Shown piece by piece: positions 1 through 64,000 of a stretch of 64,000 nucleotides of DNA. The stretch spans positions 186,001-250,000 of the forward strand of contig WLXD01000004.1 in assembly GCA_012103255.1 (NCBI GenBank), written 5' to 3'. The translations under genes and the position numbers were made by a program. The notes under the pieces are model-generated. The model saw nothing but the letters and a program-made list of their open reading frames with translations, was not told where the DNA came from and made no database searches. The first letter of the stretch is position 1. Each line of letters begins with the position of its first letter. The DNA is from Acidobacteriota bacterium. Lineage in GTDB: Bacteria > Acidobacteriota > UBA890 > WLXD01.

Positions 1-903
1 CTGGGCGGCACGATTCTTGGATCGAGCCGAGGCCCGCAACCGCCGTCGGTGATGGTCGATCGCCTGCTGCGCGATCAAGTGAATGTCCTGTTCGCCATCG
101 GTGGGGATGGCACGCTACGTGGCGCGCAGGCGATCGCCGAGGAAGCTCAGCGCCGGAATGTAGCGCTGTCGGTCATCGGGATCCCAAAGACCATCGACAA
201 CGACATCCCGTGGCTCGATCGGACCTTCGGTTTCGCCACCGCGGTAAACGAGGCCACGCGCTCGATCGTTGCAGCGCACACCGAGGCAAGCGGCGCCTGG
301 AACGGTGTCGGTCTCGTGAAGTTGATGGGCCGGCACGCCGGCTTCATCGCGGCGGCGGCAACACTGGCCAACAGCCAGGTGAATTTCTGCCTCGTGCCCG
401 AGATCCCCTTCGACCTCGAGGGCCCGAACGGACTCCTGGCTCACCTCGAAGCCCGTCTCAGAGAGCGTCGACACGCCGTGGTCGTCGTCGCTGAGGGCGC
501 AGGGCAACACCTGCTCGGCGACGGCAAGGACGAGCACGATGCGTCGGGCGACGTCCAACTCGATGACATCGGACCGTTCCTGAAGAAACGCTTCCTTGAA
601 CATCTGGGTGCCAGCGGACTTTCGAGCACCGTGAAGTACATCGACCCGAGCTACCTGATCCGTAGCCTGCCGGCCAACTCTTTCGACTCCGCCCTCTGTC
701 TCGCGCTGGCTCAGCACGCCGTCCACGCCGCGATGGCCGGGCGCACCAACATGCTGGTTGGGACGTGGAACGGCCGGTTTACCCACGTTCCCCTCGCACT
801 TGCCACGGAACGGACGCGCTCTCTGGAGGCCGGCGGTGTAATGTGGCAGAGGGTGCTCGAAGCCACCGGCCAACCGGCCTCGATGAGGCGCGCGGCGGGC
901 TAG
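1..903 (+). CDS. 6-phosphofructokinase, 5' end missing
   Basis: Phosphorylates fructose 6-phosphate in glycolysis. The frame is open from the first base of the window, so the N-terminus lies upstream; 300 residues are visible. Early residues read LGGTILGSSRG, then IGGDGT (phosphoryl-donor loop) and GIPKTIDNDI (substrate and catalytic loop with the TIDND aspartates), followed by MGRHAGF, all PFK hallmarks. A Gly follows GGD, as in ATP enzymes, but a Lys precedes TIDND, as in PPi enzymes, so the donor cannot be assigned from these positions. The GTG at 49 is internal and not a real start. The gene ends TAG. Family assignment is secure; donor specificity is open. Confidence 0.93.
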   Translation: MGGTILGSSRGPQPPSVMVDRLLRDQVNVLFAIGGDGTLRGAQAIAEEAQRRNVALSVIGIPKTIDNDIPWLDRTFGFATAVNEATRSIVAAHTEASGAWNGVGLVKLMGRHAGFIAAAATLANSQVNFCLVPEIPFDLEGPNGLLAHLEARLRERRHAVVVVAEGAGQHLLGDGKDEHDASGDVQLDDIGPFLKKRFLEHLGASGLSSTVKYIDPSYLIRSLPANSFDSALCLALAQHAVHAAMAGRTNMLVGTWNGRFTHVPLALATERTRSLEAGGVMWQRVLEATGQPASMRRAAG

Positions 904-970
904 TCGAGGGGCAATTGACACCAAAAGCGGTCCTCGTGCGTCTAACTGTTGAGAAGACTCCTTTTCAACC

Positions 971-1384
971 GTGGACGGCGAGACGTCGGCGCGGTCCCCG
1001 ATCGAGAATCCAAAGGTCAAGGACGTTGCGGTGAGTGCGGCACACAGTTTGAGCAGCCCGGGTTTCGACGAGGAGACCCGCACGTACCTGCAGGAACGAG
1101 TTCGCCTGCTCGCGGGCGCTGTCACGCTCATCACCGGAGTTCTTGCCGGCGCCTTCTTGCTCACCGAGTGGCGAGCCGGCGACGCCACGCTGGTAGGCAC
1201 GATCGTAAGCTTCGTCACCACGCTTCCGAACGCGGCGTTGTTCTGGCTCGTTGTGGGCGCGGTCGTCATGCGTCGATTTCTGCGTCGGCGACGACTTTCG
1301 CCGCCCCGACTGGCGATGGCGGACGGCCTGTTGCTGCAGATGCTGTTCGCGCCCTGCCTCCTGCTCTACGCCACGTCGCACTAA
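971..1384 (+). CDS. N-terminal membrane part of a frameshifted Ser/Thr kinase gene
   Basis: GTG start; 137 residues. After about 40 soluble residues come three strongly hydrophobic segments, around residues 45-65, 75-100 and 118-134, separated by the basic stretch RRFLRRRR. The frame stops at TAA just where the next frame continues with two more hydrophobic segments and then a kinase domain. I read this as the first half of one membrane-anchored kinase split by an indel near 1372-1384. The alternative, a separate small membrane protein, is possible but leaves the kinase with an odd start. Confidence 0.6.
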   Translation: MDGETSARSPIENPKVKDVAVSAAHSLSSPGFDEETRTYLQERVRLLAGAVTLITGVLAGAFLLTEWRAGDATLVGTIVSFVTTLPNAALFWLVVGAVVMRRFLRRRRLSPPRLAMADGLLLQMLFAPCLLLYATSH

Positions 1385-1409
1385 CTTCTCTTTCTCAGGC
1401 TTCGCGGTT

Positions 1410-2726
1410 GTGGTGCCGTTCCTGACGCTCTTCATTCTCACCCGCGCGATCCTCGTGCCGTCAAGCGCGCTGCGAACGGCGATGCTCTCGGCCACCGCGC
1501 CATTGGGTGTGCTGGCGATCCAGATCTACTACGGCGATTCCTTCGCGCGGCCTGAAGACCCGTTCGAGGCATCACACTTCGTCGACATGCTGGTGCAAAA
1601 CCAGGTGATCCTGGTTGGCGCGATCGGCGTCGCGTGTGTCGCTTCGCGCGTGAACCTCGGGCTGCGGCGGCGCAACTACGAGGCGGGGCACCTCGGCCAG
1701 TACGAGGTCCACGGCAAGATCGGCGCCGGTGCCATGGGCGAGGTCTACGAAGCAACGCATTCGCTGCTGCGCCGCGGCACGGCCATCAAGCTGCTACGGC
1801 CCGAGATCGCCGGTGAAAGTTCGCTGCGTCGATTCGAGCAGGAAGTGAAGCAGACCAGCCGCCTCACGCACCCGAACACCGTGTCGATCTACGACTACGG
1901 TCACACCGCTGATGGCGTCTTCTACTACGCGATGGAATTGCTGGAGGGTGCCAACCTTCGCGAGATCATCGACATCACGGGGCCGATGCCTCCTGGGCGT
2001 GTGATCCACATCCTCTCCGCGGCGTGCGGTGCTCTCTCTGAAGCGCACACGAAGGGAATGGTTCATCGCGACATCAAGCCCGGCAACATCATGCTGTGCG
2101 AGCTCGGCGGCGAAAACGACGTCGTCAAGATCCTCGACTTTGGTTTGGTCAAGGACCTCAGCCAGGAGGCTCCGGAGCTGGAAAAAGTCATCATGGGGAC
2201 TCCCGAAACCATGGCGCCCGAGGCCGTGTATCCGGATCTCATGGGGCCACGCGCCGACCTCTACTCGCTCGCGGCGGTGGGCTATCACCTCCTGACAGGC
2301 ACGCCGGTGTTCGCCGCCGACGACCTCCGCGAGTACCTGCGCCTGCATCAGACGAAGCACCCGGAGCCGCCACAGCAGCGTCTGCCCGGCGTCCCCGATG
2401 ACCTGTCGACGGTCATCCTCAAGGGCCTGTCGAAAGATCCGGGTATGCGCCCGAAGAACGCCGCGACCATGCGTGCCGAGTTGCTCGAGTGCACGGACAC
2501 CGGAACGTGGCACGCGGTCGATGCTGCCAACTGGTGGGGTGACTTCGAACGCCCGACGCACGACACCCAACGTCCCTACTCGACAGGCTCCGAGAGCGTC
2601 ATCGCGACCGCACTCATCGGCGAAGAAACGGCGCTGCTAATCGACAGCTCGATCTTCGACGGTGCGCCCAAGGCACCAGACCCGGAGAAGGCCTCCGAGC
2701 AGGCCGCCGACCAGGCCGCTGACTGA
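1410..2726 (+). CDS. Ser/Thr protein kinase, C-terminal part of a frameshifted gene
   Basis: Hanks-type kinase that would phosphorylate protein Ser/Thr. In order: two hydrophobic segments, the Gly-rich loop GKIGAGAMGEVY, the ATP-anchoring Lys in AIKLLRPE, the catalytic loop MVHRDIKPGNIM, the metal-binding DFG in LDFGLVKD, MGTPETMAPEA and DLYSLAAVGYHLLTG. All catalytic residues are present. The tail of about 100 residues is acidic and ends with Ala/Asp/Gln-rich repeats. The frame is open from 1251, but residues before about 1383 make no membrane-protein sense there, while the upstream frame does. GTG at 1410 is the first usable start if it is translated separately. An intact ancestor probably ran from 971 to 2726. 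Confidence 0.8.
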   Translation: MVPFLTLFILTRAILVPSSALRTAMLSATAPLGVLAIQIYYGDSFARPEDPFEASHFVDMLVQNQVILVGAIGVACVASRVNLGLRRRNYEAGHLGQYEVHGKIGAGAMGEVYEATHSLLRRGTAIKLLRPEIAGESSLRRFEQEVKQTSRLTHPNTVSIYDYGHTADGVFYYAMELLEGANLREIIDITGPMPPGRVIHILSAACGALSEAHTKGMVHRDIKPGNIMLCELGGENDVVKILDFGLVKDLSQEAPELEKVIMGTPETMAPEAVYPDLMGPRADLYSLAAVGYHLLTGTPVFAADDLREYLRLHQTKHPEPPQQRLPGVPDDLSTVILKGLSKDPGMRPKNAATMRAELLECTDTGTWHAVDAANWWGDFERPTHDTQRPYSTGSESVIATALIGEETALLIDSSIFDGAPKAPDPEKASEQAADQAAD

Positions 2727-2793
2727 CGGGACGAGCGCCCGATCTGCTGTACGCTTCAGGCAATGTCACGTCTGGCTCCTGTAGAGGTATTGC

Positions 2794-3288
2794 ATGCGCT
2801 ATCCCATCCTGTTCGCCCTGATGACCGCTCTGTTCTTCGGCCTCTACGGGCCGTCGTTGGCGCAGGCACGATCGGCGCTGCATAGCCCGTTCAAACCGTA
2901 CTTTGCGATCGGTCTGGCCTACCTGGTCTGGGCCACCATTGGCGGCACCATCGCCATGAAACTCAACGGCGATGCCTTCACGTTCACCGGACAGGGAATG
3001 AGCTGGGGCTTCATCGCCGGCTCGATGGGCGCGTTCGGGGCGCTCACGCTGACGCTCGCGATGTTCACCGGGGGCGGGGCGATGCCCCACATCGTGATGC
3101 CTATCGTGTTCGGTGGGGCGACGACCGTCAGCGCGCTTGTGGCGCTACGTAGCGCAGAACACGTGAGCCCATGGCTGGGCATCGGGATCGTGATCGTGGC
3201 CGTCGGCATCGTAATCGTCGCGTACAACACGCCGCACGCAGCGCCACCGGGGGCGACCCCCGCGACGACCGAGCAAGGCAACCCCTAG
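2794..3288 (+). CDS. small DMT/EamA-like membrane protein
   Basis: 164 residues with about four to five hydrophobic helices (residues 3-22, 38-56, 68-92, 96-118 and 124-146) and a Pro/Ala/Thr-rich polar tail. Helix spacing and GGxI, GAFGALTLTLA and GGATTVSALVAL patterns resemble half of a drug/metabolite transporter (EamA-like). Such half-size proteins may dimerise to make a transporter. No substrate can be read from the sequence. The stop is TAG. It stands alone between the kinase and the DUF411 gene; membrane location is clear and the family is tentative. Confidence 0.65.
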   Translation: MRYPILFALMTALFFGLYGPSLAQARSALHSPFKPYFAIGLAYLVWATIGGTIAMKLNGDAFTFTGQGMSWGFIAGSMGAFGALTLTLAMFTGGGAMPHIVMPIVFGGATTVSALVALRSAEHVSPWLGIGIVIVAVGIVIVAYNTPHAAPPGATPATTEQGNP

Positions 3289-3356
3289 CCGTTTACAATG
3301 ATCGGGTCGACTTCACGGCACGACCTCGCGCCTGTGCCCACCCAGCGAGCAGAGCT

Positions 3357-3830
3357 ATGAACAAGAAATTGGTCGGTTTCCTGGTATTGGCAGTCGTCGC
3401 CTTCACGGGCGGTTGGCTCTACGCTGGCGGCGAGGCCGTCGCGAGCAACGGCGTAAAAGTCGTGATGTACCAGAACCCCTCGTGCGGCTGTTGCAGCAAG
3501 TGGATGGAACACATGCAGGCGAACGGCTTCGACGTCGAGGTCCACAAACACGACGTCAACGTGAACGACATCAAGCGTAAGGAGAACATCACTCCTGAGA
3601 TCGCTTCCTGTCACACCGCGTACATCGAGGGCTATCTGGTAGAAGGGCACGTTCCGGCGCGTGACATCAATCGCCTGCTCGCCGAGCGCCCCGATAACAT
3701 TCGCGGCTTGACCGTACCGGGTATGCCCGTCGGCACACCCGGCATGGAACAGCCCGACGGCCGCGTCGATCAATACGACGTCCTCGCGTTCGACAGCGCG
3801 AACAAGACCTCCGTCTACGCCAGCTACTAA
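3357..3830 (+). CDS. exported DUF411 metal-binding protein
   Basis: 157 residues. An N-terminal hydrophobic segment (MNKKLVGFLVLAVVAFTGGW) acts as signal or anchor, then VVMYQNPSCGCCSKWMEHM carries the C-G-C-C cluster of the DUF411 family, which is linked to copper handling in proteobacteria. A later Cys/His (IASCHTAYIEGYLVEGHVPA) and GLTVPGMPVGTPGME are family hallmarks. The ATG at 3357 is chosen because the signal sequence starts there; the same frame is open earlier but reads as nonsense. Its TAA overlaps the next ATG by one base, so it is probably translated together with the thioredoxin-like gene. Confidence 0.85.
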   Translation: MNKKLVGFLVLAVVAFTGGWLYAGGEAVASNGVKVVMYQNPSCGCCSKWMEHMQANGFDVEVHKHDVNVNDIKRKENITPEIASCHTAYIEGYLVEGHVPARDINRLLAERPDNIRGLTVPGMPVGTPGMEQPDGRVDQYDVLAFDSANKTSVYASY

Positions 3831-4441
3831 TGCGCTGGGCCCGCGGACTGCTGCCGGCGATCGCAGCCACCCTGCTGATTGCTCCCATCCCAGGGGCAGC
3901 GCAGAACGTTGATCTGGGCGATCTCTACAAGCGTGGCATCACGTTCGAAGAGTTCCTCTCAGATGTCGAGCGGCGCAGCGAGACGTGGGAGTCGAACTAC
4001 GAGAACGGAGCGCCTACCCATCAGGCCGTGGAAGCGGCACGCGCCGTAGGCGCACCTATCAAGTTTCTCGTCGTCGCTGAGGATTGGTGTCACGATTCCG
4101 CCAACACCGTCCCCTACCTCGTCCGGCTTGCCGAGCAGGTTGAGGGTTGGGATGTGCGCGTGCTCAATTCGAGCACGGGTCGCGCCGTGATGAACGCCAA
4201 CCGCACGCCGGACGGTCGCGCGTCGACTCCGACGATCGTGGTCCTGGATCAGAACGACGAGACGCTGGGAGTGTTCGTCGAGCGCCCGGCAGTGCTACAG
4301 GACTGGTTCCAGCAAAACAAAGACGAGATCGAGCGCCGCGAGCTCATGGAACAGAAGAGCACCTGGTACGCCGAAGATGCCGGCGAGGAAACCCTCCGCG
4401 AGTTGATCGAACTCGCGCGAGGCGAGGGCTCGGAAAGCTAG
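3830..4441 (+). CDS. exported thioredoxin-like protein
   Basis: 203 residues with a signal peptide (about 1-24, ending PGAAQ). The core (IKFLVVAEDWCHDSANTVPYL, then TPTIVVLDQND) matches the thioredoxin fold, with a single Cys in WCHDS where classical enzymes have CxxC. It is therefore probably not a standard dithiol oxidoreductase. A charged helical tail follows. The start codon shares one base with the stop of the DUF411 gene, implying co-translation and perhaps a shared envelope metal or redox role. The TAG stop lies in a CTAG that also encodes the stop of the opposing gene. Confidence 0.78.
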   Translation: MRWARGLLPAIAATLLIAPIPGAAQNVDLGDLYKRGITFEEFLSDVERRSETWESNYENGAPTHQAVEAARAVGAPIKFLVVAEDWCHDSANTVPYLVRLAEQVEGWDVRVLNSSTGRAVMNANRTPDGRASTPTIVVLDQNDETLGVFVERPAVLQDWFQQNKDEIERRELMEQKSTWYAEDAGEETLRELIELARGEGSES

Positions 4442-4746
4442 TCGCCCTGCTCGGGCGTCCGAGGTGACGGGTCGGTCTTGTCGCCCACACCGCTCCACCA
4501 GGTTCGCAGCCGATCCGCGAGTCCGACGCGCTGGAGCGCTTCGCCGCCCTGCTCCTTGACCTTGCGCAAGAGGCGGCGCGCCCACGCCCATTCCAGCCCG
4601 AGAATAGCGAGTCCGATCGGAATCACCACGAAGGCCGGGCCGGGCGTGATCAGCATGATGACGCCGATGAGTACCACGGTAGCCCCCACGATCGTCACGA
4701 CGATCCGGCGTGCTACCCGCAGGGTCATGTCCGCCAGCTTCATCAA
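4438..4746 (-). CDS. PGPGW-family membrane protein
   Basis: 102 residues. Two adjacent hydrophobic helices (about 15-38 and 40-57) contain LITPGPAFVVIPIGLAILGLEWAWAR, split here as TPGPAFVVIPIGLAI and GLEWAWAR, the signature of the small PGPGW membrane proteins. A basic amphipathic segment (RRLLRKVKEQGG) and a polar tail follow. The function of the family is unknown. Its start overlaps the stop of the upstream NifU-like gene by 4 bases, so the two are transcribed together, and its stop overlaps the stop of the convergent thioredoxin-like gene. Confidence 0.8.
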   Translation of the reverse strand: MMKLADMTLRVARRIVVTIVGATVVLIGVIMLITPGPAFVVIPIGLAILGLEWAWARRLLRKVKEQGGEALQRVGLADRLRTWWSGVGDKTDPSPRTPEQGD

Positions 4747-5144
4747 GTGACTGCGTCCTCGGTTTCGAGTTGCTCAACTACTCGGCTCACCGTTTCCCGG
4801 GCCAGCACGATCGCGTGCACCTTCATCGGCGGCAGCGGGCCCAGAACCCTGGTGATGTCCTCATCCGTCAAAGACGCAGCGTCGGCCACAGAAGTTCCCT
4901 CGATCCACTCAGCAACTACCGAGCCCGCGGCGATTGCGGCCGCGCACCCGTAGCCCTTGAAACGCGCCTTGGTGATCGTCCCACCCTCGCACCGCACCGC
5001 AAGGCGGAGCATGTCCCCGCATACAGGGTTGTGCACGATGGCTACCGCATCGGCGTCGTCCAGGTCGCCCAGATTGCGGGGGTTGTCATAGTGATCGCGA
5101 AGGCCGCCGGGCGATTCCATACGTACGAGTGTGTCCGATCTCAA
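4743..5144 (-). CDS. IscU/NifU-like Fe-S scaffold protein lacking the third cysteine
   Basis: 133 residues of the NifU N-terminal (IscU) fold, on which Fe-S clusters are assembled. It opens with LRDHYDNPRNLG, has the first ligand Cys in NPVCGD and the second in KGYGCAAAIA. The third ligand, normally in a KxHCSxLA motif, is replaced: the sequence reads PPMKVHAIVLAR, keeping the His but with Ala for Cys. It may be a non-scaffolding paralogue or a variant cluster carrier. No iscS or sufS gene is adjacent. A second in-frame ATG eight codons in is a possible start. Confidence 0.85.
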   Translation of the reverse strand: MRSDTLVRMESPGGLRDHYDNPRNLGDLDDADAVAIVHNPVCGDMLRLAVRCEGGTITKARFKGYGCAAAIAAGSVVAEWIEGTSVADAASLTDEDITRVLGPLPPMKVHAIVLARETVSRVVEQLETEDAVT

Positions 5145-5321
5145 GGTGGAGGAACGGGGCCGCGTCAGCCTAACAGCCCGCTGTGCGATAGGGTCGATCA
5201 GGTTGCTGGCGCTGGCGTGCCGCGACCCGGCGATGGCTCGCCGTGAAACATCGTGACCCCGCAGCCGTCTTACTCACTGTGACGGCGCGGATCCCCGGGC
5301 TGCAACTTGTGAGATTCGAAC

Positions 5322-6356
5322 TTGAACGTAATCGAAATACACGGTCTGGCGAAGACATTCGGCGGAGCCTTCGGCTCCAAGGTCGAAGCGCTGCGCGGTG
5401 TCGACCTGGACGTGGGTGCGGGCGAAGCGTTCGGACTCCTGGGCCCGAACGGCGCCGGCAAGACCACGCTTGTGAAAATTCTTCTGGGCCTCGTCGAACC
5501 GAGCTCGGGTGACGCCACTCTGCTCGGTCATCCGGCAGGCACGCCGATCTCCAGACGCGAAGTCGGCTACATGCCGGAACGACGCAGCTACCCAGGTTTT
5601 CTGACAGCCGGCCAGGTGCTCGACCTGTTCGGCAAGCTCCTGGGAATGGACACCGCGACCCGCCGCCAACGCATTGACCTGGTGCTTGAAGAAGTCGAGA
5701 TGTCGGCCTGGCGCAACCAGCGCGTCGGCGGATTCTCCAAGGGCATGCAGCAGCGCCTTGCGCTCGCGCAGGCGCTCCTCCCAGATCCAAAGGTTCTCTT
5801 CCTGGACGAGCCCACTGAGGGCATCGATCCACTGGGCCGCGTATCGATCCGCTCGATCCTGAGGCGCAACCTGGAACGCGGCAAGACGCTATTCGTGAAC
5901 TCGCACATGCTCGGCGAGGTCGAACTGCTGTGCGACCGCGTTGCCATCCTCGTGAAGGGCAAAGTACGCCGTGCCGGGCCGTTGAGTTCGCTCCGCGCGC
6001 CCAACCCCGAGTACAGGCTGACGCTTGCCGGCGCCGATGAAGACGGCGCCCGGCAGGCACTCACAGCCACGGGGCAAGAAGCGGAATCCATTCCCGCGCC
6101 GCCTGGGCTGACCGTCTGGCGACTCGAGGTCGGTGATCGCGAAGAACTCAACCAGGTGCTCGACAGCGTGCGCTCCTCGGGCCTCGAGATCGAAGAGGTC
6201 CAGAGAGTGCGAGCCAGCCTGGAAGAGGTGTTCGTGCAAACCATCAACGACGCCAACGAGGGCGGTCGCGGAGTGGGCCCGGGCGGTATCCAAACGGGTG
6301 GCCGCGACGAGGCCGTTGAAGTCAGCGTAGCGACGCGGGAGGCGGACAATGAGTGA
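5322..6356 (+). CDS. ABC-2 type exporter, ATP-binding subunit
   Basis: 344 residues. Walker A is GPNGAGKT, the Q-loop region is GYMPERRSYPG, the signature is GGFSKGMQQR (degenerate from LSGGQ, usual for ABC-2 exporters), Walker B is VLFLDEPTEGIDP and the switch His is in VNSHMLGE. An extra 100-residue C-terminal domain is typical of this subfamily. The start is TTG at 5322, directly before NVIEIHGLAKTFG; no earlier codon fits. It overlaps the permease gene by 8 bases, so the two form one transporter. The substrate is unknown. Confidence 0.92.
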   Translation: MNVIEIHGLAKTFGGAFGSKVEALRGVDLDVGAGEAFGLLGPNGAGKTTLVKILLGLVEPSSGDATLLGHPAGTPISRREVGYMPERRSYPGFLTAGQVLDLFGKLLGMDTATRRQRIDLVLEEVEMSAWRNQRVGGFSKGMQQRLALAQALLPDPKVLFLDEPTEGIDPLGRVSIRSILRRNLERGKTLFVNSHMLGEVELLCDRVAILVKGKVRRAGPLSSLRAPNPEYRLTLAGADEDGARQALTATGQEAESIPAPPGLTVWRLEVGDREELNQVLDSVRSSGLEIEEVQRVRASLEEVFVQTINDANEGGRGVGPGGIQTGGRDEAVEVSVATREADNE

Positions 6357-7245
6357 GCACACCGCCGCAATGAACACACGCAAGCTGGCCGCGACGCAGC
6401 TGCTCGCACTGATCGGCTACACCGTCCGCGAGGCGCGCCACAAGTGGACGCTCGTCGCGCTCTTCGCGCTGACAACGCTGTTCCTGCTCGGCCTCGCCAC
6501 CGTGGTCTCCGTCGACGTCGTCGAGGGCAGCATCGCGTCGGCTCGACTGTTCGGAACGATTCCTCTCGAGGTCGGCAACACCACGATTCCGGTGTCCGAC
6601 GCCGTCACGGTGATTCAGGTGGCGATCGTCAGCATGCTGACGACGTTCGGCCTCGTGCTGGCGCTTTTCGTCACCGGCAACATCGTTCCGCTCACGCTCC
6701 AGACCGGATGGGTGGATCTGCTCGCCTCGCAGCCGCTGGCCCGGACGGTGCTGGTCACCGGGCGTGCCCTGGGGGCCGTGGCGGTGGTGGCAGTGACGTT
6801 CGCTTACCTGTTCGGCGGTAGCTGGACGGTCCTCACCTGGAAGACCGGATTCGGCAACGCCGGATTCCTCTTGGCAGGAATCGTCATCCTGTTCACGTTC
6901 CTGTGTTGCTACTCAGGAATGGTGCTTGTGGGGGTCCTTACACGGAACAGCCCCATCAGCATCATCGCCGGAGTTGGCACCTGGTTCATGGGGCTGCTGC
7001 TGTACCCGCTGCACCGCTACGAGGAGTGGACGACCGCCTTCCGATCCGGTTGGCCCCGCAATCTGGCGTCATTTATCGCCGAGACGCTCTACTGGATCAT
7101 GCCGAAATCGCTCGAGCTCACCGAGAACGCCACCAAGGCCACGCGGGCCGAGCCTTTCAACTGGATGCCGTTCCTGACCTCCCTACCGTTCGCCATCGTG
7201 TGCCTCGCACTGGCATGCTGGTGGTTCTCCCGTCAGGATTACTAG
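6349..7245 (+). CDS. ABC-2 type exporter, membrane subunit
   Basis: 298 residues with six hydrophobic helices: about 35-55, 85-112, 135-160, 170-195, 203-218 and 278-295. A polar loop faces the periplasm after the first helix. The pattern fits ABC-2 permeases of the NosY/Gld type. A GGAGG-like ribosome site precedes the ATG, which lies inside the 3' end of the ATPase gene. It ends TAG. Partnering with the upstream ATPase is very likely. The next gene, an exported protein in the same direction, may be co-transcribed. Confidence 0.88.
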   Translation: MSEHTAAMNTRKLAATQLLALIGYTVREARHKWTLVALFALTTLFLLGLATVVSVDVVEGSIASARLFGTIPLEVGNTTIPVSDAVTVIQVAIVSMLTTFGLVLALFVTGNIVPLTLQTGWVDLLASQPLARTVLVTGRALGAVAVVAVTFAYLFGGSWTVLTWKTGFGNAGFLLAGIVILFTFLCCYSGMVLVGVLTRNSPISIIAGVGTWFMGLLLYPLHRYEEWTTAFRSGWPRNLASFIAETLYWIMPKSLELTENATKATRAEPFNWMPFLTSLPFAIVCLALACWWFSRQDY

Positions 7246-7298
7246 TACGGAACCCGAAGACCCGCCCCGCTGCGTCAGAGCAGCGCCGGAGTAAACCG

Positions 7299-8408
7299 AT
7301 GAACCGACTCAACGAATTGCAACTACGCCGCCTTGCTCCCGTCTTCCTGCTGGCTCTGGGATGCGCACTTCTCATCCCGACTGCGGCTTGCGCCGCCACG
7401 GACGGCAACGCCGGAAACTCGTCGGACGAGGCTCCTGAAGCCGGCTCTGGAACGACGAACACCAGCGACCTGGTGGCGATGCTCCCGGAAAGCGCGACCA
7501 CGCTCGGCTACGTCGACTTTGCAATGATCCGGGACTCGGCTGCGTATCAGTACTTACGCAACGACGACGTCCTCAACGACGCCGACTTCGAAGACATCAT
7601 CGGCGAAACCGGCATTGATCCCCGCACCGATCTGCACAGAATCGCGTTCGTTTCCGAGGAAGGCTTCGGCACCTGGGATGACCGCGGAGCGTTCGTTGTT
7701 CTCGCGACATTCGACCGTGACGTCATCATCACATCGATGGGCGAGGTTCCCACCGACGACTACTCCGACCGGACGCTCTACCAGATCGGCGCGATCGACC
7801 GCGACGATGACGACTCCGACGGCGAAATGGACATGGTGGAGTTCGACGCCGACATCAACGGCTGGATGACGTTTCTCACCGACGAGATTCTCGCCTTCGG
7901 CACCGACCAGAGCTTGCGGGCGATTGTCGACGTAGCCGACGGCGCCGCCAACGCGCGCGACAACCCCGCGCTGATGGGACTGCTCGAAGATGTGGACGCT
8001 GACGCCCACCTGTGGCTCGTTTCCGCCCAAGAAGGCATGTTCAGCGGAGTCACGCCGGGCGCCGGCAATCCGATGGGACAGATCGGCTACGACCGCATCA
8101 ACGCCATGATCGTCGCGCTCGATCTCTCCGACGGCCTGTCGCTCCGCATGCGCGGTCGCACGGGAGCCGAGGAAGACGCGAAGAACCTGGGCGATGCGCT
8201 CAACGGCATGGTCGCTCTCGGCAAGATGATGCTGCAGAGCAACAGCCCCGAGATCTTCGAGATCCTGGACAACAACATCGACACCGGCAGCCGCGGACGC
8301 GACGTGACCGTCAACGCCGACCTGTCCATCGAGGATCTCGAGGCGCTACGCGCCTACGCCGAGTCAATGATCGAGTTCGAGAACTCCGACGAAGGCGTGA
8401 TCGGCTAG
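7299..8408 (+). CDS. exported acidic protein of unknown function
   Basis: 369 residues. A hydrophobic signal (VFLLALGCALLIPTAACA) ends in a possible lipobox-like or Ala-x-Ala site, followed by a low-complexity Ser/Glu/Gly/Thr linker. The body is rich in Asp/Glu (e.g. DRDDDDSDGEMD) and mixes beta and alpha segments; LPESATTLGYVDFAMIRDS and FVVLATFDRD recall DUF3352-like envelope proteins, but I do not claim that family. The ATG at 7299 is preferred because the signal peptide begins there. It lies 53 bases after the ABC permease and in the same direction, so a link to that exporter is possible. Confidence 0.75.
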   Translation: MNRLNELQLRRLAPVFLLALGCALLIPTAACAATDGNAGNSSDEAPEAGSGTTNTSDLVAMLPESATTLGYVDFAMIRDSAAYQYLRNDDVLNDADFEDIIGETGIDPRTDLHRIAFVSEEGFGTWDDRGAFVVLATFDRDVIITSMGEVPTDDYSDRTLYQIGAIDRDDDDSDGEMDMVEFDADINGWMTFLTDEILAFGTDQSLRAIVDVADGAANARDNPALMGLLEDVDADAHLWLVSAQEGMFSGVTPGAGNPMGQIGYDRINAMIVALDLSDGLSLRMRGRTGAEEDAKNLGDALNGMVALGKMMLQSNSPEIFEILDNNIDTGSRGRDVTVNADLSIEDLEALRAYAESMIEFENSDEGVIG

Positions 8409-8410
8409 CT

Positions 8411-9829
8411 CTAGCGGCGCGCCGCCAGCAGTTCGAGTACCTCGTAGAGCCGCTGCGGCGCTTTGCGGATTGCCTCAACACTCAGTCGCTCATCGACGCC
8501 GTGTGCCGGGCCGTCTCCCGGCGCACTGAGAATCGGCGTCCAGCCATAGGCGACGATGCCTTTCTCGCGGAAGTAGTGGCTATCCGTGAAGCCCGACAGC
8601 ACCGACGGCATAACGATGGCCTCGGGACTATCTGCGCGCACTGCCTGTTCGATCGCGCGCCACAAAGCCGTGTCACGCGGCGACTCCGAGGTTTCGAAGC
8701 GCAAGATCGTCTCGATCTCGATGTCAGGATCGTCGATTACGTCGCGGAGCGTCGCGATGAAGAGATCCGCGTCGGTGCCCGGCAGCAGGCGGCAGTCCAG
8801 TTCGGCCGTCGCGCGCGGCGAGATCACGTTGGTCTTGGTGCTGCCCTCGATCATCGTGATCGCGATCGTGCTGCGCAGCAACGTGCCCATCTGGTCACTC
8901 AGCGCTCCGAGCACGTCGGGATCCGAGAAGTTCTCCTCGATGCGCCGCTTCGCCCGACGGAGATCCGGGTCCGGTTCCAGCTGGGCGCTGGCCTTGATTG
9001 AGTTCGCGACCGCGGGAACAAGCTGCAACGGCGGCCGGTACGTCCGGATGCGATCCAACGCGCGTACCAACCGGTTGGCGGCAGAATCCTCCAGCGCACG
9101 CGATCCATGGCCCGCCGGGCCTCGCGCGACGAGTCGCAGCCAGAGCGGCGTCTTCTGGGTCACCTCGATACCGTGTACCTCGGCATTGCCGAGTGAGGCT
9201 CCGCCGCCACCCTCGGTGAGGACGAACTGCACGTCCTCCAGAAGGTCCGGCCGATTCTCAACGATGTAGCCAGCGCCCTCGACACCGCCGGTCTCTTCTG
9301 CGGCGGTCCCCATGAACACAACGTCACGTCCCAGTTCAACACCCGCCCGTCGCAGCGCCAGCAAGGCGAGCAACTGGACCACTCCGTCGGCCTTCATGTC
9401 GGTGATGCCGCGTCCGTACATGCGACCGTCCACGATCTCGGCGCCGTAGGGGTCGACACTCCAGAACTCTGCCGACACGGGCACCACGTCCATGTGGTTG
9501 AGGAGCACGACATGACCGCCACGGCTTCCATCGCCCCGCAGTCGAGCAACGATGTTGCCGCGTCCGGGCTCGCTCTCGAACACCTCCGACTCGATGCCCT
9601 CGGCGTCGAGAAGCTCCGCAAAGAACTCGGCGGCCGCAATCTCATTGCCCGGCGGATTCGTCGTGTCGATGCGCAAGTACTGCTGCAGCAACGCGACGGC
9701 TTCATCACCGATCGCTTCCCAATCAAGGTCATCGCCCGTGGGTGCAGCTGCGACCGTGACGCTGGGCATCAACATAAGCGTCAACACGGCCACGAGGACT
9801 GTCCGAAGGGGCGATCGCGAGATGCGCAT
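8411..9829 (-). CDS. exported M20-family metallopeptidase
   Basis: 472 residues. It starts with a signal peptide (MRISRSPLRTVLVAVLTLML). Co-catalytic zinc ligands follow the M20 order: His in LLNHMDVVP, Asp in GRGITDMKAD, the catalytic and ligand Glu pair in GTAAEETGG, Glu in FVLTEGGGG and a late His in GDGPAHGVDER. A dimerisation (lid) domain starts near VARGPAGHGSRA. It probably trims dipeptides or N-acylated amino acids in the periplasm. An in-frame start 13 codons earlier exists, but the signal peptide favours this ATG. The stop lies 2 bases from that of the convergent gene. Confidence 0.92.
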   Translation of the reverse strand: MRISRSPLRTVLVAVLTLMLMPSVTVAAAPTGDDLDWEAIGDEAVALLQQYLRIDTTNPPGNEIAAAEFFAELLDAEGIESEVFESEPGRGNIVARLRGDGSRGGHVVLLNHMDVVPVSAEFWSVDPYGAEIVDGRMYGRGITDMKADGVVQLLALLALRRAGVELGRDVVFMGTAAEETGGVEGAGYIVENRPDLLEDVQFVLTEGGGGASLGNAEVHGIEVTQKTPLWLRLVARGPAGHGSRALEDSAANRLVRALDRIRTYRPPLQLVPAVANSIKASAQLEPDPDLRRAKRRIEENFSDPDVLGALSDQMGTLLRSTIAITMIEGSTKTNVISPRATAELDCRLLPGTDADLFIATLRDVIDDPDIEIETILRFETSESPRDTALWRAIEQAVRADSPEAIVMPSVLSGFTDSHYFREKGIVAYGWTPILSAPGDGPAHGVDERLSVEAIRKAPQRLYEVLELLAARR

Positions 9830-9939
9830 GGCGGTCTCTCTGGACTGGTCAAGGGAGCTGAGAAGCATTGGACAGAGTGACCAGATTAACCCGTGGTACG
9901 CTGCATTTCCGGCCCTTTTGATTCTCCGTTTCGAGAAGT

Positions 9940-10977
9940 TTGCCCATGCAACGTGTTGTCGTTCTCGCGCTCGTACTGCTCATTATCGCGGGCGCCGCCG
10001 CCTGGTACCTCGGCGTCGTCGGCCCGTCGGCAGCTACGCTCGACGTCTCGCTGACTCGCTACGACACCAACGCGAGCGGCAACGCGGACCTCATCAGGGA
10101 GCGTATTGGCACGCACGCAACGATCTGGCGCTGGGACCGGGACGATTCAGGCTCCGAAGATGTCGTGGGGTATGACGTCACGGCCACGCCGGAGAACGGG
10201 CTCGCGAGCACGGGAACGGTTGGAGCCTGGGACTACGGTGCTGACAACGTGCTCGACAGCGGAACCGTACCGGTCGCGCTGCAGGAGCTCATGCGTACTC
10301 CCGAGTACGCCGAGGCGCGCGCCGCAGCCGGACCCGGCAACGTCGAACTTGTCGATGCCGGCCTTCGGGACTTCGTCGACAACGTGCAGTCTGGCTACGA
10401 CGAATGGCGACTCTCCGACTTCCAGTATCCGATCCTTGGCGGAAGACTGCCCACGGCAGATCGCCTCTTGCCGGGAGCCCCGCGCGCCTACCGCTTCGGT
10501 GTCCACCAGGGCTTCGACATGTATCCGGGGTACATCGGCGTTCCCACGGGCTACGGCGCTCCGACTGTCTCGGTGAAGGCCGGCACCGTCGTGCGCGCCG
10601 ACGTCGACTACGTGGAATTGACTGCAGAGGAGTACGACGAGGCCATCGCGATCTCACAGGCCGCAGGCACTACGCCTGAGCCCCAGCTCGACCAACTGCG
10701 CGGCCGTCAGGTCTGGATCGACCACGGAAACGGGGTGATCAGCCGCTACGCGCACCTCTCGGGAATTGCTCCGGGGATCGTCGAAGGGATGGAGATCGAA
10801 GCCGGTAGCGTGGTCGCGTTCGTTGGCAACTCCGGCATGGAGTCGGCCAGCCGCGGTGGCGATTCCGGAGCTCACCTGCATTTCGAACTCCGCATCGACG
10901 GGCGCTACCTCGGTGAAGGGATGTCGCCGGATGCCATTCGTGTGCTCGCCGGTCCGCTGCTCGGCGCGGCCGAGTAG
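9940..10977 (+). CDS. M23 (LytM-type) zinc metallopeptidase
   Basis: 345 residues. One N-terminal membrane or signal segment (about 5-24) precedes a domain of unknown type and then a LytM fold. Zinc ligands appear as His and Asp in VHQGFDMY and as the HLH in GAHLHFEL; the substrate loop YAHLSGI is also present. A Glu/Asp-rich insertion (about 225-245) sits inside the peptidase domain. It likely cuts peptidoglycan peptides in the periplasm. ATG at 9946 (MQRVVVL) is an equally possible start. Divergent from the M20 gene, with about 110 bases between. Confidence 0.9.
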   Translation: MPMQRVVVLALVLLIIAGAAAWYLGVVGPSAATLDVSLTRYDTNASGNADLIRERIGTHATIWRWDRDDSGSEDVVGYDVTATPENGLASTGTVGAWDYGADNVLDSGTVPVALQELMRTPEYAEARAAAGPGNVELVDAGLRDFVDNVQSGYDEWRLSDFQYPILGGRLPTADRLLPGAPRAYRFGVHQGFDMYPGYIGVPTGYGAPTVSVKAGTVVRADVDYVELTAEEYDEAIAISQAAGTTPEPQLDQLRGRQVWIDHGNGVISRYAHLSGIAPGIVEGMEIEAGSVVAFVGNSGMESASRGGDSGAHLHFELRIDGRYLGEGMSPDAIRVLAGPLLGAAE

Positions 10978-10979
10978 CG

Positions 10980-11387
10980 CTAGCCCTCGAAAGCTGCGAG
11001 CAAGTACGCCCAGTTCGCGATCGGCGCGACAATCAGGGCGGCGCGCGCCCCGAGACCCAACGTGGTCGGTATCTGTGGTCGCGTGATCCAACCCAGTCCC
11101 GCCGCTACGCCGATCGGTACCAGCACAATCGCAGCCAACGCCGCCAACGCCCCCAACGGGTTCCAGGCGAACGCCTGCCCCAGCTCACCCTGCAGCACGG
11201 CCGCTACCGCGCGCGTCGCGCCGCACGCTGGGCACGGCACGCCGAGAATCGCCCAGGCCGGGCAGGCCACGTAGATGTGGTCGCGCCAGACCGGGTAGTT
11301 ACGCGCTACAACAAGGGCGGTCGTCCCGACCAACGCAACGAGCCAGGCCTCGAGTCGGCCCATGCGATGGCTCGCGGCGGCACTCAT
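10980..11387 (-). CDS. DUF2752 membrane protein
   Basis: 135 residues. Three hydrophobic helices and the pair of motifs CPAWAILGVPCPACGATRAV, here CPAW and CPACGATRA, identify DUF2752. The paired cysteines could bind metal; the function is unknown. The ATG at 11387 overlaps the stop of the YIP1-like gene as ATGA, so translation is coupled. A longer frame upstream is open, but the coupled ATG is more natural. It is the last gene of a three-gene operon with the YIP1-like protein and the amidohydrolase. Confidence 0.83.
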   Translation of the reverse strand: MSAAASHRMGRLEAWLVALVGTTALVVARNYPVWRDHIYVACPAWAILGVPCPACGATRAVAAVLQGELGQAFAWNPLGALAALAAIVLVPIGVAAGLGWITRPQIPTTLGLGARAALIVAPIANWAYLLAAFEG

Positions 11388-12076
11388 GCCACGGACGCCA
11401 GCATCGTTGTGGCAAGCAGGACCCAAATCAACATGAGGCAACAGCCGGCGACAACGTAAGGAACGATCACTGCGGCCGCAGCGCGGCCACCCGGAATGCC
11501 ATGTACTTCACGGAGGCCGGAGATCGTCAGAACCGCGCCCCAGACAGCGGCAATCAAGCCGCCGCAGGCCGGAATGAACATCCACACATAGCTCGCGCCC
11601 CAAGCGTAGCAAACAACGCGCAGCGTCACGTCGGCCGGTCGCGGCGCGCCGCCGAAAACCAGCATGCACAGGTGATGAACTCCAGTCGCGACCGCGGCCA
11701 TCACCATGATGAAGAACGGCGCCACGACGAAGCTCATGACTCCGTATGAGTTCGCCAGCGCTAGATCTCGGAATGGAGTGTCCGCCATCGAACCCAACAT
11801 GACCCGAGCCCACGATTGCCACATGAACCCCATGAATGTACCGATGGTGCCCAGCAGCACCAGGAACACGATGGGTGCGCTCATGACGCCCTGAATCCGC
11901 ATCATCTGGAACGCCGCGCCAGGACTGAACAGCAGCAGGCGCAATGTCTGCATCAGGCCGCCAGGCGACATCCCCGGATCGACGCGTTCCCACGGCAATC
12001 CGACGCGCAAGCCCTCGGGCGCGTCATCCGGCAGCTCGACCTCGGGTGTCTGAACTTCCCCGGCTTCTTCCATCAA
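11384..12076 (-). CDS. YIP1-family membrane protein
   Basis: 230 residues. A polar N-terminus of about 45 residues precedes five hydrophobic helices with small-residue packing (GTFMGFMWQ, FVVAPFFIMVMAAVATGVHH, WGASYVWMFIPACGGLI, VIVPYVVAGCCLML), the layout of bacterial YIP1 proteins. Its role is not established. The start overlaps the stop of the upstream amidohydrolase by 4 bases and its own stop overlaps the DUF2752 start, so all three are in one tightly coupled operon. Confidence 0.82.
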   Translation of the reverse strand: MMEEAGEVQTPEVELPDDAPEGLRVGLPWERVDPGMSPGGLMQTLRLLLFSPGAAFQMMRIQGVMSAPIVFLVLLGTIGTFMGFMWQSWARVMLGSMADTPFRDLALANSYGVMSFVVAPFFIMVMAAVATGVHHLCMLVFGGAPRPADVTLRVVCYAWGASYVWMFIPACGGLIAAVWGAVLTISGLREVHGIPGGRAAAAVIVPYVVAGCCLMLIWVLLATTMLASVA

Positions 12077-13815
12077 TCGTCCTCGGCAGCGAACACGATG
12101 GTGCCGTTCACGATGGTGAAGAGCACGCGTGCGTCCTTGATCTCGTCGGCGGGAATCGTGAGCAAGTTGCGGTCAAGCACGGTGAGATCGGCCAGCTTGC
12201 CCACTTCGATTGTGCCCTTCTCGGACTCCTCGAAACCAGCGTACGCGTTGTTGATGGTGTAGGCGCGCAGCGCATCCTCCACGCCGACGCGCTCTTCCGG
12301 ATACCAGCCGCCCTCGGGTGTCCCGTTAACGGTCTTGCGGGTCACAGCGGCGTACACCCCGAGAAGCGGTGAGATCGGATACCAGGCTGCGTTGGTGCCC
12401 GGCCAATCGGACCCGAAAGAAAGTACCGCCCCCGCTTCGAGCAGACTCCGGAAGTTGTACGCACCCTGCGAACGCTCGCCGATGCGCTGCGCCATCCAGC
12501 GCATGTCGTCGATCGCATGAAACGGCTGAACCTCGGCGATCAGATCGAGTTCCTTGAACCGCGGAATGTCACGCGGATGCAGCACCTGGGCGTGTACGAC
12601 GCGGAACCGACGATCGCGCGGTCCGTTGGTCTCGACCATCTCCTCGACCATGTCGAGAAGCATCGTGTTGGCGGCATCACCGATCGCGTGAACGGTGATC
12701 TGGATGCCGGCGGCATCTGCTTCGTTCATCAGACGTTGCAGGTTCCCCTCGGGAAACATGACGTCGCGGAGCATGCCCCGAGAATCGGGCTGATGGGCAT
12801 AGGGGTCTTCAAAGAGAGCTGATGAATTCCCCATGATCCCGTCGATGTGCCCTTTCACGGCGCCCAGCTTGATCCACGGATTGCCAAAGCCCTGGGCAAT
12901 GTCCACGTCAGCGATCCTGCGGTAGTCGGCGATCATCGGCCGATAGTGAACGCGTGTCGTCAACTCGCCGAGCGCCAGCAACTCCTGGTAAATGCGTAGC
13001 TGATAGGCCGGCGACATGTCGTGCACCGTTGTGACGCCGTTTTCTCGGACACGCAGCAACGCGGCGTGGGTCTCAGCAACGCGTTGAGCATGGGAAGGTT
13101 CCGGCATCACGGCGCGCACCATTGCGGCCGCCTCGCCCCAGAGCATGCCGGTCAGTTCGCCGGCTGGGCTGCGCCCGAATTCGCCACCCTCGGGATCCGG
13201 CGTCGCCGCGGTGATTCCCGCCGCGGCCAGCGCAGCACCATTGGCGAAGTGGGCTTGCCGATCAAATCGAGACAACAACATCGGCCGCGCCGCAGTGATG
13301 GAGTCGACCATGTCGCGGTGCGGTGCAAAGAGTTCGATGTCGCCTTCGAGCGGGTGCTCGGCGCCCTGGGGCCAACGCTGATACGCACTCCAGTCGCCGC
13401 CAACCAGCCAGGCGCCTTCAGGCATCCGGGCATCTGCCGCCCGTACGGCTGCCACGAGGGATGCCTCGTCGGAAACGTCGAGCAGATTGATACCAAGCAG
13501 CAAGCGCGCGGCGGAAGAGAAGTGGACGTGGTTGTCGATGAAGCCCGGCACGAGCATGGCGCCGTCCAAGTCAACTACCTTGGTCTGGGGTCCGACCCAG
13601 GACGCAAGTTCCGAGTCGGAGCCCACAGCCACGATTCGCTCGTGCACGATCGCGACGCTGCCGGCGCTGGTTCCCGACCCAAGGCCGGTCCAGAGCGTGG
13701 CGCCGCGCAGCACCAGATCGGCGCCCACTCCCTGCGCCACGACGCGCTGTGGCGCGATGAGTACCGCGAGCAAGGCCAGCGTGAGCACCGTCCGTTTCAA
13801 GGCTGTCTCCTCCAT
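12073..13815 (-). CDS. exported amidohydrolase (YtcJ-like, Amidohydro_3)
   Basis: 580 residues. A signal peptide (KRTVLTLALLAVLIAPQ) is followed by the N-terminal beta-sandwich (DLVLRGATLWTG) and the metal-dependent hydrolase barrel. Visible metal and active-site motifs are VPGFIDNHVHF, GHIDGIMGNSSALFED, ITVHAIGDAANTM, VVHAQVLHPRDI and SFGSDWPG. The C-terminal ADLTVLDRNLLTIP closes the sandwich. It is probably a periplasmic N-acyl amino acid or imide hydrolase; the substrate is not predictable. A GTG three codons upstream is an alternative start. First gene of the operon with YIP1 and DUF2752 proteins. Confidence 0.9.
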   Translation of the reverse strand: MEETALKRTVLTLALLAVLIAPQRVVAQGVGADLVLRGATLWTGLGSGTSAGSVAIVHERIVAVGSDSELASWVGPQTKVVDLDGAMLVPGFIDNHVHFSSAARLLLGINLLDVSDEASLVAAVRAADARMPEGAWLVGGDWSAYQRWPQGAEHPLEGDIELFAPHRDMVDSITAARPMLLSRFDRQAHFANGAALAAAGITAATPDPEGGEFGRSPAGELTGMLWGEAAAMVRAVMPEPSHAQRVAETHAALLRVRENGVTTVHDMSPAYQLRIYQELLALGELTTRVHYRPMIADYRRIADVDIAQGFGNPWIKLGAVKGHIDGIMGNSSALFEDPYAHQPDSRGMLRDVMFPEGNLQRLMNEADAAGIQITVHAIGDAANTMLLDMVEEMVETNGPRDRRFRVVHAQVLHPRDIPRFKELDLIAEVQPFHAIDDMRWMAQRIGERSQGAYNFRSLLEAGAVLSFGSDWPGTNAAWYPISPLLGVYAAVTRKTVNGTPEGGWYPEERVGVEDALRAYTINNAYAGFEESEKGTIEVGKLADLTVLDRNLLTIPADEIKDARVLFTIVNGTIVFAAEDD

Positions 13816-13855
13816 GGGTCGCACCCCGTCGTGAGCGAATCGACGTATTCCGCAT

Positions 13856-13902
13856 CAACTTTGCGCAAGTTGCCGTGAACAGGCGGATAAACGTTGGCAA
13901 CG
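13856..13902. promoter_or_regulatory. divergent promoter region with two inverted repeats
   Basis: In the gap between the amidohydrolase and S41 genes, caactttgcgcaagttg (13856-13872) carries 6-base arms and cgttggcaacg (13892-13902) is a perfect 5+1+5 palindrome. TTGGCA inside the second palindrome could serve as a -35 with TATCTT (13919-13924) as a distant -10 towards the S41 gene. This is a visual call only. Confidence 0.3.
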
Positions 13903-14005
13903 CATCACCCGCGTCAGCTATCTTAGAGGTACGACTCTCGCGGCTGGCCCTTGATCAGCCAATATGCCCGGACGGCGACCCCTCTCCGTCGCAACTCGCA
14001 CGAAC

Positions 14006-15625
14006 ATGACCCTCCGCAGCAAGCGCATCCTGCCCGTCATTCTCGTCCTCGCCGTTGTTGCTGTGGCAGTCGCCGGCCCGGCATTGGCGAGTCGCACTCA
14101 GCAACTCGCCGCCCGGCTCGACACTCTGAGCCGCATGTTCGACATCATCGAGGCGTACTACGTCGAGGATGTCGAGGCCGAGGAACTGTTCCAGAACGCC
14201 GTGCAGGGCATGCTCGATGAGCTGGATCCGCACTCGCGCTACTACTCGTCCGAGGAGTATCGCGATCTTCGTGAGCGCTACCGTGGCGACTATCACGGCA
14301 TCGGCATCCAGTTCGACATCTTCGATGGCATCCTCACGGTGCTCGACGCGCTCGAGGGAGGCCCGTCCGAGAAGCTCGGCCTCCGACCCGGCGATCAGAT
14401 CATCAAGATCGCGGGCGAGAACGCGATAGGTCTCGACAACGACGAGATCTACGCATTGCTGCGCGGCCCCAAGGGCACGCGTGTCGGAGTGACGGTCATG
14501 CGGCCGGCGCTCGACGAACAGTGGGACGTTCAGATCACGCGCGACGAAGTTGAAGTACCCGCAGTGCTTGCGTCGACGATGATCGCCCCCGGGGTGGGGT
14601 ACGTGTGGCTCACCACGTTCTCGCAAAAAGGAGCCGATCAGCTCGAACGCAGCCTTGAAGAGTTCGAACAACAAGGCATGACTGCCTTCGTACTCGACCT
14701 CCGCGGCAACCGCGGCGGCCTGATGAGCCAGGCGATCCGCATCACGGACAAGTTCCTGTCAGGCGGCAAGCAGATCGTCGAAACCCGTGGCAAGGCGCCC
14801 AACTCGGACTCGAAGAACTACTCGACCGATCGGGACACGCATCCGCGTGTTCCGATGATTGTGCTTGTCGACCACACCTCGGCCAGCGCATCGGAAATCG
14901 TCGCCGGCGCCTTGCAAGATCACGATCGGGCGCTCGTGGTGGGACAGCTCACCTGGGGCAAGGCACTGGTGCAAAACCAGTTCGAGTTCAACGACGGCTC
15001 CGCGCTGTTCCTGACGATCGCCCGTTACTACACGCCCAGCGGTCGCATGATCCAGAGGCCCTACACGGGTGGCGATGACGGCGACTACATGAGCCCTGAC
15101 TGGGAGGCGATCTACGCCTCGCGCGACGCCGGCATGCCGGAGTTCGAAACGGCCGCGGGCCGCACCGTGCTCGGTGGCGGCGGCATCATGCCTGACTTCG
15201 AGGTCGATCCGACCCAGGCGTCCGGGTTGGCGGTGTGGCTCTACAACCGACGCTACACGTTCCAGTTCGCCACGCGCTTCGTATCGGACCATGGAGCCGA
15301 GATCCCGATGGCATTCGACGAATTCCTGGACGACTTCGAGGTCTCCGACGAGAACGTCCAGGCCTTCATCGACTTCCTGAACCGACCGAACATCAGGACC
15401 GTTCTCGACGAGGGCGGTGTGCCGCTCGATGACGAGACGGTGGACGAGGCGCGCGAGAACCTGCGCATGTACATCAAGGCGCACATTGCGGCCAACGTCT
15501 GGGGCCTGGAAGCTGGACGTATCGTGCTCCTCGACTACGACGGCCAGGTTGAAGGCGCACTGGGCCTCCTGCCGCAGGCCGCCGATCTCCTCGAACTGTC
15601 GCCACCGGATCTGGCCGGGCTCTAG
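14006..15625 (+). CDS. S41 C-terminal processing peptidase with PDZ domain
   Basis: 539 residues. Signal peptide (MTLRSKRILPVILVLAVVAV), a helical region ending GMLDELDPHSRYYS, a PDZ domain with GIGIQFDIFDG and LRPGDQIIKIAG, then the S41 core. The catalytic Ser is in TSASASEIVAGAL and the Lys in TWGKALVQ, at the expected spacing of about 25 residues. The C-terminus (about 130 residues) is an extra helical domain. It degrades or matures envelope proteins. An earlier in-frame ATG at 13964 is possible, but MTLRSK gives a proper signal peptide. Its TAG overlaps the convergent gene's stop in CTAG. Confidence 0.93.
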   Translation: MTLRSKRILPVILVLAVVAVAVAGPALASRTQQLAARLDTLSRMFDIIEAYYVEDVEAEELFQNAVQGMLDELDPHSRYYSSEEYRDLRERYRGDYHGIGIQFDIFDGILTVLDALEGGPSEKLGLRPGDQIIKIAGENAIGLDNDEIYALLRGPKGTRVGVTVMRPALDEQWDVQITRDEVEVPAVLASTMIAPGVGYVWLTTFSQKGADQLERSLEEFEQQGMTAFVLDLRGNRGGLMSQAIRITDKFLSGGKQIVETRGKAPNSDSKNYSTDRDTHPRVPMIVLVDHTSASASEIVAGALQDHDRALVVGQLTWGKALVQNQFEFNDGSALFLTIARYYTPSGRMIQRPYTGGDDGDYMSPDWEAIYASRDAGMPEFETAAGRTVLGGGGIMPDFEVDPTQASGLAVWLYNRRYTFQFATRFVSDHGAEIPMAFDEFLDDFEVSDENVQAFIDFLNRPNIRTVLDEGGVPLDDETVDEARENLRMYIKAHIAANVWGLEAGRIVLLDYDGQVEGALGLLPQAADLLELSPPDLAGL

Positions 15626-16212
15626 CGCGCGGCCGAGTCGCCTCTCCGTCGCCACCACACAGCGCCGAACAGGAGTGGTCCGAGCAGAGCGACCTCAAGT
15701 AGTGCCGCTTTCACGTTGTGCCAAATCAGCAAGCTCGAAAGGAAAGCGAGAGGAGTCGCCGCGCCGGCAAGTTTCTCTACGTTGTAGAACAACGGGAACG
15801 CCATCATCCAGCGCTGCGAAAACGGCCAGAACGCTTGAACCCCCACTGGGTCGCTGTAGTCAGCGTTCAGCGAGTCCAGCAAGACGTGTGACAGCGCCAG
15901 CAAGGAAACGACAAGAGCCGTGCCAGCCGCGCCGCTCGGCCATCCGCGGCGCACCGGCCAGGCCGGCAACCATCCACGATTGACGAGCAGGGCCGCAGCG
16001 AGCCCTACAACTACGGCGACGGTGACTGAATGCGAGGCCATCCTGTGAAACCGATGTGGCTCGCCGACGAGTATTCCGGCCAGGTAGTCAAGGTCTGCCG
16101 CGTTGGCCAACACCATTGCGGCGAAGAGTCGACCAGGCGGCACGACCGCGTCGCGATCGGCGACCACACACACAGTCGCCCCCAGGAGCGAGTGTGCGAC
16201 CGGCAGTGGCAT
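15622..16212 (-). CDS. YdjM-like membrane metal-dependent hydrolase
   Basis: 196 residues. It starts MPLPVAHSLLGATVC, with DLDYLAGILVG, HRFHRMASHS, LALSHVLLDSLNADYSDP and WPFSQRWMMAFPLF: the His/Asp-rich pattern of the YdjM/YbcI membrane hydrolase family, embedded in about five helices. Family members are called metal-dependent hydrolases from motif content; the substrate is unknown. The ATG at 16212 is chosen because the family starts with this motif, although the frame is open 24 codons further. Stop overlaps that of the S41 gene. Confidence 0.82.
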   Translation of the reverse strand: MPLPVAHSLLGATVCVVADRDAVVPPGRLFAAMVLANAADLDYLAGILVGEPHRFHRMASHSVTVAVVVGLAAALLVNRGWLPAWPVRRGWPSGAAGTALVVSLLALSHVLLDSLNADYSDPVGVQAFWPFSQRWMMAFPLFYNVEKLAGAATPLAFLSSLLIWHNVKAALLEVALLGPLLFGAVWWRRRGDSAAR

Positions 16213-16310
16213 AGAATTCTCCGTCTTGTCCCAGGTGGCGAGGGTTTCTATGATGACCGGCATCCGCTCCGACTGCCGACCCACCGTATCAGTGGGCCCC
16301 GACGGATCTC

Positions 16311-18113
16311 ATGACGTTGAAGCACGCAATCAGCCTTGTAGCGCTGGCCGCTGCCGGCGCCGTGTCGCTGGGACCGGTGCGCGCTCAGATCGAGCGCCCC
16401 TACCCGGCGGTACCGGGATACCGGCCAGCGACGATTTCGGGCGACCTGAACGCCGTAGCCCGCACCGTCGCCACGCCTGACGGCCGGCGTGTAGCCGCGA
16501 GGATCGGAGCGGCCGCACCCGTCGTGCTGGGCCCCGACACCCCCGGTGACGACGGCGCGCCCGCGATGACACGAGACGCTGCCGGCGAAGTCGTGGTCCT
16601 GGCCTCGCGTGACCGCGGTCGCAGCTCGGAACTCTGGCTTCAGCGCAGTACCCAGTCGGGCTGGGCTCGCTCCCAGCGACTCCGCGGCCTGGGCAACGTC
16701 AACCGTCACCCTCGCCTGGCAACCGGTGCCCGCAGCACATGGGCCGTCTGGCTGCACGGTGACACCGAGAACCGCACCGTCCACGCGGCGCCGGTCCGCG
16801 CCGCGCGGCTAGGCGCAGTTCACCCGCTCCCGCGAGTGGGGACGGAAGCGGGGATTCCAGCCGTGGCGCTGGATCAGCACGACGAGCCGGTTGTGGTGTG
16901 GAGCGCCTTCGACGGCACCGACACCGAGATCTGGATGAGCCGCCGGAGCAGTCAGGGCTGGTCCGCGCCTACGCCGCTGTCGAACAATGACGTTCCCGAT
17001 GAATACCCGAGCATCGGTCGTGACCTCGACGGCAATCTGATCGTGTCATGGAGCACATTCACTCCCGAGGGCTACCTACCCGTCGCCACACGGCAGAACG
17101 GCAGCGGCGACTACGGCAACGCCACACTCCTGGACGACCGACCGGTCGGTCTCACCCGGGTGGTTGATGGATCCGATGGCCTCGTCACGTGGGTAGGGAT
17201 CCGAGCCCAGGGATACGAACTCCGCGGTGCCACGGCAAGAGTCGGCGGCGGCTGGTCTGGGCCGACTTCGGCCGGTTCTATCGAATCCGCGCGCGTGCGC
17301 ATGAGCGCGTCCGGGCGACGACTTTTCGCGGCTATCGGTGACCGCGACGTCGACGGAATCGTTGAGTCCGCCGACGGCGCGAGTCTCCGATTCGAGTTCG
17401 GCCTGGTTCCGACTCCGGTGCCGGCACGCAACGCCAGCTCGCTCCCACTGACTGGAACTTATCGCGGCTTCGGCGACTCGATCACCGAAGGCATCATTCG
17501 GTTCGACGGGGTCATTACGTTCTCGGACGGCTATCCGGCTCCGCTCGCGGAATTTCTGGCCGCTTTCCTGGCCAAGCCCAAACTAGTCGTTGAAAACGCG
17601 GGCGTGGGCGGAGAGAACACTGCCGAGGGCCTGGGACGTCTTGCTCAGCTCAACGCCACGACCCCGAAAGAAGTCACGCTGATCATGGAAGGTATCAACG
17701 ACGCTACGGACAGCATCGCGGCCGCTACAGTCGTCGCCAATCTGCGTGCCATGGTGCGTAGCAGCCGCGGTGCCAATCGCTTCGCCGTGATCTCAACGAT
17801 CACGCCGCGCACGTCGAACAACTTCAACGGCGGATCCAATCCCAGGATCCGGTCCTATAACGACGGGATCATTCCCATGGCTCGCGCCGAGGGTGCACTG
17901 CTCGTCGATCAGTACGCTGCGTTCTTGAAGAACGCTCACTACTACTCAGACCTGCTGCATCCGAACGAGCAGGGTTATGAGTTCATGGCCGTGACCTGGT
18001 TCCGCGGTCTGCTGCCGCTTCTCAACGAACTGCTGATCAACGACGACAACGCTGCTGCGGCAGCACGCAAGGCAGACGCCGCCAGCCAACGCGCCGACCG
18101 ACCGATCCAGTGA
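16311..18113 (+). CDS. exported SGNH/GDSL hydrolase with N-terminal propeller-like domain
   Basis: 600 residues. After a signal peptide (1-25), about 340 residues show repeated beta patterns (VVVWSAFDGTDTEIWMSRR, LIVSWSTFTPEGYLPVAT) resembling a sialidase/BNR-like propeller. The C-terminal 220 residues are an SGNH esterase: block I GFGDSITEG (Ser), NAGVGGENT (Gly), EGINDATD (Asn) and SDLLHPNEQGY (Asp-His). All four blocks are intact. It probably deacylates a polysaccharide or lipid outside the cell. Its stop TGA is embedded in the GTGA start of the next gene, tying it to the GH99-like protein. Confidence 0.87.
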   Translation: MTLKHAISLVALAAAGAVSLGPVRAQIERPYPAVPGYRPATISGDLNAVARTVATPDGRRVAARIGAAAPVVLGPDTPGDDGAPAMTRDAAGEVVVLASRDRGRSSELWLQRSTQSGWARSQRLRGLGNVNRHPRLATGARSTWAVWLHGDTENRTVHAAPVRAARLGAVHPLPRVGTEAGIPAVALDQHDEPVVVWSAFDGTDTEIWMSRRSSQGWSAPTPLSNNDVPDEYPSIGRDLDGNLIVSWSTFTPEGYLPVATRQNGSGDYGNATLLDDRPVGLTRVVDGSDGLVTWVGIRAQGYELRGATARVGGGWSGPTSAGSIESARVRMSASGRRLFAAIGDRDVDGIVESADGASLRFEFGLVPTPVPARNASSLPLTGTYRGFGDSITEGIIRFDGVITFSDGYPAPLAEFLAAFLAKPKLVVENAGVGGENTAEGLGRLAQLNATTPKEVTLIMEGINDATDSIAAATVVANLRAMVRSSRGANRFAVISTITPRTSNNFNGGSNPRIRSYNDGIIPMARAEGALLVDQYAAFLKNAHYYSDLLHPNEQGYEFMAVTWFRGLLPLLNELLINDDNAAAAARKADAASQRADRPIQ

Positions 18114-19564
18114 AATGGGATCGCGCGTATCCCCACTACTCGCGACGTGAAGTAATTCGACTCGGCGCAGGTGCGATCGGCGCACTCGGACTGAGCAATC
18201 CAGCGACGGCTCGCGCGCAATCCGAACGCGCCACCGCAGGCCGATTCCCCTGGCCATTCGATATCGACGGCGATGGCGTCGTTTCGCCGGATGACCTGCG
18301 CCTGGTTCGGCGGGCAGCATCAGGATCTGCGCGAGGCACGCGTGTGCGACCGGGATCAGGGTGGGATGCCCGGCTGGATTTCGCCGCTGAGGGATACATC
18401 AACGAAGATCACGTTGCCCGCTTCGAGCGACTCGCGCCGCTCGGTCAGAATCGCCTTCCGGCGCGTCCAACCACAGCCTGCTTTCACTATGGCTGGTACG
18501 GCCCCGGACGGCGGCAGCGAGAGACTCCGACCGTGCGCTACCTCGGTGGCAACTACCAGTCGACCGACCGGCGCACCGAAGAGGAATTCAACGACCTCAA
18601 GGCGGAGTTCGGTATCGACGCCGATATCCTCTCGTGGATCGATGACCGCGAGGTGCTCCGTGCGTTTGAGCGTGGGTATCTGAGCGCAGCCAATCGCGGC
18701 ACACGTCGGTTCGGGTTGCTCTACGAGAGTCAGATCAACCTGAGGGCGCGCGGCCGCTTATCGATGGAGCGCGGCTCCGCGGCAGCCACCAAACTCATCC
18801 ATGATTTCCGCGCTATGGGCGCCTGGCTGCGCGACGCGGCCAGTACGGCCGATACCGAGATCTTGTTCGTCGATGGCCGCCCCGTCGTCTATGTCTTCGG
18901 CTCGCACACATTCGGAGTGAACGACGGACAGCTCCCGGATGTGGGGCGGGCTCTCGCCCGAGCACGGTCGGAGTTTGCCGAGACCTTCGGCACGGTCCCG
19001 TACCTGATCGGCGACGAGTCGCTGTTTCCGGGAGACCCGGAAGTACGCATCGATCGCCGCTACCGCGCCGCGTACTTCGACGCAGTAACCCGCTATCACC
19101 ACTACGACGAAGCGTTCATTCGCGAACTCGGCGATGGAGAGACGGTGAACCTCGACGCCGACTACGTGAAACGCATCGTCGAGCTAGAGCAGCGGAGCGC
19201 TGCAGGCTTCGACACCGTGCGCAATCGCTACTCCGACCGGCGAGTCCGCGCCATCCCGTCGGCGGCCGCTGGTTTCGCCAAGCGAGGTTTGCCAACTCTC
19301 CAGGCCAGCCGCCACAACTACGAGACACTTCTCGACGCCATGCAAGAGCTCGTGAACGACGCTCACCGGGGCGAACGACGGCGCCGCCTCGCGGTGGAGG
19401 CGGGCAGCCCACCGCTGGTTCTCCTCGGCTCCTGGAATGAGGAGTTCGAAGGGCACGCCTTGCTGCCCGCCAGTCGCAGTGCCGCTCTCGCGGACGACAA
19501 ACACTCGGGCTTCGACTGGCTCTTCGCGATCAAGTCGCGCTACGGATCCGTACCGCCGCGCTAG
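18110..19564 (+). CDS. Tat-exported GH99/WbsX-like protein with EF-hand-type repeat
   Basis: 484 residues. It begins with a twin-arginine signal (SRREVIRLGAGAIGALGLS). Next comes DIDGDGVVSPDDLRLVRRAA, a dockerin-like calcium loop, then a second weaker copy (FAAEGYINEDHVARFERL). The main domain has FHYGWYGPG, a distant WIDDREVL region, PVVYVFGSHTF and LGSWNEEFEGHALLPA, comparable to the WNE-WxEG-xxEP end of the GH99/WbsX glycan-processing families. An endo-acting glycosidase role is inferred. The GTG start overlaps the esterase stop, so the two likely attack the same acylated glycan. Confidence 0.72.
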   Translation: MKWDRAYPHYSRREVIRLGAGAIGALGLSNPATARAQSERATAGRFPWPFDIDGDGVVSPDDLRLVRRAASGSARGTRVRPGSGWDARLDFAAEGYINEDHVARFERLAPLGQNRLPARPTTACFHYGWYGPGRRQRETPTVRYLGGNYQSTDRRTEEEFNDLKAEFGIDADILSWIDDREVLRAFERGYLSAANRGTRRFGLLYESQINLRARGRLSMERGSAAATKLIHDFRAMGAWLRDAASTADTEILFVDGRPVVYVFGSHTFGVNDGQLPDVGRALARARSEFAETFGTVPYLIGDESLFPGDPEVRIDRRYRAAYFDAVTRYHHYDEAFIRELGDGETVNLDADYVKRIVELEQRSAAGFDTVRNRYSDRRVRAIPSAAAGFAKRGLPTLQASRHNYETLLDAMQELVNDAHRGERRRRLAVEAGSPPLVLLGSWNEEFEGHALLPASRSAALADDKHSGFDWLFAIKSRYGSVPPR

Positions 19565-19567
19565 GCG

Positions 19568-20353
19568 CTAGATCCGGAACAGGCGCCGACAGTTCGCCGC
19601 CGAGATCTCCGCAACCTCGTCCGCCGAGCGCTCGTGAATCTCGGCAACGCAGCGCGCAACCTCGGCCACGAACGCAGGCTCGTTGCGTTGTCCGCGATGA
19701 GGGACTGGCGCGAGGAACGGCGCGTCCGTCTCGATGAGCGTGCGCTCCAGTGGAACGCGGGCAATCGCGTCGCGCACCTCAGGAGCGTTCTTGAAGGTCG
19801 CAATGCCGGAGAACGAAACGTAGAACCCGAGATCCACGACCTGCTCGGCCATCGCAGGGTCCTCCGTGAAACAATGGATCACGCCGCGCAACCGGCCTTC
19901 GGAGGCTCCGGCCTCGCCGAGCATCCGCACCATGTCATCCACGGCCTCGCGGCTGTGGATAACCACCGGGAGTTCGCGCTGCACGGCCCACTCGAGCTGT
20001 GTGGCGAAGAGCGTGCGCTGGTCTGCCGGCGGCATGTCGTAGTGGTAGTCGAGACCGATCTCCCCTACAGCCACGACCTCCGGCCTGTCGAGCATCGCCT
20101 CGACCTCGGCCACAGCCGACGATGTCGCCTCCGCTACGTTGTGCGGCGCAAAGCCCACGACGGCATGCAAGCTCGGACTGCCGGCAGGATGGTCCGCAGA
20201 CGTGAGTTTCAGCACGGCGGCTGAACTCTCGACGTTGTAGCCGATCACGACGACTGCCTCGACCCCGGCGTCGCGTGCGCGCCGGAGCACCTCCGGAAGA
20301 TCGTCCTTGAAACGATCGTCGGCCAGATGCGCGTGCGAATCGATCAGCCTCAA
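19568..20353 (-). CDS. TatD-family metal-dependent DNase
   Basis: 261 residues, normal family length. Metal ligands follow the TatD pattern: IDSHAHLADDRF, GEIGLDYHYDMPPADQ, PVVIHSREAVDD, VIHCFTEDP and LIETDAPFLAP. TatD proteins are cytoplasmic 3'-5' exonucleases or deoxyribonucleases implicated in DNA quality control. It overlaps the upstream tRNA-binding protein gene by 4 bases. TatD commonly neighbours metG in bacteria, and here a MetG-like C-terminal domain occupies that place. Confidence 0.93.
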   Translation of the reverse strand: MRLIDSHAHLADDRFKDDLPEVLRRARDAGVEAVVVIGYNVESSAAVLKLTSADHPAGSPSLHAVVGFAPHNVAEATSSAVAEVEAMLDRPEVVAVGEIGLDYHYDMPPADQRTLFATQLEWAVQRELPVVIHSREAVDDMVRMLGEAGASEGRLRGVIHCFTEDPAMAEQVVDLGFYVSFSGIATFKNAPEVRDAIARVPLERTLIETDAPFLAPVPHRGQRNEPAFVAEVARCVAEIHERSADEVAEISAANCRRLFRI

Positions 20354-20673
20354 CGCACGCGGCAGCCGGAATCCATCCAGCGGTCGAAGGTCACCAGCGT
20401 GGGGTTGCCGTCATCGTCGGACGCCGCCAGCACCATACCGTTGGACTCGACGCCTCGAATCGTCGCTGGCTGCAGATTGGCCACCACGACGATCTTCTTG
20501 CCGGGAAGCTCCTCTGCCGAATAGGCCTTGGCAATCCCTGCTACAAGCTGCCGCTCCTCATCGCCCACCTGGACCATAAGTCGCATCAGTTTGTCGGTGC
20601 CCTCTACTCGCTCGGCGCTGAGAATGCGTGCCGTGCGGAGCTCGATGTTCATGAAGTCGTCGATCGTAATCAT
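20350..20673 (-). CDS. free-standing tRNA-binding domain (Trbp111/MetG C-terminal type)
   Basis: 107 residues forming an OB-fold: ITIDDFMNIELRTARILSAE, DKLMRLMVQVGDEERQLVAGIAKAY, LPGKKIVVVANLQPATIRGVESNGMVLAA are the standard motifs of the MetG C-terminal/Trbp111 domain (quoted in parts). Such dimeric domains hold tRNA for methionyl-tRNA synthetase or act as chaperones. No catalytic MetG is fused or adjacent; the main enzyme is probably elsewhere. It overlaps tatD by 4 bases. Confidence 0.9.
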   Translation of the reverse strand: MITIDDFMNIELRTARILSAERVEGTDKLMRLMVQVGDEERQLVAGIAKAYSAEELPGKKIVVVANLQPATIRGVESNGMVLAASDDDGNPTLVTFDRWMDSGCRVR

Positions 20674-20734
20674 GGTCGCAGTCCGTTGTGATGGTTCGGT
20701 CGCAGAATCGCTCGGCGATTATAGCGACCCTCTC

Positions 20735-21457
20735 TCACATCAGCCCGCGGTCGCGCAGACTTGCGTGCCCCTCGGCCGCCACCACCAGGTGATCCAGCAC
20801 CCGGATGCCCAGCAGCTCGCCGGCGCTCACCAGCTGCCGAGTGATCGCCACGTCTTCCCTACTCGGGGACGGATCCCCGGAGGGGTGATTATGGAAGAGG
20901 ATGACAGCCGGCGCCGCCGACAGCAGACACTGACGGAAGACCTCGCGCGGCCGAACCACGCTCGCGCTCCAGCCGCCGCGAGAGATCACCTCCACGCGCA
21001 GAAACCGATTGCGTCCGTCGAGCAGCGCGAGGCCGAAGCACTCGTGACGCTGATCAGCGAATCGTGTCATCAAGTAGTCGGCAAGATCGGCCGGCTGGCG
21101 GACCGTTGCACCACGTGCCGGAGGGCAAGCCGCACATCGGCGCCCGATCTCGAAGGCTGCCGCCAGCCGACAGGCCGTCGCGGCGCCAATCCCTTTCTCA
21201 TGGCGCAGCTCTCGAACGTCTCGCTGGGCCAACTCCCGTAGGCCGCCCGACTCGAGCAGGTCGTGCGCTATCGCAGAGGCGTCGTGCCCGTTGATTCCGG
21301 TTCCGATCAGCAGGGCGAGCAATTCGGCATCGGTGAGCGCATCCAGTCCGACCGCACGGAGGCGTTCGCGCGGTCGCACAGGGGGCTTGTCGCTCAGTTC
21401 CGGGGCCACCGGGCCGGGCCCAGGTACCGCTCGCGTTGTTACTGGATGCCGCTTCAC
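20735..21457 (-). CDS. radC: RadC/JAB-domain protein
   Basis: 240 residues. An N-terminal helix-hairpin-helix-like region (LLALLIGTGINGHDASAIAHDLLE, in parts; KGIGAATACRLAAAFEIGRR) is followed by a JAMM metalloprotease-like domain with LFHNHPSGDPSPSREDVAIT, where HxH and the SxxD pair bind zinc. RadC proteins are widespread; the old DNA-repair role is doubtful and the function is unsettled. It is divergent from the sigma-factor operon, with about 140 bases between. Confidence 0.92.
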   Translation of the reverse strand: MKRHPVTTRAVPGPGPVAPELSDKPPVRPRERLRAVGLDALTDAELLALLIGTGINGHDASAIAHDLLESGGLRELAQRDVRELRHEKGIGAATACRLAAAFEIGRRCAACPPARGATVRQPADLADYLMTRFADQRHECFGLALLDGRNRFLRVEVISRGGWSASVVRPREVFRQCLLSAAPAVILFHNHPSGDPSPSREDVAITRQLVSAGELLGIRVLDHLVVAAEGHASLRDRGLM

Positions 21458-21547
21458 GCACCATGTAGATGGACAGGGGTCGCGGATATCGACTCTCGAC
21501 AGCGCTTTTCACTGCATCGAGCGTCGACTTTTCCGCGCCGCCGTACG

Positions 21548-21560
21548 TCCAATCATTGGA
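21548..21560. promoter_or_regulatory. 13-base perfect palindrome upstream of the ECF sigma gene
   Basis: tccaatcattgga (6+1+6) lies 36 bases before the sigma-factor ATG, in the region where a promoter or operator would be expected. It is a possible repressor or sigma-related site; no matching copy was seen elsewhere in the window by eye. Confidence 0.3.
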
Positions 21561-21595
21561 GACATAAGACATTGGCGACGCATTCCGGAACATCC

Positions 21596-22189
21596 ATGGT
21601 GGAAGCGCCGACCGCTCCAACCGACAATCAGCTCGTAGCGCGCACACTCAACGGCGACGTTGGTGCGTTCAACGACCTCGTGACACGGTGGGAAGGGTCG
21701 CTATATCGCTTCGTAGTGCGCTACCTCGGCGACACCGAGGAGGCGCGCGATATTTGCCAGGAAGCGTTCCTGCGGGCCTATACCAACCTCGACCGCTTCA
21801 GGGGCCAGGCGAAGTTCTCGTCGTGGCTGTATCAAATCGCTTTGAATCAATGCCGCAGTCAGTTCCGCAAGAAGAAGTCACGGCCCACGGTGTCGCTGGA
21901 CGAGGACGAACAGCAGAATCACCTACGGCTGGTGCCCGCAGATGCGGAGACGCCGGACGCCTCGGCAATCAAGGTACAGAACGCGAGCGCACTACAAACG
22001 GCGCTCGCACGGCTCCCCGAAGATCAACGTACGGCGATCATTCTGAAGGAGTATCACGGCCTCAAATTCCGCGAGATTGCCGAGATTCTCGAAACGCCCG
22101 AAAGCACCGTAAAATCTAGGCTCTACCACGGTCTCGAATCGTTGGCGAAGAGTCTTGGACACCTGAAGACCCAAGGACTGCAGACATGA
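21596..22189 (+). CDS. ECF-type RNA polymerase sigma factor
   Basis: 197 residues. Region 2 contains FNDLVTRWEGSLYRFVVRYLGD, in parts, then EARDICQEAFLRAYTNLDRFRG and FSSWLYQIALNQCRSQFRKKK; region 4 has ALARLPEDQRTAIILKEYHG and FREIAEILETPESTVKSRLYHGLE (helix-turn-helix). This is a complete RpoE-like group IV sigma factor. ATG at 21596 is chosen because it directly precedes the conserved start. Its stop overlaps the next ATG (ATGA), so it is translated with its presumed anti-sigma factor. It may autoregulate this operon. Confidence 0.93.
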   Translation: MVEAPTAPTDNQLVARTLNGDVGAFNDLVTRWEGSLYRFVVRYLGDTEEARDICQEAFLRAYTNLDRFRGQAKFSSWLYQIALNQCRSQFRKKKSRPTVSLDEDEQQNHLRLVPADAETPDASAIKVQNASALQTALARLPEDQRTAIILKEYHGLKFREIAEILETPESTVKSRLYHGLESLAKSLGHLKTQGLQT

Positions 22190-22977
22190 GCGAGAACAGC
22201 AAGGAGCTCCAGGAGCTGCTGATCGAGCTCGAGTACGGTGAACTCGACGAGATCGCAGCAGTGGAAGCGCAGGAACAGATCGATGCCGACCCGGCGATGC
22301 GAGCCATGCAGGAGTCTTTCCGGGCAGTGCGCACCGATCTTCATGCCGTAGACGAACCCGAGGTGAGCCCCTCGCGTATCGCGTTCGTCACGATGCCAGG
22401 CCAACCGGCCGCCAACACCTGGTCGATCTGGGCCAAGGGCGCAGCCGTGGCGGCCAGTTTTGCCTTCGGACTGCTGCTCGCCGCGGCGGCCGCCAACACG
22501 TTCGGGCTGATGCCGGCGATGCCTGGTGTCGACCCGGCGCTTGCTGGCGCGCCTGACGCGACGGCGGAAACCTCGTTCGCGAGTATGTCGCAGTCAGAAA
22601 TCCAGGACTATCTCGACTCGCGCTACGCCCGGGCCGATGCGATCACCACACCTGTGGCGGACATGAGTCCTGAAGAGCTGCGACCGATCGTTGACGATCT
22701 CTGGTCGGAACGAGAACAGCAGTGGCGTGGCGTCGTGCAGCAAATGCTCAACGTGGCCAACCGACAACAGCGAGACGAGATCGAGACACTGATGGCGGGG
22801 ATGTTCCAGACGTTCGATGCAGCACGCACCAACGACATGCTGGCTGTGGCGGACGAACTCGGCATCTTGCAGCAGAACACCGGGGCGGAATTGCAGCGCA
22901 ACACACAGGCCATCGACTATCTGTTCACCAGGGTCGGGCTCGATCCCACTGGACAGCGGGAGCAGGACAATGACTAG
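22186..22977 (+). CDS. membrane anti-sigma factor, zinc-less
   Basis: 263 residues. The N-terminal region (LLIELEYGELDEIAAVEAQ) has the helical arrangement of anti-sigma domains but no HxxxCxxC zinc motif. One membrane helix (about residues 83-108, AAVAASFAFGLLLAAAAANTF) separates it from an alpha-helical, Gln/Asp-rich periplasmic part of about 150 residues. Position and 4-base overlaps with both neighbours support its role as regulator of the adjacent sigma factor. The periplasmic helical part may sense an envelope signal. Stop is TAG. Confidence 0.75.
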   Translation: MSENSKELQELLIELEYGELDEIAAVEAQEQIDADPAMRAMQESFRAVRTDLHAVDEPEVSPSRIAFVTMPGQPAANTWSIWAKGAAVAASFAFGLLLAAAAANTFGLMPAMPGVDPALAGAPDATAETSFASMSQSEIQDYLDSRYARADAITTPVADMSPEELRPIVDDLWSEREQQWRGVVQQMLNVANRQQRDEIETLMAGMFQTFDAARTNDMLAVADELGILQQNTGAELQRNTQAIDYLFTRVGLDPTGQREQDND

Positions 22978-24073
22978 CCGCCTGCGCACACACGGTTTGA
23001 TTGCAGCAACCGTCGCGGTGACGTTTACCCTTGGCGCCGGCCTCACGGCCACTGCGATGGGCTCCCAGCAGGACCAGGAATCACGTCGCCTGCGTCAGCT
23101 AGAAGTCTTCGAACGCCTGCTCACTGAGACGGTGCAGGAACAAGTCAGCTCCATCGTCAATACGACCATCGACGCCGCGCGCCGCGGCGACCCGGATGGC
23201 GACGGCATCGTGTCGGATGTAGCGGCCGAGCCTCTCGTGGTTAAAGTTGGCGCACCTCTGGCCGCGCACGGGATCTACATCGCCGACTACGGCGTGATGT
23301 TCTCGATCGAGACGCCGCAGGTGTCTGTCATTCCGCAGTCGTTCGAGCGCGTCCTGGCGCAGCCCCGTGCGCTTTTCCGGCTGCGCGAGGGCGGACTCTT
23401 CGAGTCTGCCGGGCCAATGGGTGTGGTGGAAATCCGCGCCGATCAGGTCGATCGATCGCTCGACGACCTGATCGTGCTCCTCGAGCGTTCCGGCGACGAG
23501 TCCTACACCGTCAGCGTCGAACAGCTTCGCGAAGTGAAAGGCGCGCTCGAGGAACTGCGCGGCGCCGAGACGCCGCACGCGGACACCGTTGAACTCACGG
23601 CCGAAGCAACGACGGTGTTGCGAGAGCGCGGCGAAGAGGCTGCGGGTCGTGAGGCCGACGGCAACGTTCGAGCCGGCGCAGTGGGGTCGCGTAACAGCTG
23701 GGCTCGGTACTACCGCGATGCCGTCGAGCAACGCAGTTCGATGCAGGGGGTTCTCGAACGCAACCATCAACAGGTGGCGTTGGCTATGCGCGAGGCCGCG
23801 ATCGATACGCTCGCCTCCTACGGCAGCCTTATCAAGGGCCTGGACGACGATGAACGCATCACGGTGATCGTGCTGCCGCCGAAGACCTGGGATTTCGCGC
23901 GCGGGTTCGGCGTGGGCGTCGAGCAAGACGAGCACATCATTTCAGCTCGCTACAAGGACATCCGCGAACTCGACGCCAGCGATATCGACTATGACGAGTT
24001 CGTGAAGCGCGCCCAGGTGCGCAACCGTCTCGGTCTCGAGATCGTGCACGAGGACGACTCCGAGGGGCGCTAG
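22970..24073 (+). CDS. exported protein of the sigma operon, unknown function
   Basis: 367 residues. A signal or anchor segment (THGLIAATVAVTFTLGAGLTA) is followed by a long helical start, a calcium-loop-like DPDGDGIVSD, a beta-rich middle (AAHGIYIADYGVMFSIETP) and coiled-coil stretches such as QQVALAMREAAIDTLASYG and LREVKGALEELRGAE. I do not recognise the family. The start ATG lies inside the anti-sigma gene, overlapping by 8 bases, so it is the third member of a coupled cell-envelope stress unit. It may be the sensed partner or the output. Confidence 0.7.
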   Translation: MTSRLRTHGLIAATVAVTFTLGAGLTATAMGSQQDQESRRLRQLEVFERLLTETVQEQVSSIVNTTIDAARRGDPDGDGIVSDVAAEPLVVKVGAPLAAHGIYIADYGVMFSIETPQVSVIPQSFERVLAQPRALFRLREGGLFESAGPMGVVEIRADQVDRSLDDLIVLLERSGDESYTVSVEQLREVKGALEELRGAETPHADTVELTAEATTVLRERGEEAAGREADGNVRAGAVGSRNSWARYYRDAVEQRSSMQGVLERNHQQVALAMREAAIDTLASYGSLIKGLDDDERITVIVLPPKTWDFARGFGVGVEQDEHIISARYKDIRELDASDIDYDEFVKRAQVRNRLGLEIVHEDDSEGR

Positions 24074-24111
24074 TCCGCCGAGAAATTCCAACGTAACTTT
24101 TCCTGGTCGCT

Positions 24112-24151
24112 TTGCGTATCTATATCGATGATCGATAATCGATCGTCGATA
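24112..24151 (+). promoter_or_regulatory. promoter with overlapping dyad and heptad repeat
   Basis: TTGCGT (24112-24117), a 16-base spacer and GATAAT (24134-24139) make a plausible promoter about 45 bases ahead of the propeller gene. The spacer carries CTATATCG. From 24123 to 24151 there is a near-perfect 29-base palindrome, which can also be read as ATCGATG, ATCGATA, ATCGATC, GTCGATA: four 7-base near-repeats. The pattern suggests a repressor covering the -10 box. Confidence 0.45.
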
Positions 24152-24182
24152 CAATCTCGCCGACAACGTCCAGGAAAGTCCT

Positions 24183-25559
24183 ATGCACCCCCAGCCGAAC
24201 AGCTCAGACCACGAACGGCTCCGGCTCTGGCCAGCCCTCGCAGTACTCGCCTTGATGTGGGCAGCACGGATGCTTCTCCCCGTGGTCATGGCCGACGCGG
24301 GACCGATACCGGTGCTCGTGCCAGTAGCCGGTTCGGTCCTGATCGCGCTCTGGTGGCTCTTCCTGAGTCACGCGCCGTGGCTCGACCGCGTGGCTGGACT
24401 CGTCGTTCTGGTGGCGGCAGTGCTCGGCACGCGCCTTCTTTTGCACGAGTCGCTGCTGACCGTTGCGTTCGGTGTGATGTACTTCTTCGTGGCGGTTCCC
24501 ACAGCGACCACTGCATTCGTCCTGTCGCTCGCAGCCAGTGAACGGTTGCAGCTACCGAAGCGTCGCTTCGCGGTGACGATCGTCGTGCTGGCGGTAACGA
24601 GTCTGTGGGCACTCGCCCGCACCGGTGGCCTCGCCAACGGTGGCGGCGGTATGGAGCTCGCGTGGCGATGGCAACCGACCCCCGAGCAGCAACTCATCGC
24701 GGCGCCCAATGCGCCCATCGGCACCGTACCCGTGATCGACGTCGGCACCGAAGCGGCCTGGCCCGGGTTCCGTGGACCCGGCCGCGACAGCCGCGTGCGC
24801 GGCACGCGGATCGCAACAGACTGGGACACTCAGCCTCCACGCGAGTTGTGGCGCCGCCCCGTCGGGCCGGGCTGGTCGTCCTTCGCGGTCCGCGGCGATG
24901 TCTTCTACACGCAGGAGCAACGTGGCGAGGCCGAAGTCGTTTCCGCCTATTCGATCTCTAGCGGCGAACCGCTCTGGCGCCACGAAGATTCGACCCGGTT
25001 CTGGGAAGCGATCGGCGGGGCGGGGCCGCGCGCGACGCCGACCCTGCATGGCGACCGTGTGTACGCCTTTGGGGCAACGGGCATCCTGAACGCCCTGCGT
25101 GCCGACACGGGCGTTGCGGTGTGGTCTCGTGATGTCGCGGATGAGACCGGCGTGGAAACACCGGGATGGGGATTCGCCAGCTCCCCAGTCGTCATTGGTG
25201 ATCTGGTCATCGTGGCGGCACGCAGCGTCCTCTCCGCCCACGAACTGGCAACAGGCGCGCCGCGCTGGCAGACCGTGGATCGTGGCGGGAGCTACAGCTC
25301 GCCCCAGTTGTACACAATCGATGGCGTTCAGCAGGTGCTCCTGGCCACCGTCGCCGGCCTGATCAGTGTGGACCCCGCAACCGGCACAACTCTGTGGACC
25401 CACGAATGGCCAGGCAGCGTCCGCATCGTGCAGCCCGCGCGGGTCGGCACCAGCGACCTGCTCGTCAGTCGCGGCGAAACCACCGGGATACGCCGCATCG
25501 CGCTGACGCAGCAGGCCGGCGCATGGAGTACCCGTGAGGTCTGGGATCAATCCGCTTGA
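24183..25559 (+). CDS. membrane PQQ-like beta-propeller protein, N-terminal part of a frameshifted gene
   Basis: 458 residues. Four to five hydrophobic helices (about 15-150) precede a PQQ_2-type propeller: WPGFRGPGRDSRV, GELWR-like RELWRRPVGPGWSSF, SISSGEPLWRHEDS, DTGVAVWSRDV, ATGAPRWQTVD and PATGTTLWTHEWPG are successive blade motifs. The frame ends WDQSA-stop where the next frame continues SIRLKPYFSDFVVHGDYAYGFDG, the expected remaining blades, so the ancestral protein was about 570 residues. Alternatively, the TTGA overlap lets a second short protein be made. Substrate and function are unknown; it is preceded by a strong candidate operator. Confidence 0.75.
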   Translation: MHPQPNSSDHERLRLWPALAVLALMWAARMLLPVVMADAGPIPVLVPVAGSVLIALWWLFLSHAPWLDRVAGLVVLVAAVLGTRLLLHESLLTVAFGVMYFFVAVPTATTAFVLSLAASERLQLPKRRFAVTIVVLAVTSLWALARTGGLANGGGGMELAWRWQPTPEQQLIAAPNAPIGTVPVIDVGTEAAWPGFRGPGRDSRVRGTRIATDWDTQPPRELWRRPVGPGWSSFAVRGDVFYTQEQRGEAEVVSAYSISSGEPLWRHEDSTRFWEAIGGAGPRATPTLHGDRVYAFGATGILNALRADTGVAVWSRDVADETGVETPGWGFASSPVVIGDLVIVAARSVLSAHELATGAPRWQTVDRGGSYSSPQLYTIDGVQQVLLATVAGLISVDPATGTTLWTHEWPGSVRIVQPARVGTSDLLVSRGETTGIRRIALTQQAGAWSTREVWDQSA

Positions 25560-25903
25560 AGCCCTACTTCAGCGACTTCGTCGTGCACGGCGACTACGCC
25601 TACGGCTTCGACGGCAGCCTGCTCGCTTGCATCGACATCGCGACTGGCGAGCGTGTCTGGAAGGGCGGGCGATACGGTGGCGGGCAGATGCTCCTGCTCG
25701 ACGACCAGAACCTGCTCCTGGTGACGAGCGAGCAGGGAGACCTGGCCCTGGTGCGCGCTGCTCCCGATGGGTTCGAAGAGGTCAGTTCGCTCCCCGTCTT
25801 CGACGCCAAGACATGGAACCACCCGGTGGTGGTCGGCGACGTCCTTCTGGTTCGCAATGACCGCGAAATGGCTGCGTACAGACTCGGCACGCGGTCCAAC
25901 TAG
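25556..25903 (+). CDS. C-terminal propeller part of the frameshifted PQQ-like protein
   Basis: 115 residues starting at a TTG that shares bases with the upstream stop. KPYFSDFVVHGDYAYGFDGS, DIATGERVWKGGRYGGGQML, LVTSEQGDLALVRAA and GDVLLVRNDREMAAYRL are the last two or three propeller blades of the upstream protein. On its own it has no fold-completing start, so a 1-base loss near 25545-25556 is the simplest reading. Ends TAG. Confidence 0.7.
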   Translation: MKPYFSDFVVHGDYAYGFDGSLLACIDIATGERVWKGGRYGGGQMLLLDDQNLLLVTSEQGDLALVRAAPDGFEEVSSLPVFDAKTWNHPVVVGDVLLVRNDREMAAYRLGTRSN

Positions 25904-25972
25904 GCAGTCCGTTCGAACAGCCGGCGCGTTTCCGGTAACCTCGAGGTCCCTGCAAGCCCTCCGGAGAAGCCG

Positions 25973-26401
25973 ATGAGAAAGATCCTTCTCGCCCTCTGCT
26001 GCATGTCTCTACTGGCAAGCACACTCGTTGCCGGGAGCGCTCACGCACAGGCCGGGCGTTCGTACGCCGTGAACGTGACCACCAGTGAGGGCGGTGAATT
26101 CACCGACTGCTTTACGTTCAACGACGACGGGACGCTTCTCCTCGCGGCTCTCATCGACGTACTCGGCTGGCATCGTCTGAACCTGGACACCAAGAAGAAC
26201 TCGTTCCAGGCGGCGGCCAAGACGGACAACGCAGACGGCATCTCGCTCGCATTCTCGGGCAAGGCCAAGCCCAACTCGATCAAGGCCGACGGCTTCAATC
26301 CCGACGACGGTGTGAGTTTCAAGGTGAAGGGCAAGAAGACCGACTCCTGTGAAACGGTCCGCATCGCTGGCCCCAACCCCTGGATTCGCCCGCGACGCTA
26401 G
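25973..26401 (+). CDS. small exported protein, unknown
   Basis: 142 residues. A clear signal peptide (MRKILLALCCMSLLASTLVA, cleavage after SAHA) precedes a beta-rich domain with paired cysteines (DCFTFNDDG and TDSCETVR) that could form a disulfide, and a basic Pro-rich end. No family recognised. It stands alone, convergent with the M12-like protease gene; both stops are TAG with 22 bases between. Confidence 0.7.
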   Translation: MRKILLALCCMSLLASTLVAGSAHAQAGRSYAVNVTTSEGGEFTDCFTFNDDGTLLLAALIDVLGWHRLNLDTKKNSFQAAAKTDNADGISLAFSGKAKPNSIKADGFNPDDGVSFKVKGKKTDSCETVRIAGPNPWIRPRR

Positions 26402-26423
26402 ACTCGAGCCATTCGCCGGCTCG

Positions 26424-27713
26424 CTAGCTGCCGCACGATTTCTTGCAGCCCACCCAGGCGCCGATCACCTTTGCGTCCTTCTTGAGTGAGCCGGCGTTGT
26501 CGCGCTTTTTCTTGATTCCGGTCTTCGAGCCGAGGTGCGTCTTCTTCGGATTCGAGAAGTAGCCGGCGCGATCGCAGCGACTGAGCCCATCGGTCGTGCA
26601 GCTGTACGACATCACCGTGCGGAACGATCCCGGCACGCGATGACCGAATGAAGACGGGTAGGCGCCGGACTGAACGCCGTTGTCTTCCGGATTGTGTCGC
26701 AGGCCCATGTTGTGGCCACCTTCGTGCCCGAATGTAAACGCCCCATAGCTGCCAACACAGTCGGAACGCACGATGTTGAACGCACGGACCGCATCCTCCG
26801 GACGAGCGCCGGAATTGGCACCGGACACGTAGCCCAGGCCACAGATCCCCTCTGTGTGCGCAATGGCCATGCTCACGAAGTCCGCGCCAAACTTTTTGCG
26901 GAACTTGTGCGCCTTCTCCATCTGGCCGTCGCCCACCGTGCGCAGCGCCTTGAGCACCGCTCCCCCAGGGATGTCGTTGTCCAGAGGACCGTTGTATTTC
27001 ATTTTCTTGAGACCGACGAGACGGATCACCATCGGCACGCCCGAGGCCTGGAGGGCCGCGTTCATGACCGCGACCGTGAGCTTCCAGTCGGCCTTCATCA
27101 TCTTGGCGCCGCCAACTTCCTTGGCTGCCTCGGGCATGTAGAGCGCGAGCAGATCGACTGTCACGTCGTTCGCCAATGGCTCGGCATCGACCGTCGGTCC
27201 GCGGTCGGCTTCAAAGGCGTCGACGACTGGATCCACCAGCACGTCGTTGCCCTCCGGCAGCGCGGTGGCGTCGTACTCGACGATCACGCCCCGTCCCCTT
27301 CCTCGTGGGCGAATGTCGAAGCCGCGCCCACGGTAGCTCACGGTGCCAACGACAATCCCGCCTTCAACCACGAGGTGGGCGGCACTCATCGGATCACCAA
27401 TGATCGTGCCGCTCCACACCGCGCCATGGAATTCATCGTTCCGTATGGTGCTGAATTCGGCGACGACGCGAACGTCAGGCGCGAGATCGAGCGACAACCG
27501 CGAGCCCGGCGTGGTGGTGCGCAGCAGCAGATCAGTATCGACCCGAATCTGGCGCGCAAACATGATCGTCGCGCGCTGCGTGCGGACGCCGGACGCATCC
27601 CCCTCGGCAACGACGGTGAACAGGTCCGGTGCCGCAGCTTCCTGGGCAGCGCTACCGGCGGCGCCGGAGAGTAGAACGGCGGCGGCGAGCACAACAACAA
27701 GACGAGGGCGCAT
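26424..27713 (-). CDS. exported metzincin-type zinc protease (M12-like)
   Basis: 429 residues. Signal peptide (MRPRLVVVLAAAVLLSGAAG). A pro-region of about 170 residues is followed by a reprolysin-like catalytic domain: FGHEGGHNMGLRH is HExxHxxGxxH, and a Met-turn follows in FRTVMSYSC. Cysteine-rich, Lys-rich tail (HLGSKTGIKKKRDNAGSLKK, in parts). It likely digests extracellular proteins. The frame is open 17 codons further upstream, but the signal starts at this ATG. Located just upstream of the tmRNA, on the other strand. Confidence 0.85.
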   Translation of the reverse strand: MRPRLVVVLAAAVLLSGAAGSAAQEAAAPDLFTVVAEGDASGVRTQRATIMFARQIRVDTDLLLRTTTPGSRLSLDLAPDVRVVAEFSTIRNDEFHGAVWSGTIIGDPMSAAHLVVEGGIVVGTVSYRGRGFDIRPRGRGRGVIVEYDATALPEGNDVLVDPVVDAFEADRGPTVDAEPLANDVTVDLLALYMPEAAKEVGGAKMMKADWKLTVAVMNAALQASGVPMVIRLVGLKKMKYNGPLDNDIPGGAVLKALRTVGDGQMEKAHKFRKKFGADFVSMAIAHTEGICGLGYVSGANSGARPEDAVRAFNIVRSDCVGSYGAFTFGHEGGHNMGLRHNPEDNGVQSGAYPSSFGHRVPGSFRTVMSYSCTTDGLSRCDRAGYFSNPKKTHLGSKTGIKKKRDNAGSLKKDAKVIGAWVGCKKSCGS

Positions 27714-27852
27714 CTTGAAAGCCTCCAGGGAGCGTGAGCAGCGTGCCCCGAGTATGCCCCGCATGCGCGTGCTCCCGAAAGGGAACCCTGCGGGGCCCTG
27801 CGTGAGAGGCGGGCGTCAGCGGCGCTTTCCGTCGTTCAGCGCACGGCGCGAA

Positions 27853-27861
27853 TGCTATTCT
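27853..27861 (+). promoter_or_regulatory. extended -10 candidate of the tmRNA gene
   Basis: TGCTATTCT is an extended -10 (TGnTATTCT) 39 bases before the mature 5' end. No convincing -35 is visible. The distance fits a short precursor leader removed by RNase P. Confidence 0.35.
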
Positions 27862-27899
27862 GAACAAGTGGCTCGCTCAGGCGGTCCACACCCCCAACA

Positions 27900-28251
27900 G
27901 GGGGCGACAGGGTTCGACGGGAACTCTGAAGCCGAAGTTGCATGTCGAGCGTCTCAGACTGCTCGTAAAAACCACTGAGAAAACACACAACTGCCGAAAC
28001 ACCGGTAGCTCTAGCGGCCTAAACCCCGCTAGCGTGGCCCAGAGCAGACCTGCAGGCTCTGGCAACCACGTCATACAGCAGGTTGGCTGCGTGCCGCACC
28101 TCAGGGTGGCGTAGCGAGAAAACACTGAGGCGTGCGCTTTCACTGGCCTGTCCGCTGGGCAGGTGCTAGCGCGAGAATTAATCAGCGGAACAAGCATGTA
28201 GACGCTTCTGCGGATGGTTTTCGGACGCGGGTTCGATTCCCGCCGCCTCCA
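27900..28251 (+). ncRNA. ssrA: transfer-messenger RNA (tmRNA)
   Basis: Rescues stalled ribosomes by tagging nascent chains. The 5' end GGGGGCGACAGGGTTCGACG and the 3' end (GCGGGTTCGATTCCCGC, then CGCCTCCA) form the alanyl tRNA-like domain; GGGGGCG pairs with CGCCTCC with one G-U. The T-arm contains GGTTCGATTCC. The tag frame is most likely GCC at 27993 to the TAA at 28020-28022, encoding AETPVALAA after the alanine brought by the tmRNA itself, ending in the usual LAA. CCA is not encoded: CTG follows the discriminator A. Length about 352 nt. The order (tRNA-like end, tag frame, pseudoknot-rich region) is standard for the one-piece form. Confidence 0.95.
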
Positions 28252-28254
28252 CTG

Positions 28255-28361
28255 CTTCAGGCCCGAGAAAGGGTCGTCTGCGGCGTTATCGGAGCCTTGA
28301 AGGTCCCGATGACCGTCGTCGGCTCCGATGCCTTGCATCCGACCCTTTCTCGGGCCTGAAG
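28255..28361. repeat. 107-nt near-perfect inverted repeat directly after the tmRNA
   Basis: Outer arms of 22 bases are perfectly complementary (28255-28276 starting cttcaggcccgagaaagg and 28340-28361 ending tctcgggcctgaag). Inside, atcggagcc (28288-28296) pairs with ggctccgat (28321-28329), and ggtc/gacc near 28302-28314 form an apical stem. It begins three bases after the tmRNA discriminator. There is no T-run, so it is not a typical intrinsic terminator. Candidates: an RNA 3' structure, a processing or termination signal, or a small palindromic repeat. Confidence 0.7.
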
Positions 28362-28646
28362 TGTGTTTGGGAAGCGCGTAGGAAGGGTATGCTGGCCTCG
28401 TCATGGGGCACAGGCGTTACCGGCCCACGGGGCCAAGGTAGCGACCGAGCCAGGCCAGCGTCTTCCTGTAACGCATCGTCGTGTCCGCAGAGTATTGCCG
28501 CATCCGTTCAGGACGCAGCTGCGAGTGTGCGCGGTCAGCTCGTGGCGCCGTCTGGAGTTCGTGCGGCCTTCCGGGTACCCCGGCGGGCAGGGTAAACAGG
28601 AGAGCCACCGTCGCAACTTCGGCACCGCCGCGCCGCGCCGAACCAG
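28362..28646. other. intergenic stretch without a supported gene
   Basis: Between the hairpin and the convergent protease-like gene. Short open frames exist on both strands, but none has a start, ribosome site or codon pattern I trust; no tRNA-like fold was found. Confidence 0.5.
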
Positions 28647-29444
28647 TCAGCGCGGGGCGCGAGAGCGGGTGATCGGGTACAGGAGCAAGCGCTGGTCGTC
28701 GAAGTACGCAAGACGGTTGGGCACGGTTCGCTCGATCGTTCCCAAGAGCGACCGCGAGATTCGGTTCGACCGGTGCCGCGCCGCCAGGTACAGCAAGAAG
28801 GTCTCGGCAATGTCCTCGCGAACTGGGTTGTCACGTGCGTACGTGGAGATGAAGCTCCCGTCTCGCTGCTGGGCCCGGCGCCATCCGACAGCACCCGCGT
28901 GATGGGCATCCAGCGAGGTGTGGCTCGCCTCATGAACCAGCGTCTCTTCGAGAATACCGTCGCGCTCGTAGATCTCGGCCTGTCCGGTGTGGATCAGCAC
29001 GTTGTTGTTGCCGCCGCCGAAAGGCTTGAGGCCCTTGTGAATCCAGACGGTCGCCATGTCGGTCCGAAGCTGGGTGGGGATGCGTCCAATCGCCCTGGCG
29101 TATTTCTCAGCCTCGCGTTGAGCCGCCGCCTGACTGCCGAACTCCGGGTTCACCTGAACCTCGGCGGTCAGCCCGTCGTCGAACCCAGCGCGGAACAAGT
29201 AGGCGTTGACCTGGACAAACGTGGCCGCGCGCCGATCGAACATCCGTCGCGAGTCTTGCCCGGTGTACTCGAGTGCTACGAAGGCCGATCGATCCGTGGA
29301 ACGAATGATGTCGGGCTCCAGGAAAATCGTGCCGGTGAAGGGCGGCGTCTGCGCGAGGCAGACCCCAGGAATCAGTAGCAATAGCGCTCCGACAACGGCT
29401 TTCAAGCCAGCTTCCTGCCTCGTATTTGTGTAGGTCAGAACCAA
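28647..29444 (-). CDS. exported HExxH protein, putative zinc protease
   Basis: 265 residues. An N-terminal hydrophobic segment (LKAVVGALLLLIPGVCLAQ) predicts export. The catalytic motif is ETLVHEASHTSLDAHHA (HEASH), with IAETFLLYLAARH about 40 residues later supplying a possible third Glu or His ligand. N-terminal beta-rich region (FLEPDIIRSTDRSAFVALEY). I do not recognise the family; gluzincin-like fold is inferred. The frame starts at TTG (29442-29444), divergent from purL. The second HExxH protein near the tmRNA, but unrelated to the M12-like one. Confidence 0.68.
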   Translation of the reverse strand: MVLTYTNTRQEAGLKAVVGALLLLIPGVCLAQTPPFTGTIFLEPDIIRSTDRSAFVALEYTGQDSRRMFDRRAATFVQVNAYLFRAGFDDGLTAEVQVNPEFGSQAAAQREAEKYARAIGRIPTQLRTDMATVWIHKGLKPFGGGNNNVLIHTGQAEIYERDGILEETLVHEASHTSLDAHHAGAVGWRRAQQRDGSFISTYARDNPVREDIAETFLLYLAARHRSNRISRSLLGTIERTVPNRLAYFDDQRLLLYPITRSRAPR

Positions 29445-29647
29445 GAGACTTGGAGAATCGCATTGGCGAGGAGAGTAGTTCGTATCGCATCGCCGTTACC
29501 ACGCCCGTCGATTCCGCAGCGTTTCCGGTGTTACGGGATTGCCGGCGCGGGGGCGGTCCAGCAGTTTGGCCCGTTGCGCCCACCGGGCTCTTTCCAATAG
29601 CCGGCACCATTCCGCCGGCAGCCGAATGGGGGCCGCCTTCCCGAACA

Positions 29648-29680
29648 TGTCTCCGCGCCGGGGGTCGACGCGAGGAGACA
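29648..29680 (+). promoter_or_regulatory. hairpin in the purL leader
   Basis: tgtctccgcg pairs with cgcgaggagaca through 7+3 base pairs with a 2-base bulge and an 11-base loop; it ends 50 bases before the purL ATG. Could be a leader structure affecting purL expression; no purine-riboswitch core was seen. Confidence 0.35.
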
Positions 29681-29730
29681 GGGCGGGGGCGACTACGCTC
29701 TTCGGCCAATCCGGTATCGTGGGGATCGCC

Positions 29731-32700
29731 ATGGCAATCTTCCACTTGTACCGCACACCTGCCATCTCGCGGAGCGCGCTCGACGCGCTGGTGGAACGCG
29801 CACGCCACCGTGGCTTCGAGTCGCTGCGCGCGTTGCGGTCCGAGTACTGCTTCAACGTTGCCACCAGCCGGCCGCTCGACTCCAAAGAACGCGAGACGCT
29901 GAACTGGCTGTTGCGCGAGACGTTCGATCCGCGGGGTTTCGGCGATCACAGCTTCCTGGCGGCCGACCTGGACCCGGCCGATCCGCGCGCAACGATCCTC
30001 GAAGTCGGCCCGCGGATGAGCTTCACGACGGCCTGGTCGACGAACGCCGTGTCGGTTTGCCACGCATGCGGCCTCGACGCCGTACTGCGCATTGAGCGGT
30101 CTCGCCGCTTCCTCCTCGACACGGAGGCCGAGCCTCGCGCCGGAGACCTCGCCAGCTTCCTGGCGCTCGTCCACGACCGCATGACGGAGTGCCCCTACCC
30201 GGAGCCGCTCAGCTCCTTCGATGCCGGCGTTGCGCCGGCCGAGGTGCGCACGGTTCCCGTGCTCGAAGAAGGGCGCGCTGCGCTCGAGCGCATCGACCAG
30301 GAAATGGGGCTGGCGTTCGACGACTGGGACCTCGACTACTACACGAAGCTGTTCACCGAGCGCGTGGGGCGTAACCCGACGGATGTCGAGTGCTTCGATA
30401 TCGCACAGTCCAACAGCGAGCACTCGCGGCACTGGTTCTTCAAGGGCCGGCTCATTGTGGACGGCGTCGAGCAACCGCACTCGCTGATGGACCTCGTGGC
30501 CGCACCCCTGGAGGCGGCCCAGAACAACAGCGTCATCGCCTTCAAGGACAACTCCAGCGCGCTCCGCGGCTACCGCATCGCCACCATCCTGCCGCGGGAG
30601 CCCGGCACCCCGGGGCCACTCGAACTCACTGAGCTCGACTACGACCTGATTCTCACCGCCGAGACCCACAACTTCCCGTCGGGCGTCGCACCGTATCCCG
30701 GGGCTGAAACCGGCACCGGCGGCCGCATTCGCGACACTCACGCCACCGGTCGCGGCTCGCTGGTCGTGGCGGGCACGGCGGCCTACTGCGTGGGCAATCT
30801 GCAGATCCCCGGCTACGAGCTCCCCTGGGAGGATCCGGAGTTCGGCTACCCGGACAACCTCGCGCCACCGCTGCAGATCGAGATCGAGGCCAGCAACGGC
30901 GCCTCTGACTACGGCAACAAGTTCGGCGAGCCGGTGATCCAGGGCTACACACGTTCGTTCGGCATGCGCCTGCCCGACGGCGAGCGTCGCGAGTGGATCA
31001 AGCCGATCATGTTCAGCGCCGGTGTCGGTCAGATCGACGCCCGCCACCTGGAGAAGGAGACTCCCGCCGTTGGCATGTGGGTGGTGAAGCTCGGGGGTCC
31101 GGCCTACCGCATCGGGATGGGAGGCGGCGCAGCCTCGAGCATGGTGCAGGGCGAGAACGCCGCCGAATTGGACTTCAACGCCGTGCAGCGCGGCGACGCG
31201 GAAATGGAACAGAAGGTCAACCGCGTGCTGCGCGCCTGCGTCGAGATGGGCACCAACAACCCCATCGTCTCGATCCACGATCAGGGCGCCGGCGGCAACT
31301 GCAACGTGCTCAAGGAAATCGTCGAGCCGGCGGGAGCCCGCATCCACGTGCGCGCCGTGCCGGTTGGCGATGACACGCTCTCCGTGCTCGAGATCTGGGG
31401 AGCGGAGTACCAGGAAAACGACGCGCTCCTGCTGCGACCCGAACACAAGGAACTGTTCCAGCACCTCTGTGAGCGCGAGAAGGTGACGGTGGGCTTCGTC
31501 GGCCGGGTCACCGGCGACGGCAAGATCGTGCTGCACGACGAGAGAGACGACTCCACCCCTGTGGACCTCGAACTCGACGCGGTGCTCGGCAAGATGCCGC
31601 GCAAGGTCTTCGAAATGGATCGGCACCCCGTGTCGGCTCAGCCGCTCGCGCTGCCGGACCAGCTGTCCGTGAGCGATGCGCTCGATCGAGTACTCCGACT
31701 GCTGTCGGTAGGCTCGAAGCGCTTCCTCACCACCAAGGTCGATCGCAGCGTGACCGGCCTCGTAGCCCGCCAGCAATGCGCCGGCCCGCTGCTCCTTACC
31801 GTGGCCGACGTGGCGGTGATCGCCCAGAGCCATTTCTCCAACACGGGCTCCGCAACGGCCATCGGTGAGCAGCCAATCAAGGGCATGCTCGACCCGGCAG
31901 CGATGGCGCGGCTGTGCGTTGGCGAGGCGCTCACCAACCTGGTGTGGGCCCGGGTCAGCGCGCTAACCGACGTGAAGTGCTCCGGCAACTGGATGTGGGC
32001 GGCGAAACTCCCCGGCGAAGGCGCGGCACTCTACGACGCCGCCGTGGCACTGAGCAACGTGATGCTCGCGCTGGGCATCGCGATCGACGGCGGCAAGGAC
32101 AGCCTGTCGATGGCCGCGCTCGCGCCTGGCGCCGACGGCAACGACGAGGTGGTGAAGGGCCCGGGCACGCTGGTGATCTCGGCTTACTGCTCGTGCCCCG
32201 ATGTGGCGGCTACCGTGACTCCCGACCTCGAACTACCTGAGTCCGGTCGCCTCCTGTTCGTCGATCTGGCGGCGGGGCGGAGGCGCCTCGGTGGCTCCGC
32301 CCTCGCCCAGGTCTACGGCCAGCTCGGAGAGAGTTCTCCCGACCTCGACGACCCGGCCGTGCTGGCGCGCGCGTTCGAAGCAGTCCAGGAGCTGATCGAA
32401 GCCGGGGTCGTGACGGCGGGGCACGATGTCAGCGACGGCGGCCTGATCACGGGCGCCCTTGAGATGGCCTTCTCCGGCAACTGCGGACTCGAGCTCGACG
32501 TCCCAGGCGGTGCGGAGGGACCCATCGCTGCCCTGTTCGCTGAGGAACTCGGGCTCCTGCTCGAAGTGCACGAGTCGAACATGGATCAGGCACTCGAAGT
32601 CTTCGCCTCGGCGGAGGTTCCCTGTTCTGCCATCGGCCGTGCACGTACGGGGACGGACATCGCGGTCCGGGTGGACGGCGACACCGTGCTCAACGCTGAT

Positions 32701-33672
32701 GTCCGCGACCTGCGCGACACCTGGGAAGCCACCAGCTTCGAGCTCGACCGGCGACAGGCCGACCCAGGGCACGTAGAACAAGAACGCACTGGGGTGCGCG
32801 AGCGTCGTACGCCCGCGTATGAATTGACCTATGAACCGGCGCCCACCGCGCCGGCGCTCCTCACGGCGGATTCGAAGCCGAAGATCGCGATCCTGCGCGA
32901 GGAGGGCAGCAACGGCGATCGCGAGATGAGCTCGGCGTTTTACGCGGCCGGGTTCGAGCCGTGGGACGTCGTGATGTCCGATCTTCTCGAGGGCAGCATG
33001 AACCTCGACCGCTTCCGTGGCGTCGCCTTCGTGGGCGGGTTCAGCTATGCGGACGTGCTCGACTCCGCCAAGGGTTGGGCCGGCGTGATCCGCTTCCACA
33101 AGGAACTCGCAGACCAGTTCGCGAGCTTCCGCGATCGACCGGACACCTTCAGCCTCGGCCTGTGCAACGGCTGCCAGCTGTCGGCACTACTCGGCTGGGT
33201 GCCGTGGGCCGGAATCGAGGACGAACTCCAGCCGCGCTTCGTCCACAACGCTTCCGGCCGCTTCGAGTCGCGGTTCCCGACGGTGCGTGTCGAGTCGAGT
33301 CCGGCGATCATGTTCCGCGGCATGGAAGGCTCCGTACTCGGAGTCGCCTCCGCCCACGCGGAAGGCCGCGCCTACTTCCCCGACTCCGCCATCCTGCAAA
33401 AGGTGCAGGACATGGGCCTCGCTCCCCTCCGCTTTGCGGATGACGCCGGCGAGACGACCGAGCGCTACCCGTTCAACCCCAACGGCTCACCAGCCGGGAT
33501 CGCCGGCCTGTGCTCGCCGGACGGCCGCCACCTGGCCCTGATGCCCCACCCCGAACGCACGTTCCTGAAGTGGCAGTGGAACTGGATGCCCGCTACCTGG
33601 CGCAGGGAGCTCGCGGTGTCACCTTGGCTGCGGATGTTCCAGAACGCGCGCGCGTGGTGCGACAACACCTGA
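29731..33672 (+). CDS. purL: phosphoribosylformylglycinamidine synthase, single-chain type
   Basis: 1313 residues. Converts FGAR to FGAM in purine synthesis using glutamine and ATP. The N-terminal PurS-like domain begins AIFHLYRTPAISRSALDALV, then linker, two AIR-synthase-related halves (ETHNFPSGVAPYPGAETGTGG, split here; SIHDQGAGGNCNV; GDALIDGG-like IAIDGGKDSLSMAAL) and a C-terminal class I glutaminase with the nucleophile in GLCNGCQLSALLGW and His-Glu in LMPHPERTFLKW. Full-length eukaryote/gammaproteobacterial-type enzyme, replacing separate PurS, PurQ and PurL. ATG at 29731 is the start that leads straight into the conserved N-terminus. A long leader with a hairpin precedes it. Confidence 0.97.
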   Translation: MAIFHLYRTPAISRSALDALVERARHRGFESLRALRSEYCFNVATSRPLDSKERETLNWLLRETFDPRGFGDHSFLAADLDPADPRATILEVGPRMSFTTAWSTNAVSVCHACGLDAVLRIERSRRFLLDTEAEPRAGDLASFLALVHDRMTECPYPEPLSSFDAGVAPAEVRTVPVLEEGRAALERIDQEMGLAFDDWDLDYYTKLFTERVGRNPTDVECFDIAQSNSEHSRHWFFKGRLIVDGVEQPHSLMDLVAAPLEAAQNNSVIAFKDNSSALRGYRIATILPREPGTPGPLELTELDYDLILTAETHNFPSGVAPYPGAETGTGGRIRDTHATGRGSLVVAGTAAYCVGNLQIPGYELPWEDPEFGYPDNLAPPLQIEIEASNGASDYGNKFGEPVIQGYTRSFGMRLPDGERREWIKPIMFSAGVGQIDARHLEKETPAVGMWVVKLGGPAYRIGMGGGAASSMVQGENAAELDFNAVQRGDAEMEQKVNRVLRACVEMGTNNPIVSIHDQGAGGNCNVLKEIVEPAGARIHVRAVPVGDDTLSVLEIWGAEYQENDALLLRPEHKELFQHLCEREKVTVGFVGRVTGDGKIVLHDERDDSTPVDLELDAVLGKMPRKVFEMDRHPVSAQPLALPDQLSVSDALDRVLRLLSVGSKRFLTTKVDRSVTGLVARQQCAGPLLLTVADVAVIAQSHFSNTGSATAIGEQPIKGMLDPAAMARLCVGEALTNLVWARVSALTDVKCSGNWMWAAKLPGEGAALYDAAVALSNVMLALGIAIDGGKDSLSMAALAPGADGNDEVVKGPGTLVISAYCSCPDVAATVTPDLELPESGRLLFVDLAAGRRRLGGSALAQVYGQLGESSPDLDDPAVLARAFEAVQELIEAGVVTAGHDVSDGGLITGALEMAFSGNCGLELDVPGGAEGPIAALFAEELGLLLEVHESNMDQALEVFASAEVPCSAIGRARTGTDIAVRVDGDTVLNADVRDLRDTWEATSFELDRRQADPGHVEQERTGVRERRTPAYELTYEPAPTAPALLTADSKPKIAILREEGSNGDREMSSAFYAAGFEPWDVVMSDLLEGSMNLDRFRGVAFVGGFSYADVLDSAKGWAGVIRFHKELADQFASFRDRPDTFSLGLCNGCQLSALLGWVPWAGIEDELQPRFVHNASGRFESRFPTVRVESSPAIMFRGMEGSVLGVASAHAEGRAYFPDSAILQKVQDMGLAPLRFADDAGETTERYPFNPNGSPAGIAGLCSPDGRHLALMPHPERTFLKWQWNWMPATWRRELAVSPWLRMFQNARAWCDNT

Positions 33673-33760
33673 GCCCGGCGGCCCCCTTCTCTCGCCGCAC
33701 GAGCGCCCGGTACACTGCCGTGCCTGATCCCATCGTCGCCGTCGGAGTTTCGGAGACCCC

Positions 33761-34528
33761 ATGTCACGCGAGAGTGACCCGCCCGCGCCTGTACCGCCTG
33801 ACGACAGCTCCGACACGGCCCTGACGTCGGATGGCAAAGTGGCCGCGGATGACGAGACCAGCCTGGACACCTCGGCATCGCCCGATGCCGACGCGGAGGT
33901 CGAACTGGGTGTCATGCGGACGTTCCACCCACCCAAGCAGGTCGGCGCGTACCGAGTTCTGGAAGAGATCGGCCGCGGAGCGATGGGCACGGTGTACCTC
34001 GCCGAGCAGGAGAACCCGCGGCGGACAGTGGCGCTGAAGCTCGTTCGCCGGGGCCGCGCAACTCCGGAACTACTGCGCCGCTTCGAGCACGAAGCACAGG
34101 TACTTGGGCGCCTGCACCATGCCGGGATCGCCCAGATCTACGAGGCCGGGGCAACAGAGGGTGACCTGGGCGAGCGCCAGCCGTTCTTCGCGATGGAGTA
34201 CATCGAGGGCGATACGCTCTCGCGCTACGCGAGCGGAGCACAGCTCGACGTTCCCGCTCGACTCGAACTGATGGCGAAGATCTGCGATGCGGTCGCTCAC
34301 GCGCATCAGAAGGGCATCATCCACCGTGACCTGAAGCCGTCCAACATCCTGGTCGACGCCGAAGGCCAACCCAAGGTGCTCGACTTCGGCGTGGCCCGGA
34401 TCACCGACTCCGATCAACAGGCCACCATGGGTACCTCCATGGGCCAGATCATCGGCACCGTCGCCTACATGAGCCCAGAGCAGGTCGGAGGCCCACCCGA
34501 CGACCTCGACACCCGCAGCGATGTCTAG
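33761..34528 (+). CDS. Ser/Thr kinase, N-terminal part cut by an in-frame amber codon
   Basis: 255 residues. An acidic, Pro/Asp-rich N-terminus precedes the kinase: EEIGRGAMGTVYLAEQ, VALKLVRRG (Lys), HEAQVLGRLHHAGIAQIYEAG, IIHRDLKPSNILV and VLDFGVARITD. The frame then stops at TAG in TRSDV-stop-ALGVVLHELLTG, where the family has Tyr. Reading through the stop in the same frame gives a perfect C-lobe and TPR tail. As it stands the product lacks the kinase C-lobe and cannot be active. Possible causes: a TAC-to-TAG change, sequence error or (unlikely) suppression. Confidence 0.85.
   Translation: MSRESDPPAPVPPDDSSDTALTSDGKVAADDETSLDTSASPDADAEVELGVMRTFHPPKQVGAYRVLEEIGRGAMGTVYLAEQENPRRTVALKLVRRGRATPELLRRFEHEAQVLGRLHHAGIAQIYEAGATEGDLGERQPFFAMEYIEGDTLSRYASGAQLDVPARLELMAKICDAVAHAHQKGIIHRDLKPSNILVDAEGQPKVLDFGVARITDSDQQATMGTSMGQIIGTVAYMSPEQVGGPPDDLDTRSDV
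34526..34528 (+). other. in-frame amber codon inside the kinase gene
   Basis: TAG replaces the Tyr codon of the conserved SDVYALG motif and is followed without a frame change by 561 codons of clearly homologous protein. Confidence 0.9.
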
Positions 34529-34537
34529 GCGCTCGGT

Positions 34538-36214
34538 GTGGTCCTGCACGAGCTGCTGACGGGCGAGCTAGCGGTCGACATCAGCGACAAATCGCTGCCC
34601 GAGGCGGCACGGATGATCCAGGAGGATGACCCGGCGCGGCTGTCCTCGGTGAACCGCAGTTTTCGCGGCGACATCGAAACGATCGTCGGCAAGGCGCTCG
34701 CCAAGGACCGCGACCGCCGCTACCAGACCGTAACTGAGCTGGCAGCCGATCTCCGGCGCCACCTCGCCGACGAACCGATTGCGGCCCGGCCCCCAAGCAC
34801 CTGGTACCAGCTCGCGAAGTTCTCGCGTCGCAACCGTGCCCTTGTTGGCGGCGTCGCGATCGCCTTCGTTGCTCTGGTCGCGGGCCTGGCGGGTACCGCC
34901 TACGGGCTGATCCAGGCACGTGAGGCGCGGAACCTGGCCCAGGACGAGGCCACGGCCGCGGGGCAGGTCGTCGACTTTCTGGGCGAACTCCTCGGAGGTG
35001 CGGATCCCTATGCGTCCGACGGGGCCGGCCCTACTGTGCGCGAGGTTCTCGAACGTGGCGCGCAGCGGATCGAGAGCCTCGACAGTGAGCCGGGTGTCCA
35101 GCTCCGGCTGCTGGAGGTCATGGGAGTGGCCTACAAGAACATCGGCCAGTATGAAAGCGCGGAGCGGCTCGTGGAACGGGCGGCGCGGCTACATGAGGAT
35201 CTCGACAGCGAGACCGGCGTCGATGCGATCAAGCTCCGCGCGACGCTTGCGCGGATCTATGACGCCCAGGGGCGCCTGGACGAAGCCGACGTTACGGCCC
35301 GCCAGGCACTTGCGGAGATCGAGGTTCACCCTGACGCGCTGCCGTTCGACGTCGCCTACGTTGCCAGCTACCTGGCGCAGGTACAGATCGAGCAAGCGAA
35401 ATGGGGCGAGGCCGAAGCGTTGCTGACCGCGACCGTCACGGACCTTGAGGAAGTCGAGAACTTCGCTCCGGAGCAGCTGTCGCTGGTCCTTTCGATCCGG
35501 GCCACAGCCCTCGCGCGTCAGCGCAGGTTCGACGAGGCGATCGAGGACGTGCGCAGGGCGCTGGATCTACGCGCGACGGTCGAATCCGAGCCGACGCTCC
35601 AAACCGCCGTTCTCTACTCGGATCTCGGTGCGATCCTGGCGCAGTCGGGCCGCCTCGAAGAGGCTGCTCCGATACTCCAGCGCTCCCTGGAGATCCACGA
35701 ACTGTTTCTCGATCCCGACCACCCCCGCTTCGCCACCTCGCTGCATAACCTCGGCTCCATCAATCTCGACCTGGGCAACCACGAAGTGGCGCAGGATTAC
35801 CTGACCCGTGCCGTGGCCGTGCGCGAACAGGTCTACGGCCCGGACCATCCCGCGGTCACGTCTTCGCTGAACAACCTCGCCAAGATCCACCTCGACGAGG
35901 GTCGCTACGCGGAGGCTGTGCCGTTGTACCAGCGCTCCGCCCGCATCCGTGAGGCGGCGCTGGGGCCTCTGCATCCCGCGCTGGCCTCGACCTTCCATGC
36001 CATGGGCGATCTGCATCGCCTGTGGAAGCGTCACGAGACCTCGGCCTTCTACTACGAGCGCGCCATCGCAATTCAGGAAGCCAACGAAACCGCTGACCTG
36101 CCCTTCGCGCTGCAGTCCTACGGCGAAGTGCTGAGCGCCCTCGGACGCGACGCCGAAGCCGCCTCGGCCCTGACGCGCGCGCAGGACCTCCGAGTAGAAG
36201 AGGCTGACAGCTGA
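34538..36214 (+). CDS. kinase C-lobe, membrane helix and TPR domain (continuation after the amber codon)
   Basis: Continues the kinase gene in the same frame. The first part (ALGVVLHELLTGELAVD) completes the C-lobe, followed by one membrane helix (VGGVAIAFVALVAGLAGTAYG) and at least seven TPRs of the NB-ARC-associated type (AVAVREQVYGPDHPAVTSSL, LYQRSARIREAALGPLHPAL and others). The TPR half faces the periplasm and probably binds proteins. The valid GTG near its start may not be a real start codon; the fragment is probably not translated alone. Ends TGA. Confidence 0.8.
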   Translation: MVLHELLTGELAVDISDKSLPEAARMIQEDDPARLSSVNRSFRGDIETIVGKALAKDRDRRYQTVTELAADLRRHLADEPIAARPPSTWYQLAKFSRRNRALVGGVAIAFVALVAGLAGTAYGLIQAREARNLAQDEATAAGQVVDFLGELLGGADPYASDGAGPTVREVLERGAQRIESLDSEPGVQLRLLEVMGVAYKNIGQYESAERLVERAARLHEDLDSETGVDAIKLRATLARIYDAQGRLDEADVTARQALAEIEVHPDALPFDVAYVASYLAQVQIEQAKWGEAEALLTATVTDLEEVENFAPEQLSLVLSIRATALARQRRFDEAIEDVRRALDLRATVESEPTLQTAVLYSDLGAILAQSGRLEEAAPILQRSLEIHELFLDPDHPRFATSLHNLGSINLDLGNHEVAQDYLTRAVAVREQVYGPDHPAVTSSLNNLAKIHLDEGRYAEAVPLYQRSARIREAALGPLHPALASTFHAMGDLHRLWKRHETSAFYYERAIAIQEANETADLPFALQSYGEVLSALGRDAEAASALTRAQDLRVEEADS

Positions 36215-36252
36215 CGAAGAAAACGGCCTGAGCGCGGTACCTGTGATGCCGC

Positions 36253-37074
36253 CTAGAAGGCGTCGGTATCGCCGACGGAAGGAAAGTGGCCGTCGACGCT
36301 TGTGTACACCTTGATCAGCGACGTTTGCGTATCAGTCACGGTGAGAGTGGCCTCTACGTCCGTCAGACCGGCAGCGAAGACCCAGAAGTTATTGAAACCG
36401 GACACGTTGGTCTTGTCGAGGACCCGGACCACCATCGAGACGTTCTCCGGATTGAAGAACCAAAACGTGCCGGAATCGGGTGCGGTCGGGAGCGCCATGG
36501 CGCTGCGCGTCTTCTCGAAGTCCTCCCAGTCCACCTCGACCTGAAACCGGCTGTTGGGTCCCAGGCAAAGGGCTGTCTCGCTGGGTTGGCACCCAGAACT
36601 CGGATCGAACGGTTGCACGCTGACAATCACCTGGCCATTCGAATCCCAAGGATTCCGGGATCCGCCCCGGCCCATGGGCTGAGTCTGGAAGAAATTGCAT
36701 CCGTTGGTCTGGTCCAACACCTGGGTATCGATACCGAAGCCGCGATCTAGCTTGAGCTGTCCGGAGGTGGTGACATTCGGCGTCCCGAAGCAGGTACCGT
36801 CGACCCGAACCTTCCCCTTGACCGGCTTCAGCCCGGCCAGCACGGGCGACACCGGGCTGAAGTTGATGAGCGTTGTGACGACGAACGCTTCTGCGGTGGT
36901 CGGCACCGGGACGCCGGCCGGCGGGAAGGCGATCTGGCGGAGCGTCGCGCCCGCGTCGATCGGGAAGGACCTGAAGGTGACGGTGGCGGGATCGTCGCCG
37001 GCGGCTATCCCTGAGGTGACAATCGCCACGCCGGTGGCGAGCGCAAGCAGACGGGAGCTACGCGATGGGAACAC
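36253..37074 (-). CDS. exported protein with acidobacterial-type FFNP beta domain
   Basis: 273 residues. A signal peptide (RLLALATGVAIVTSGIAAG) precedes a beta-rich domain. The C-terminal half (RFQVEVDWEDFEKTRSA, SGTFWFFNPENVSMVVRVLD, NNFWVFAAGLTDVEATLTV, TDTQTSLIKVY) belongs to a beta-sandwich found in many Acidobacteriota exported proteins; I know no biochemical role. Two Cys pairs may form disulfides. Convergent with the kinase-TPR gene; its TAG lies about 40 bases from that gene's stop. Confidence 0.75.
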   Translation of the reverse strand: MFPSRSSRLLALATGVAIVTSGIAAGDDPATVTFRSFPIDAGATLRQIAFPPAGVPVPTTAEAFVVTTLINFSPVSPVLAGLKPVKGKVRVDGTCFGTPNVTTSGQLKLDRGFGIDTQVLDQTNGCNFFQTQPMGRGGSRNPWDSNGQVIVSVQPFDPSSGCQPSETALCLGPNSRFQVEVDWEDFEKTRSAMALPTAPDSGTFWFFNPENVSMVVRVLDKTNVSGFNNFWVFAAGLTDVEATLTVTDTQTSLIKVYTSVDGHFPSVGDTDAF

Positions 37075-37265
37075 GGCGAACCTCTCGGGGGAAGTGAGAT
37101 GGCCGCGAGGCTAGCACTCCCGCGACGGTTCTGGGGCGGCCTGAGCCCGGCTAGGGCGCCGGCCACGCAACAAGCGCTGCGCCGGATCCGGGCCGTTCGG
37201 CCGAGACCGGCGTGCTCGACGAGGTACACCGCCCCTCATCGGAGGCCGCTTCCATAGGCGGGAGT

Positions 37266-37281
37266 ACGCGCGCAAGCGCGT
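37266..37281 (+). promoter_or_regulatory. 6-bp hairpin with GCAA tetraloop upstream of the dipeptidase
   Basis: acgcgc-GCAA-gcgcgt forms a perfect 6-base stem with a stable GNRA loop, 52 bases before the probable ATG. May be a leader structure; the low complexity of the arms makes chance occurrence possible. Confidence 0.25.
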
Positions 37282-37333
37282 GCACTACGACGTGGCTGGC
37301 TCAGCGCTTTCCGAAGGCGTAGCCTCCGTAGTC

Positions 37334-38020
37334 ATGAACGACCGCGGGCGCGCCAGCGAGCTGCACGAGCAGGCCATCGTCATCGATGGTCACTGCGACA
37401 TCCTCATCCCGGTGACCGAGGGGAAGATGCAGCTGAATGAGCGCGTCGAGGTTCCCGGGCTCGACTGGGAGGGGCCTCCGGGTCTGGAGAACTCGCCTCT
37501 CGTGCAATTCGGCCTCGGTGAGCACACGGCGTGGTTCGGCTGTATGGGGCAATACGACATCCCGCGTTGGCGCGAGGGCGGGATCACGGCGCAGCTGTGC
37601 GCGATCTACCTGGACGACGATTGGCTCAACGACCCGTTCCGCCGCGGCATGGAGATGGTCTGGAACCTGCACGACCAGATCGCCCGCAACGCGGAACTGG
37701 TTCTGGCAACGACCGTCCGCGAGATTCGTCAGGCTAAGGCCGACGGCAAGATCGCTGGTGTTGACCTTCGAAGGTTGCGAGGCGCTCGGTACGGATCCTC
37801 GCCTCCTGGATCTGTACTACGAGCTCGGACTACGCTCGGCCAGCCTTACCCACACGCGACGCAACGCGTTCGCGGACGGCTGTTGGGCCGCAGACAAGCA
37901 GGGCGGCCTCACCTCACTCGGTCGTCACGTCGTGGAGCGACTGGACCAGCTACGGATTGTCATCGACCTGGTCCACATCGGCGAAGTCGGTTTCTGGGAG
38001 ATCCTCGAACTGACGGATAA
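37334..38020 (+). CDS. M19 (renal dipeptidase-like), N-terminal part of a frameshifted gene
   Basis: Membrane dipeptidase family, which cleaves dipeptides with a two-zinc barrel. AIVIDGHCDILIPVTEGKMQ provides the first metal ligands (HxD). The reading is homologous through IRQAKADGKIAG at about 37759 and then becomes nonsense while the +1 frame continues LTFEGCEALGTDP. The ATG at 37334 is preferred to a GTG 18 codons upstream because the family starts near there. The remaining codons up to the stop are not protein-like. Two bases appear to be missing in the ggtgtt stretch. Confidence 0.8.
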   Translation: MNDRGRASELHEQAIVIDGHCDILIPVTEGKMQLNERVEVPGLDWEGPPGLENSPLVQFGLGEHTAWFGCMGQYDIPRWREGGITAQLCAIYLDDDWLNDPFRRGMEMVWNLHDQIARNAELVLATTVREIRQAKADGKIAGVDLRRLRGARYGSSPPGSVLRARTTLGQPYPHATQRVRGRLLGRRQAGRPHLTRSSRRGATGPATDCHRPGPHRRSRFLGDPRTDG

Positions 38021-38435
38021 CCCCGTGATCCTGTCGCACAGCACGCCGACGATGTTCCCGGACACTTCGGCGGCCTCGCAGGATCTGGTGGGCGGCAAGT
38101 TGCCGCGCCCGCGTCTCGAGCTACCTCGCGATCGCGCAATGCTGGAGGCTCTTGCAGCGAACGGCGGCGTTCTCGGCTTGATCCACCTGGCACATCGGGA
38201 TGTCGAGAGCGTCGTGCGCGATATCGAGACGGCGATCGAGGTGATGGGGCCCGACCACGTCGGCCTCGGCAGCGATCACTACGGGCTCGAGTTGGCGCCG
38301 CCCGGTCTCGAAAACATCTCGAAGGTCCCGCGACTGACCGAAGCGCTCGCCTCGCGTGGTCACTCGGACGAGACGATCCTGAAGTTCCTCGGAGGCAACT
38401 ACCTCCGGGTGTTCGAGCAAGTCTGGCAAGAGTAG
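37758..38435 (+). CDS. M19 dipeptidase, C-terminal part of a frameshifted gene
   Basis: Continues the dipeptidase in the next frame from about LTFEGCEALG: the bridging Glu in TFEG, the His of IVIDLVHIGEVGFWEI, SHSTP and VGLGSDHYGLE are family metal and substrate positions. The expected full protein is about 367 residues. GTG at 37758 is the first possible start, but it lies in the middle of the barrel and is not a natural beginning. Ends TAG. Confidence 0.8.
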   Translation: MLTFEGCEALGTDPRLLDLYYELGLRSASLTHTRRNAFADGCWAADKQGGLTSLGRHVVERLDQLRIVIDLVHIGEVGFWEILELTDNPVILSHSTPTMFPDTSAASQDLVGGKLPRPRLELPRDRAMLEALAANGGVLGLIHLAHRDVESVVRDIETAIEVMGPDHVGLGSDHYGLELAPPGLENISKVPRLTEALASRGHSDETILKFLGGNYLRVFEQVWQE

Positions 38436-38524
38436 CGAGGCTACGCGAGGTCAAGTCATTTGCACCCAGGTTGGCGCCTGCTAAGGTGGCGCCGTCCTGC
38501 TCGCGCAATCCCGAGGTACACCCC

Positions 38525-38995
38525 ATGCCGATGTTGTCTGTCACCCTCGCCTTCCTGTTGCCCTGGCTTGCCGCCGAGGCGTTGACGACTCCGCCGCAGC
38601 AGTCGATGGCCGAGTGGCGCCGTATCGCTCAGCCCGCGATCGCGGAAGTATGGAAAGAGATGAAGGCAGAAGCTGGGTTCGGTTACGCGGGTGAAATGGT
38701 GGTTGGCAGCCTGGAAGAAGGCGACGACGAGTACTTCGAATTCGACTTCGTCGGCCATCGGGAATACCTCATCGTCGGCGTGTGCGACGGCGACTGCTCG
38801 GACCTCGACCTGCTGCTGTATGACCGCGACGACAACGTCGTGCTGCAAGACATCGAAATGGATGACTACCCGGTTCTGGTCAGCCCTTCGGGACGCTCCG
38901 GGGTGCACTACATCGAGGCCGCCATGCCGAGTTGCAGCGTCGAGCCCTGCTACTACGCCGTGCAGGTGTTTCATCGGTACGTAGGCACACGCTGA
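38525..38995 (+). CDS. small exported protein, unknown
   Basis: 156 residues. Signal peptide (MPMLSVTLAFLLPWLAAEA) then a helical stretch and a beta-rich region with acidic clusters (LEEGDDEYFEFDF, CDGDCSDLDLLLYDRDDN) that resembles PPC-type or calcium-binding secreted domains; VSPSGRSGVHYIEAAMPSC fits that idea. Two Cys pairs are likely disulfide-bonded. The ATG at 38525 starts the signal sequence. Family not established. Confidence 0.7.
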   Translation: MPMLSVTLAFLLPWLAAEALTTPPQQSMAEWRRIAQPAIAEVWKEMKAEAGFGYAGEMVVGSLEEGDDEYFEFDFVGHREYLIVGVCDGDCSDLDLLLYDRDDNVVLQDIEMDDYPVLVSPSGRSGVHYIEAAMPSCSVEPCYYAVQVFHRYVGTR

Positions 38996-39140
38996 ACCCG
39001 TCTCCACGTCGCCGCGGTGTTCGAGATCCGAATGCCCTATGATTCGGTCTCGGCGCCCCTCCGCCTGTTCTGCACCGGTCGTTGGATCCGCGGGCGTCGA
39101 ACTCGGGCCACGACCGACCCAGTCGTCTCGAGGTCCTGTC

Positions 39141-42100
39141 ATGAGAAAGCCGGTCGCCCTCTTCGCGGTCCTGTTCGTCCTGTTCGCCGCCAGTCCCGTG
39201 TGGGCGCAGCAGACCTCGCTCAATGACGCCGGCCTATCCGGCCTGTCACTGCGGCCGATCGGCCCGGCGCTGAACAGCGGCCGGATCGCCGACATCAAGA
39301 TCCACCCGCACGACGAGAGCATCATGTACGTCGCGGTGGGTTCGGGCGGCGTGTGGAAGACGACCAACGCGGGGACCACGTGGACCCCGATCTTCGACGA
39401 CCAAGGCTCGTACAGCATCGGGTCGCTGGCCATCGACCCGAGCGCTCCGGACACTATCTGGGTGGGAACCGGCGAGAACGTGGGCGGGCGACATGTCGCC
39501 TACGGTGACGGGATCTACAAGAGCACCGACGGCGGACGCACGTGGCGAAACATGGGCCTCGAAGAATCGGAGCATCTGTCGACCATCGTCGTGCATCCGG
39601 AAAACTCGGACATCGTGTGGGTAGCTGCTCAGGGGCCCCTCTGGAGCTCCGGCGGCCAGCGCGGGCTCTACTACACAGGCGACGGCGGCGAGACCTGGCA
39701 TCAGGCGCTGGGCAACTCGGAGTGGACGGGCGCCACGGACGTCGTCATCGATCCGCGCAACCCCGACCGCATCTACGCCGCCACCTGGGACCGGCACCGC
39801 ACCGTCGCGGCCCTCATGGGCGGTGGCCCCGGATCCGGGATCTGGAAGAGCGAAGACGGCGGCGAGAGCTGGGAGCAGCTCACCACCGGGCTGCCGGGAG
39901 GCGAACTGGGCAAAATCGCGCTCGCGATCTCGCCGCAACAGTCAGACATCGTCTACGCGACCATCGAGACGATCCGCCGCGAGGGCGGTGTGTGGATGTC
40001 TGAGAACCAGGGCGAGTCCTGGCGCAAGATGTCCGACGCGGTGTCCGGCGGAACAGGCCCGCACTACTACCAGGAACTGTTCGTCTCTCCCCATCAGTTC
40101 GGGCGACTGTTCCTCGTCAGCGCCAGGACCCTGGTCACTGACGACCACTTCGCGACCTACTACGGGCTCAACAATCGCGACAAGCACGGCGACGATCACG
40201 CTATCGCGTTCCGCCCGAGCGACCCCGACTACGTGCTCGTCGGATCCGACGGTGGGCTGTACGAGTCGTTTGATGGCATGGAGACCTGGAGGTACATGGC
40301 CAACCTCCCGGTGATGCAGTACTACAAGGTCGCGGCGGACGACTCCGGGCCGTTCTACAACGTCTACGGCGGCACCCAGGACAACGGCTCCAACGGCGGG
40401 CCGATCCGTACCGCGAACAGCTACGGGATCCGTAACCAGGACTGGTTCACGGTGCTCGGCGCCGACGGCCAGGACCAGGCGGTGGAGCCTGGCAACCCAA
40501 ACATCCACTACGGCGAGTTTCAGCAGGGCGTTATGTGGCGCACCGACCGCACCACGGGCGAGGCCGTCTTCATTCAGCCGCAGGCCCGCGAAGGCGAGCC
40601 CCACGAGCGCTTCAACTGGGACGCGCCCATCGAGGTGAGCTTCCACCAGCCAACGCGTGTCCTGACCGGGTCTTACCGGGTCTGGAGAAGCGACAACCGA
40701 GGCGACAGCTGGACGCCCATCTCCGGGGATCTGACCCGGAGTCAGGAACGAGTCGAGCTGCCCATCAGAGGTCGGCAACAGAGTTGGGATGGTGCCTGGG
40801 ACGTGGGGGCCATGTCGAACTACAACACCATCACTTCCATCGGCGAGAGCCCGCTCGACGAGAACGTGATCTGGGCCGGGACCGATGACGGCCTGCTGTC
40901 GGTCACCGAGGACGGCGGCGACAACTGGCGCCGCGTCGAGGTGAGCGAGGCTGGGGTGCCGGAGCTGGCGTTCGTTAACGACATCAAGGCCAGCCACCAC
41001 GATCGCGACACCGTGTTCGTCGCGCTCGACAACCACAAATACGGCGACTTCGCGCCGTATCTGGTGAAGAGCGTGGATGGTGGGCAGACGTGGACGTCCA
41101 TCGCCGGGAACCTGCCGGAACGGCATCTCGTGTGGCGCGTCGTGCAGGACCATGTCGACCCGGACCTGCTCTTTGCAGCCACCGAGTTCGGTGTCTTCTT
41201 CACCGTCGACGGCGGCGGGACCTGGACCGAGCTGCCCGGAGCGCCGACGATCTCGTTCCGCGACATCGTGATTCAGCGTGAGCAGGAGGATGTCGTGGCG
41301 GCGTCGTTCGGACGCGGGATGTTCGTGCTCGACGACTACACGCCGCTGCGCGAGGGCGCCGCGGGCCTCGAGGCCGAGGCCATGCTCTTCGATACACGCC
41401 CGGCGCTCTGGTACATGCCGAAGCGCGTCCAACACTCCCAGGGTTCCAACCAGTGGACAGCTGACAACCCGCCGTTCGGCGCGGTGTTCACGTACTGGCT
41501 ACGGGACTCGTACGCGTCGCTGGAGAGCCAGCGGAAGCGCGCGGAGGGCGAGATCGCCGAGGACCAGGACGTGGATTTCCCCGGCTGGGATGCCCTGGAA
41601 GCCGAGATGCGTGAGCAGCCGCCGGTGGTCCAGGTCGTGATCCGCGACCGGAACGGCACGGTGATCAACCGCGTCGACGGCCCGACTTCGGCGGGCGTCC
41701 ATCGTGTCGCATGGGACTTCCAGTACTCCTCCGACGCCATGATCGGACTCGGGGGCGGCGGCTTCGGGGGCGGAGGTTTCCTCGCTCTTCCCGACACCTA
41801 CACGGCGAGCCTGATCAAGATCGAGCAGGGCGTCGTCACTGAACTTGCCGATCCGGTCGAGTTCGCGGTCGAGTCGCTGGTGGACGGCGCGCTGGAGCGC
41901 GTCTCGGCTGACGTGGTCATCGCGTTCCGGCAGGTCGTCACGGACTTCGCCAACGATCTGACCGAGACCAACAATCTGCTCACGGCGCAGATGGAACGCG
42001 TCGAGGCGATGCAGACGGCCCTGAGCCGGGCGGACTCGCTGGCCCCTGAGTTGAGCGAACGGCTCTATCAGGCCGGCCTCGACTTACTCGAAATCCGCGA

Positions 42101-42353
42101 GCAGATGCAGGGCAGCGAGGCCAGAGGTGAGATCGGTGAGCGGAACCCGCCGACTCCGTCGAGCCGGTTGTTCGTGGGCTACCGAGGATTGGGCACGATG
42201 TACGGCCCCACCGAGATGCACCGGCAGTCGATCGAGGTTGGCAAAGCCGAACTGGCACCCATTCGTGCGGAGATCGAGCGCTACGCTAGCGATGTGGTCC
42301 CGTCCCTCGAGCAGGCACTCCAGGCCGCGGGCGCACCGCCCATCGAGCAGTAG
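39141..42353 (+). CDS. exported VPS10/sortilin-like propeller protein
   Basis: 1070 residues. Signal peptide (RKPVALFAVLFVLFAASPVW), then about 750 residues of a ten-bladed-type propeller with repeated BNR/Asp-box motifs: STDGGRTWRNM, GDGGETWHQAL, SEDGGESWEQL, SENQGESWRKM, EDGGDNWRRV, VDGGQTWTSI, VDGGGTWTEL. A C-terminal beta domain with a Gly-rich run and a final helical segment follows. These 'sortilin, Vps10p domain' proteins are common in Acidobacteriota; role in binding or hydrolysis is unproven. ATG at 39141 begins the signal peptide; the frame is open earlier but reads as nonsense. Paralogue at 58806. Confidence 0.9.
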   Translation: MRKPVALFAVLFVLFAASPVWAQQTSLNDAGLSGLSLRPIGPALNSGRIADIKIHPHDESIMYVAVGSGGVWKTTNAGTTWTPIFDDQGSYSIGSLAIDPSAPDTIWVGTGENVGGRHVAYGDGIYKSTDGGRTWRNMGLEESEHLSTIVVHPENSDIVWVAAQGPLWSSGGQRGLYYTGDGGETWHQALGNSEWTGATDVVIDPRNPDRIYAATWDRHRTVAALMGGGPGSGIWKSEDGGESWEQLTTGLPGGELGKIALAISPQQSDIVYATIETIRREGGVWMSENQGESWRKMSDAVSGGTGPHYYQELFVSPHQFGRLFLVSARTLVTDDHFATYYGLNNRDKHGDDHAIAFRPSDPDYVLVGSDGGLYESFDGMETWRYMANLPVMQYYKVAADDSGPFYNVYGGTQDNGSNGGPIRTANSYGIRNQDWFTVLGADGQDQAVEPGNPNIHYGEFQQGVMWRTDRTTGEAVFIQPQAREGEPHERFNWDAPIEVSFHQPTRVLTGSYRVWRSDNRGDSWTPISGDLTRSQERVELPIRGRQQSWDGAWDVGAMSNYNTITSIGESPLDENVIWAGTDDGLLSVTEDGGDNWRRVEVSEAGVPELAFVNDIKASHHDRDTVFVALDNHKYGDFAPYLVKSVDGGQTWTSIAGNLPERHLVWRVVQDHVDPDLLFAATEFGVFFTVDGGGTWTELPGAPTISFRDIVIQREQEDVVAASFGRGMFVLDDYTPLREGAAGLEAEAMLFDTRPALWYMPKRVQHSQGSNQWTADNPPFGAVFTYWLRDSYASLESQRKRAEGEIAEDQDVDFPGWDALEAEMREQPPVVQVVIRDRNGTVINRVDGPTSAGVHRVAWDFQYSSDAMIGLGGGGFGGGGFLALPDTYTASLIKIEQGVVTELADPVEFAVESLVDGALERVSADVVIAFRQVVTDFANDLTETNNLLTAQMERVEAMQTALSRADSLAPELSERLYQAGLDLLEIREQMQGSEARGEIGERNPPTPSSRLFVGYRGLGTMYGPTEMHRQSIEVGKAELAPIRAEIERYASDVVPSLEQALQAAGAPPIEQ

Positions 42354-42389
42354 GCCACCAGGCAAGCCAACCGAATCGGAGAAAAGGTC

Positions 42390-43742
42390 ATGACCCGACC
42401 CGTGCAGCGAACGGTGCGCATCGCGCTGTTGTTGACGATCCCGGTGTTTCTGGCGGCGGCCTGTAGCCCCTCGGTATCGCCGCCGGCAGCGCCGGTCGAC
42501 GTTCCGGTGTTCAGTGGTGACCCCTGGCCTGCGATCCGCGCGGAGCGCATCGACACCCTTCTGCCGGTGGCGATGAGTGACGCCGGTCTGGACGCATGGC
42601 TGACGATCTGCCGCGAGAACAACAACGACCCGATGGCCCGCCATATCGGTTGCGAGAACGCCGGCGGCTCGGCTGCCTTCATGTTCTTCCGAACCGATAC
42701 TGGCCTGACATCGGTGGCGATCTCACCGGCCGGCGAAGCCACCGCGCTGGCCGAGAAACAGATCATGGATGAGGTCGTGGAAATCGAGCGTGGCACAGGT
42801 CTGTGGGGTCAGGTGCAGACGCAGCTCGAACGCTTCGATCCCGCGCAGATCGGGATCAATACCGGGAACAGCCCGATCACGGATGGCGTGTCGCACACTC
42901 AGTACGCGGCCATGGCCGAGGGGCTGTCATCCGACTGGATGGCGCGTCTCGTGTCGTCCGAGTCGATGATCAACGCCTGGCTCGCCGTGAAACTGCCGGC
43001 CGAGGTGGACATCATGCGCCGCGCTGCCGCGCTCACCGCGCAGTGGGAAGTCGAGGCGTACGCAGCGGTAGTCGGCGGGGTCACCACGGATCGCGAGATC
43101 GCCGACTTTCTCGAGGCGAAGATGGCGGCCGCTGGTGTCGGCGACGGCTGGTCCCCCGAGCAGAACCCGGCGATCAACTCCGGCAAAGACCGCGGCCACT
43201 CCCACCCCACCGAGCGCGTGATCCAGCCCGGCGATTTCATCCAGACCGACTTCGGTATCAAGGTGCACGACATGTGGGTGACCGACATCCAGCGCTTCGC
43301 CTACGTGCTGGCGCCGGGTGAGACGGAAGCTCCGCCCGAGGCGCTTGCCCGATGGGAGGCAGCCGTGGCCGGCAACCGTGCCGCGTTCGGAGCTATGCGC
43401 CCCGGCGCCACCGGCGCCGACGTCGACCGCGCCCAACGCCAGGTCATGGAAGCCAACGGCTCGATCCCGGTCATGTGGGGCACCGGCCACCCCGTGGGCT
43501 ACTGGGCGCACGATAGCGGCCCGGCGCTCTCCGGCGGCCGTCCCGGCGCCACGCCTTCTGGCCGCCAAGCCCTCGAACTCCGAGCCGGCATGACCTTCGC
43601 CTTCGACGGCTTCCACTCCTGGCAGCTCGACGTCGTCGACACCAAGACGATCTCCGTGGAGGAGATGGTCGTGATCACCGAAAACGGCGCAGAGTGGCTG
43701 GTGGAACCGCAGCAGGACCTGATCCTGATCGAAAGCCGCTAG
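42390..43742 (+). CDS. M24-family (Xaa-Pro peptidase-like) lipoprotein
   Basis: 450 residues. Signal ends in a lipobox (FLAAAC), so it is probably a lipoprotein. An N-terminal creatinase-like domain is followed by the pita-bread peptidase: IQTDFGIKVHDMWVTDIQRF (Asp pair), GTGHPVGYWAHDSG (His) and ISVEEMVVITENG (last Glu). The penultimate ligand, usually Glu in TxEPG, is Asp in TFAFDGF. Metal binding may be altered but not lost. Ribosome site GGAGAAAAGG precedes the ATG. Lies between the VPS10-like and M42 genes, all in one direction. Confidence 0.85.
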   Translation: MTRPVQRTVRIALLLTIPVFLAAACSPSVSPPAAPVDVPVFSGDPWPAIRAERIDTLLPVAMSDAGLDAWLTICRENNNDPMARHIGCENAGGSAAFMFFRTDTGLTSVAISPAGEATALAEKQIMDEVVEIERGTGLWGQVQTQLERFDPAQIGINTGNSPITDGVSHTQYAAMAEGLSSDWMARLVSSESMINAWLAVKLPAEVDIMRRAAALTAQWEVEAYAAVVGGVTTDREIADFLEAKMAAAGVGDGWSPEQNPAINSGKDRGHSHPTERVIQPGDFIQTDFGIKVHDMWVTDIQRFAYVLAPGETEAPPEALARWEAAVAGNRAAFGAMRPGATGADVDRAQRQVMEANGSIPVMWGTGHPVGYWAHDSGPALSGGRPGATPSGRQALELRAGMTFAFDGFHSWQLDVVDTKTISVEEMVVITENGAEWLVEPQQDLILIESR

Positions 43743-43809
43743 CGTCCAGGGACGCGAAGCCCTCACCGTAGCGCCCGCGCAGGCGACCTACCCCGACCGA
43801 GGATGCGAC

Positions 43810-44868
43810 ATGAACGGAACCGCGCTCGAGTTCTTGAAGGATCTGCTCGAGACACCAGGCGTGTCCGGCTATGAGCAGCCGGTGCAGCAAGTCGTCCGCG
43901 CGTACGCCGAATCGTTTGCAGATGAGGTGACCACGGATGTTCATGGCAACGTTGTCGCGGTCGGCAACTCGGACGCCGACCTGCGGGTCATGTTCGATGG
44001 CCACTGCGATCAACTGGGGCTGCTCGTCTCGCACATCGACAAGTCCGGGTTTCTCTTCTTCCAGACCGTTGGTGGTTGGGATCCGCAACAGCTGGTAGGC
44101 CAGCGCGTCACCGTCTGGACAAACGACGGCGAGGTGCCGGGCGTGGTCGGCCGCAAGGCGATCCATCTGCTGTCGCCCGAGGAGAGAAAGGTCGTGGCCG
44201 ACCTCAAGGGGCTGTGGATCGACATCGGCGCCAGCGATGCCGACGACGCGGCTGACGCTGTCCGGATAGGCGATCCGGTCACGGTTCAACTGGGGTTCCA
44301 GGAACTGCGCAACGGTATCGCCGCCGCTCCCGCCATGGACGACCGTGCAGGCGTATGGGTGGTCATCGAGGCGCTACGACGCGCCAAGGAGAAGGGGTTG
44401 TCGTGTGCGGTGTACGCTGCCTCGAGCGTGCAGGAGGAGATCGGCCTCCGGGGCGCCCGTACCGCGGCCTTCGGCATCGACCCGCATGTGGGGATTGCCG
44501 TCGACGTCACTCACGCGACCGACTGCCCCAAGGTCGATCCGCGTCAGAGCGGTGATATCGCTTTGGGCGATGGGCCTGTCATTGCGCGTGGCGCCAACAT
44601 CAATCCGCGAGTCGGCGAACGGCTGTTGAGCCTTGCCGCCGCCGAGGATATTCCTCACCAGGTGGCAGCGCAGGCCGGTTCCGCGGGAAACAACGTGAAC
44701 CCGTTGCAGCTGTCGCGCGCAGGAGTGGCCACCGGACTCGTGCAGCTCCCCAACCGCTACATGCACAGCCCGGTTGAAGCCGTGGCACTGGCCGATCTCG
44801 ATCACGCCGCGGATCTGCTGGCTGCCTTCGCCTGCGATCTGGAATCCGACGCGACGTTCGTACCGTAG
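43810..44868 (+). CDS. M42-family aminopeptidase
   Basis: 352 residues, normal length. Dinuclear metal peptidase: LLETPGVSGYEQPVQQVVRA at the start, GHCDQLGLLV (first His-Asp), AAPAMDDRAGVWV (bridging Asp), SVQEEIGLRGAR (catalytic Glu-Glu), DVTHATDCP (Asp) and MHSPVEAV (last His). It has no signal peptide, so it works in the cytoplasm on peptides, consistent with a peptide-using organism. Stop TAG. Follows the M24 gene by 67 bases in the same direction. Confidence 0.93.
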   Translation: MNGTALEFLKDLLETPGVSGYEQPVQQVVRAYAESFADEVTTDVHGNVVAVGNSDADLRVMFDGHCDQLGLLVSHIDKSGFLFFQTVGGWDPQQLVGQRVTVWTNDGEVPGVVGRKAIHLLSPEERKVVADLKGLWIDIGASDADDAADAVRIGDPVTVQLGFQELRNGIAAAPAMDDRAGVWVVIEALRRAKEKGLSCAVYAASSVQEEIGLRGARTAAFGIDPHVGIAVDVTHATDCPKVDPRQSGDIALGDGPVIARGANINPRVGERLLSLAAAEDIPHQVAAQAGSAGNNVNPLQLSRAGVATGLVQLPNRYMHSPVEAVALADLDHAADLLAAFACDLESDATFVP

Positions 44869-44967
44869 CGCTGGCGGCGGAGTCCCGGTCGGCCCGAGTG
44901 TCACCGGTAATGCGGCTCACGCCTGACAGTTGCCGCACACGGCGGGAAGCGCGTACCATCCGATCGT

Positions 44968-44979
44968 CGACATGTCGAT
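44968..44979. promoter_or_regulatory. 12-base palindrome upstream of the first PadR gene
   Basis: tcgacatgtcga is perfectly symmetric, 33 bases before the GTG start, where a PadR autorepressor would bind. It contains ACATGT, close to the ATGT/ACAT half-sites reported for PadR proteins. Confidence 0.35.
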
Positions 44980-45011
44980 TATCGGAATATCCCCGCTGGA
45001 GCGCGCATACT

Positions 45012-45341
45012 GTGACCGACACGCCGATGACCCCGCTCTCGATGCACCTTCTCCTCGCACTGGCCGAACAACCGCGCCACGGCTATGGCCTCATGCAGGC
45101 CGTGCGCGAGCAATCGGACGGCGCAGTTCGGCCCGGCACAGGCTCGTTGTACGCAGCTTTGCAGCGCCTGCTCGATGACGGACTGATTGGCGCGGAGGAC
45201 GATGGCGAAGGAAGGCGCGGGACGCGATACCGACTCACTCGCGCAGGCGCGGACGCGGCTCTGGCTGAGGCCGGCCGGCTGCAGCGCGTTCTGGCGCTCG
45301 CCAATCGCCGCGACCTCCTACCCGATGCTGGCGGGCGGTGA
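45012..45341 (+). CDS. PadR-family transcriptional regulator
   Basis: 109 residues, small PadR type. Winged-helix motifs: MTPLSMHLLLALAEQPRHGY, VRPGTGSLYAALQRLLDDGL and GRRGTRYRLTRAG. The GTG start at 45012 gives MTDTPMTPLSM; ATG at 45027 is an alternative. Its stop overlaps the GTG of the permease gene, so it is the first gene of the operon and probably represses it, with an unknown ligand lifting repression. A palindrome upstream may be its operator. Confidence 0.9.
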   Translation: MTDTPMTPLSMHLLLALAEQPRHGYGLMQAVREQSDGAVRPGTGSLYAALQRLLDDGLIGAEDDGEGRRGTRYRLTRAGADAALAEAGRLQRVLALANRRDLLPDAGGR

Positions 45342-48124
45342 GGATGACGCTACCCGGACGTTTACTGCATCGGGTGCTACGCACTCTCCTACCTCGACGC
45401 GTCCGACGCCTCCGCGGCGCCGATATGGAACGCACCTTCGCCCAACTCGCGTCCCAAGCCCGAGATCACGGACGTACCGCCTGGCTCGAGACTTGGGGCA
45501 GCGAGGCCGTGGATCTAGCCGCGACGGGAGCCAAGCTTCGCTGGGAGGCCAGGCCAACGATCCGCGGAGCTGCGCGAGAGTCGCGCTTTGCCCTACGCAA
45601 CCTCGCCCGCCGTCCGGGCTATGCGCTCGCAGCAATCATCACCCTGGGGCTAGGCATCGGCGGAGTAGCCACGTTGCTGTCGGTCGTGGAGCAAGTATTG
45701 CTGGCGCCGCTGCCCTACGCGGACGATGCCAATATCGGTCTGCTCTGGAACAACGGCAAGACCGCGCGACCGACATTCGGAACACGATTCACTGTGTCGA
45801 TGGAACAGATCGAGGCCTACGAAGAGAGTGCCTCGAGTGTCGAGGCGACCTCCTGGGTATCCACCCGCGACCGCGCCAGGGTGCAGACCCGAACGTTCGT
45901 CGAGCAAGTCGCCATCACCGAGACCGCGTGGAATTTCTTCGAGTTCGCGGGCGCCACCGCCCAGCACGGGAGACTCTTCGGAGCAGCCGACGCCGAAGCG
46001 GGTGCACGCGTGGTCGTTCTCAGCGACGCCGCCTGGCGCAGTCGCTACGGCGCCCGCGATGACGTGATCGGCACGGCAGTCAGCCTCTCGGGAGTCGAGC
46101 ACACCATCATTGGGGTCCTGCCGCGCGCGTTCCGCTGGTATCTGGACCAGCCTCACCTGGAGCCGGTGCCGACGCGATCCGAGCCCCGTAGGCATGCGGA
46201 GTTCTGGATTCCCGGGCTCGAGAACCCCCTGCCGTTTTACTCGTACTGGCTGATCGTGCGCCCGCGAGCCGCATCATCGATCGAAGAGGCTCGGGCGGAA
46301 TTCGCGCCGATAGCCTGGGAATACTTCACCAACCCCGGATTCAAAGACACGTTCGAGATCGACGACGCAGCCACAGCCGACTCCTTGCGGACGCACCTTC
46401 TCGGCGCAACCTCGGAGCGGGTACCGATTCTCGCCGCAGCCGTCGCCTCGGTGCTATTGCTGGCCTCGCTCAGCGTCGCCCACCTATCTCTCGGACGGAT
46501 CGCCTCACGCCAGAGCGAGCTCGCTCTTCGCCGCGCCCTTGGTGGCTCCGCGGCGCGGGTCGTCGCACTCGTCGTCGCGGAGACTACGTGGATCGTCGTG
46601 GCGGGCACCGCGATCGGAATCGCGTTAGCGCAATGGGGACTCGGTGCGCTGCGAACGATCGGGCCGACGAATGTCCCACGCATCGACACGGTCACCCTCG
46701 ATCCCGTCGCGATCGCCGGTGCTGCCGCCGTTGCTGCACTCACCCTGGTTCCCGTCGCTGCGATTCCAGCGTGGTACGCGGCCGCCGTAGATTCCGCTGG
46801 ATTGCTCAGGAGTGGAACGCGCGGCGGCGATCGGCGCACAGCGCGGACCCGCCAGATTCTGATCGCCGGGCAGGTCGCGGCCGCTGTCTTCCTGCTGGTG
46901 GCCGCAACTCTGGTGTTGCGCAGCCTTTATACGCTCTCCGCCCAGGACACCGGCTTCTCCACCTCTGAAGGCATCCTGACCGCCTCGTTCCGAATGCCTT
47001 CGGAGGATTTCGAGCCAACCGGCCATGAGGTCGAGGGGCGCCGTGGTCCAGTCGCCGTGCTTCGAGCGAGTGGCCGCCTCACCTCGGGACTCGGCCACGT
47101 TATCGAAACGATGCGTGCGATGCCTGGGATGGAATCCGTGGCGCTCGCACGGTTCGTGCCCCTGTCGGGCTCCTACGGAAACTGGAGCCCGGTGACCATC
47201 GAAGGCTGGGAAACCAAGACCTGGGAGGAGTTGGTACATGGCACGTCGGCCAACTGGGTAGAGCCCGCCTATTTCGACGTCCTGGGTATCCGGCCGCTAG
47301 CGGGCCGCCTGCTCGAGCCCGGTGACGCCCTGCCCGGCTCGCCTTCGGTTGCGGTGGTGAGCGAATCGTTCGCCGATCTGTACTGGCCGGGCGAAGCGGC
47401 CCTCGGCAAGCGCTTCTACACCTTCGGCATGAAGCTCGACGCGCAGGGCGGTCCGGTTGGTGGCCGTCATCTGACCGAGGTGGTGGGCGTGGTTCCCACC
47501 CTGCGTGAAACAAACCTCCGGGCGGACAACGTGACCGCCTTCCTGCCGTTCCGTCGAGGGCTGTATCTGACCACGCAGCCGCAAACTCAGGCCGCTGTGC
47601 TAGTGCGGACACGCGGTGAAGCGCACGCACTGGCGGAGCCGCTCCGGAGCACCTTCGCGAGCGCGTTCCCGGAGCAGCCGCTGCATGACGTGCAGAGCAT
47701 GTCGGCCTTCGCTGACTCGTGGGTGCGTGAGTCGGCATTCTTCAGCACGTTGCTTGCTCTGTTCGGCGCGTACGGCCTGTTGCTTTCGCTCGTGGGGATC
47801 GGCGGAGTCGTTGCGTACCAGGTTTCGCAACGCACCCGCGAGGTCGCGGTTCGGATCACTCTCGGAGCGCGTGACGGCGACATTCTTGGCCTGTTCGGCC
47901 GAGAGATTGGCGCGGTGCTCGCCGCCGGCATTCTCGTCGGACTCGGAGCGGCCATCTACCTATCTCGCTTCCTGGCATCATGGCTCTATGGGATCGGCAA
48001 CCTCGATCCGGCCAGCCTGATCGGCACGCCAATCCTCTTCGCCGCCGCCGCGCTCGCCGCCGGGTGGTTCCCCGCGCGCCGTGCGCTACGCCAGGACCCG
48101 GCGGACAGTCTCCGAGCGGAGTAG
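45338..48124 (+). CDS. ADOP-type FtsX/MacB-like permease
   Basis: 928 residues with an N-terminal prefix helix domain, then two FtsX-type halves each having a periplasmic (MacB_PCD-like) domain: FALRNLARRPGYALAAIITL and LSVVEQVLLAPLPYA open the first; LSVAHLSLGRIASRQSELAL, LIAGQVAAAVFLLVAATL and AVRITLGARDGDILGLFGRE continue. No ATP-binding domain is present or adjacent. This 'duplicated orphan permease' plan is typical of Acidobacteriota, where the function is unclear. The GTG start overlaps the PadR stop. Confidence 0.92.
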   Translation: MRMTLPGRLLHRVLRTLLPRRVRRLRGADMERTFAQLASQARDHGRTAWLETWGSEAVDLAATGAKLRWEARPTIRGAARESRFALRNLARRPGYALAAIITLGLGIGGVATLLSVVEQVLLAPLPYADDANIGLLWNNGKTARPTFGTRFTVSMEQIEAYEESASSVEATSWVSTRDRARVQTRTFVEQVAITETAWNFFEFAGATAQHGRLFGAADAEAGARVVVLSDAAWRSRYGARDDVIGTAVSLSGVEHTIIGVLPRAFRWYLDQPHLEPVPTRSEPRRHAEFWIPGLENPLPFYSYWLIVRPRAASSIEEARAEFAPIAWEYFTNPGFKDTFEIDDAATADSLRTHLLGATSERVPILAAAVASVLLLASLSVAHLSLGRIASRQSELALRRALGGSAARVVALVVAETTWIVVAGTAIGIALAQWGLGALRTIGPTNVPRIDTVTLDPVAIAGAAAVAALTLVPVAAIPAWYAAAVDSAGLLRSGTRGGDRRTARTRQILIAGQVAAAVFLLVAATLVLRSLYTLSAQDTGFSTSEGILTASFRMPSEDFEPTGHEVEGRRGPVAVLRASGRLTSGLGHVIETMRAMPGMESVALARFVPLSGSYGNWSPVTIEGWETKTWEELVHGTSANWVEPAYFDVLGIRPLAGRLLEPGDALPGSPSVAVVSESFADLYWPGEAALGKRFYTFGMKLDAQGGPVGGRHLTEVVGVVPTLRETNLRADNVTAFLPFRRGLYLTTQPQTQAAVLVRTRGEAHALAEPLRSTFASAFPEQPLHDVQSMSAFADSWVRESAFFSTLLALFGAYGLLLSLVGIGGVVAYQVSQRTREVAVRITLGARDGDILGLFGREIGAVLAAGILVGLGAAIYLSRFLASWLYGIGNLDPASLIGTPILFAAAALAAGWFPARRALRQDPADSLRAE

Positions 48125-48151
48125 TGCCTACTCGATTCGGTCGTCTATTCG

Positions 48152-48180
48152 TTGTCACGACATATATCGTAGCGTAAGGT
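48152..48180 (+). promoter_or_regulatory. promoter of the second PadR-ADOP operon with ATATATCG site
   Basis: TTGTCA (48152-48157), 17 bases and TAAGGT (48175-48180) fit a promoter. acgacatatatcgt (48157-48170) in the spacer is a near-palindrome and shares ATATATCG with two other promoters in the window. Confidence 0.4.
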
Positions 48181-48239
48181 ACATTGGAGTTCGATGAACA
48201 AGATCCTCGACATCCCCCTCCTCCGGTACAGGCAATCTG

Positions 48240-48542
48240 ATGGCGCGACGTCTCGGTCTGGGAGCCACGGCAGTGCTGCGCGCACTCGCCGGCGGCCATC
48301 GCTACGGTTTCGACATCATGGAGGCCACCGGGTTGAGTAGTGGCTCGATCTATCCGGCTCTCGACAAACTCGAGGCCGAAGGGTTGGCCACGGCAACCTG
48401 GGAAGACGAGGCGATCGCCCGGGCCGAGAAGCGGCCCAGCCGCAAGTACTTCGAGATCACGCCGGCTGGGCGCGAGCGGTTGGCCGTTGCCCTCGATCAG
48501 TACGCCTTCCTGACCGGGACGAATGACGGAGGCAAGAGCTAG
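48240..48542 (+). CDS. PadR-family transcriptional regulator
   Basis: 100 residues. MARRLGLGATAVLRALAGG, HRYGFDIMEATGLSSGSIYPALDKLEAEGLATATWED (quoted in parts: GLSSGSIYPALDKLEAEGL) and KRPSRKYFEITPAGRERL are winged-helix PadR motifs. Its stop shares one base with the GTG of the next permease, so they form an operon. The upstream promoter has an overlapping dyad, suggesting autorepression. Different from the first PadR, so the two ADOP operons probably respond to different cues. Confidence 0.9.
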   Translation: MARRLGLGATAVLRALAGGHRYGFDIMEATGLSSGSIYPALDKLEAEGLATATWEDEAIARAEKRPSRKYFEITPAGRERLAVALDQYAFLTGTNDGGKS

Positions 48543-51187
48543 TGGGGGCTCCGGAAGAGGCTCCGACGCAAAGCGCTAGCCGTATTCTGGCGTTGGCCGC
48601 ACGGCTGGTGCCAACGGCCCAACGACGTGAGTGGAGACGCCAGTGGGAAGCGGAGCTTGCCTATCGCCATCGCCACTCGGAGGCGAGCCCCGGCCCCAGC
48701 CCACTGCGCTGGAGCCTTGGTGCACTACGCCACGCCGCCTGGTTGCGGGCGCGTGAGCTCCGCGCGGGCGCCAACCTCTACGACCTGGGCCATGCGGTCA
48801 AAGCCCTGCGGCGTCGGCCCGCCCTCACCGCGACCGCGGCGTTGACCCTGGCGATCGGTGTCGGCTCCACCGCGGCGCTCTTCAGCGTCGTGAACGGTGT
48901 GCTGCTGCGCCCCCTGCCCTACCCGGCGCCTGATGAGCTGGTCATGGTGTTTCAGCAGAACCATGACTGGATGGAATCGCCTGACCCCTTCTACCAGCGC
49001 ATGGGCGCACAGTTCCCTGCCTCATACCCGATCTACGAGGAATGGGCGCAGCAGACCGAAGCGCTAGCCGCGGTCGCGCTCACGCGTTCCGAGTCGCACA
49101 TATTCGTACGAGACGGGATGCCCCGCCGCATCTACGGGACGGCTGCCGCCGGCGACCTCCCGGAGGTTCTGCGGATCGAGCCCGCCCACGGCCGATGGTT
49201 CCTGCAAGAGGAGGACCAGATCGGCGCACCTCGCCTGATCGTTCTTAGTGATCGGCTCTGGCGTGAGGAGTTCGGCGCCGACCCCGCGGTCGTCGGTAGC
49301 ACCGTCACGCTCTCCGAGAGCGAGCACCAGATCATCGGCGTGATGCCACCCGAGTTCAACGTGCCGAACACGACCGAATTCTGGACGAACATGGCAGACG
49401 TTCATCGCGAAGGCAGTTGGGGTCGAGCCGGCTTCGAGGCGACGGGACGCATGGCACCCGGACGCGACATGGACAGCGTGCAGAAAATCTTGCTCGCTCA
49501 CACGCGTGCACTCGCCGAGAGCACCGACGCCCTCGAGCCCATGGGAGTCCGCATCCTGCCGCGCCTCGAATTCGAAGTCGGCGACCAGCGTTCGTCGTTC
49601 GTGCTGCTGCTCGGGGCAGCCAGTCTGCTGTTACTGATCGCTTGCGCCAACGTCGCCAGCCTCCTGTTGGTGCGCTCGTCCGAGCGCCTCGGGGAAGTCG
49701 CCGTTCGGGTGGCGCTCGGAGCCGGACGAGCCCGTATCCTGCGCCAGTTTCTCGGCGAGAGCCTGCTCTTGGGTCTGCTGGGCGGGGCAGTGGGCGCCGT
49801 TCTGGCGTATGTGTTCACCGAACAACTCGTTGAGTTGCTGCCCCATGCCATGCGTTCGCGACCGGTGGGCGTGGATACCGTGACGCTTGCGTTCGCGGCC
49901 GGGGTCGCCATCCTGGCAGGCCTGCTGGTGGGTCTGATCGGCTGCGTGGATCTTCTGCGGCTGGCACCGGCCGAGTGTCTCGCCGCGGCAAGCTCGCGGG
50001 CCTCCGGGAGCCGTCAGCAGCGCCGCGCGCTGTCGGCGGTGGTGGTAGCGCAAGTCGGGCTGGCGCTCGTATTGGTAGTCGGTTCAGGCCTGCTGTTGAC
50101 GAGCTTGCAACACTTGATGAACGCGGAGCGCGGGTTCGACGGTGATGGAGTCACGGCGCTGTCGGTCCGGCTCCCCGCCGGTGTGTACGGAGACCCGGCG
50201 ACGATCAACTCGTTCGGCGACCTGGGAACCGAAGAACTTGCCGCCCTCCCTGGCGTGACTGCGGTTGCGTTCTCCGACTCCCCACCTTTCGCCGGGTCGA
50301 CGTCATCAACGACATTCGAAATCGAGGGGCGCGAGGTGCCCGAGGATGACTTCGGCTTGAGCTCGATCGTAAAGGCCGTCTCGCCAGGCTACCTCGGCGT
50401 GCTCGGGATCCCCCGTCGGGCCGGCCGCATCTTCGAAGCCGGTGACGTAGCGGACGCAGAGCCGGTGATGGTGATCAACGAAGTCGCCGCTCAGCTGTTC
50501 TTCCCGGGTGAGGACCCGATCGGTCAACGGATTCGACGAAACGACGAAGACCCCTGGAGCCGCGTCGTCGGAGTCGTGGGCAACGTGCTGCACGGATCCC
50601 TCGACGAGGACCCACAGCCGATCGTCTACGTACCATTCGGGCAGGCCCCGGAACGGTCTTTCCGTTTCCTCGTGGCTGGTCTGGCCGTCACGGAAGTCGA
50701 TGCCACGCGCCGGGCGATCGCAGCGGCTGACCCGCTGGTGCCGATCGACAGCGTTGACACAGTGACGGAACTGATACGGCGCCAGTCGGCGCGTCCGCGC
50801 GCCCGCACCATGCTTGTTTCGGTCGCGGCGAGCCTCGCGGTGGGTCTGGCGATGCTTGGCGTACACGGTGCCATCGCGTACTCGGTGCGCCAACGGGTGC
50901 GCGAGATCGGCATCCGCATCGCCCTCGGCGCCAACACCAGGGACGTTGTTGCCGACGTTGTTCGATGGGGCGCCACTCTGGCCGCCGTCGGTGTTGTGCT
51001 CGGCATCGCCGGCTCGCTTGCTCTGGCCCGATGGGGAAACAGTTTCCTGTATGGGGTCGAGTCCTCGGATCCGGTAACCCTGGCGCTGAGCAGCGCGCTG
51101 CTGGTCGCGGTGGCCGTGGTCGCGTGTGTTCGACCCGCGTGGCAGGCATCACGCACCGATCCAGCCTTCGCGTTGCGCGGCGACTAG
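48542..51187 (+). CDS. ADOP-type FtsX/MacB-like permease
   Basis: 881 residues. N-terminal prefix region (LAARLVPTAQRREWRRQWEA), first FtsX half (KALRRRPALTATAALTLAI, FSVVNGVLLRPLPYP), periplasmic domain (VVGSTVTLSESEHQIIGVMP, PEFNVPNTTEFW), and second half (SAVVVAQVGLALVLVVGSGL, VREIGIRIALGANTRDVVAD). About eight membrane helices. No ATPase. Paralogue of the 45.3-kb permease but with only partial sequence similarity. The GTG start shares one base with the PadR stop. Confidence 0.92.
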   Translation: MGAPEEAPTQSASRILALAARLVPTAQRREWRRQWEAELAYRHRHSEASPGPSPLRWSLGALRHAAWLRARELRAGANLYDLGHAVKALRRRPALTATAALTLAIGVGSTAALFSVVNGVLLRPLPYPAPDELVMVFQQNHDWMESPDPFYQRMGAQFPASYPIYEEWAQQTEALAAVALTRSESHIFVRDGMPRRIYGTAAAGDLPEVLRIEPAHGRWFLQEEDQIGAPRLIVLSDRLWREEFGADPAVVGSTVTLSESEHQIIGVMPPEFNVPNTTEFWTNMADVHREGSWGRAGFEATGRMAPGRDMDSVQKILLAHTRALAESTDALEPMGVRILPRLEFEVGDQRSSFVLLLGAASLLLLIACANVASLLLVRSSERLGEVAVRVALGAGRARILRQFLGESLLLGLLGGAVGAVLAYVFTEQLVELLPHAMRSRPVGVDTVTLAFAAGVAILAGLLVGLIGCVDLLRLAPAECLAAASSRASGSRQQRRALSAVVVAQVGLALVLVVGSGLLLTSLQHLMNAERGFDGDGVTALSVRLPAGVYGDPATINSFGDLGTEELAALPGVTAVAFSDSPPFAGSTSSTTFEIEGREVPEDDFGLSSIVKAVSPGYLGVLGIPRRAGRIFEAGDVADAEPVMVINEVAAQLFFPGEDPIGQRIRRNDEDPWSRVVGVVGNVLHGSLDEDPQPIVYVPFGQAPERSFRFLVAGLAVTEVDATRRAIAAADPLVPIDSVDTVTELIRRQSARPRARTMLVSVAASLAVGLAMLGVHGAIAYSVRQRVREIGIRIALGANTRDVVADVVRWGATLAAVGVVLGIAGSLALARWGNSFLYGVESSDPVTLALSSALLVAVAVVACVRPAWQASRTDPAFALRGD

Positions 51188-51210
51188 AACGTCGTCGAGT
51201 CCCAGGTCCT

Positions 51211-52563
51211 CTACCGCTCCAGCAGCCAGACTTCGCCGCGCCGATCTTCAAGCGGCAGGATCAGCGCGTCGGCGGTGACGGCGAACTTCGTATAGAGCCC
51301 CGCTTCGGGTAGGCCGCGCGTGAGCGTCTCGAGTCGGGTTACCTGGACAGGCTCGTTCGCACCATCAGACATCCATATCTCGAAGGCGCCGGTGCGGTTC
51401 GAGCTGAAATAGAAGCTGCGGCCGCTCGGGTGCCAGCTGCCCCAGGCTTCCTCTCCCGGTGCCTGAACAAGCGGAGTCGTGCTGGCCGACTCGATGTCGT
51501 ATTGCCAGATGTCCGTTCCTTCTGGCTGTTGCGAGCGGAAGGCGACCCGACGCCCGTCCGGCGACCAGACCGGATACGTCTCGGCACCTCGTTGACTGGT
51601 GAGCTGCTGAGGTTCGGCGCCGCGTTCCAGCGCCACGCCCCAGAGATCCCAGCTCCCCGCCCGGGTCGACATGAAGACGACGTTTTCGCCGACCGGTGAC
51701 CATGTGGGAAGCGAGTCCCGGGCAGGTGATTCCGTGCGAGTGAGTGCCAACGGCAGGCACAACACACAATCGGCCCGCCACAGTTCGTAGCTTCCGTCGC
51801 GCGGTGACGCATACACGATGCGTTCACCATCGGGCGCGAAGGAAGCGCCGATCTCGCGGTTGCCGCGTCCCCAGAGCCCGGTGATCTTCTCGGTTTCCAT
51901 CGAATCGATCGTGGCCCGGTAGAGGAAGCCCTGCACGCTCGGATGGGCAGTCCATGCCAGCTGCGCGCCGTCGGCCGACACCGCCGGGTAGTAGTTGCGC
52001 GGCGCGGCCGAGGTGAGTTGCCGTCGCTGCGCGTCGGCGAGCTGGCCCGTGGCGCCGTCCAGCGGAAAGCTCCAGAGGTGGCGCTCGATATTACGCGCGC
52101 CGTAGACCACGTTGCGGCCGTCCGCCGCGTAGGCGGCGTGACGATCGTCCGTGACCGGGTTCGTCAACCGCACAGGATCCCCCGAGGGAAGACCGGATTC
52201 GATTTCGAGCGGCACCGCCCAGAGGTCCTTGTGGCCGCCGTACTGCCCTCGACTCAAGAGCAGCTCGTCGCCATTCGGCGACGCCGCGAGGCTCACGACT
52301 TCCTGGCCCGTCGGAACGACTTTCAGGTCAGTCGCTGTCTGACTCGCAAGATCGACGCGCTGGACCCTACCGGCGACCCAGTTCCACGCATAGATCGCCG
52401 TCCCGTCGTGGTTCCAGGTCGCATTCGGTGAGCCCGCCGTGTTCTCGAGCACCGGGGTGGGCTCGGCGGAAGCGGTAGTTGGGATCACGTACACCGTTCC
52501 GCCCCAGTCGAATGCGATGCGGCGTCCGTCAGGAGACCAGGCGGGGTTGGCCGCCGGCCCCAT
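51211..52563 (-). CDS. PD40/TolB-like propeller, C-terminal part of a frameshifted kinase gene
   Basis: About 450 residues. Repeated NPAWSPDGRRIAFDW, LAASPNGDELLLSR, PAVSADGAQLAWTA, ASFAPDGERIVYASP, YPVWSPDGRRVAFRS and GSWHPSGRSFYFSSN are WD40-like (PD40/TolB) blades. It continues the propeller that the upstream kinase frame begins, in the next frame, after a base seems lost near 52562-52570. ATG at 52563 is the first start after the break. As part of a receptor it would sit outside the membrane. Confidence 0.75.
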   Translation of the reverse strand: MGPAANPAWSPDGRRIAFDWGGTVYVIPTTASAEPTPVLENTAGSPNATWNHDGTAIYAWNWVAGRVQRVDLASQTATDLKVVPTGQEVVSLAASPNGDELLLSRGQYGGHKDLWAVPLEIESGLPSGDPVRLTNPVTDDRHAAYAADGRNVVYGARNIERHLWSFPLDGATGQLADAQRRQLTSAAPRNYYPAVSADGAQLAWTAHPSVQGFLYRATIDSMETEKITGLWGRGNREIGASFAPDGERIVYASPRDGSYELWRADCVLCLPLALTRTESPARDSLPTWSPVGENVVFMSTRAGSWDLWGVALERGAEPQQLTSQRGAETYPVWSPDGRRVAFRSQQPEGTDIWQYDIESASTTPLVQAPGEEAWGSWHPSGRSFYFSSNRTGAFEIWMSDGANEPVQVTRLETLTRGLPEAGLYTKFAVTADALILPLEDRRGEVWLLER

Positions 52564-53840
52564 AACGGCACCGGAGTTCCCCGGCCGTCGTCGGCCAGAA
52601 GGTAAATGGTGGGGACACCGTCCGGGCTTGCCACGTAGGCGATCTGGTTCCCTGACGGCGACCAGGCTGGACTCACCTCGTCGAAACCGGTGTTGGTGAG
52701 GGCCTGCGGCTCTCCGCCGGCAGACTCCATACGCCAGAGGTCCATGTTGCCGCCGCGATCGCTGGCGTACAGCAGCCATTGCCCGTCCGGCGACCAGGTG
52801 GGGTAGTCGGAGAGATTTCCGTCACGGCTTACCGGCGTCAGCGAGACGGCGGCCGCATCAGGCACAGCGGTGACCGTTCCGATCCCCGAGTAGTACGCCA
52901 TGCCCGCACCGATCACCAAGCCGGCCACGAGCGTCATCGCCGGCACTTGCCAACTCACACCGCCACTCCGTCCAGCAGGGCGGTGCCGCCTTTCCTGGAG
53001 CTCGTTGCGCAGACTCTCCAGTGCGTTGCGCAGATCGAGCGCACTCTGGTAGCGCCGCGCAGGGTCCTTCGCCAGGCAAGCGCTCAGGATCCTGTCGAGT
53101 TGACGCGGCGTATCACGGCGCACGTGACACACCGGCTTGGGCATGTCGCGCAGGATGGCCGACATGATCGAGGCAGGGCTCGAACCGGTGAACGGTCGGT
53201 ACCCCTGCAGCATCTCGTACAGGATGACGCCCAGCGCGAAGACGTCAGAGCGGGCGTCCGCCGGCGCGCCTTCGGCCTGCTCGGGCGACATGTAGGCAAC
53301 CGTCCCCACGAGCTTGCCGGCGCCGCTATCGAGCAAGGTCAGCATCTCGCTCGAGTCGGCGTCCACCTCGCGCAGCTTGGCCAGACCGAAGTCGAGCACC
53401 TTCAGGCGACCGGAGTCGGTGACCATGATGTTGGTCGGCTTCAGATCACGGTGCGTGATCGCCGCAGCATGCGCGGCGGCCACGGCCTCCGCCATGGCGA
53501 TCCCCAGCTCGAACACCTGGTCCAGCGGCATCCCGCCCGCAGGAATACAGCGATCGAGAGTGCGCCCCTGCACCACTTCCATCGTGAGGAAGTGCGAGTC
53601 GTCTTCGTGCTCGATCGAATGGAGCGTGACGATATTTGGGTGGTTAAGCCCGGCCACCACGCGGGCTTCCTGCTCGAACCGCAGGACCTTCTGCTCATCT
53701 TCGGCCAGGCCAGGCAGCAGCACCTTGAGGGCAACTTGCCGGCCGAGGCGAGTGTCCTGTGCCAGGTACACCTCTCCCATCCCGCCAGCGCCGAGCGGCT
53801 CCTGGATCTCGTAGGGGCCTAGCCGAGTTCCGTTTTCCAT
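52485..53840 (-). CDS. Ser/Thr kinase with membrane helix and partial propeller, frameshifted
   Basis: Kinase domain first: YEIQEPLGAGGMGEVYLAQD, VALKVLLPGL, NIVTLHSIEHED, ITHRDLKPTNIMV, VLDFGLAKLRE and AYMSPEQAEG, all catalytic residues intact. Then a membrane helix (VPAMTLVAGLVIGAGMAYYS) and the first propeller blades (YPTWSPDGQWLLYASD, SPAWSPSGNQIAYVAS). The sequence diverges after ADDGRG: TPVPLWG in this frame versus the better AVMGPAANPAWSPDG in the next. A real or technical 1-base loss splits one receptor kinase of about 870 residues. Confidence 0.85.
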   Translation of the reverse strand: MENGTRLGPYEIQEPLGAGGMGEVYLAQDTRLGRQVALKVLLPGLAEDEQKVLRFEQEARVVAGLNHPNIVTLHSIEHEDDSHFLTMEVVQGRTLDRCIPAGGMPLDQVFELGIAMAEAVAAAHAAAITHRDLKPTNIMVTDSGRLKVLDFGLAKLREVDADSSEMLTLLDSGAGKLVGTVAYMSPEQAEGAPADARSDVFALGVILYEMLQGYRPFTGSSPASIMSAILRDMPKPVCHVRRDTPRQLDRILSACLAKDPARRYQSALDLRNALESLRNELQERRHRPAGRSGGVSWQVPAMTLVAGLVIGAGMAYYSGIGTVTAVPDAAAVSLTPVSRDGNLSDYPTWSPDGQWLLYASDRGGNMDLWRMESAGGEPQALTNTGFDEVSPAWSPSGNQIAYVASPDGVPTIYLLADDGRGTPVPLWGRRPTPPGLLTDAASHSTGAERCT

Positions 53841-54074
53841 CGGCGAGAGGGTATTCGGCGCTAGCGACTATTACCAACAGACTCAATGGGTGACCCAGGG
53901 CGTCCCCGCAGGTCACCAGCGCGACTGCAGGAGAAGCCTCACGCCAACGCGACTACTTCCTACGCTAGGGCGGTTTCAAGAGCGCCAAAGACGAGATGCT
54001 GGGTTCGCGCGGAGCGATGCTCTGCTAGCGTAGCTGTCAGTCTGGACCGCATCGTCGTAGAGAGGCACCGGAAC

Positions 54075-54626
54075 ATGAGCACGGAAACTAACCTCAGAAG
54101 CGCCGAGTTCGACCCCACCGTTTGCACGTACTGGTTACTCAGCGGAGCGCTGGTTCTGACCCTGACCATCGTCGGGATCCCGTTACTGCTTCTGTGGTTC
54201 CCGATCGGTCTCGTCGTGACCAAGCGCTACCTGGCCCGGATGGAATGCGTGCTCACCGAGAAGGCTCTCAAGGTGAAGAAGGGGATCCTCGTTCGAACCG
54301 AGAAGACCATCCCGCTCGAGAAGATCACGGACATGGGCATGGTGCAGGGACCGGTGATGCGGTACTTCGGTCTGCATACACTGAGCGTTGAGACGGCCGG
54401 CCAGTCGGGAGATGGAGCGCTGGTTTCACTGACGGGCATCAAGAACGCGAAGTCGTTCAGGGAAGCGGTCCTGAGTCAGCGCGACGTTCTCGCCACTCGG
54501 CCTTCGGCGGTGACGGCGGCGAACGCGCCGGCCGAGGCCGTGGGCGACGTCTCGTTGCTCTCGGAGATCAGGGACTCGCTCCTGCGCATCGAAGCGAAAC
54601 TCGACCAGGGCAGCGACCAACCCTAG
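54075..54626 (+). CDS. bacterial PH-domain (YdbS/YdbT-like) membrane protein
   Basis: 183 residues. Two membrane helices (YWLLSGALVLTLTIVGIPLL) precede a bPH_2 domain: RMECVLTEKALKVKKGILVR, TEKTIPLEKITDMGMVQGP and LHTLSVETAGQSG. A helical tail (ISEIRDSLLRIEAKLDQ-like) follows. The role is unknown, but such proteins sit in the membrane of many bacteria. ATG at 54075 is preferred because the family starts just before the first helix. Convergent with the second kinase-propeller gene. Confidence 0.82.
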   Translation: MSTETNLRSAEFDPTVCTYWLLSGALVLTLTIVGIPLLLLWFPIGLVVTKRYLARMECVLTEKALKVKKGILVRTEKTIPLEKITDMGMVQGPVMRYFGLHTLSVETAGQSGDGALVSLTGIKNAKSFREAVLSQRDVLATRPSAVTAANAPAEAVGDVSLLSEIRDSLLRIEAKLDQGSDQP

Positions 54627-54659
54627 CGAGGCACCGGCCGCGCGCGCAGGGTCCAAACG

Positions 54660-57374
54660 CTACTGCTGCGCGGACACCACGCGGTGCACTTCGTCCAGGA
54701 AGCCCTGGAAGACGTGCAGGATCTCGACCCGCGGATCGGCAAGAACGCGGCGCATGAGTAGCCGGCCGTCACTGGCGACGCCGTAGTTCGCGCTCTTGAA
54801 GTTGTCGCGGCCGAAGACGTCGTCAAAAAGAACCCTTCCGGGCCGAACTTCCAGCTGCGGCGCCGTGACAACCTCGGCGGCCATGAACTTCAGGTCCTCC
54901 GACCGATAGAGAATCTCGTCGCCCGTGTACGACCAGCGGGCTTCGGTCGCGCCTCCGTTGGAAACCTGGCGCGTCGTCTGGAGGCCGGGATAGGACGCCA
55001 CGTAGACCTCGTGCACGCCTGATTCGTCCGACAGGTAGACGAGCCACCGCCCGTCGGGCGAAATCTCCGGGCTGCGTTCGTCGGCGTCGGTCACCACGAG
55101 GGGCGTCACCGTATCGTCGTCGAACGAATAAGAGAACACGTCCCTCTTGGTCACGGAATCGACGCGATAAAAGAACAGCGTGGAGCCATCCGGCGACCAG
55201 GAGGCGACGATGTCCGCCGTGTCCGACTCAAGGAGCCGCCGATCACCGCCATCCACATCGCTGACATACAGCTGGAACCTTGCGTCGCGGTTCGAGCTGT
55301 ACGCCACCTGCGCCCCGTCGGGTGACCACGCCGGGTAGACGCTACTCGTGCCCCCCGCGGTTAACCGGTATCGGTCGCCACTTGCCAACGAATTGACCCA
55401 AATGTCAGTTCGATAGGCCTCCGGGATGGACCACACCGCGCGGCTTCCATCCGGCGACAGTCGGGCGCGAGTCGCTCCGAGGCCTCCGTTCGTCACCTCT
55501 CCGCCCGGAGTTTCGTTGCCGTCCCGGTCAACCCAGACCGGGGCGCTGGCGCCCGCGCCCAGAGGCGTCGCGAAGACCAGCGTGCCATCGCCGGAGATCG
55601 ACACGAACACCGACCCCGGGTTCTGCACATGCACGGGCGACACCAACGCCACCGGGACGCCGGTCACGCTGAGGGACGCCAGATCAAACGGCACCCCTAC
55701 CAGACCGGCCGACTGCGCGAAGATCAGATATCCATCAGCGCCCGATTGCGCGTACCGTGGCGACTGGCCGCGCATACCCAGGTCCGTGATCTCGCCGGTC
55801 GACAGTTCCAACACGGCAATGCGCGAACTTTCCATCGCGCCGGAGTCCAAGGTGAACAGCAAGTGTTCGCCACCGGGCAGGTGGTACGGATACCCGTGTA
55901 CGAGGAACTCGCTGTCCGCTTCGACCGTGGTCAGCTGAACTTCGTCACCGCCAGCAGCGGGCACGCCGCGAAGCCCGCCCGTCGAGTTGCCAGCAAAGAC
56001 CAGGATGTCGTCGGCGCTCCAACTCACGCCGAAGGGCTGACCTGCCATCGGTTGGATCACCTGCGGCGCGCCGCCCGAGAGCGCGACGCGCATCAGGGCG
56101 TTCTCGACGAGGCTGTGGAACCCCAACCATCGCCCGTCCGGTGAGAACACCACGCTGCCGGCACCCTCCGTCCCTGCAATAGCGGTGGTTTCACCGGAGG
56201 CCAGATCTCGCCGGTACAAAGGAGAGTCCACCCCACCCTGCGCGTACACCAGGGTTCGCCCGTCCGGCGACAAGGCGAACGGAAGGCCCGTGGCCCCTTG
56301 CCGCAGAACCAGCGGATACTCGAGGGGGAGGGCCAGCCTCACCGGCTGTGTCGCCTCGGGTTCTCCCCCGCCCTGCGAGAGTCGCCCGGACGCAAAACCG
56401 GCGACGGCCAGAACTATCGCCGCGGCCCCCAGGACCAACCACGAGGCCGCGGAGCGTTCGGGGTTTGGCTGGTTGACTGCCGGTTGCTCAACGACTTTCT
56501 CGGTTGGCACCAGATCTGCCGCGCGTAGATCCACGACGATGTCGGAGGTCCCCTGATAGCGCTCCTGCGGATCCTTGCGTAGACACTTGTCGACGATCCG
56601 GCGCAGGTCGTCCGGAAGGTCCGTCCGGAGAGTGGCCAGCAACTCAGGCTCCTCGTGCACGACTTGCTGCAGGGTCTCCACAACGCTGCGACCGCCGAAC
56701 CCGCGACGGCCTGCGAGCATCTCGTAGAGCAAATATCCGAAGGCGAACACATCTGTACGCGAGTCGATGTCACCACCCTCGACCTGCTCCGGGGCCATGT
56801 AGCCAACCGTGCCCATGAGCTGGCCCTGCATGGTGCCAATCACTGTGGGCGAGTCCGCCGCCGGACCTGACGCCGGAACGACCTCCGTGAGCTTCGCGAG
56901 CCCGAAGTCGAGCACCTTCGCGTGCCCGCCCGGCTCGGTGACGAAAACGTTCTCAGGCTTCAGGTCCCGGTGCACGATACCGCCGTCGTGAGCTGCTACA
57001 AGTGCTTCCGCCACCTCAACAGCCAGCTGGCGGACACGCTTCAGCGGCAGAACGCCCTTATCGAGAAGGTCACGGAGGTTCTCGCCGTCGAGAAGCTCTT
57101 GCACCATGTAATGAATTGGTGCCCCGTCTTCTCCCGGCTCTGCACCGACATCGTGCAGCGCGGCGATATGTGGATGGCTGAGCGCGGCCGCGGCCCGCGC
57201 CTCCAACTCGAAGCGGGCAAGACGATCGGCGTCGCTTGCGAACCCCGGCGGGAGCACCTTCACGGCGACGCGGCGACCGAGCCGCGTGTCCTCCGCAACA
57301 TAGATCTCGCCCATGCCGCCCGCGCCGAGCTGCTCGAGAATTTCGTAGGGGCCGAGTCGAGTTCCGATCTTCAT
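54660..57374 (-). CDS. Ser/Thr receptor kinase with PD40/TolB-like propeller
   Basis: 904 residues, intact. Kinase: YEILEQLGAGGMGEIYVAED, VAVKVLPPGF, IVHRDLKPENVFV, VLDFGLAKLTE, GYMAPEQVEGG and RTDVFAFGYLLYEMLAGRRG. A membrane helix (SWLVLGAAAIVLAVAGFAS) follows, then a propeller of WD40-like blades (PFALSPDGRTLVYAQG, GSVVFSPDGRWLGFHS, YPAWSPDGAQVAYSSN, SPEISPDGRWLVYLSD). It is a close paralogue of the broken receptor next to it in the same direction and gives the intact plan for it. ATG at 57374 is chosen because MKIGTRLGPYEIL starts the family; the frame is open further upstream. Confidence 0.93.
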   Translation of the reverse strand: MKIGTRLGPYEILEQLGAGGMGEIYVAEDTRLGRRVAVKVLPPGFASDADRLARFELEARAAAALSHPHIAALHDVGAEPGEDGAPIHYMVQELLDGENLRDLLDKGVLPLKRVRQLAVEVAEALVAAHDGGIVHRDLKPENVFVTEPGGHAKVLDFGLAKLTEVVPASGPAADSPTVIGTMQGQLMGTVGYMAPEQVEGGDIDSRTDVFAFGYLLYEMLAGRRGFGGRSVVETLQQVVHEEPELLATLRTDLPDDLRRIVDKCLRKDPQERYQGTSDIVVDLRAADLVPTEKVVEQPAVNQPNPERSAASWLVLGAAAIVLAVAGFASGRLSQGGGEPEATQPVRLALPLEYPLVLRQGATGLPFALSPDGRTLVYAQGGVDSPLYRRDLASGETTAIAGTEGAGSVVFSPDGRWLGFHSLVENALMRVALSGGAPQVIQPMAGQPFGVSWSADDILVFAGNSTGGLRGVPAAGGDEVQLTTVEADSEFLVHGYPYHLPGGEHLLFTLDSGAMESSRIAVLELSTGEITDLGMRGQSPRYAQSGADGYLIFAQSAGLVGVPFDLASLSVTGVPVALVSPVHVQNPGSVFVSISGDGTLVFATPLGAGASAPVWVDRDGNETPGGEVTNGGLGATRARLSPDGSRAVWSIPEAYRTDIWVNSLASGDRYRLTAGGTSSVYPAWSPDGAQVAYSSNRDARFQLYVSDVDGGDRRLLESDTADIVASWSPDGSTLFFYRVDSVTKRDVFSYSFDDDTVTPLVVTDADERSPEISPDGRWLVYLSDESGVHEVYVASYPGLQTTRQVSNGGATEARWSYTGDEILYRSEDLKFMAAEVVTAPQLEVRPGRVLFDDVFGRDNFKSANYGVASDGRLLMRRVLADPRVEILHVFQGFLDEVHRVVSAQQ

Positions 57375-57418
57375 CGGCGGCATCGTACGCGGGCCCGACG
57401 CCGATTGCTGCGCGCCGC

Positions 57419-58663
57419 TCACGACAGAGCGGCCAGCAGGCGATCGATCTCGTCCGTCGTGTTGTAGATGTGCGTCGAGACGCGGATGGCGTTGTGGCCG
57501 TCGCGTTGATGCTCGTCGAGGTGGATCTGGCCGACCTCCTCCATCCACGGCACTGCCGCCATCGCATCGCGACCCTCCTGTTCGAAGATCGTCGAGCCCG
57601 GACAGGACAGATCGCGCGGACCGCTCAGCAACGTGACGCCTCGGAGGTCGCCGAGACCTGCCTTCAGATAGTCAGAGAGGAACCGGCAGCGGTGCTCGAT
57701 CCGGTGGAGCCCCAGGTCATTGACGAGTCCCAGCGCAGTCGCGGTGGCGGCGCGGACCGGAAAGTCAGCTGTCCCGCCGGGCGCGATCCCTGGATTCCCA
57801 GCCGTCGCCGCCGGCTGAAATACAGAGAGAATCCGATCGCGCGCTTCACGGGCCACGTAGAGGAACCCGGTTCCCGACGGCGCGAGGATCCACTTGTGCA
57901 GGCTCGCCGAGTACGCGTCGCAGCCGAGTTCACGCAGGTCGATCGGCATCTGCCCGACTGCCTGAGCTCCATCCACGAGAGTGCCGAGGCCGTGCCGTTT
58001 GGCCATGGCGCATAACGCGCGTACGGGATACATGTGCCCGCCGCGTGTCACGTGACAGAAGGAAATCGCTCGCGTCCGTTCGGTGATCTCGGCTTCGAAG
58101 CGGGCCACCACGTCGCCCGCGGTCTCGAGCGGACTGGGGATGAAGACCTCGCGCACGACTACGCCATCGGCTGCCTGGCGGTAGATCCACGGCGCGCGTC
58201 CGGCAGGGTGCTCCTGCGTGGAAATCAGTACCTCGTCCCCCGGCCGGAGGGCGAGACCCGTAGCTTGCACGTGCAGCGCCTCGGTCGCGTTGCGCGTCAG
58301 TGCGATCTCGTCGGGTTCCACCCCGAACATCGCCGCCAATCCGGGTATTGTCCGGGTCGCGATGATCTCCTGCAGGTCATGCTTGCCATGCAACGGCTCG
58401 CGAGAGATCGCCTCGTACCCGGCTGCCACGGCCTCGACCACGAGGCGGGGCGGCATGCCCAGACTGGCGTTGTTCATGTAGGCCATTCCGGGCTTCAACA
58501 TGAAGAGCGCGCGCACCGGAGCCCACGCCGCATCGGTTTCATCGACAGGCGCCTCGATCTGAGTGCTCGATATCCCCGGGGCGCGGCCAATCGCCAGCTC
58601 GGGCAGCAACGCCCCCAGCGCACCGGCCCCCAGCAGCGAGCGTCGGCTGAATTCCTGAGTCAT
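57419..58663 (-). CDS. Tat-exported class V aminotransferase-like PLP enzyme
   Basis: 414 residues. The N-terminus has a twin-arginine signal (SRRSLLGAGALGALLPEL). The fold type I core is intact: ALTRNATEALHVQATGL, STQEHPAGRAPW, SFCHVTRGGHMYPV, TLVDGAQAVGQMP (cofactor Asp), DAYSASLHKWILAPSGTGFL (PLP-binding Lys in HKW) and IRVSTHIYNTTDE at the end. Resembles isopenicillin-N epimerase/cysteine desulfurase-like proteins. Export by Tat fits a protein that must fold with its cofactor before secretion. The substrate is unknown. Same direction as the receptor kinase but 44 bases upstream. Confidence 0.85.
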   Translation of the reverse strand: MTQEFSRRSLLGAGALGALLPELAIGRAPGISSTQIEAPVDETDAAWAPVRALFMLKPGMAYMNNASLGMPPRLVVEAVAAGYEAISREPLHGKHDLQEIIATRTIPGLAAMFGVEPDEIALTRNATEALHVQATGLALRPGDEVLISTQEHPAGRAPWIYRQAADGVVVREVFIPSPLETAGDVVARFEAEITERTRAISFCHVTRGGHMYPVRALCAMAKRHGLGTLVDGAQAVGQMPIDLRELGCDAYSASLHKWILAPSGTGFLYVAREARDRILSVFQPAATAGNPGIAPGGTADFPVRAATATALGLVNDLGLHRIEHRCRFLSDYLKAGLGDLRGVTLLSGPRDLSCPGSTIFEQEGRDAMAAVPWMEEVGQIHLDEHQRDGHNAIRVSTHIYNTTDEIDRLLAALS

Positions 58664-58805
58664 CGCTCTCGCCCGAACGCGTCTTGGTAGTTCATGGCCG
58701 GAAGGCTATTCCTGACGACCCGTCGGGTCCAATTCCGCTTCGCGGACGGTCCGGTTTACACTCGCGCCGCTTGATCCGTTCGACCTGAGTTCTCGGGAGA
58801 GTCCG

Positions 58806-61460
58806 ATGCAACGTGCCCTCGCCGTCTTGTTCGCCGCCACCCTGCTCGCGACGCCGGCTGGCGCACAGGAAGCCTCCACTTTCGACGGTCTCCAGTTCCG
58901 GGGCATCGGCCCCAGTCTGGTCACAGGGCGCGTGGCCGATCTCGAGATCGACCCGAACGATGCCAGCACCTGGTATCTCGCGGTGGGATCCGGCGGGCTC
59001 TGGAAAACGACGAATCGTGGCAACACGTGGACCCCAATCTTCGACGACTATCCGTCCTACTCGATGGGATCCGTGGTGGTGGACCCGAACGATTCAAATG
59101 TGGTCTGGCTCGGAACGGGCGAGAACACGAGCAACCGGAGTACAGGCTACGGCCACGGCGTGTACAAGTCGGTCGACGCGGGCGCGACGTGGCAGCACAT
59201 CGGTCTGGCCGACTCGCAGCACATCCAGAAGGTCATGCTCGATCCGCGCGACTCCGACACGGCCTACGTGGCTGCGCAGGGTCCGCTGTGGAACGGTGGC
59301 GGCGACCGGGGTCTGTACAAGACGACCGACGGTGGTGCCTCATGGGAGCGAGTGCTCCACGTCAGCGACGACACCGGAATCACAGATGTGGTCTTTGCCC
59401 CCCGGAATCCGGAAGTGCTCTATGCGGCCGCGTACCAGCGTCGCCGGCATGTGGGCCAGACCATCGCGGGCGGCCCCGAGGCCGGCATCTTCAAGAGCAC
59501 CGACGCCGGCGCTACCTGGGAGCGACTCACGGAAGGGCTCCCCACGGTCGACATGGGTCGGATCGCTCTCGCAACCGATCCCCGGCATGACGGTCGCGTC
59601 TACGCGCTGGTCGTGGCGCAGGATGATCACGGCGGCTTCTTCCGCTCGGAGGACGCCGGCGCCACCTGGACGCGGACGAGCGAATACTCGGGAGGAGATC
59701 CGCAGTACTACGGCGAGATGTGGGTTGATCCTCACGTCGCGGACACGATCTGGGTCGTAGCAGTTCGCGTGATGCGCAGCACGGATGGCGGCGCCACGTT
59801 CGAGCCGATGAACTTCCCGATCCACGTGGACCACCACGAGATCGTGTTCGATCCGGATGACCCTCGCCACATGTGGATTGGCAACGACGGCGGCCTCTAC
59901 GAGACCTTCGATAGCGGCGCGACCTGGCGGCACTTCACTAACCTGCCGCTGTCGCAGTTTTATCGCGTGTCGGCCGACGACTCCCGGCCGTTCTACACGG
60001 TGTGCGGTGGCACACAGGACAACGGCACTCACTGCGGCCCGTCGCGTTCGCTCCATGCTTTTGGCGTGCGCACGAGCGACTGGTACTCCGTCGGCGGCGG
60101 CGATGGCTTCCAGTCGTATTTCGACCCGGAGTATCCGGAACTGGTTTACCGCCAGTCGCAGAACGGGGTCCTCGGCAAACACGACCTGAGCACCGGTGAG
60201 GTCACTGGCATCCGGCCGCTCCGGGAAACAAGCGAAGCCGGCGACGACGACGGAGAGGACGGAATCGATCGTGGGCGCTGGCACTGGGACAGCCCGCTCG
60301 TGGTCAGCGAGCACGCCTCGGGCCGGCTCTACTACGCGGGCAACCGCCTCTACCGGAGTGACGACCGTGGCGAGACTTGGGAGGCGGTAAGCGACGATCT
60401 GACCCGGCAACTGGACCCGGACGCATCGCCCGTGATGGGTCAGCTATGGCCCGAGAACGCTGTCGGGCGGCATCTATATACGACTGCGCTGAGTGTGATC
60501 AGCACCCTGGACGAGTCACCGCTGCTCGCCGGCCTGCTCTACGTAGGCACCGATGATGGCCTGCTCCACGTGAGCGAGAACGGAGGCGAGTCCTGGGACA
60601 CGCTCGACAACGTCATCCCGGGTCTCCCCGACAACACGTACGTCACAGACGTCTACGCCTCACGCCGCAACTCCGACGTGGTCTTTGCCACGTTCAACAA
60701 CTTCCAGCGCGGTGATTTCCGCCCATTCGTCTACCGCAGCGACGACCGCGGTCAAACCTGGCAGAACATCACCGCCAATTTGCCAGAGCGCTCCGGCGCC
60801 TGGTCGATCGTGCAGGATCACGTGAACCCGGACCTTCTCTTCGTCGGTCTGGAGTTTGGCCTCTACTTCAGCGTCGATGGGGGCGGACACTGGACGCAGC
60901 TGCGCGGCGGAATCCCCACTGCGATGGCGCGCGACCTCCACATTCAGCCGCGCTGGAACGACCTCATCGTCGGAACGTTCGGCCGCGGCGCCTATGTTCT
61001 CGACGACTACTCGGCACTGCGCGAAGTATCCGCCGAGATACTGGAGCGCGACGCCTGGCTCTTCGACTCCCGCCCAGCACTGCTCTACGAGGAACTGCGC
61101 CATGAACAGGCGGTCTGGGGCAACGACACGCACCCCAACCCGCCGTACGGCGCGCAGTTGACCTACTACCTGCGCGACGTCCCCGCGGAAGGCGAACAAC
61201 TCTTCCTCGTGATCGACAACGAAGCCGGTGAGCGCATCAGGAGCCTCGAACTCCCCGCCGCCTCCGGCCTCCAGCGTGTGGCGTGGGATCTGCGCCACGA
61301 ACCGATCGAACCGGAGGAAGGTTCACAACGGCGCCGACCGCGCCCAGGCCCTCGCGCGGAGGCAGGTCGCTTCCGCGCACGCCTTGAGTCCGTTATCGAG
61401 GGGGAACGTGCCGCGCTCGCTGAGCCGCAAGTCGTTCTAGTGGTGCCACTGGAGCGCTAG
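58806..61460 (+). CDS. exported VPS10/sortilin-like propeller protein, second copy
   Basis: 884 residues. Signal peptide (MQRALAVLFAATLLATPAGA), then the propeller with Asp boxes: KTTDGGASWERV, KSTDAGATWERL, RSEDAGATWTRT, SENGGESWDTL, RSDDRGQTWQNI, VDGGGHWTQL. It is shorter than the copy at 39141 and lacks the long C-terminal helical part, ending in an Arg-rich (QRRRPRPGPRAEAGR) and beta segment. Function as for the paralogue. ATG at 58806 begins the signal peptide. Divergent from the PLP-enzyme gene; TAG stop. Confidence 0.9.
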   Translation: MQRALAVLFAATLLATPAGAQEASTFDGLQFRGIGPSLVTGRVADLEIDPNDASTWYLAVGSGGLWKTTNRGNTWTPIFDDYPSYSMGSVVVDPNDSNVVWLGTGENTSNRSTGYGHGVYKSVDAGATWQHIGLADSQHIQKVMLDPRDSDTAYVAAQGPLWNGGGDRGLYKTTDGGASWERVLHVSDDTGITDVVFAPRNPEVLYAAAYQRRRHVGQTIAGGPEAGIFKSTDAGATWERLTEGLPTVDMGRIALATDPRHDGRVYALVVAQDDHGGFFRSEDAGATWTRTSEYSGGDPQYYGEMWVDPHVADTIWVVAVRVMRSTDGGATFEPMNFPIHVDHHEIVFDPDDPRHMWIGNDGGLYETFDSGATWRHFTNLPLSQFYRVSADDSRPFYTVCGGTQDNGTHCGPSRSLHAFGVRTSDWYSVGGGDGFQSYFDPEYPELVYRQSQNGVLGKHDLSTGEVTGIRPLRETSEAGDDDGEDGIDRGRWHWDSPLVVSEHASGRLYYAGNRLYRSDDRGETWEAVSDDLTRQLDPDASPVMGQLWPENAVGRHLYTTALSVISTLDESPLLAGLLYVGTDDGLLHVSENGGESWDTLDNVIPGLPDNTYVTDVYASRRNSDVVFATFNNFQRGDFRPFVYRSDDRGQTWQNITANLPERSGAWSIVQDHVNPDLLFVGLEFGLYFSVDGGGHWTQLRGGIPTAMARDLHIQPRWNDLIVGTFGRGAYVLDDYSALREVSAEILERDAWLFDSRPALLYEELRHEQAVWGNDTHPNPPYGAQLTYYLRDVPAEGEQLFLVIDNEAGERIRSLELPAASGLQRVAWDLRHEPIEPEEGSQRRRPRPGPRAEAGRFRARLESVIEGERAALAEPQVVLVVPLER

Positions 61461-61494
61461 GCTCGACCCGCGCCGTTCCGGCCCGCGTTCCGGG

Positions 61495-62034
61495 TTATAG
61501 ATCCCGTAGGGAACTGATTTGCCGCGCGAGGCTCTTCTGCGCCTCCTGCTCCAACTCCCACATGTTCTCGTAGATTTTCTTCAGCTTGCGTTGACCGTTC
61601 GCCTCGGCCGTCGCGATGAGCCCTTCGAAAGTCTGCGCGAAGTACGCGTCGCTCTTCACACTTACGGCCGTCACATCGTCCACAGTCGGCTCAGCGACGT
61701 CGCACAACGCGCCCAGTAGCGACCGTGGAGTCTGGCTGACGCGGAATTGAACCCGCGTCTGCTTCAGACCCATCGGCATGTCCCGGACGTAGTCGGCGAG
61801 ATCCATCTCGCACTGCCGAGCCCGCGCGGTCAGGAGACCGATCAACAATTTGACGCGCGGACTGCCGGACCGTTCCTCGTACGCCGTGAAGAGCTCGGCA
61901 AGCTGGCCCTGGAAAGCACTCATTTCCTGGAATATGTCGCCCGCGATCTGCCAGTTCTTCGATACCACCGAACCCCGCTCAGGCTCCGGCGTGGGTCGGC
62001 GCGGCCACAAACCCAGTCTCCGTAGCAAGGTCAC
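61495..62034 (-). CDS. alpha-helical protein of unknown function
   Basis: 179 residues without signal or membrane segment. It is mostly helical, with amphipathic and charged stretches (FQEMSAFQGQLAELFTAYEE, LLIGLLTARARQCEMDLADY, KLKKIYENMWELEQEAQKSL) compatible with a four-helix bundle like ferritin-like or rubrerythrin-type proteins, but no metal-binding ExxH set is obvious. I do not recognise the family. The stop is TAA, rare in this window. Confidence 0.68.
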   Translation of the reverse strand: MTLLRRLGLWPRRPTPEPERGSVVSKNWQIAGDIFQEMSAFQGQLAELFTAYEERSGSPRVKLLIGLLTARARQCEMDLADYVRDMPMGLKQTRVQFRVSQTPRSLLGALCDVAEPTVDDVTAVSVKSDAYFAQTFEGLIATAEANGQRKLKKIYENMWELEQEAQKSLARQISSLRDL

Positions 62035-62214
62035 CTGTCACCTCCGAGGATCTACAAACAACGAGCGCGTCTCGTGGGGGCCGAGCCGAGTGCCCGGTTG
62101 CCCGACCCACAAGGCTATGAGTCAGAGCGCCAATCCCACAATAGGGGCGCATGATCGATCGACGGTTGCACTCGTTGCTCGCTTCATCTAATTCCTATTG
62201 CAATATAGACCGCA

Positions 62215-62243
62215 TTGCGTGCTATATCGTAATAGAATATAGT
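62215..62243 (+). promoter_or_regulatory. promoter of the HAAS-like/PadR pair with CTATATCG site
   Basis: TTGCGT (62215-62220), 17 bases, TATAGT (62238-62243). The spacer begins GCTATATCG, and ctatat (62222-62227) and atatag (62237-62242) are inverted 9 bases apart. The whole region is much more AT-rich than its surroundings. Matches the promoter at 24112 in the TTGCGT plus CTATATCG block. Confidence 0.5.
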
Positions 62244-62288
62244 GATCGAAATCACGAACAAACAAAGGGGCCCCGCGCCCCCCAATTG

Positions 62289-62906
62289 ATGAGGCTGGAC
62301 ATGCGTTACACGGCAGAGGCGGAGAAGATCCGCTGGACCTATCTTGCGGAACTCGAGGCTCGGCTTGCCGAGACGTCGCCGGACGAGCGTCTGGCAATGG
62401 TGGAGGAGATCCGAGACCACCTGGACGACGCGGCACGCGAACTCGAGTCGGAGTTGATCGACGGACCCAACATGACCGACCTGATCCGCAGGGTTGGGAA
62501 TGTCGAGGCGCTCGCGATCTCGGTAGATGACGAGACGCCTCCGGCGGAAACTGCGAAGCCGTCGACGGTTCCGACTGAGGGATCGAAGGCATTCACTGCC
62601 CAGTGGGAGGGTGAATACGAAGGGCACATGATCCGGGTGGTCAACAAGTGGAACCTCCTGCTCTTCGGCTCCGGTCTTCTCTATGTAGATGACGAACTCG
62701 TTGCTGAGGACACCGGTTGGATGAACACCGTCAGCATTCTGATGGGAACGATCCGGAAGGACGGCGGTGATAAATCCCGACTGCGGGCGCGCCTGGCCGC
62801 CGAACAGGAGGAAGGAAGCTTCTTCGACCGACTGCAATCTCGAGGCGTCGTCTGTCGGGTCTGGATCGACGGCGAGCCGCTCCCCATGGAACTGATCGAG
62901 GGCTGA
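62289..62906 (+). CDS. HAAS-like protein with a novel C-terminal domain
   Basis: 205 residues. The N-terminal part (EAEKIRWTYLAELEARLAET, PDERLAMVEEIRDHLDDAAR) matches the HAAS/DUF1700-type helical domain found beside PadR genes. A Thr/Pro linker and a beta-rich region (MIRVVNKWNLLLFGSGLLYV, DDELVAEDTGWMN, GVVCRVWIDGEPLPMELIEG) follow, unlike usual HAAS membrane proteins. It overlaps nothing but is one base from the PadR GTG, so the two are cotranscribed. ATG at 62289 or 62301 are both possible. Confidence 0.7.
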   Translation: MRLDMRYTAEAEKIRWTYLAELEARLAETSPDERLAMVEEIRDHLDDAARELESELIDGPNMTDLIRRVGNVEALAISVDDETPPAETAKPSTVPTEGSKAFTAQWEGEYEGHMIRVVNKWNLLLFGSGLLYVDDELVAEDTGWMNTVSILMGTIRKDGGDKSRLRARLAAEQEEGSFFDRLQSRGVVCRVWIDGEPLPMELIEG

Positions 62907-62907
62907 T

Positions 62908-63249
62908 GTGGCCGCCTCCGCAGAGAGTGAGTATCTGTCGAAATGGATCACCCAGGTCCGCAAGGGACTCCTGGACTTCTGCGTGATGCGCTTGCTCGAT
63001 CGGGGCGAGCGATACGGCTACCAGCTGGTGCAGGAACTCAAGCAGATGCCCAACCTCGTGATCACCGAGGGCACCATCTATCCGATCCTGGCGAAGCTGA
63101 AGAAGGAAGGGCTTCTGATCTCGGAACTCAAGGACACGGGTTCAGGGCCAACCCGTCGCTACTACAGGCTGAGTCCCTCTGGCGAGCAGATGTGCGACGA
63201 GATGGGTCGATACTGGCAGGACCTCACGGAGTCCGTGAAGGAACTCTGA
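62908..63249 (+). CDS. PadR-family transcriptional regulator
   Basis: 113 residues. WITQVRKGLLDFCVMRLLDR, ERYGYQLVQELKQMPNLVIT, EGTIYPILAKLKKEGLLISE and TRRYYRLSPSGEQM form a full PadR winged helix, closest of the three here to the HAAS-linked type. GTG start, one base after the HAAS-like stop TGA. It probably represses its own operon through the CTATATCG-containing promoter. The order HAAS then PadR is the reverse of the usual. Confidence 0.9.
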   Translation: MAASAESEYLSKWITQVRKGLLDFCVMRLLDRGERYGYQLVQELKQMPNLVITEGTIYPILAKLKKEGLLISELKDTGSGPTRRYYRLSPSGEQMCDEMGRYWQDLTESVKEL

Positions 63250-63331
63250 CCTGCCATTGTTCGACGGGCTTTGGGATAGGCTCACCACCTGCTCGCGCAC
63301 CCGTCCGTTCAATGGAACCAGGAAGTCCAAA

Positions 63332-64000
63332 TTGACGACTCTGTCGCTTCTCATTGCACCGCTGGTTGGACTTGCCATCGGAGCCCAGGAGTACCGAGGG
63401 CATGCGCTCGAGACGACTGCGGAAACCAGCGCCAACGCGAGTCTCGGCGACCTTGATGGCGACGGTGATCTCGACATCGTGCTGGCCAAGGGTCGCCACT
63501 GGCCCCTCGTCGACCAGGTGCTCCTCAACGACGGGAATGGAGGGTTCGAGCAGCGTCACGCAGTCGGAGGCACGGCCGATCGAACTTACACGGCCGCGCT
63601 CGCTGATCTCGACGGAGACGGGGATCTCGACATCGTCGTGGGCAACGATCGTCCCGACGACAAGCGGATCTATCTCAACCGCGGCGACGGCCATTTCGAC
63701 CTCAGCGGGACGTTTGGTGACGCAGCCTGGCCGACCCGCAATGTCACGACCGCCGACCTCGATGGCGACGATCGTCCCGAAGTCATCGTCGCGAACCGCG
63801 GCGGACCGGACAATCTCAGCGCTAACTACGTCTGCCACAACGCCGGCGACGCCACCTTCCCCGAGTGCACCGTACTCTCGCGCGACTCCGCGACCACGAT
63901 CGCCGCTGACGACCTGACGGGTGATGGCTTCGTAGATCTCTTCGTCCCCCATCGCGACGGCGGCCAGAGTTACCTCTACGTCAACGACGGCTCCGGCGGA
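63332..64000 (+). CDS. exported FG-GAP/VCBS repeat protein, 3' end missing
   Basis: The frame is open to the end of the window. It starts at TTG, supported by an AGGAAG ribosome site 6 bases before it, and reads a short signal (TTLSLLIAPLVGLAIGAQEY) followed by FG-GAP repeats with calcium-binding loops: LGDLDGDGDLDIVLAKG, LADLDGDGDLDIVVGND, TADLDGDDRPEVIVANR, ADDLTGDGFVDLFVPH. These form an integrin-like propeller on an exported protein, probably for adhesion or carbohydrate binding. No other start codon in this frame was found near it. Confidence 0.85.
   Translation, partial: MTTLSLLIAPLVGLAIGAQEYRGHALETTAETSANASLGDLDGDGDLDIVLAKGRHWPLVDQVLLNDGNGGFEQRHAVGGTADRTYTAALADLDGDGDLDIVVGNDRPDDKRIYLNRGDGHFDLSGTFGDAAWPTRNVTTADLDGDDRPEVIVANRGGPDNLSANYVCHNAGDATFPECTVLSRDSATTIAADDLTGDGFVDLFVPHRDGGQSYLYVNDGSGG

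Follow-up and report, generated by a model that had tools for sequence, protein, structure and literature searches.

A hairpin behind the tmRNA gene of an Acidobacteriota bacterium probably belongs to a dispersed family of palindromic DNA repeats

The 107-nt hairpin that adjoins the tmRNA gene (ssrA) in the window (i.e. the whole 64,000-nt stretch of DNA that was analysed) is probably one copy, in the form of a single arm, of a non-autonomous dispersed palindromic DNA repeat of a REP- or MITE-like kind. Copies of this palindrome are scattered between species, occur independently of tmRNA and belong to a family with a common core and covarying stems. The tmRNA is regarded as an accidental neighbour and any effect of the element on tmRNA 3′ ends as incidental, unless experiment shows otherwise. 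The features of the locus are as follows.

27900..28252, plus strand: tmRNA gene (ssrA; ARAGORN; Rfam RF00023, 178 bits), which adjoins the element and is separate from it
28255..28361, plus strand: whole palindromic element, a solitary canonical arm of 107 nt (folding, inverted-repeat search, model R1)
28255..28276, plus strand: left outer arm, 22 nt (inverted-repeat search)
28278..28288, plus strand: left core CTGCGGCGTTA, common to many phyla (pattern scans)
28289..28296, plus strand: left inner stem TCGGAGCC (folding, stem covariation)
28297..28320, plus strand: hairpin tip (folding)
28321..28328, plus strand: right inner stem GGCTCCGA (folding, stem covariation)
28329..28338, plus strand: right core TGCCTTGCAT, common to many phyla (pattern scans)
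28340..28361, plus strand: right outer arm, 22 nt, complementary to the left arm (inverted-repeat search)

The two 22-nt arms (28255-28276 and 28340-28361) pair perfectly and constitute the window's strongest inverted repeat within 150 nt. The minimum free energy of 28245-28375 was -85.8 kcal/mol as compared to -46.0 +/- 4.0 kcal/mol for shuffled sequences (z = -10), confirming that the 22-base perfect inverted repeat with inner stems described in the first-pass annotation is real. Model R1 scored the element at 78.6 bits with a match at 28264-28352. ARAGORN and Rfam placed the tmRNA 3′ end at 28252/28254 and the acceptor stem identified A28251 as the discriminator, which is followed by C-T-G and then by the hairpin arm; the annotated position of the hairpin, at 28255-28361 and three bases past the discriminator, was therefore exact. 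The reported lack of a T-run was also borne out, and the hairpin consequently differs from an intrinsic terminator (i.e. a GC-rich stem followed by a T-run). No terminator-like site was detected in 27700-28750. The tag peptide encoded by this tmRNA is AETPVALAA. The tmRNA 3′ terminus (window 28249-28255) lacks an encoded CCA in the window genome, G003, G004 and G005; CCA is encoded in most other relatives, as compared over the window and loci L004, L006 and L008-L032. A 446-aa ORF with a metzincin-type zinc motif (HEGGHNMGLRH) occupies 26424-27764 on the minus strand.

The distribution of the palindrome was examined by searching 60 relatives with the tmRNA plus hairpin as query. Hairpins with 93% and 81% identity to the window copy were found in two genomes of the same genus (G001 and G002), at unrelated loci with no adjoining tmRNA. 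The G001 copy starts immediately after the TAG of an amidohydrolase-like gene and the G002 copy one base past the TAG of a pilin-like gene, whilst G001 also carries a decayed right half of the palindrome after a cold-shock-like gene (all three names were read from translations). Intact copies in the genus differ by paired changes in the arms, e.g. CTTCAGG/CCTGAAG versus CTTCTGG/CCAGAAG. At the site occupied in G001, the window genome (G000) is empty: both flanking genes match and are separated by 21 nt rather than ~147 nt. Divergence of the flanks made any target-site duplication at the G001 site unreadable. Conversely, the tmRNA site that is occupied in the window genome is empty in G003, a member of the same family, where CTCTAGATCG... 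is found instead, so that presence and absence at orthologous sites were observed in both directions. Copies at unrelated loci of congeners and an empty site support the suggestion of the first-pass annotation that a palindromic mobile repeat had landed behind ssrA. The search for copies of the arms that it proposed gave a single copy in the genome itself, by BLAST, pattern and covariance model, and the palindrome in relatives; its objection that a single copy absent from all relatives would weaken the repeat idea does not hold, because relatives carry the palindrome. The single copy is nevertheless a counterpoint to mobility, as it provides no proof of recent movement in the window genome. 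An isolated 30-nt copy of a tmRNA 3′ end was seen on contig C27 of G002 (L193 909-938), with no tmRNA gene detected and with a second short tmRNA-end-like stretch ~90 nt away; the arrangement looks like the attachment-site scar of an integrative element.

All four copies seen in the genus lie 0 to ~5 nt past a gene end with the core oriented as that gene, and in the wide family many cores are found 40-60 nt from a stop codon (i.e. about one outer arm away). Such positions would be expected of a general 3′-end structure, a terminator or mRNA stabiliser of whatever origin that the genus retains after selected genes. This explanation is the strongest of the alternatives and yet an unlikely one: across the wide family cores show no preferred orientation relative to the nearest gene end (11 versus 16 within 60 nt), orthologous sites differ in whether a copy is present, indicating that the genes manage without the element, and REPs are reported to survive behind genes with an equal location bias and no proven role (PMC3733652). 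Gene context (36 tandem, 18 convergent and 10 divergent places by crude ORF calls) together with the random orientation fits a DNA repeat surviving behind genes, as with REPs (PMC3733652).

Less probable still is a transcription terminator or 3′-processing signal specific to tmRNA and selected for that role; a tmRNA 3′ processing or termination structure was the other option of the first-pass annotation. The hairpin is very stable, sits just past the discriminator with no other terminator-like site near, and finds a parallel in G004 (another family of the same order), where the left arm alone follows the tmRNA at the same nucleotide and gives way to unrelated sequence (L006 1859-1890, contig C16). 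That parallel hints at either an ancient insertion or preferential use of the site; the half copy would fit an old insertion, or a repeated one at that position, from which half of the palindrome was later lost. Against a tmRNA-specific role, the T-run is lacking, congeners carry the palindrome after other genes, the sequences after the tmRNA in G003, G005, G007 and G008 are unrelated to it, and most relatives have other sequences there. The element is thus untied to tmRNA and the processing or termination proposal was left unsupported. A strong hairpin after a stable RNA gene need not be that gene's terminator.

Palindromes of the dispersed kind are mostly confined to one clade and linked to a known transposase. 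The core of this element (i.e. CTGCGGCGTTA, ~40 nt and TGCCTTGCAT) recurs in many phyla, often with dozens of copies per genome. A scan of a genome collection for CTGCGGCGTTA-N(20-50)-TGCCTTGCAT returned at least 113 stretches as compared to a chance expectation of ~4, estimated for both strands of 257 billion bases with 21 fixed positions, 31 possible spacings and equal base use. A few single hits are therefore probably chance matches, e.g. L095 and L125, neither of which folds into this palindrome. The record titles among the matches listed include Proteobacteria, Lentisphaerae, Verrucomicrobia, Bacteroidota, Firmicutes, Desulfobacterota, Gemmatimonadota, Actinobacteria and Myxococcales; many records are metagenome bins, and phyla with a single hit need care. 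Model R1, with which up to 150 candidates were scored per genome so that high counts are lower bounds, detected 0 to 26 copies in relatives (26 in G003 and 24 in G007) and 14 to at least 150 copies in each of six distant genomes. Three head-to-tail copies ~98 nt apart were observed in a Desulfobacterales bin (L092 1443-1700). Neither phages nor plasmids gave a match to the window copy, and searches with a Neisseria copy in plasmids and with a gammaproteobacterial copy in E. coli records were likewise negative. A Grimontia copy matched 13 large replicons of Vibrio, Pseudoalteromonas and Catenovulum, nearly all unannotated at the match, and secondary replicons of Vibrio and Pseudoalteromonas (NZ_CP013139, NZ_CP045339 and others) carry as many as nine copies of a 270-bp relative of the element, nearly all likewise unannotated.

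Covariation was assessed in alignment A2, whose 21 core columns are invariant by construction as the copies were retrieved by that pattern; the stems are the real test because they lie outside it. Both outer and inner stems vary freely across copies and remain complementary, with 79.4% of cells pairing (fixed core pairs included) versus 49.7% after shuffling and a covariation score of 0.668 versus 0.164 (0.15-0.25 for slid registers). Copies from the order that were found by the model indicate that the core itself tolerates change, including a paired GTTA...TGCC to GTTG...CGCC replacement. G-U pairs are few in the aligned copies. When the distinct transition-type mismatches of the outer arms were counted group by group, 67 read as wobble pairs on the strand opposite to the written core and 30 on the core strand (P = 2e-4); with groups as the unit the count was 17 versus 5 (P = 0.017). 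Endozoicomonas contributed 22 of the 67, and its exclusion left 45 versus 27. This bias hints that it is the fold of the opposite strand that is maintained; it is largely driven by Endozoicomonas and says little for the window genus. A structured non-coding RNA family encoded on one strand, for which the constant bulge motif between covarying helices and the wobble bias could be cited, is the least probable reading of all, given the lack of an Rfam family, the random orientation to genes, the few G-U pairs overall and a favoured strand that would be antisense behind the window tmRNA.

Whereas the window copy is a canonical arm alone, without terminal inverted repeats, larger forms were found in other lineages. 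Fuller versions of ~170-280 bp possess an extra arm and a CCCNNNGGG mini-hairpin, with terminal inverted repeats in order-level relatives, and folds of ~380 nt in several lineages comprise an outer stem, then a first arm whose core has degraded, the mini-hairpin and the canonical arm. Of 39 representative copies, 14 have the mini-hairpin starting 27-29 nt ahead of the core, as compared to 2.0 expected by shuffling and one with it on the other side. Order-level units end in CTAGCAG...CTGCTAG, with 95 such ends in G003; terminal repeats are present in G001-G003 and G006-G008 and absent from the window genome. The CTAG at both ends may be a duplication or part of the repeat. Discrete core-bearing units of 173-280 bp with these ends were observed in L262, L263 and L264 (G003 and G007), dozens per genome in G003 and many at contig ends; one lies directly behind or inside an apparent cobalamin riboswitch (L263 190-260, G003 contig C69). 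A solitary short palindrome without the core (GTAGCAGGTCGTGGTGGAGGGT...ACCCTCCACCACGGCCTGCTAG; L261 2083-2140, G003 contig C78) is composed of the larger units' terminal repeats.

Candidates for a mobilising enzyme were sought in carrier genomes. The Y1/RAYT transposase domain (PF01797) was absent from G000-G003, and hence from the window genus, and from genomes of Neisseria dentiae, Pseudothauera, Borkfalkia, Grimontia and Thalassotalea, several of which are rich in copies. In other carriers, one of 30 Y1 loci holds a copy of the element. Mobilisation by a RAYT was rejected, the domain being either absent or not adjoining. An all-against-all comparison of ORFs from 115 loci detected only common gene families and none that travels with the element, no parent IS was found, and a pair of terminal-repeat ends 1.8 kb apart enclosed ordinary genes and no transposase. 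With neither Y1 nor a recurring neighbour family, the route of movement is inferred. On the dispersed-repeat reading, an enzyme encoded elsewhere and acting in trans would recognise the core when it is folded as a bulged single strand, on the lagging-strand template for instance, and would copy or move the palindrome into intergenic places; copies just behind gene ends would survive best, being harmless there. Read-through transcripts of ssrA would include the hairpin, which may thus serve as an incidental 3′ barrier or terminator. Recognition of a bulged single-stranded hairpin by some factor is probable, and a core kept near letter for letter in many phyla between freely changing helices points to one cross-phylum recognition mechanism. 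A bolder proposal, put forward tentatively and with the balance somewhat against it, is that the core is the hallmark of a small mobile DNA class, as yet unnamed, that many bacterial phyla share; an undescribed enzyme that has itself spread horizontally would act on its bulged single-stranded hairpin, and lineages would replace the stems by paired changes whilst retaining the core. The core pattern and model R1 provide a search handle for the factor behind the element.

Comparisons were made with known systems. At the gathering score, Rfam assigned no family to the window or to seven other copy-bearing loci, with only microRNA-type matches to a generic long hairpin below threshold. Literature searches by sequence strings or topic, which could miss a consensus printed in figures or supplements, gave no name for the element; absence from Rfam and the searched literature is no proof that it is undescribed. 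Integron attC sites have extrahelical bases, a variable tip and complementary RYYYAAC/GTTRRRY boxes at the foot. The element shares the hairpin with extrahelical bases and variable tip, and possibly a one-strand preference, but lacks the complementary foot boxes (in 35 copies, GTTA is present without a TAAC partner) and its copies lie between ordinary genes. The TIR repeats of TIRtrons, associated with TIRYT, are likewise long, partly self-complementary and of moderate copy number (PMC3733652); the element, however, does not border the Y1 genes of tested carriers (1 of 30 loci), and such genes are absent from the window genus. Bacterial MITEs (Correia/NEMIS, ERIC, RUP; PMC10969869) are similarly non-autonomous and intergenic, and the larger order-level forms also have terminal inverted repeats; the differences are a window copy without such repeats, the missing parent IS and stems that vary by lineage around a constant core. 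Like REPs and REPINs, the element is a short intergenic palindrome with bulged stems, located mostly behind genes, present in many copies and patchy in several phyla (PMC3733652, PMC3116915), with high-copy dispersal seen in relatives and distant genomes and one copy in the window genome. REPs are defined by an unpaired GTAG or CGTC tetranucleotide at one end of a 20-40 bp stem-loop (PMC3733652, PMC3116915), whereas the 107-nt window element has neither tag at the foot of its stem; a CGTC before TGCGG at 28275-28278 is part of the stem and is limited to a subset of the 35 aligned copies. Nor is a RAYT flanked by the repeat, the window genus and several copy-rich genomes having no RAYT. The element is therefore REP- or MITE-like in behaviour yet stands outside the REPs, as it fails the tag and RAYT link that define them, and it differs further in a core that is common to phyla letter for letter.
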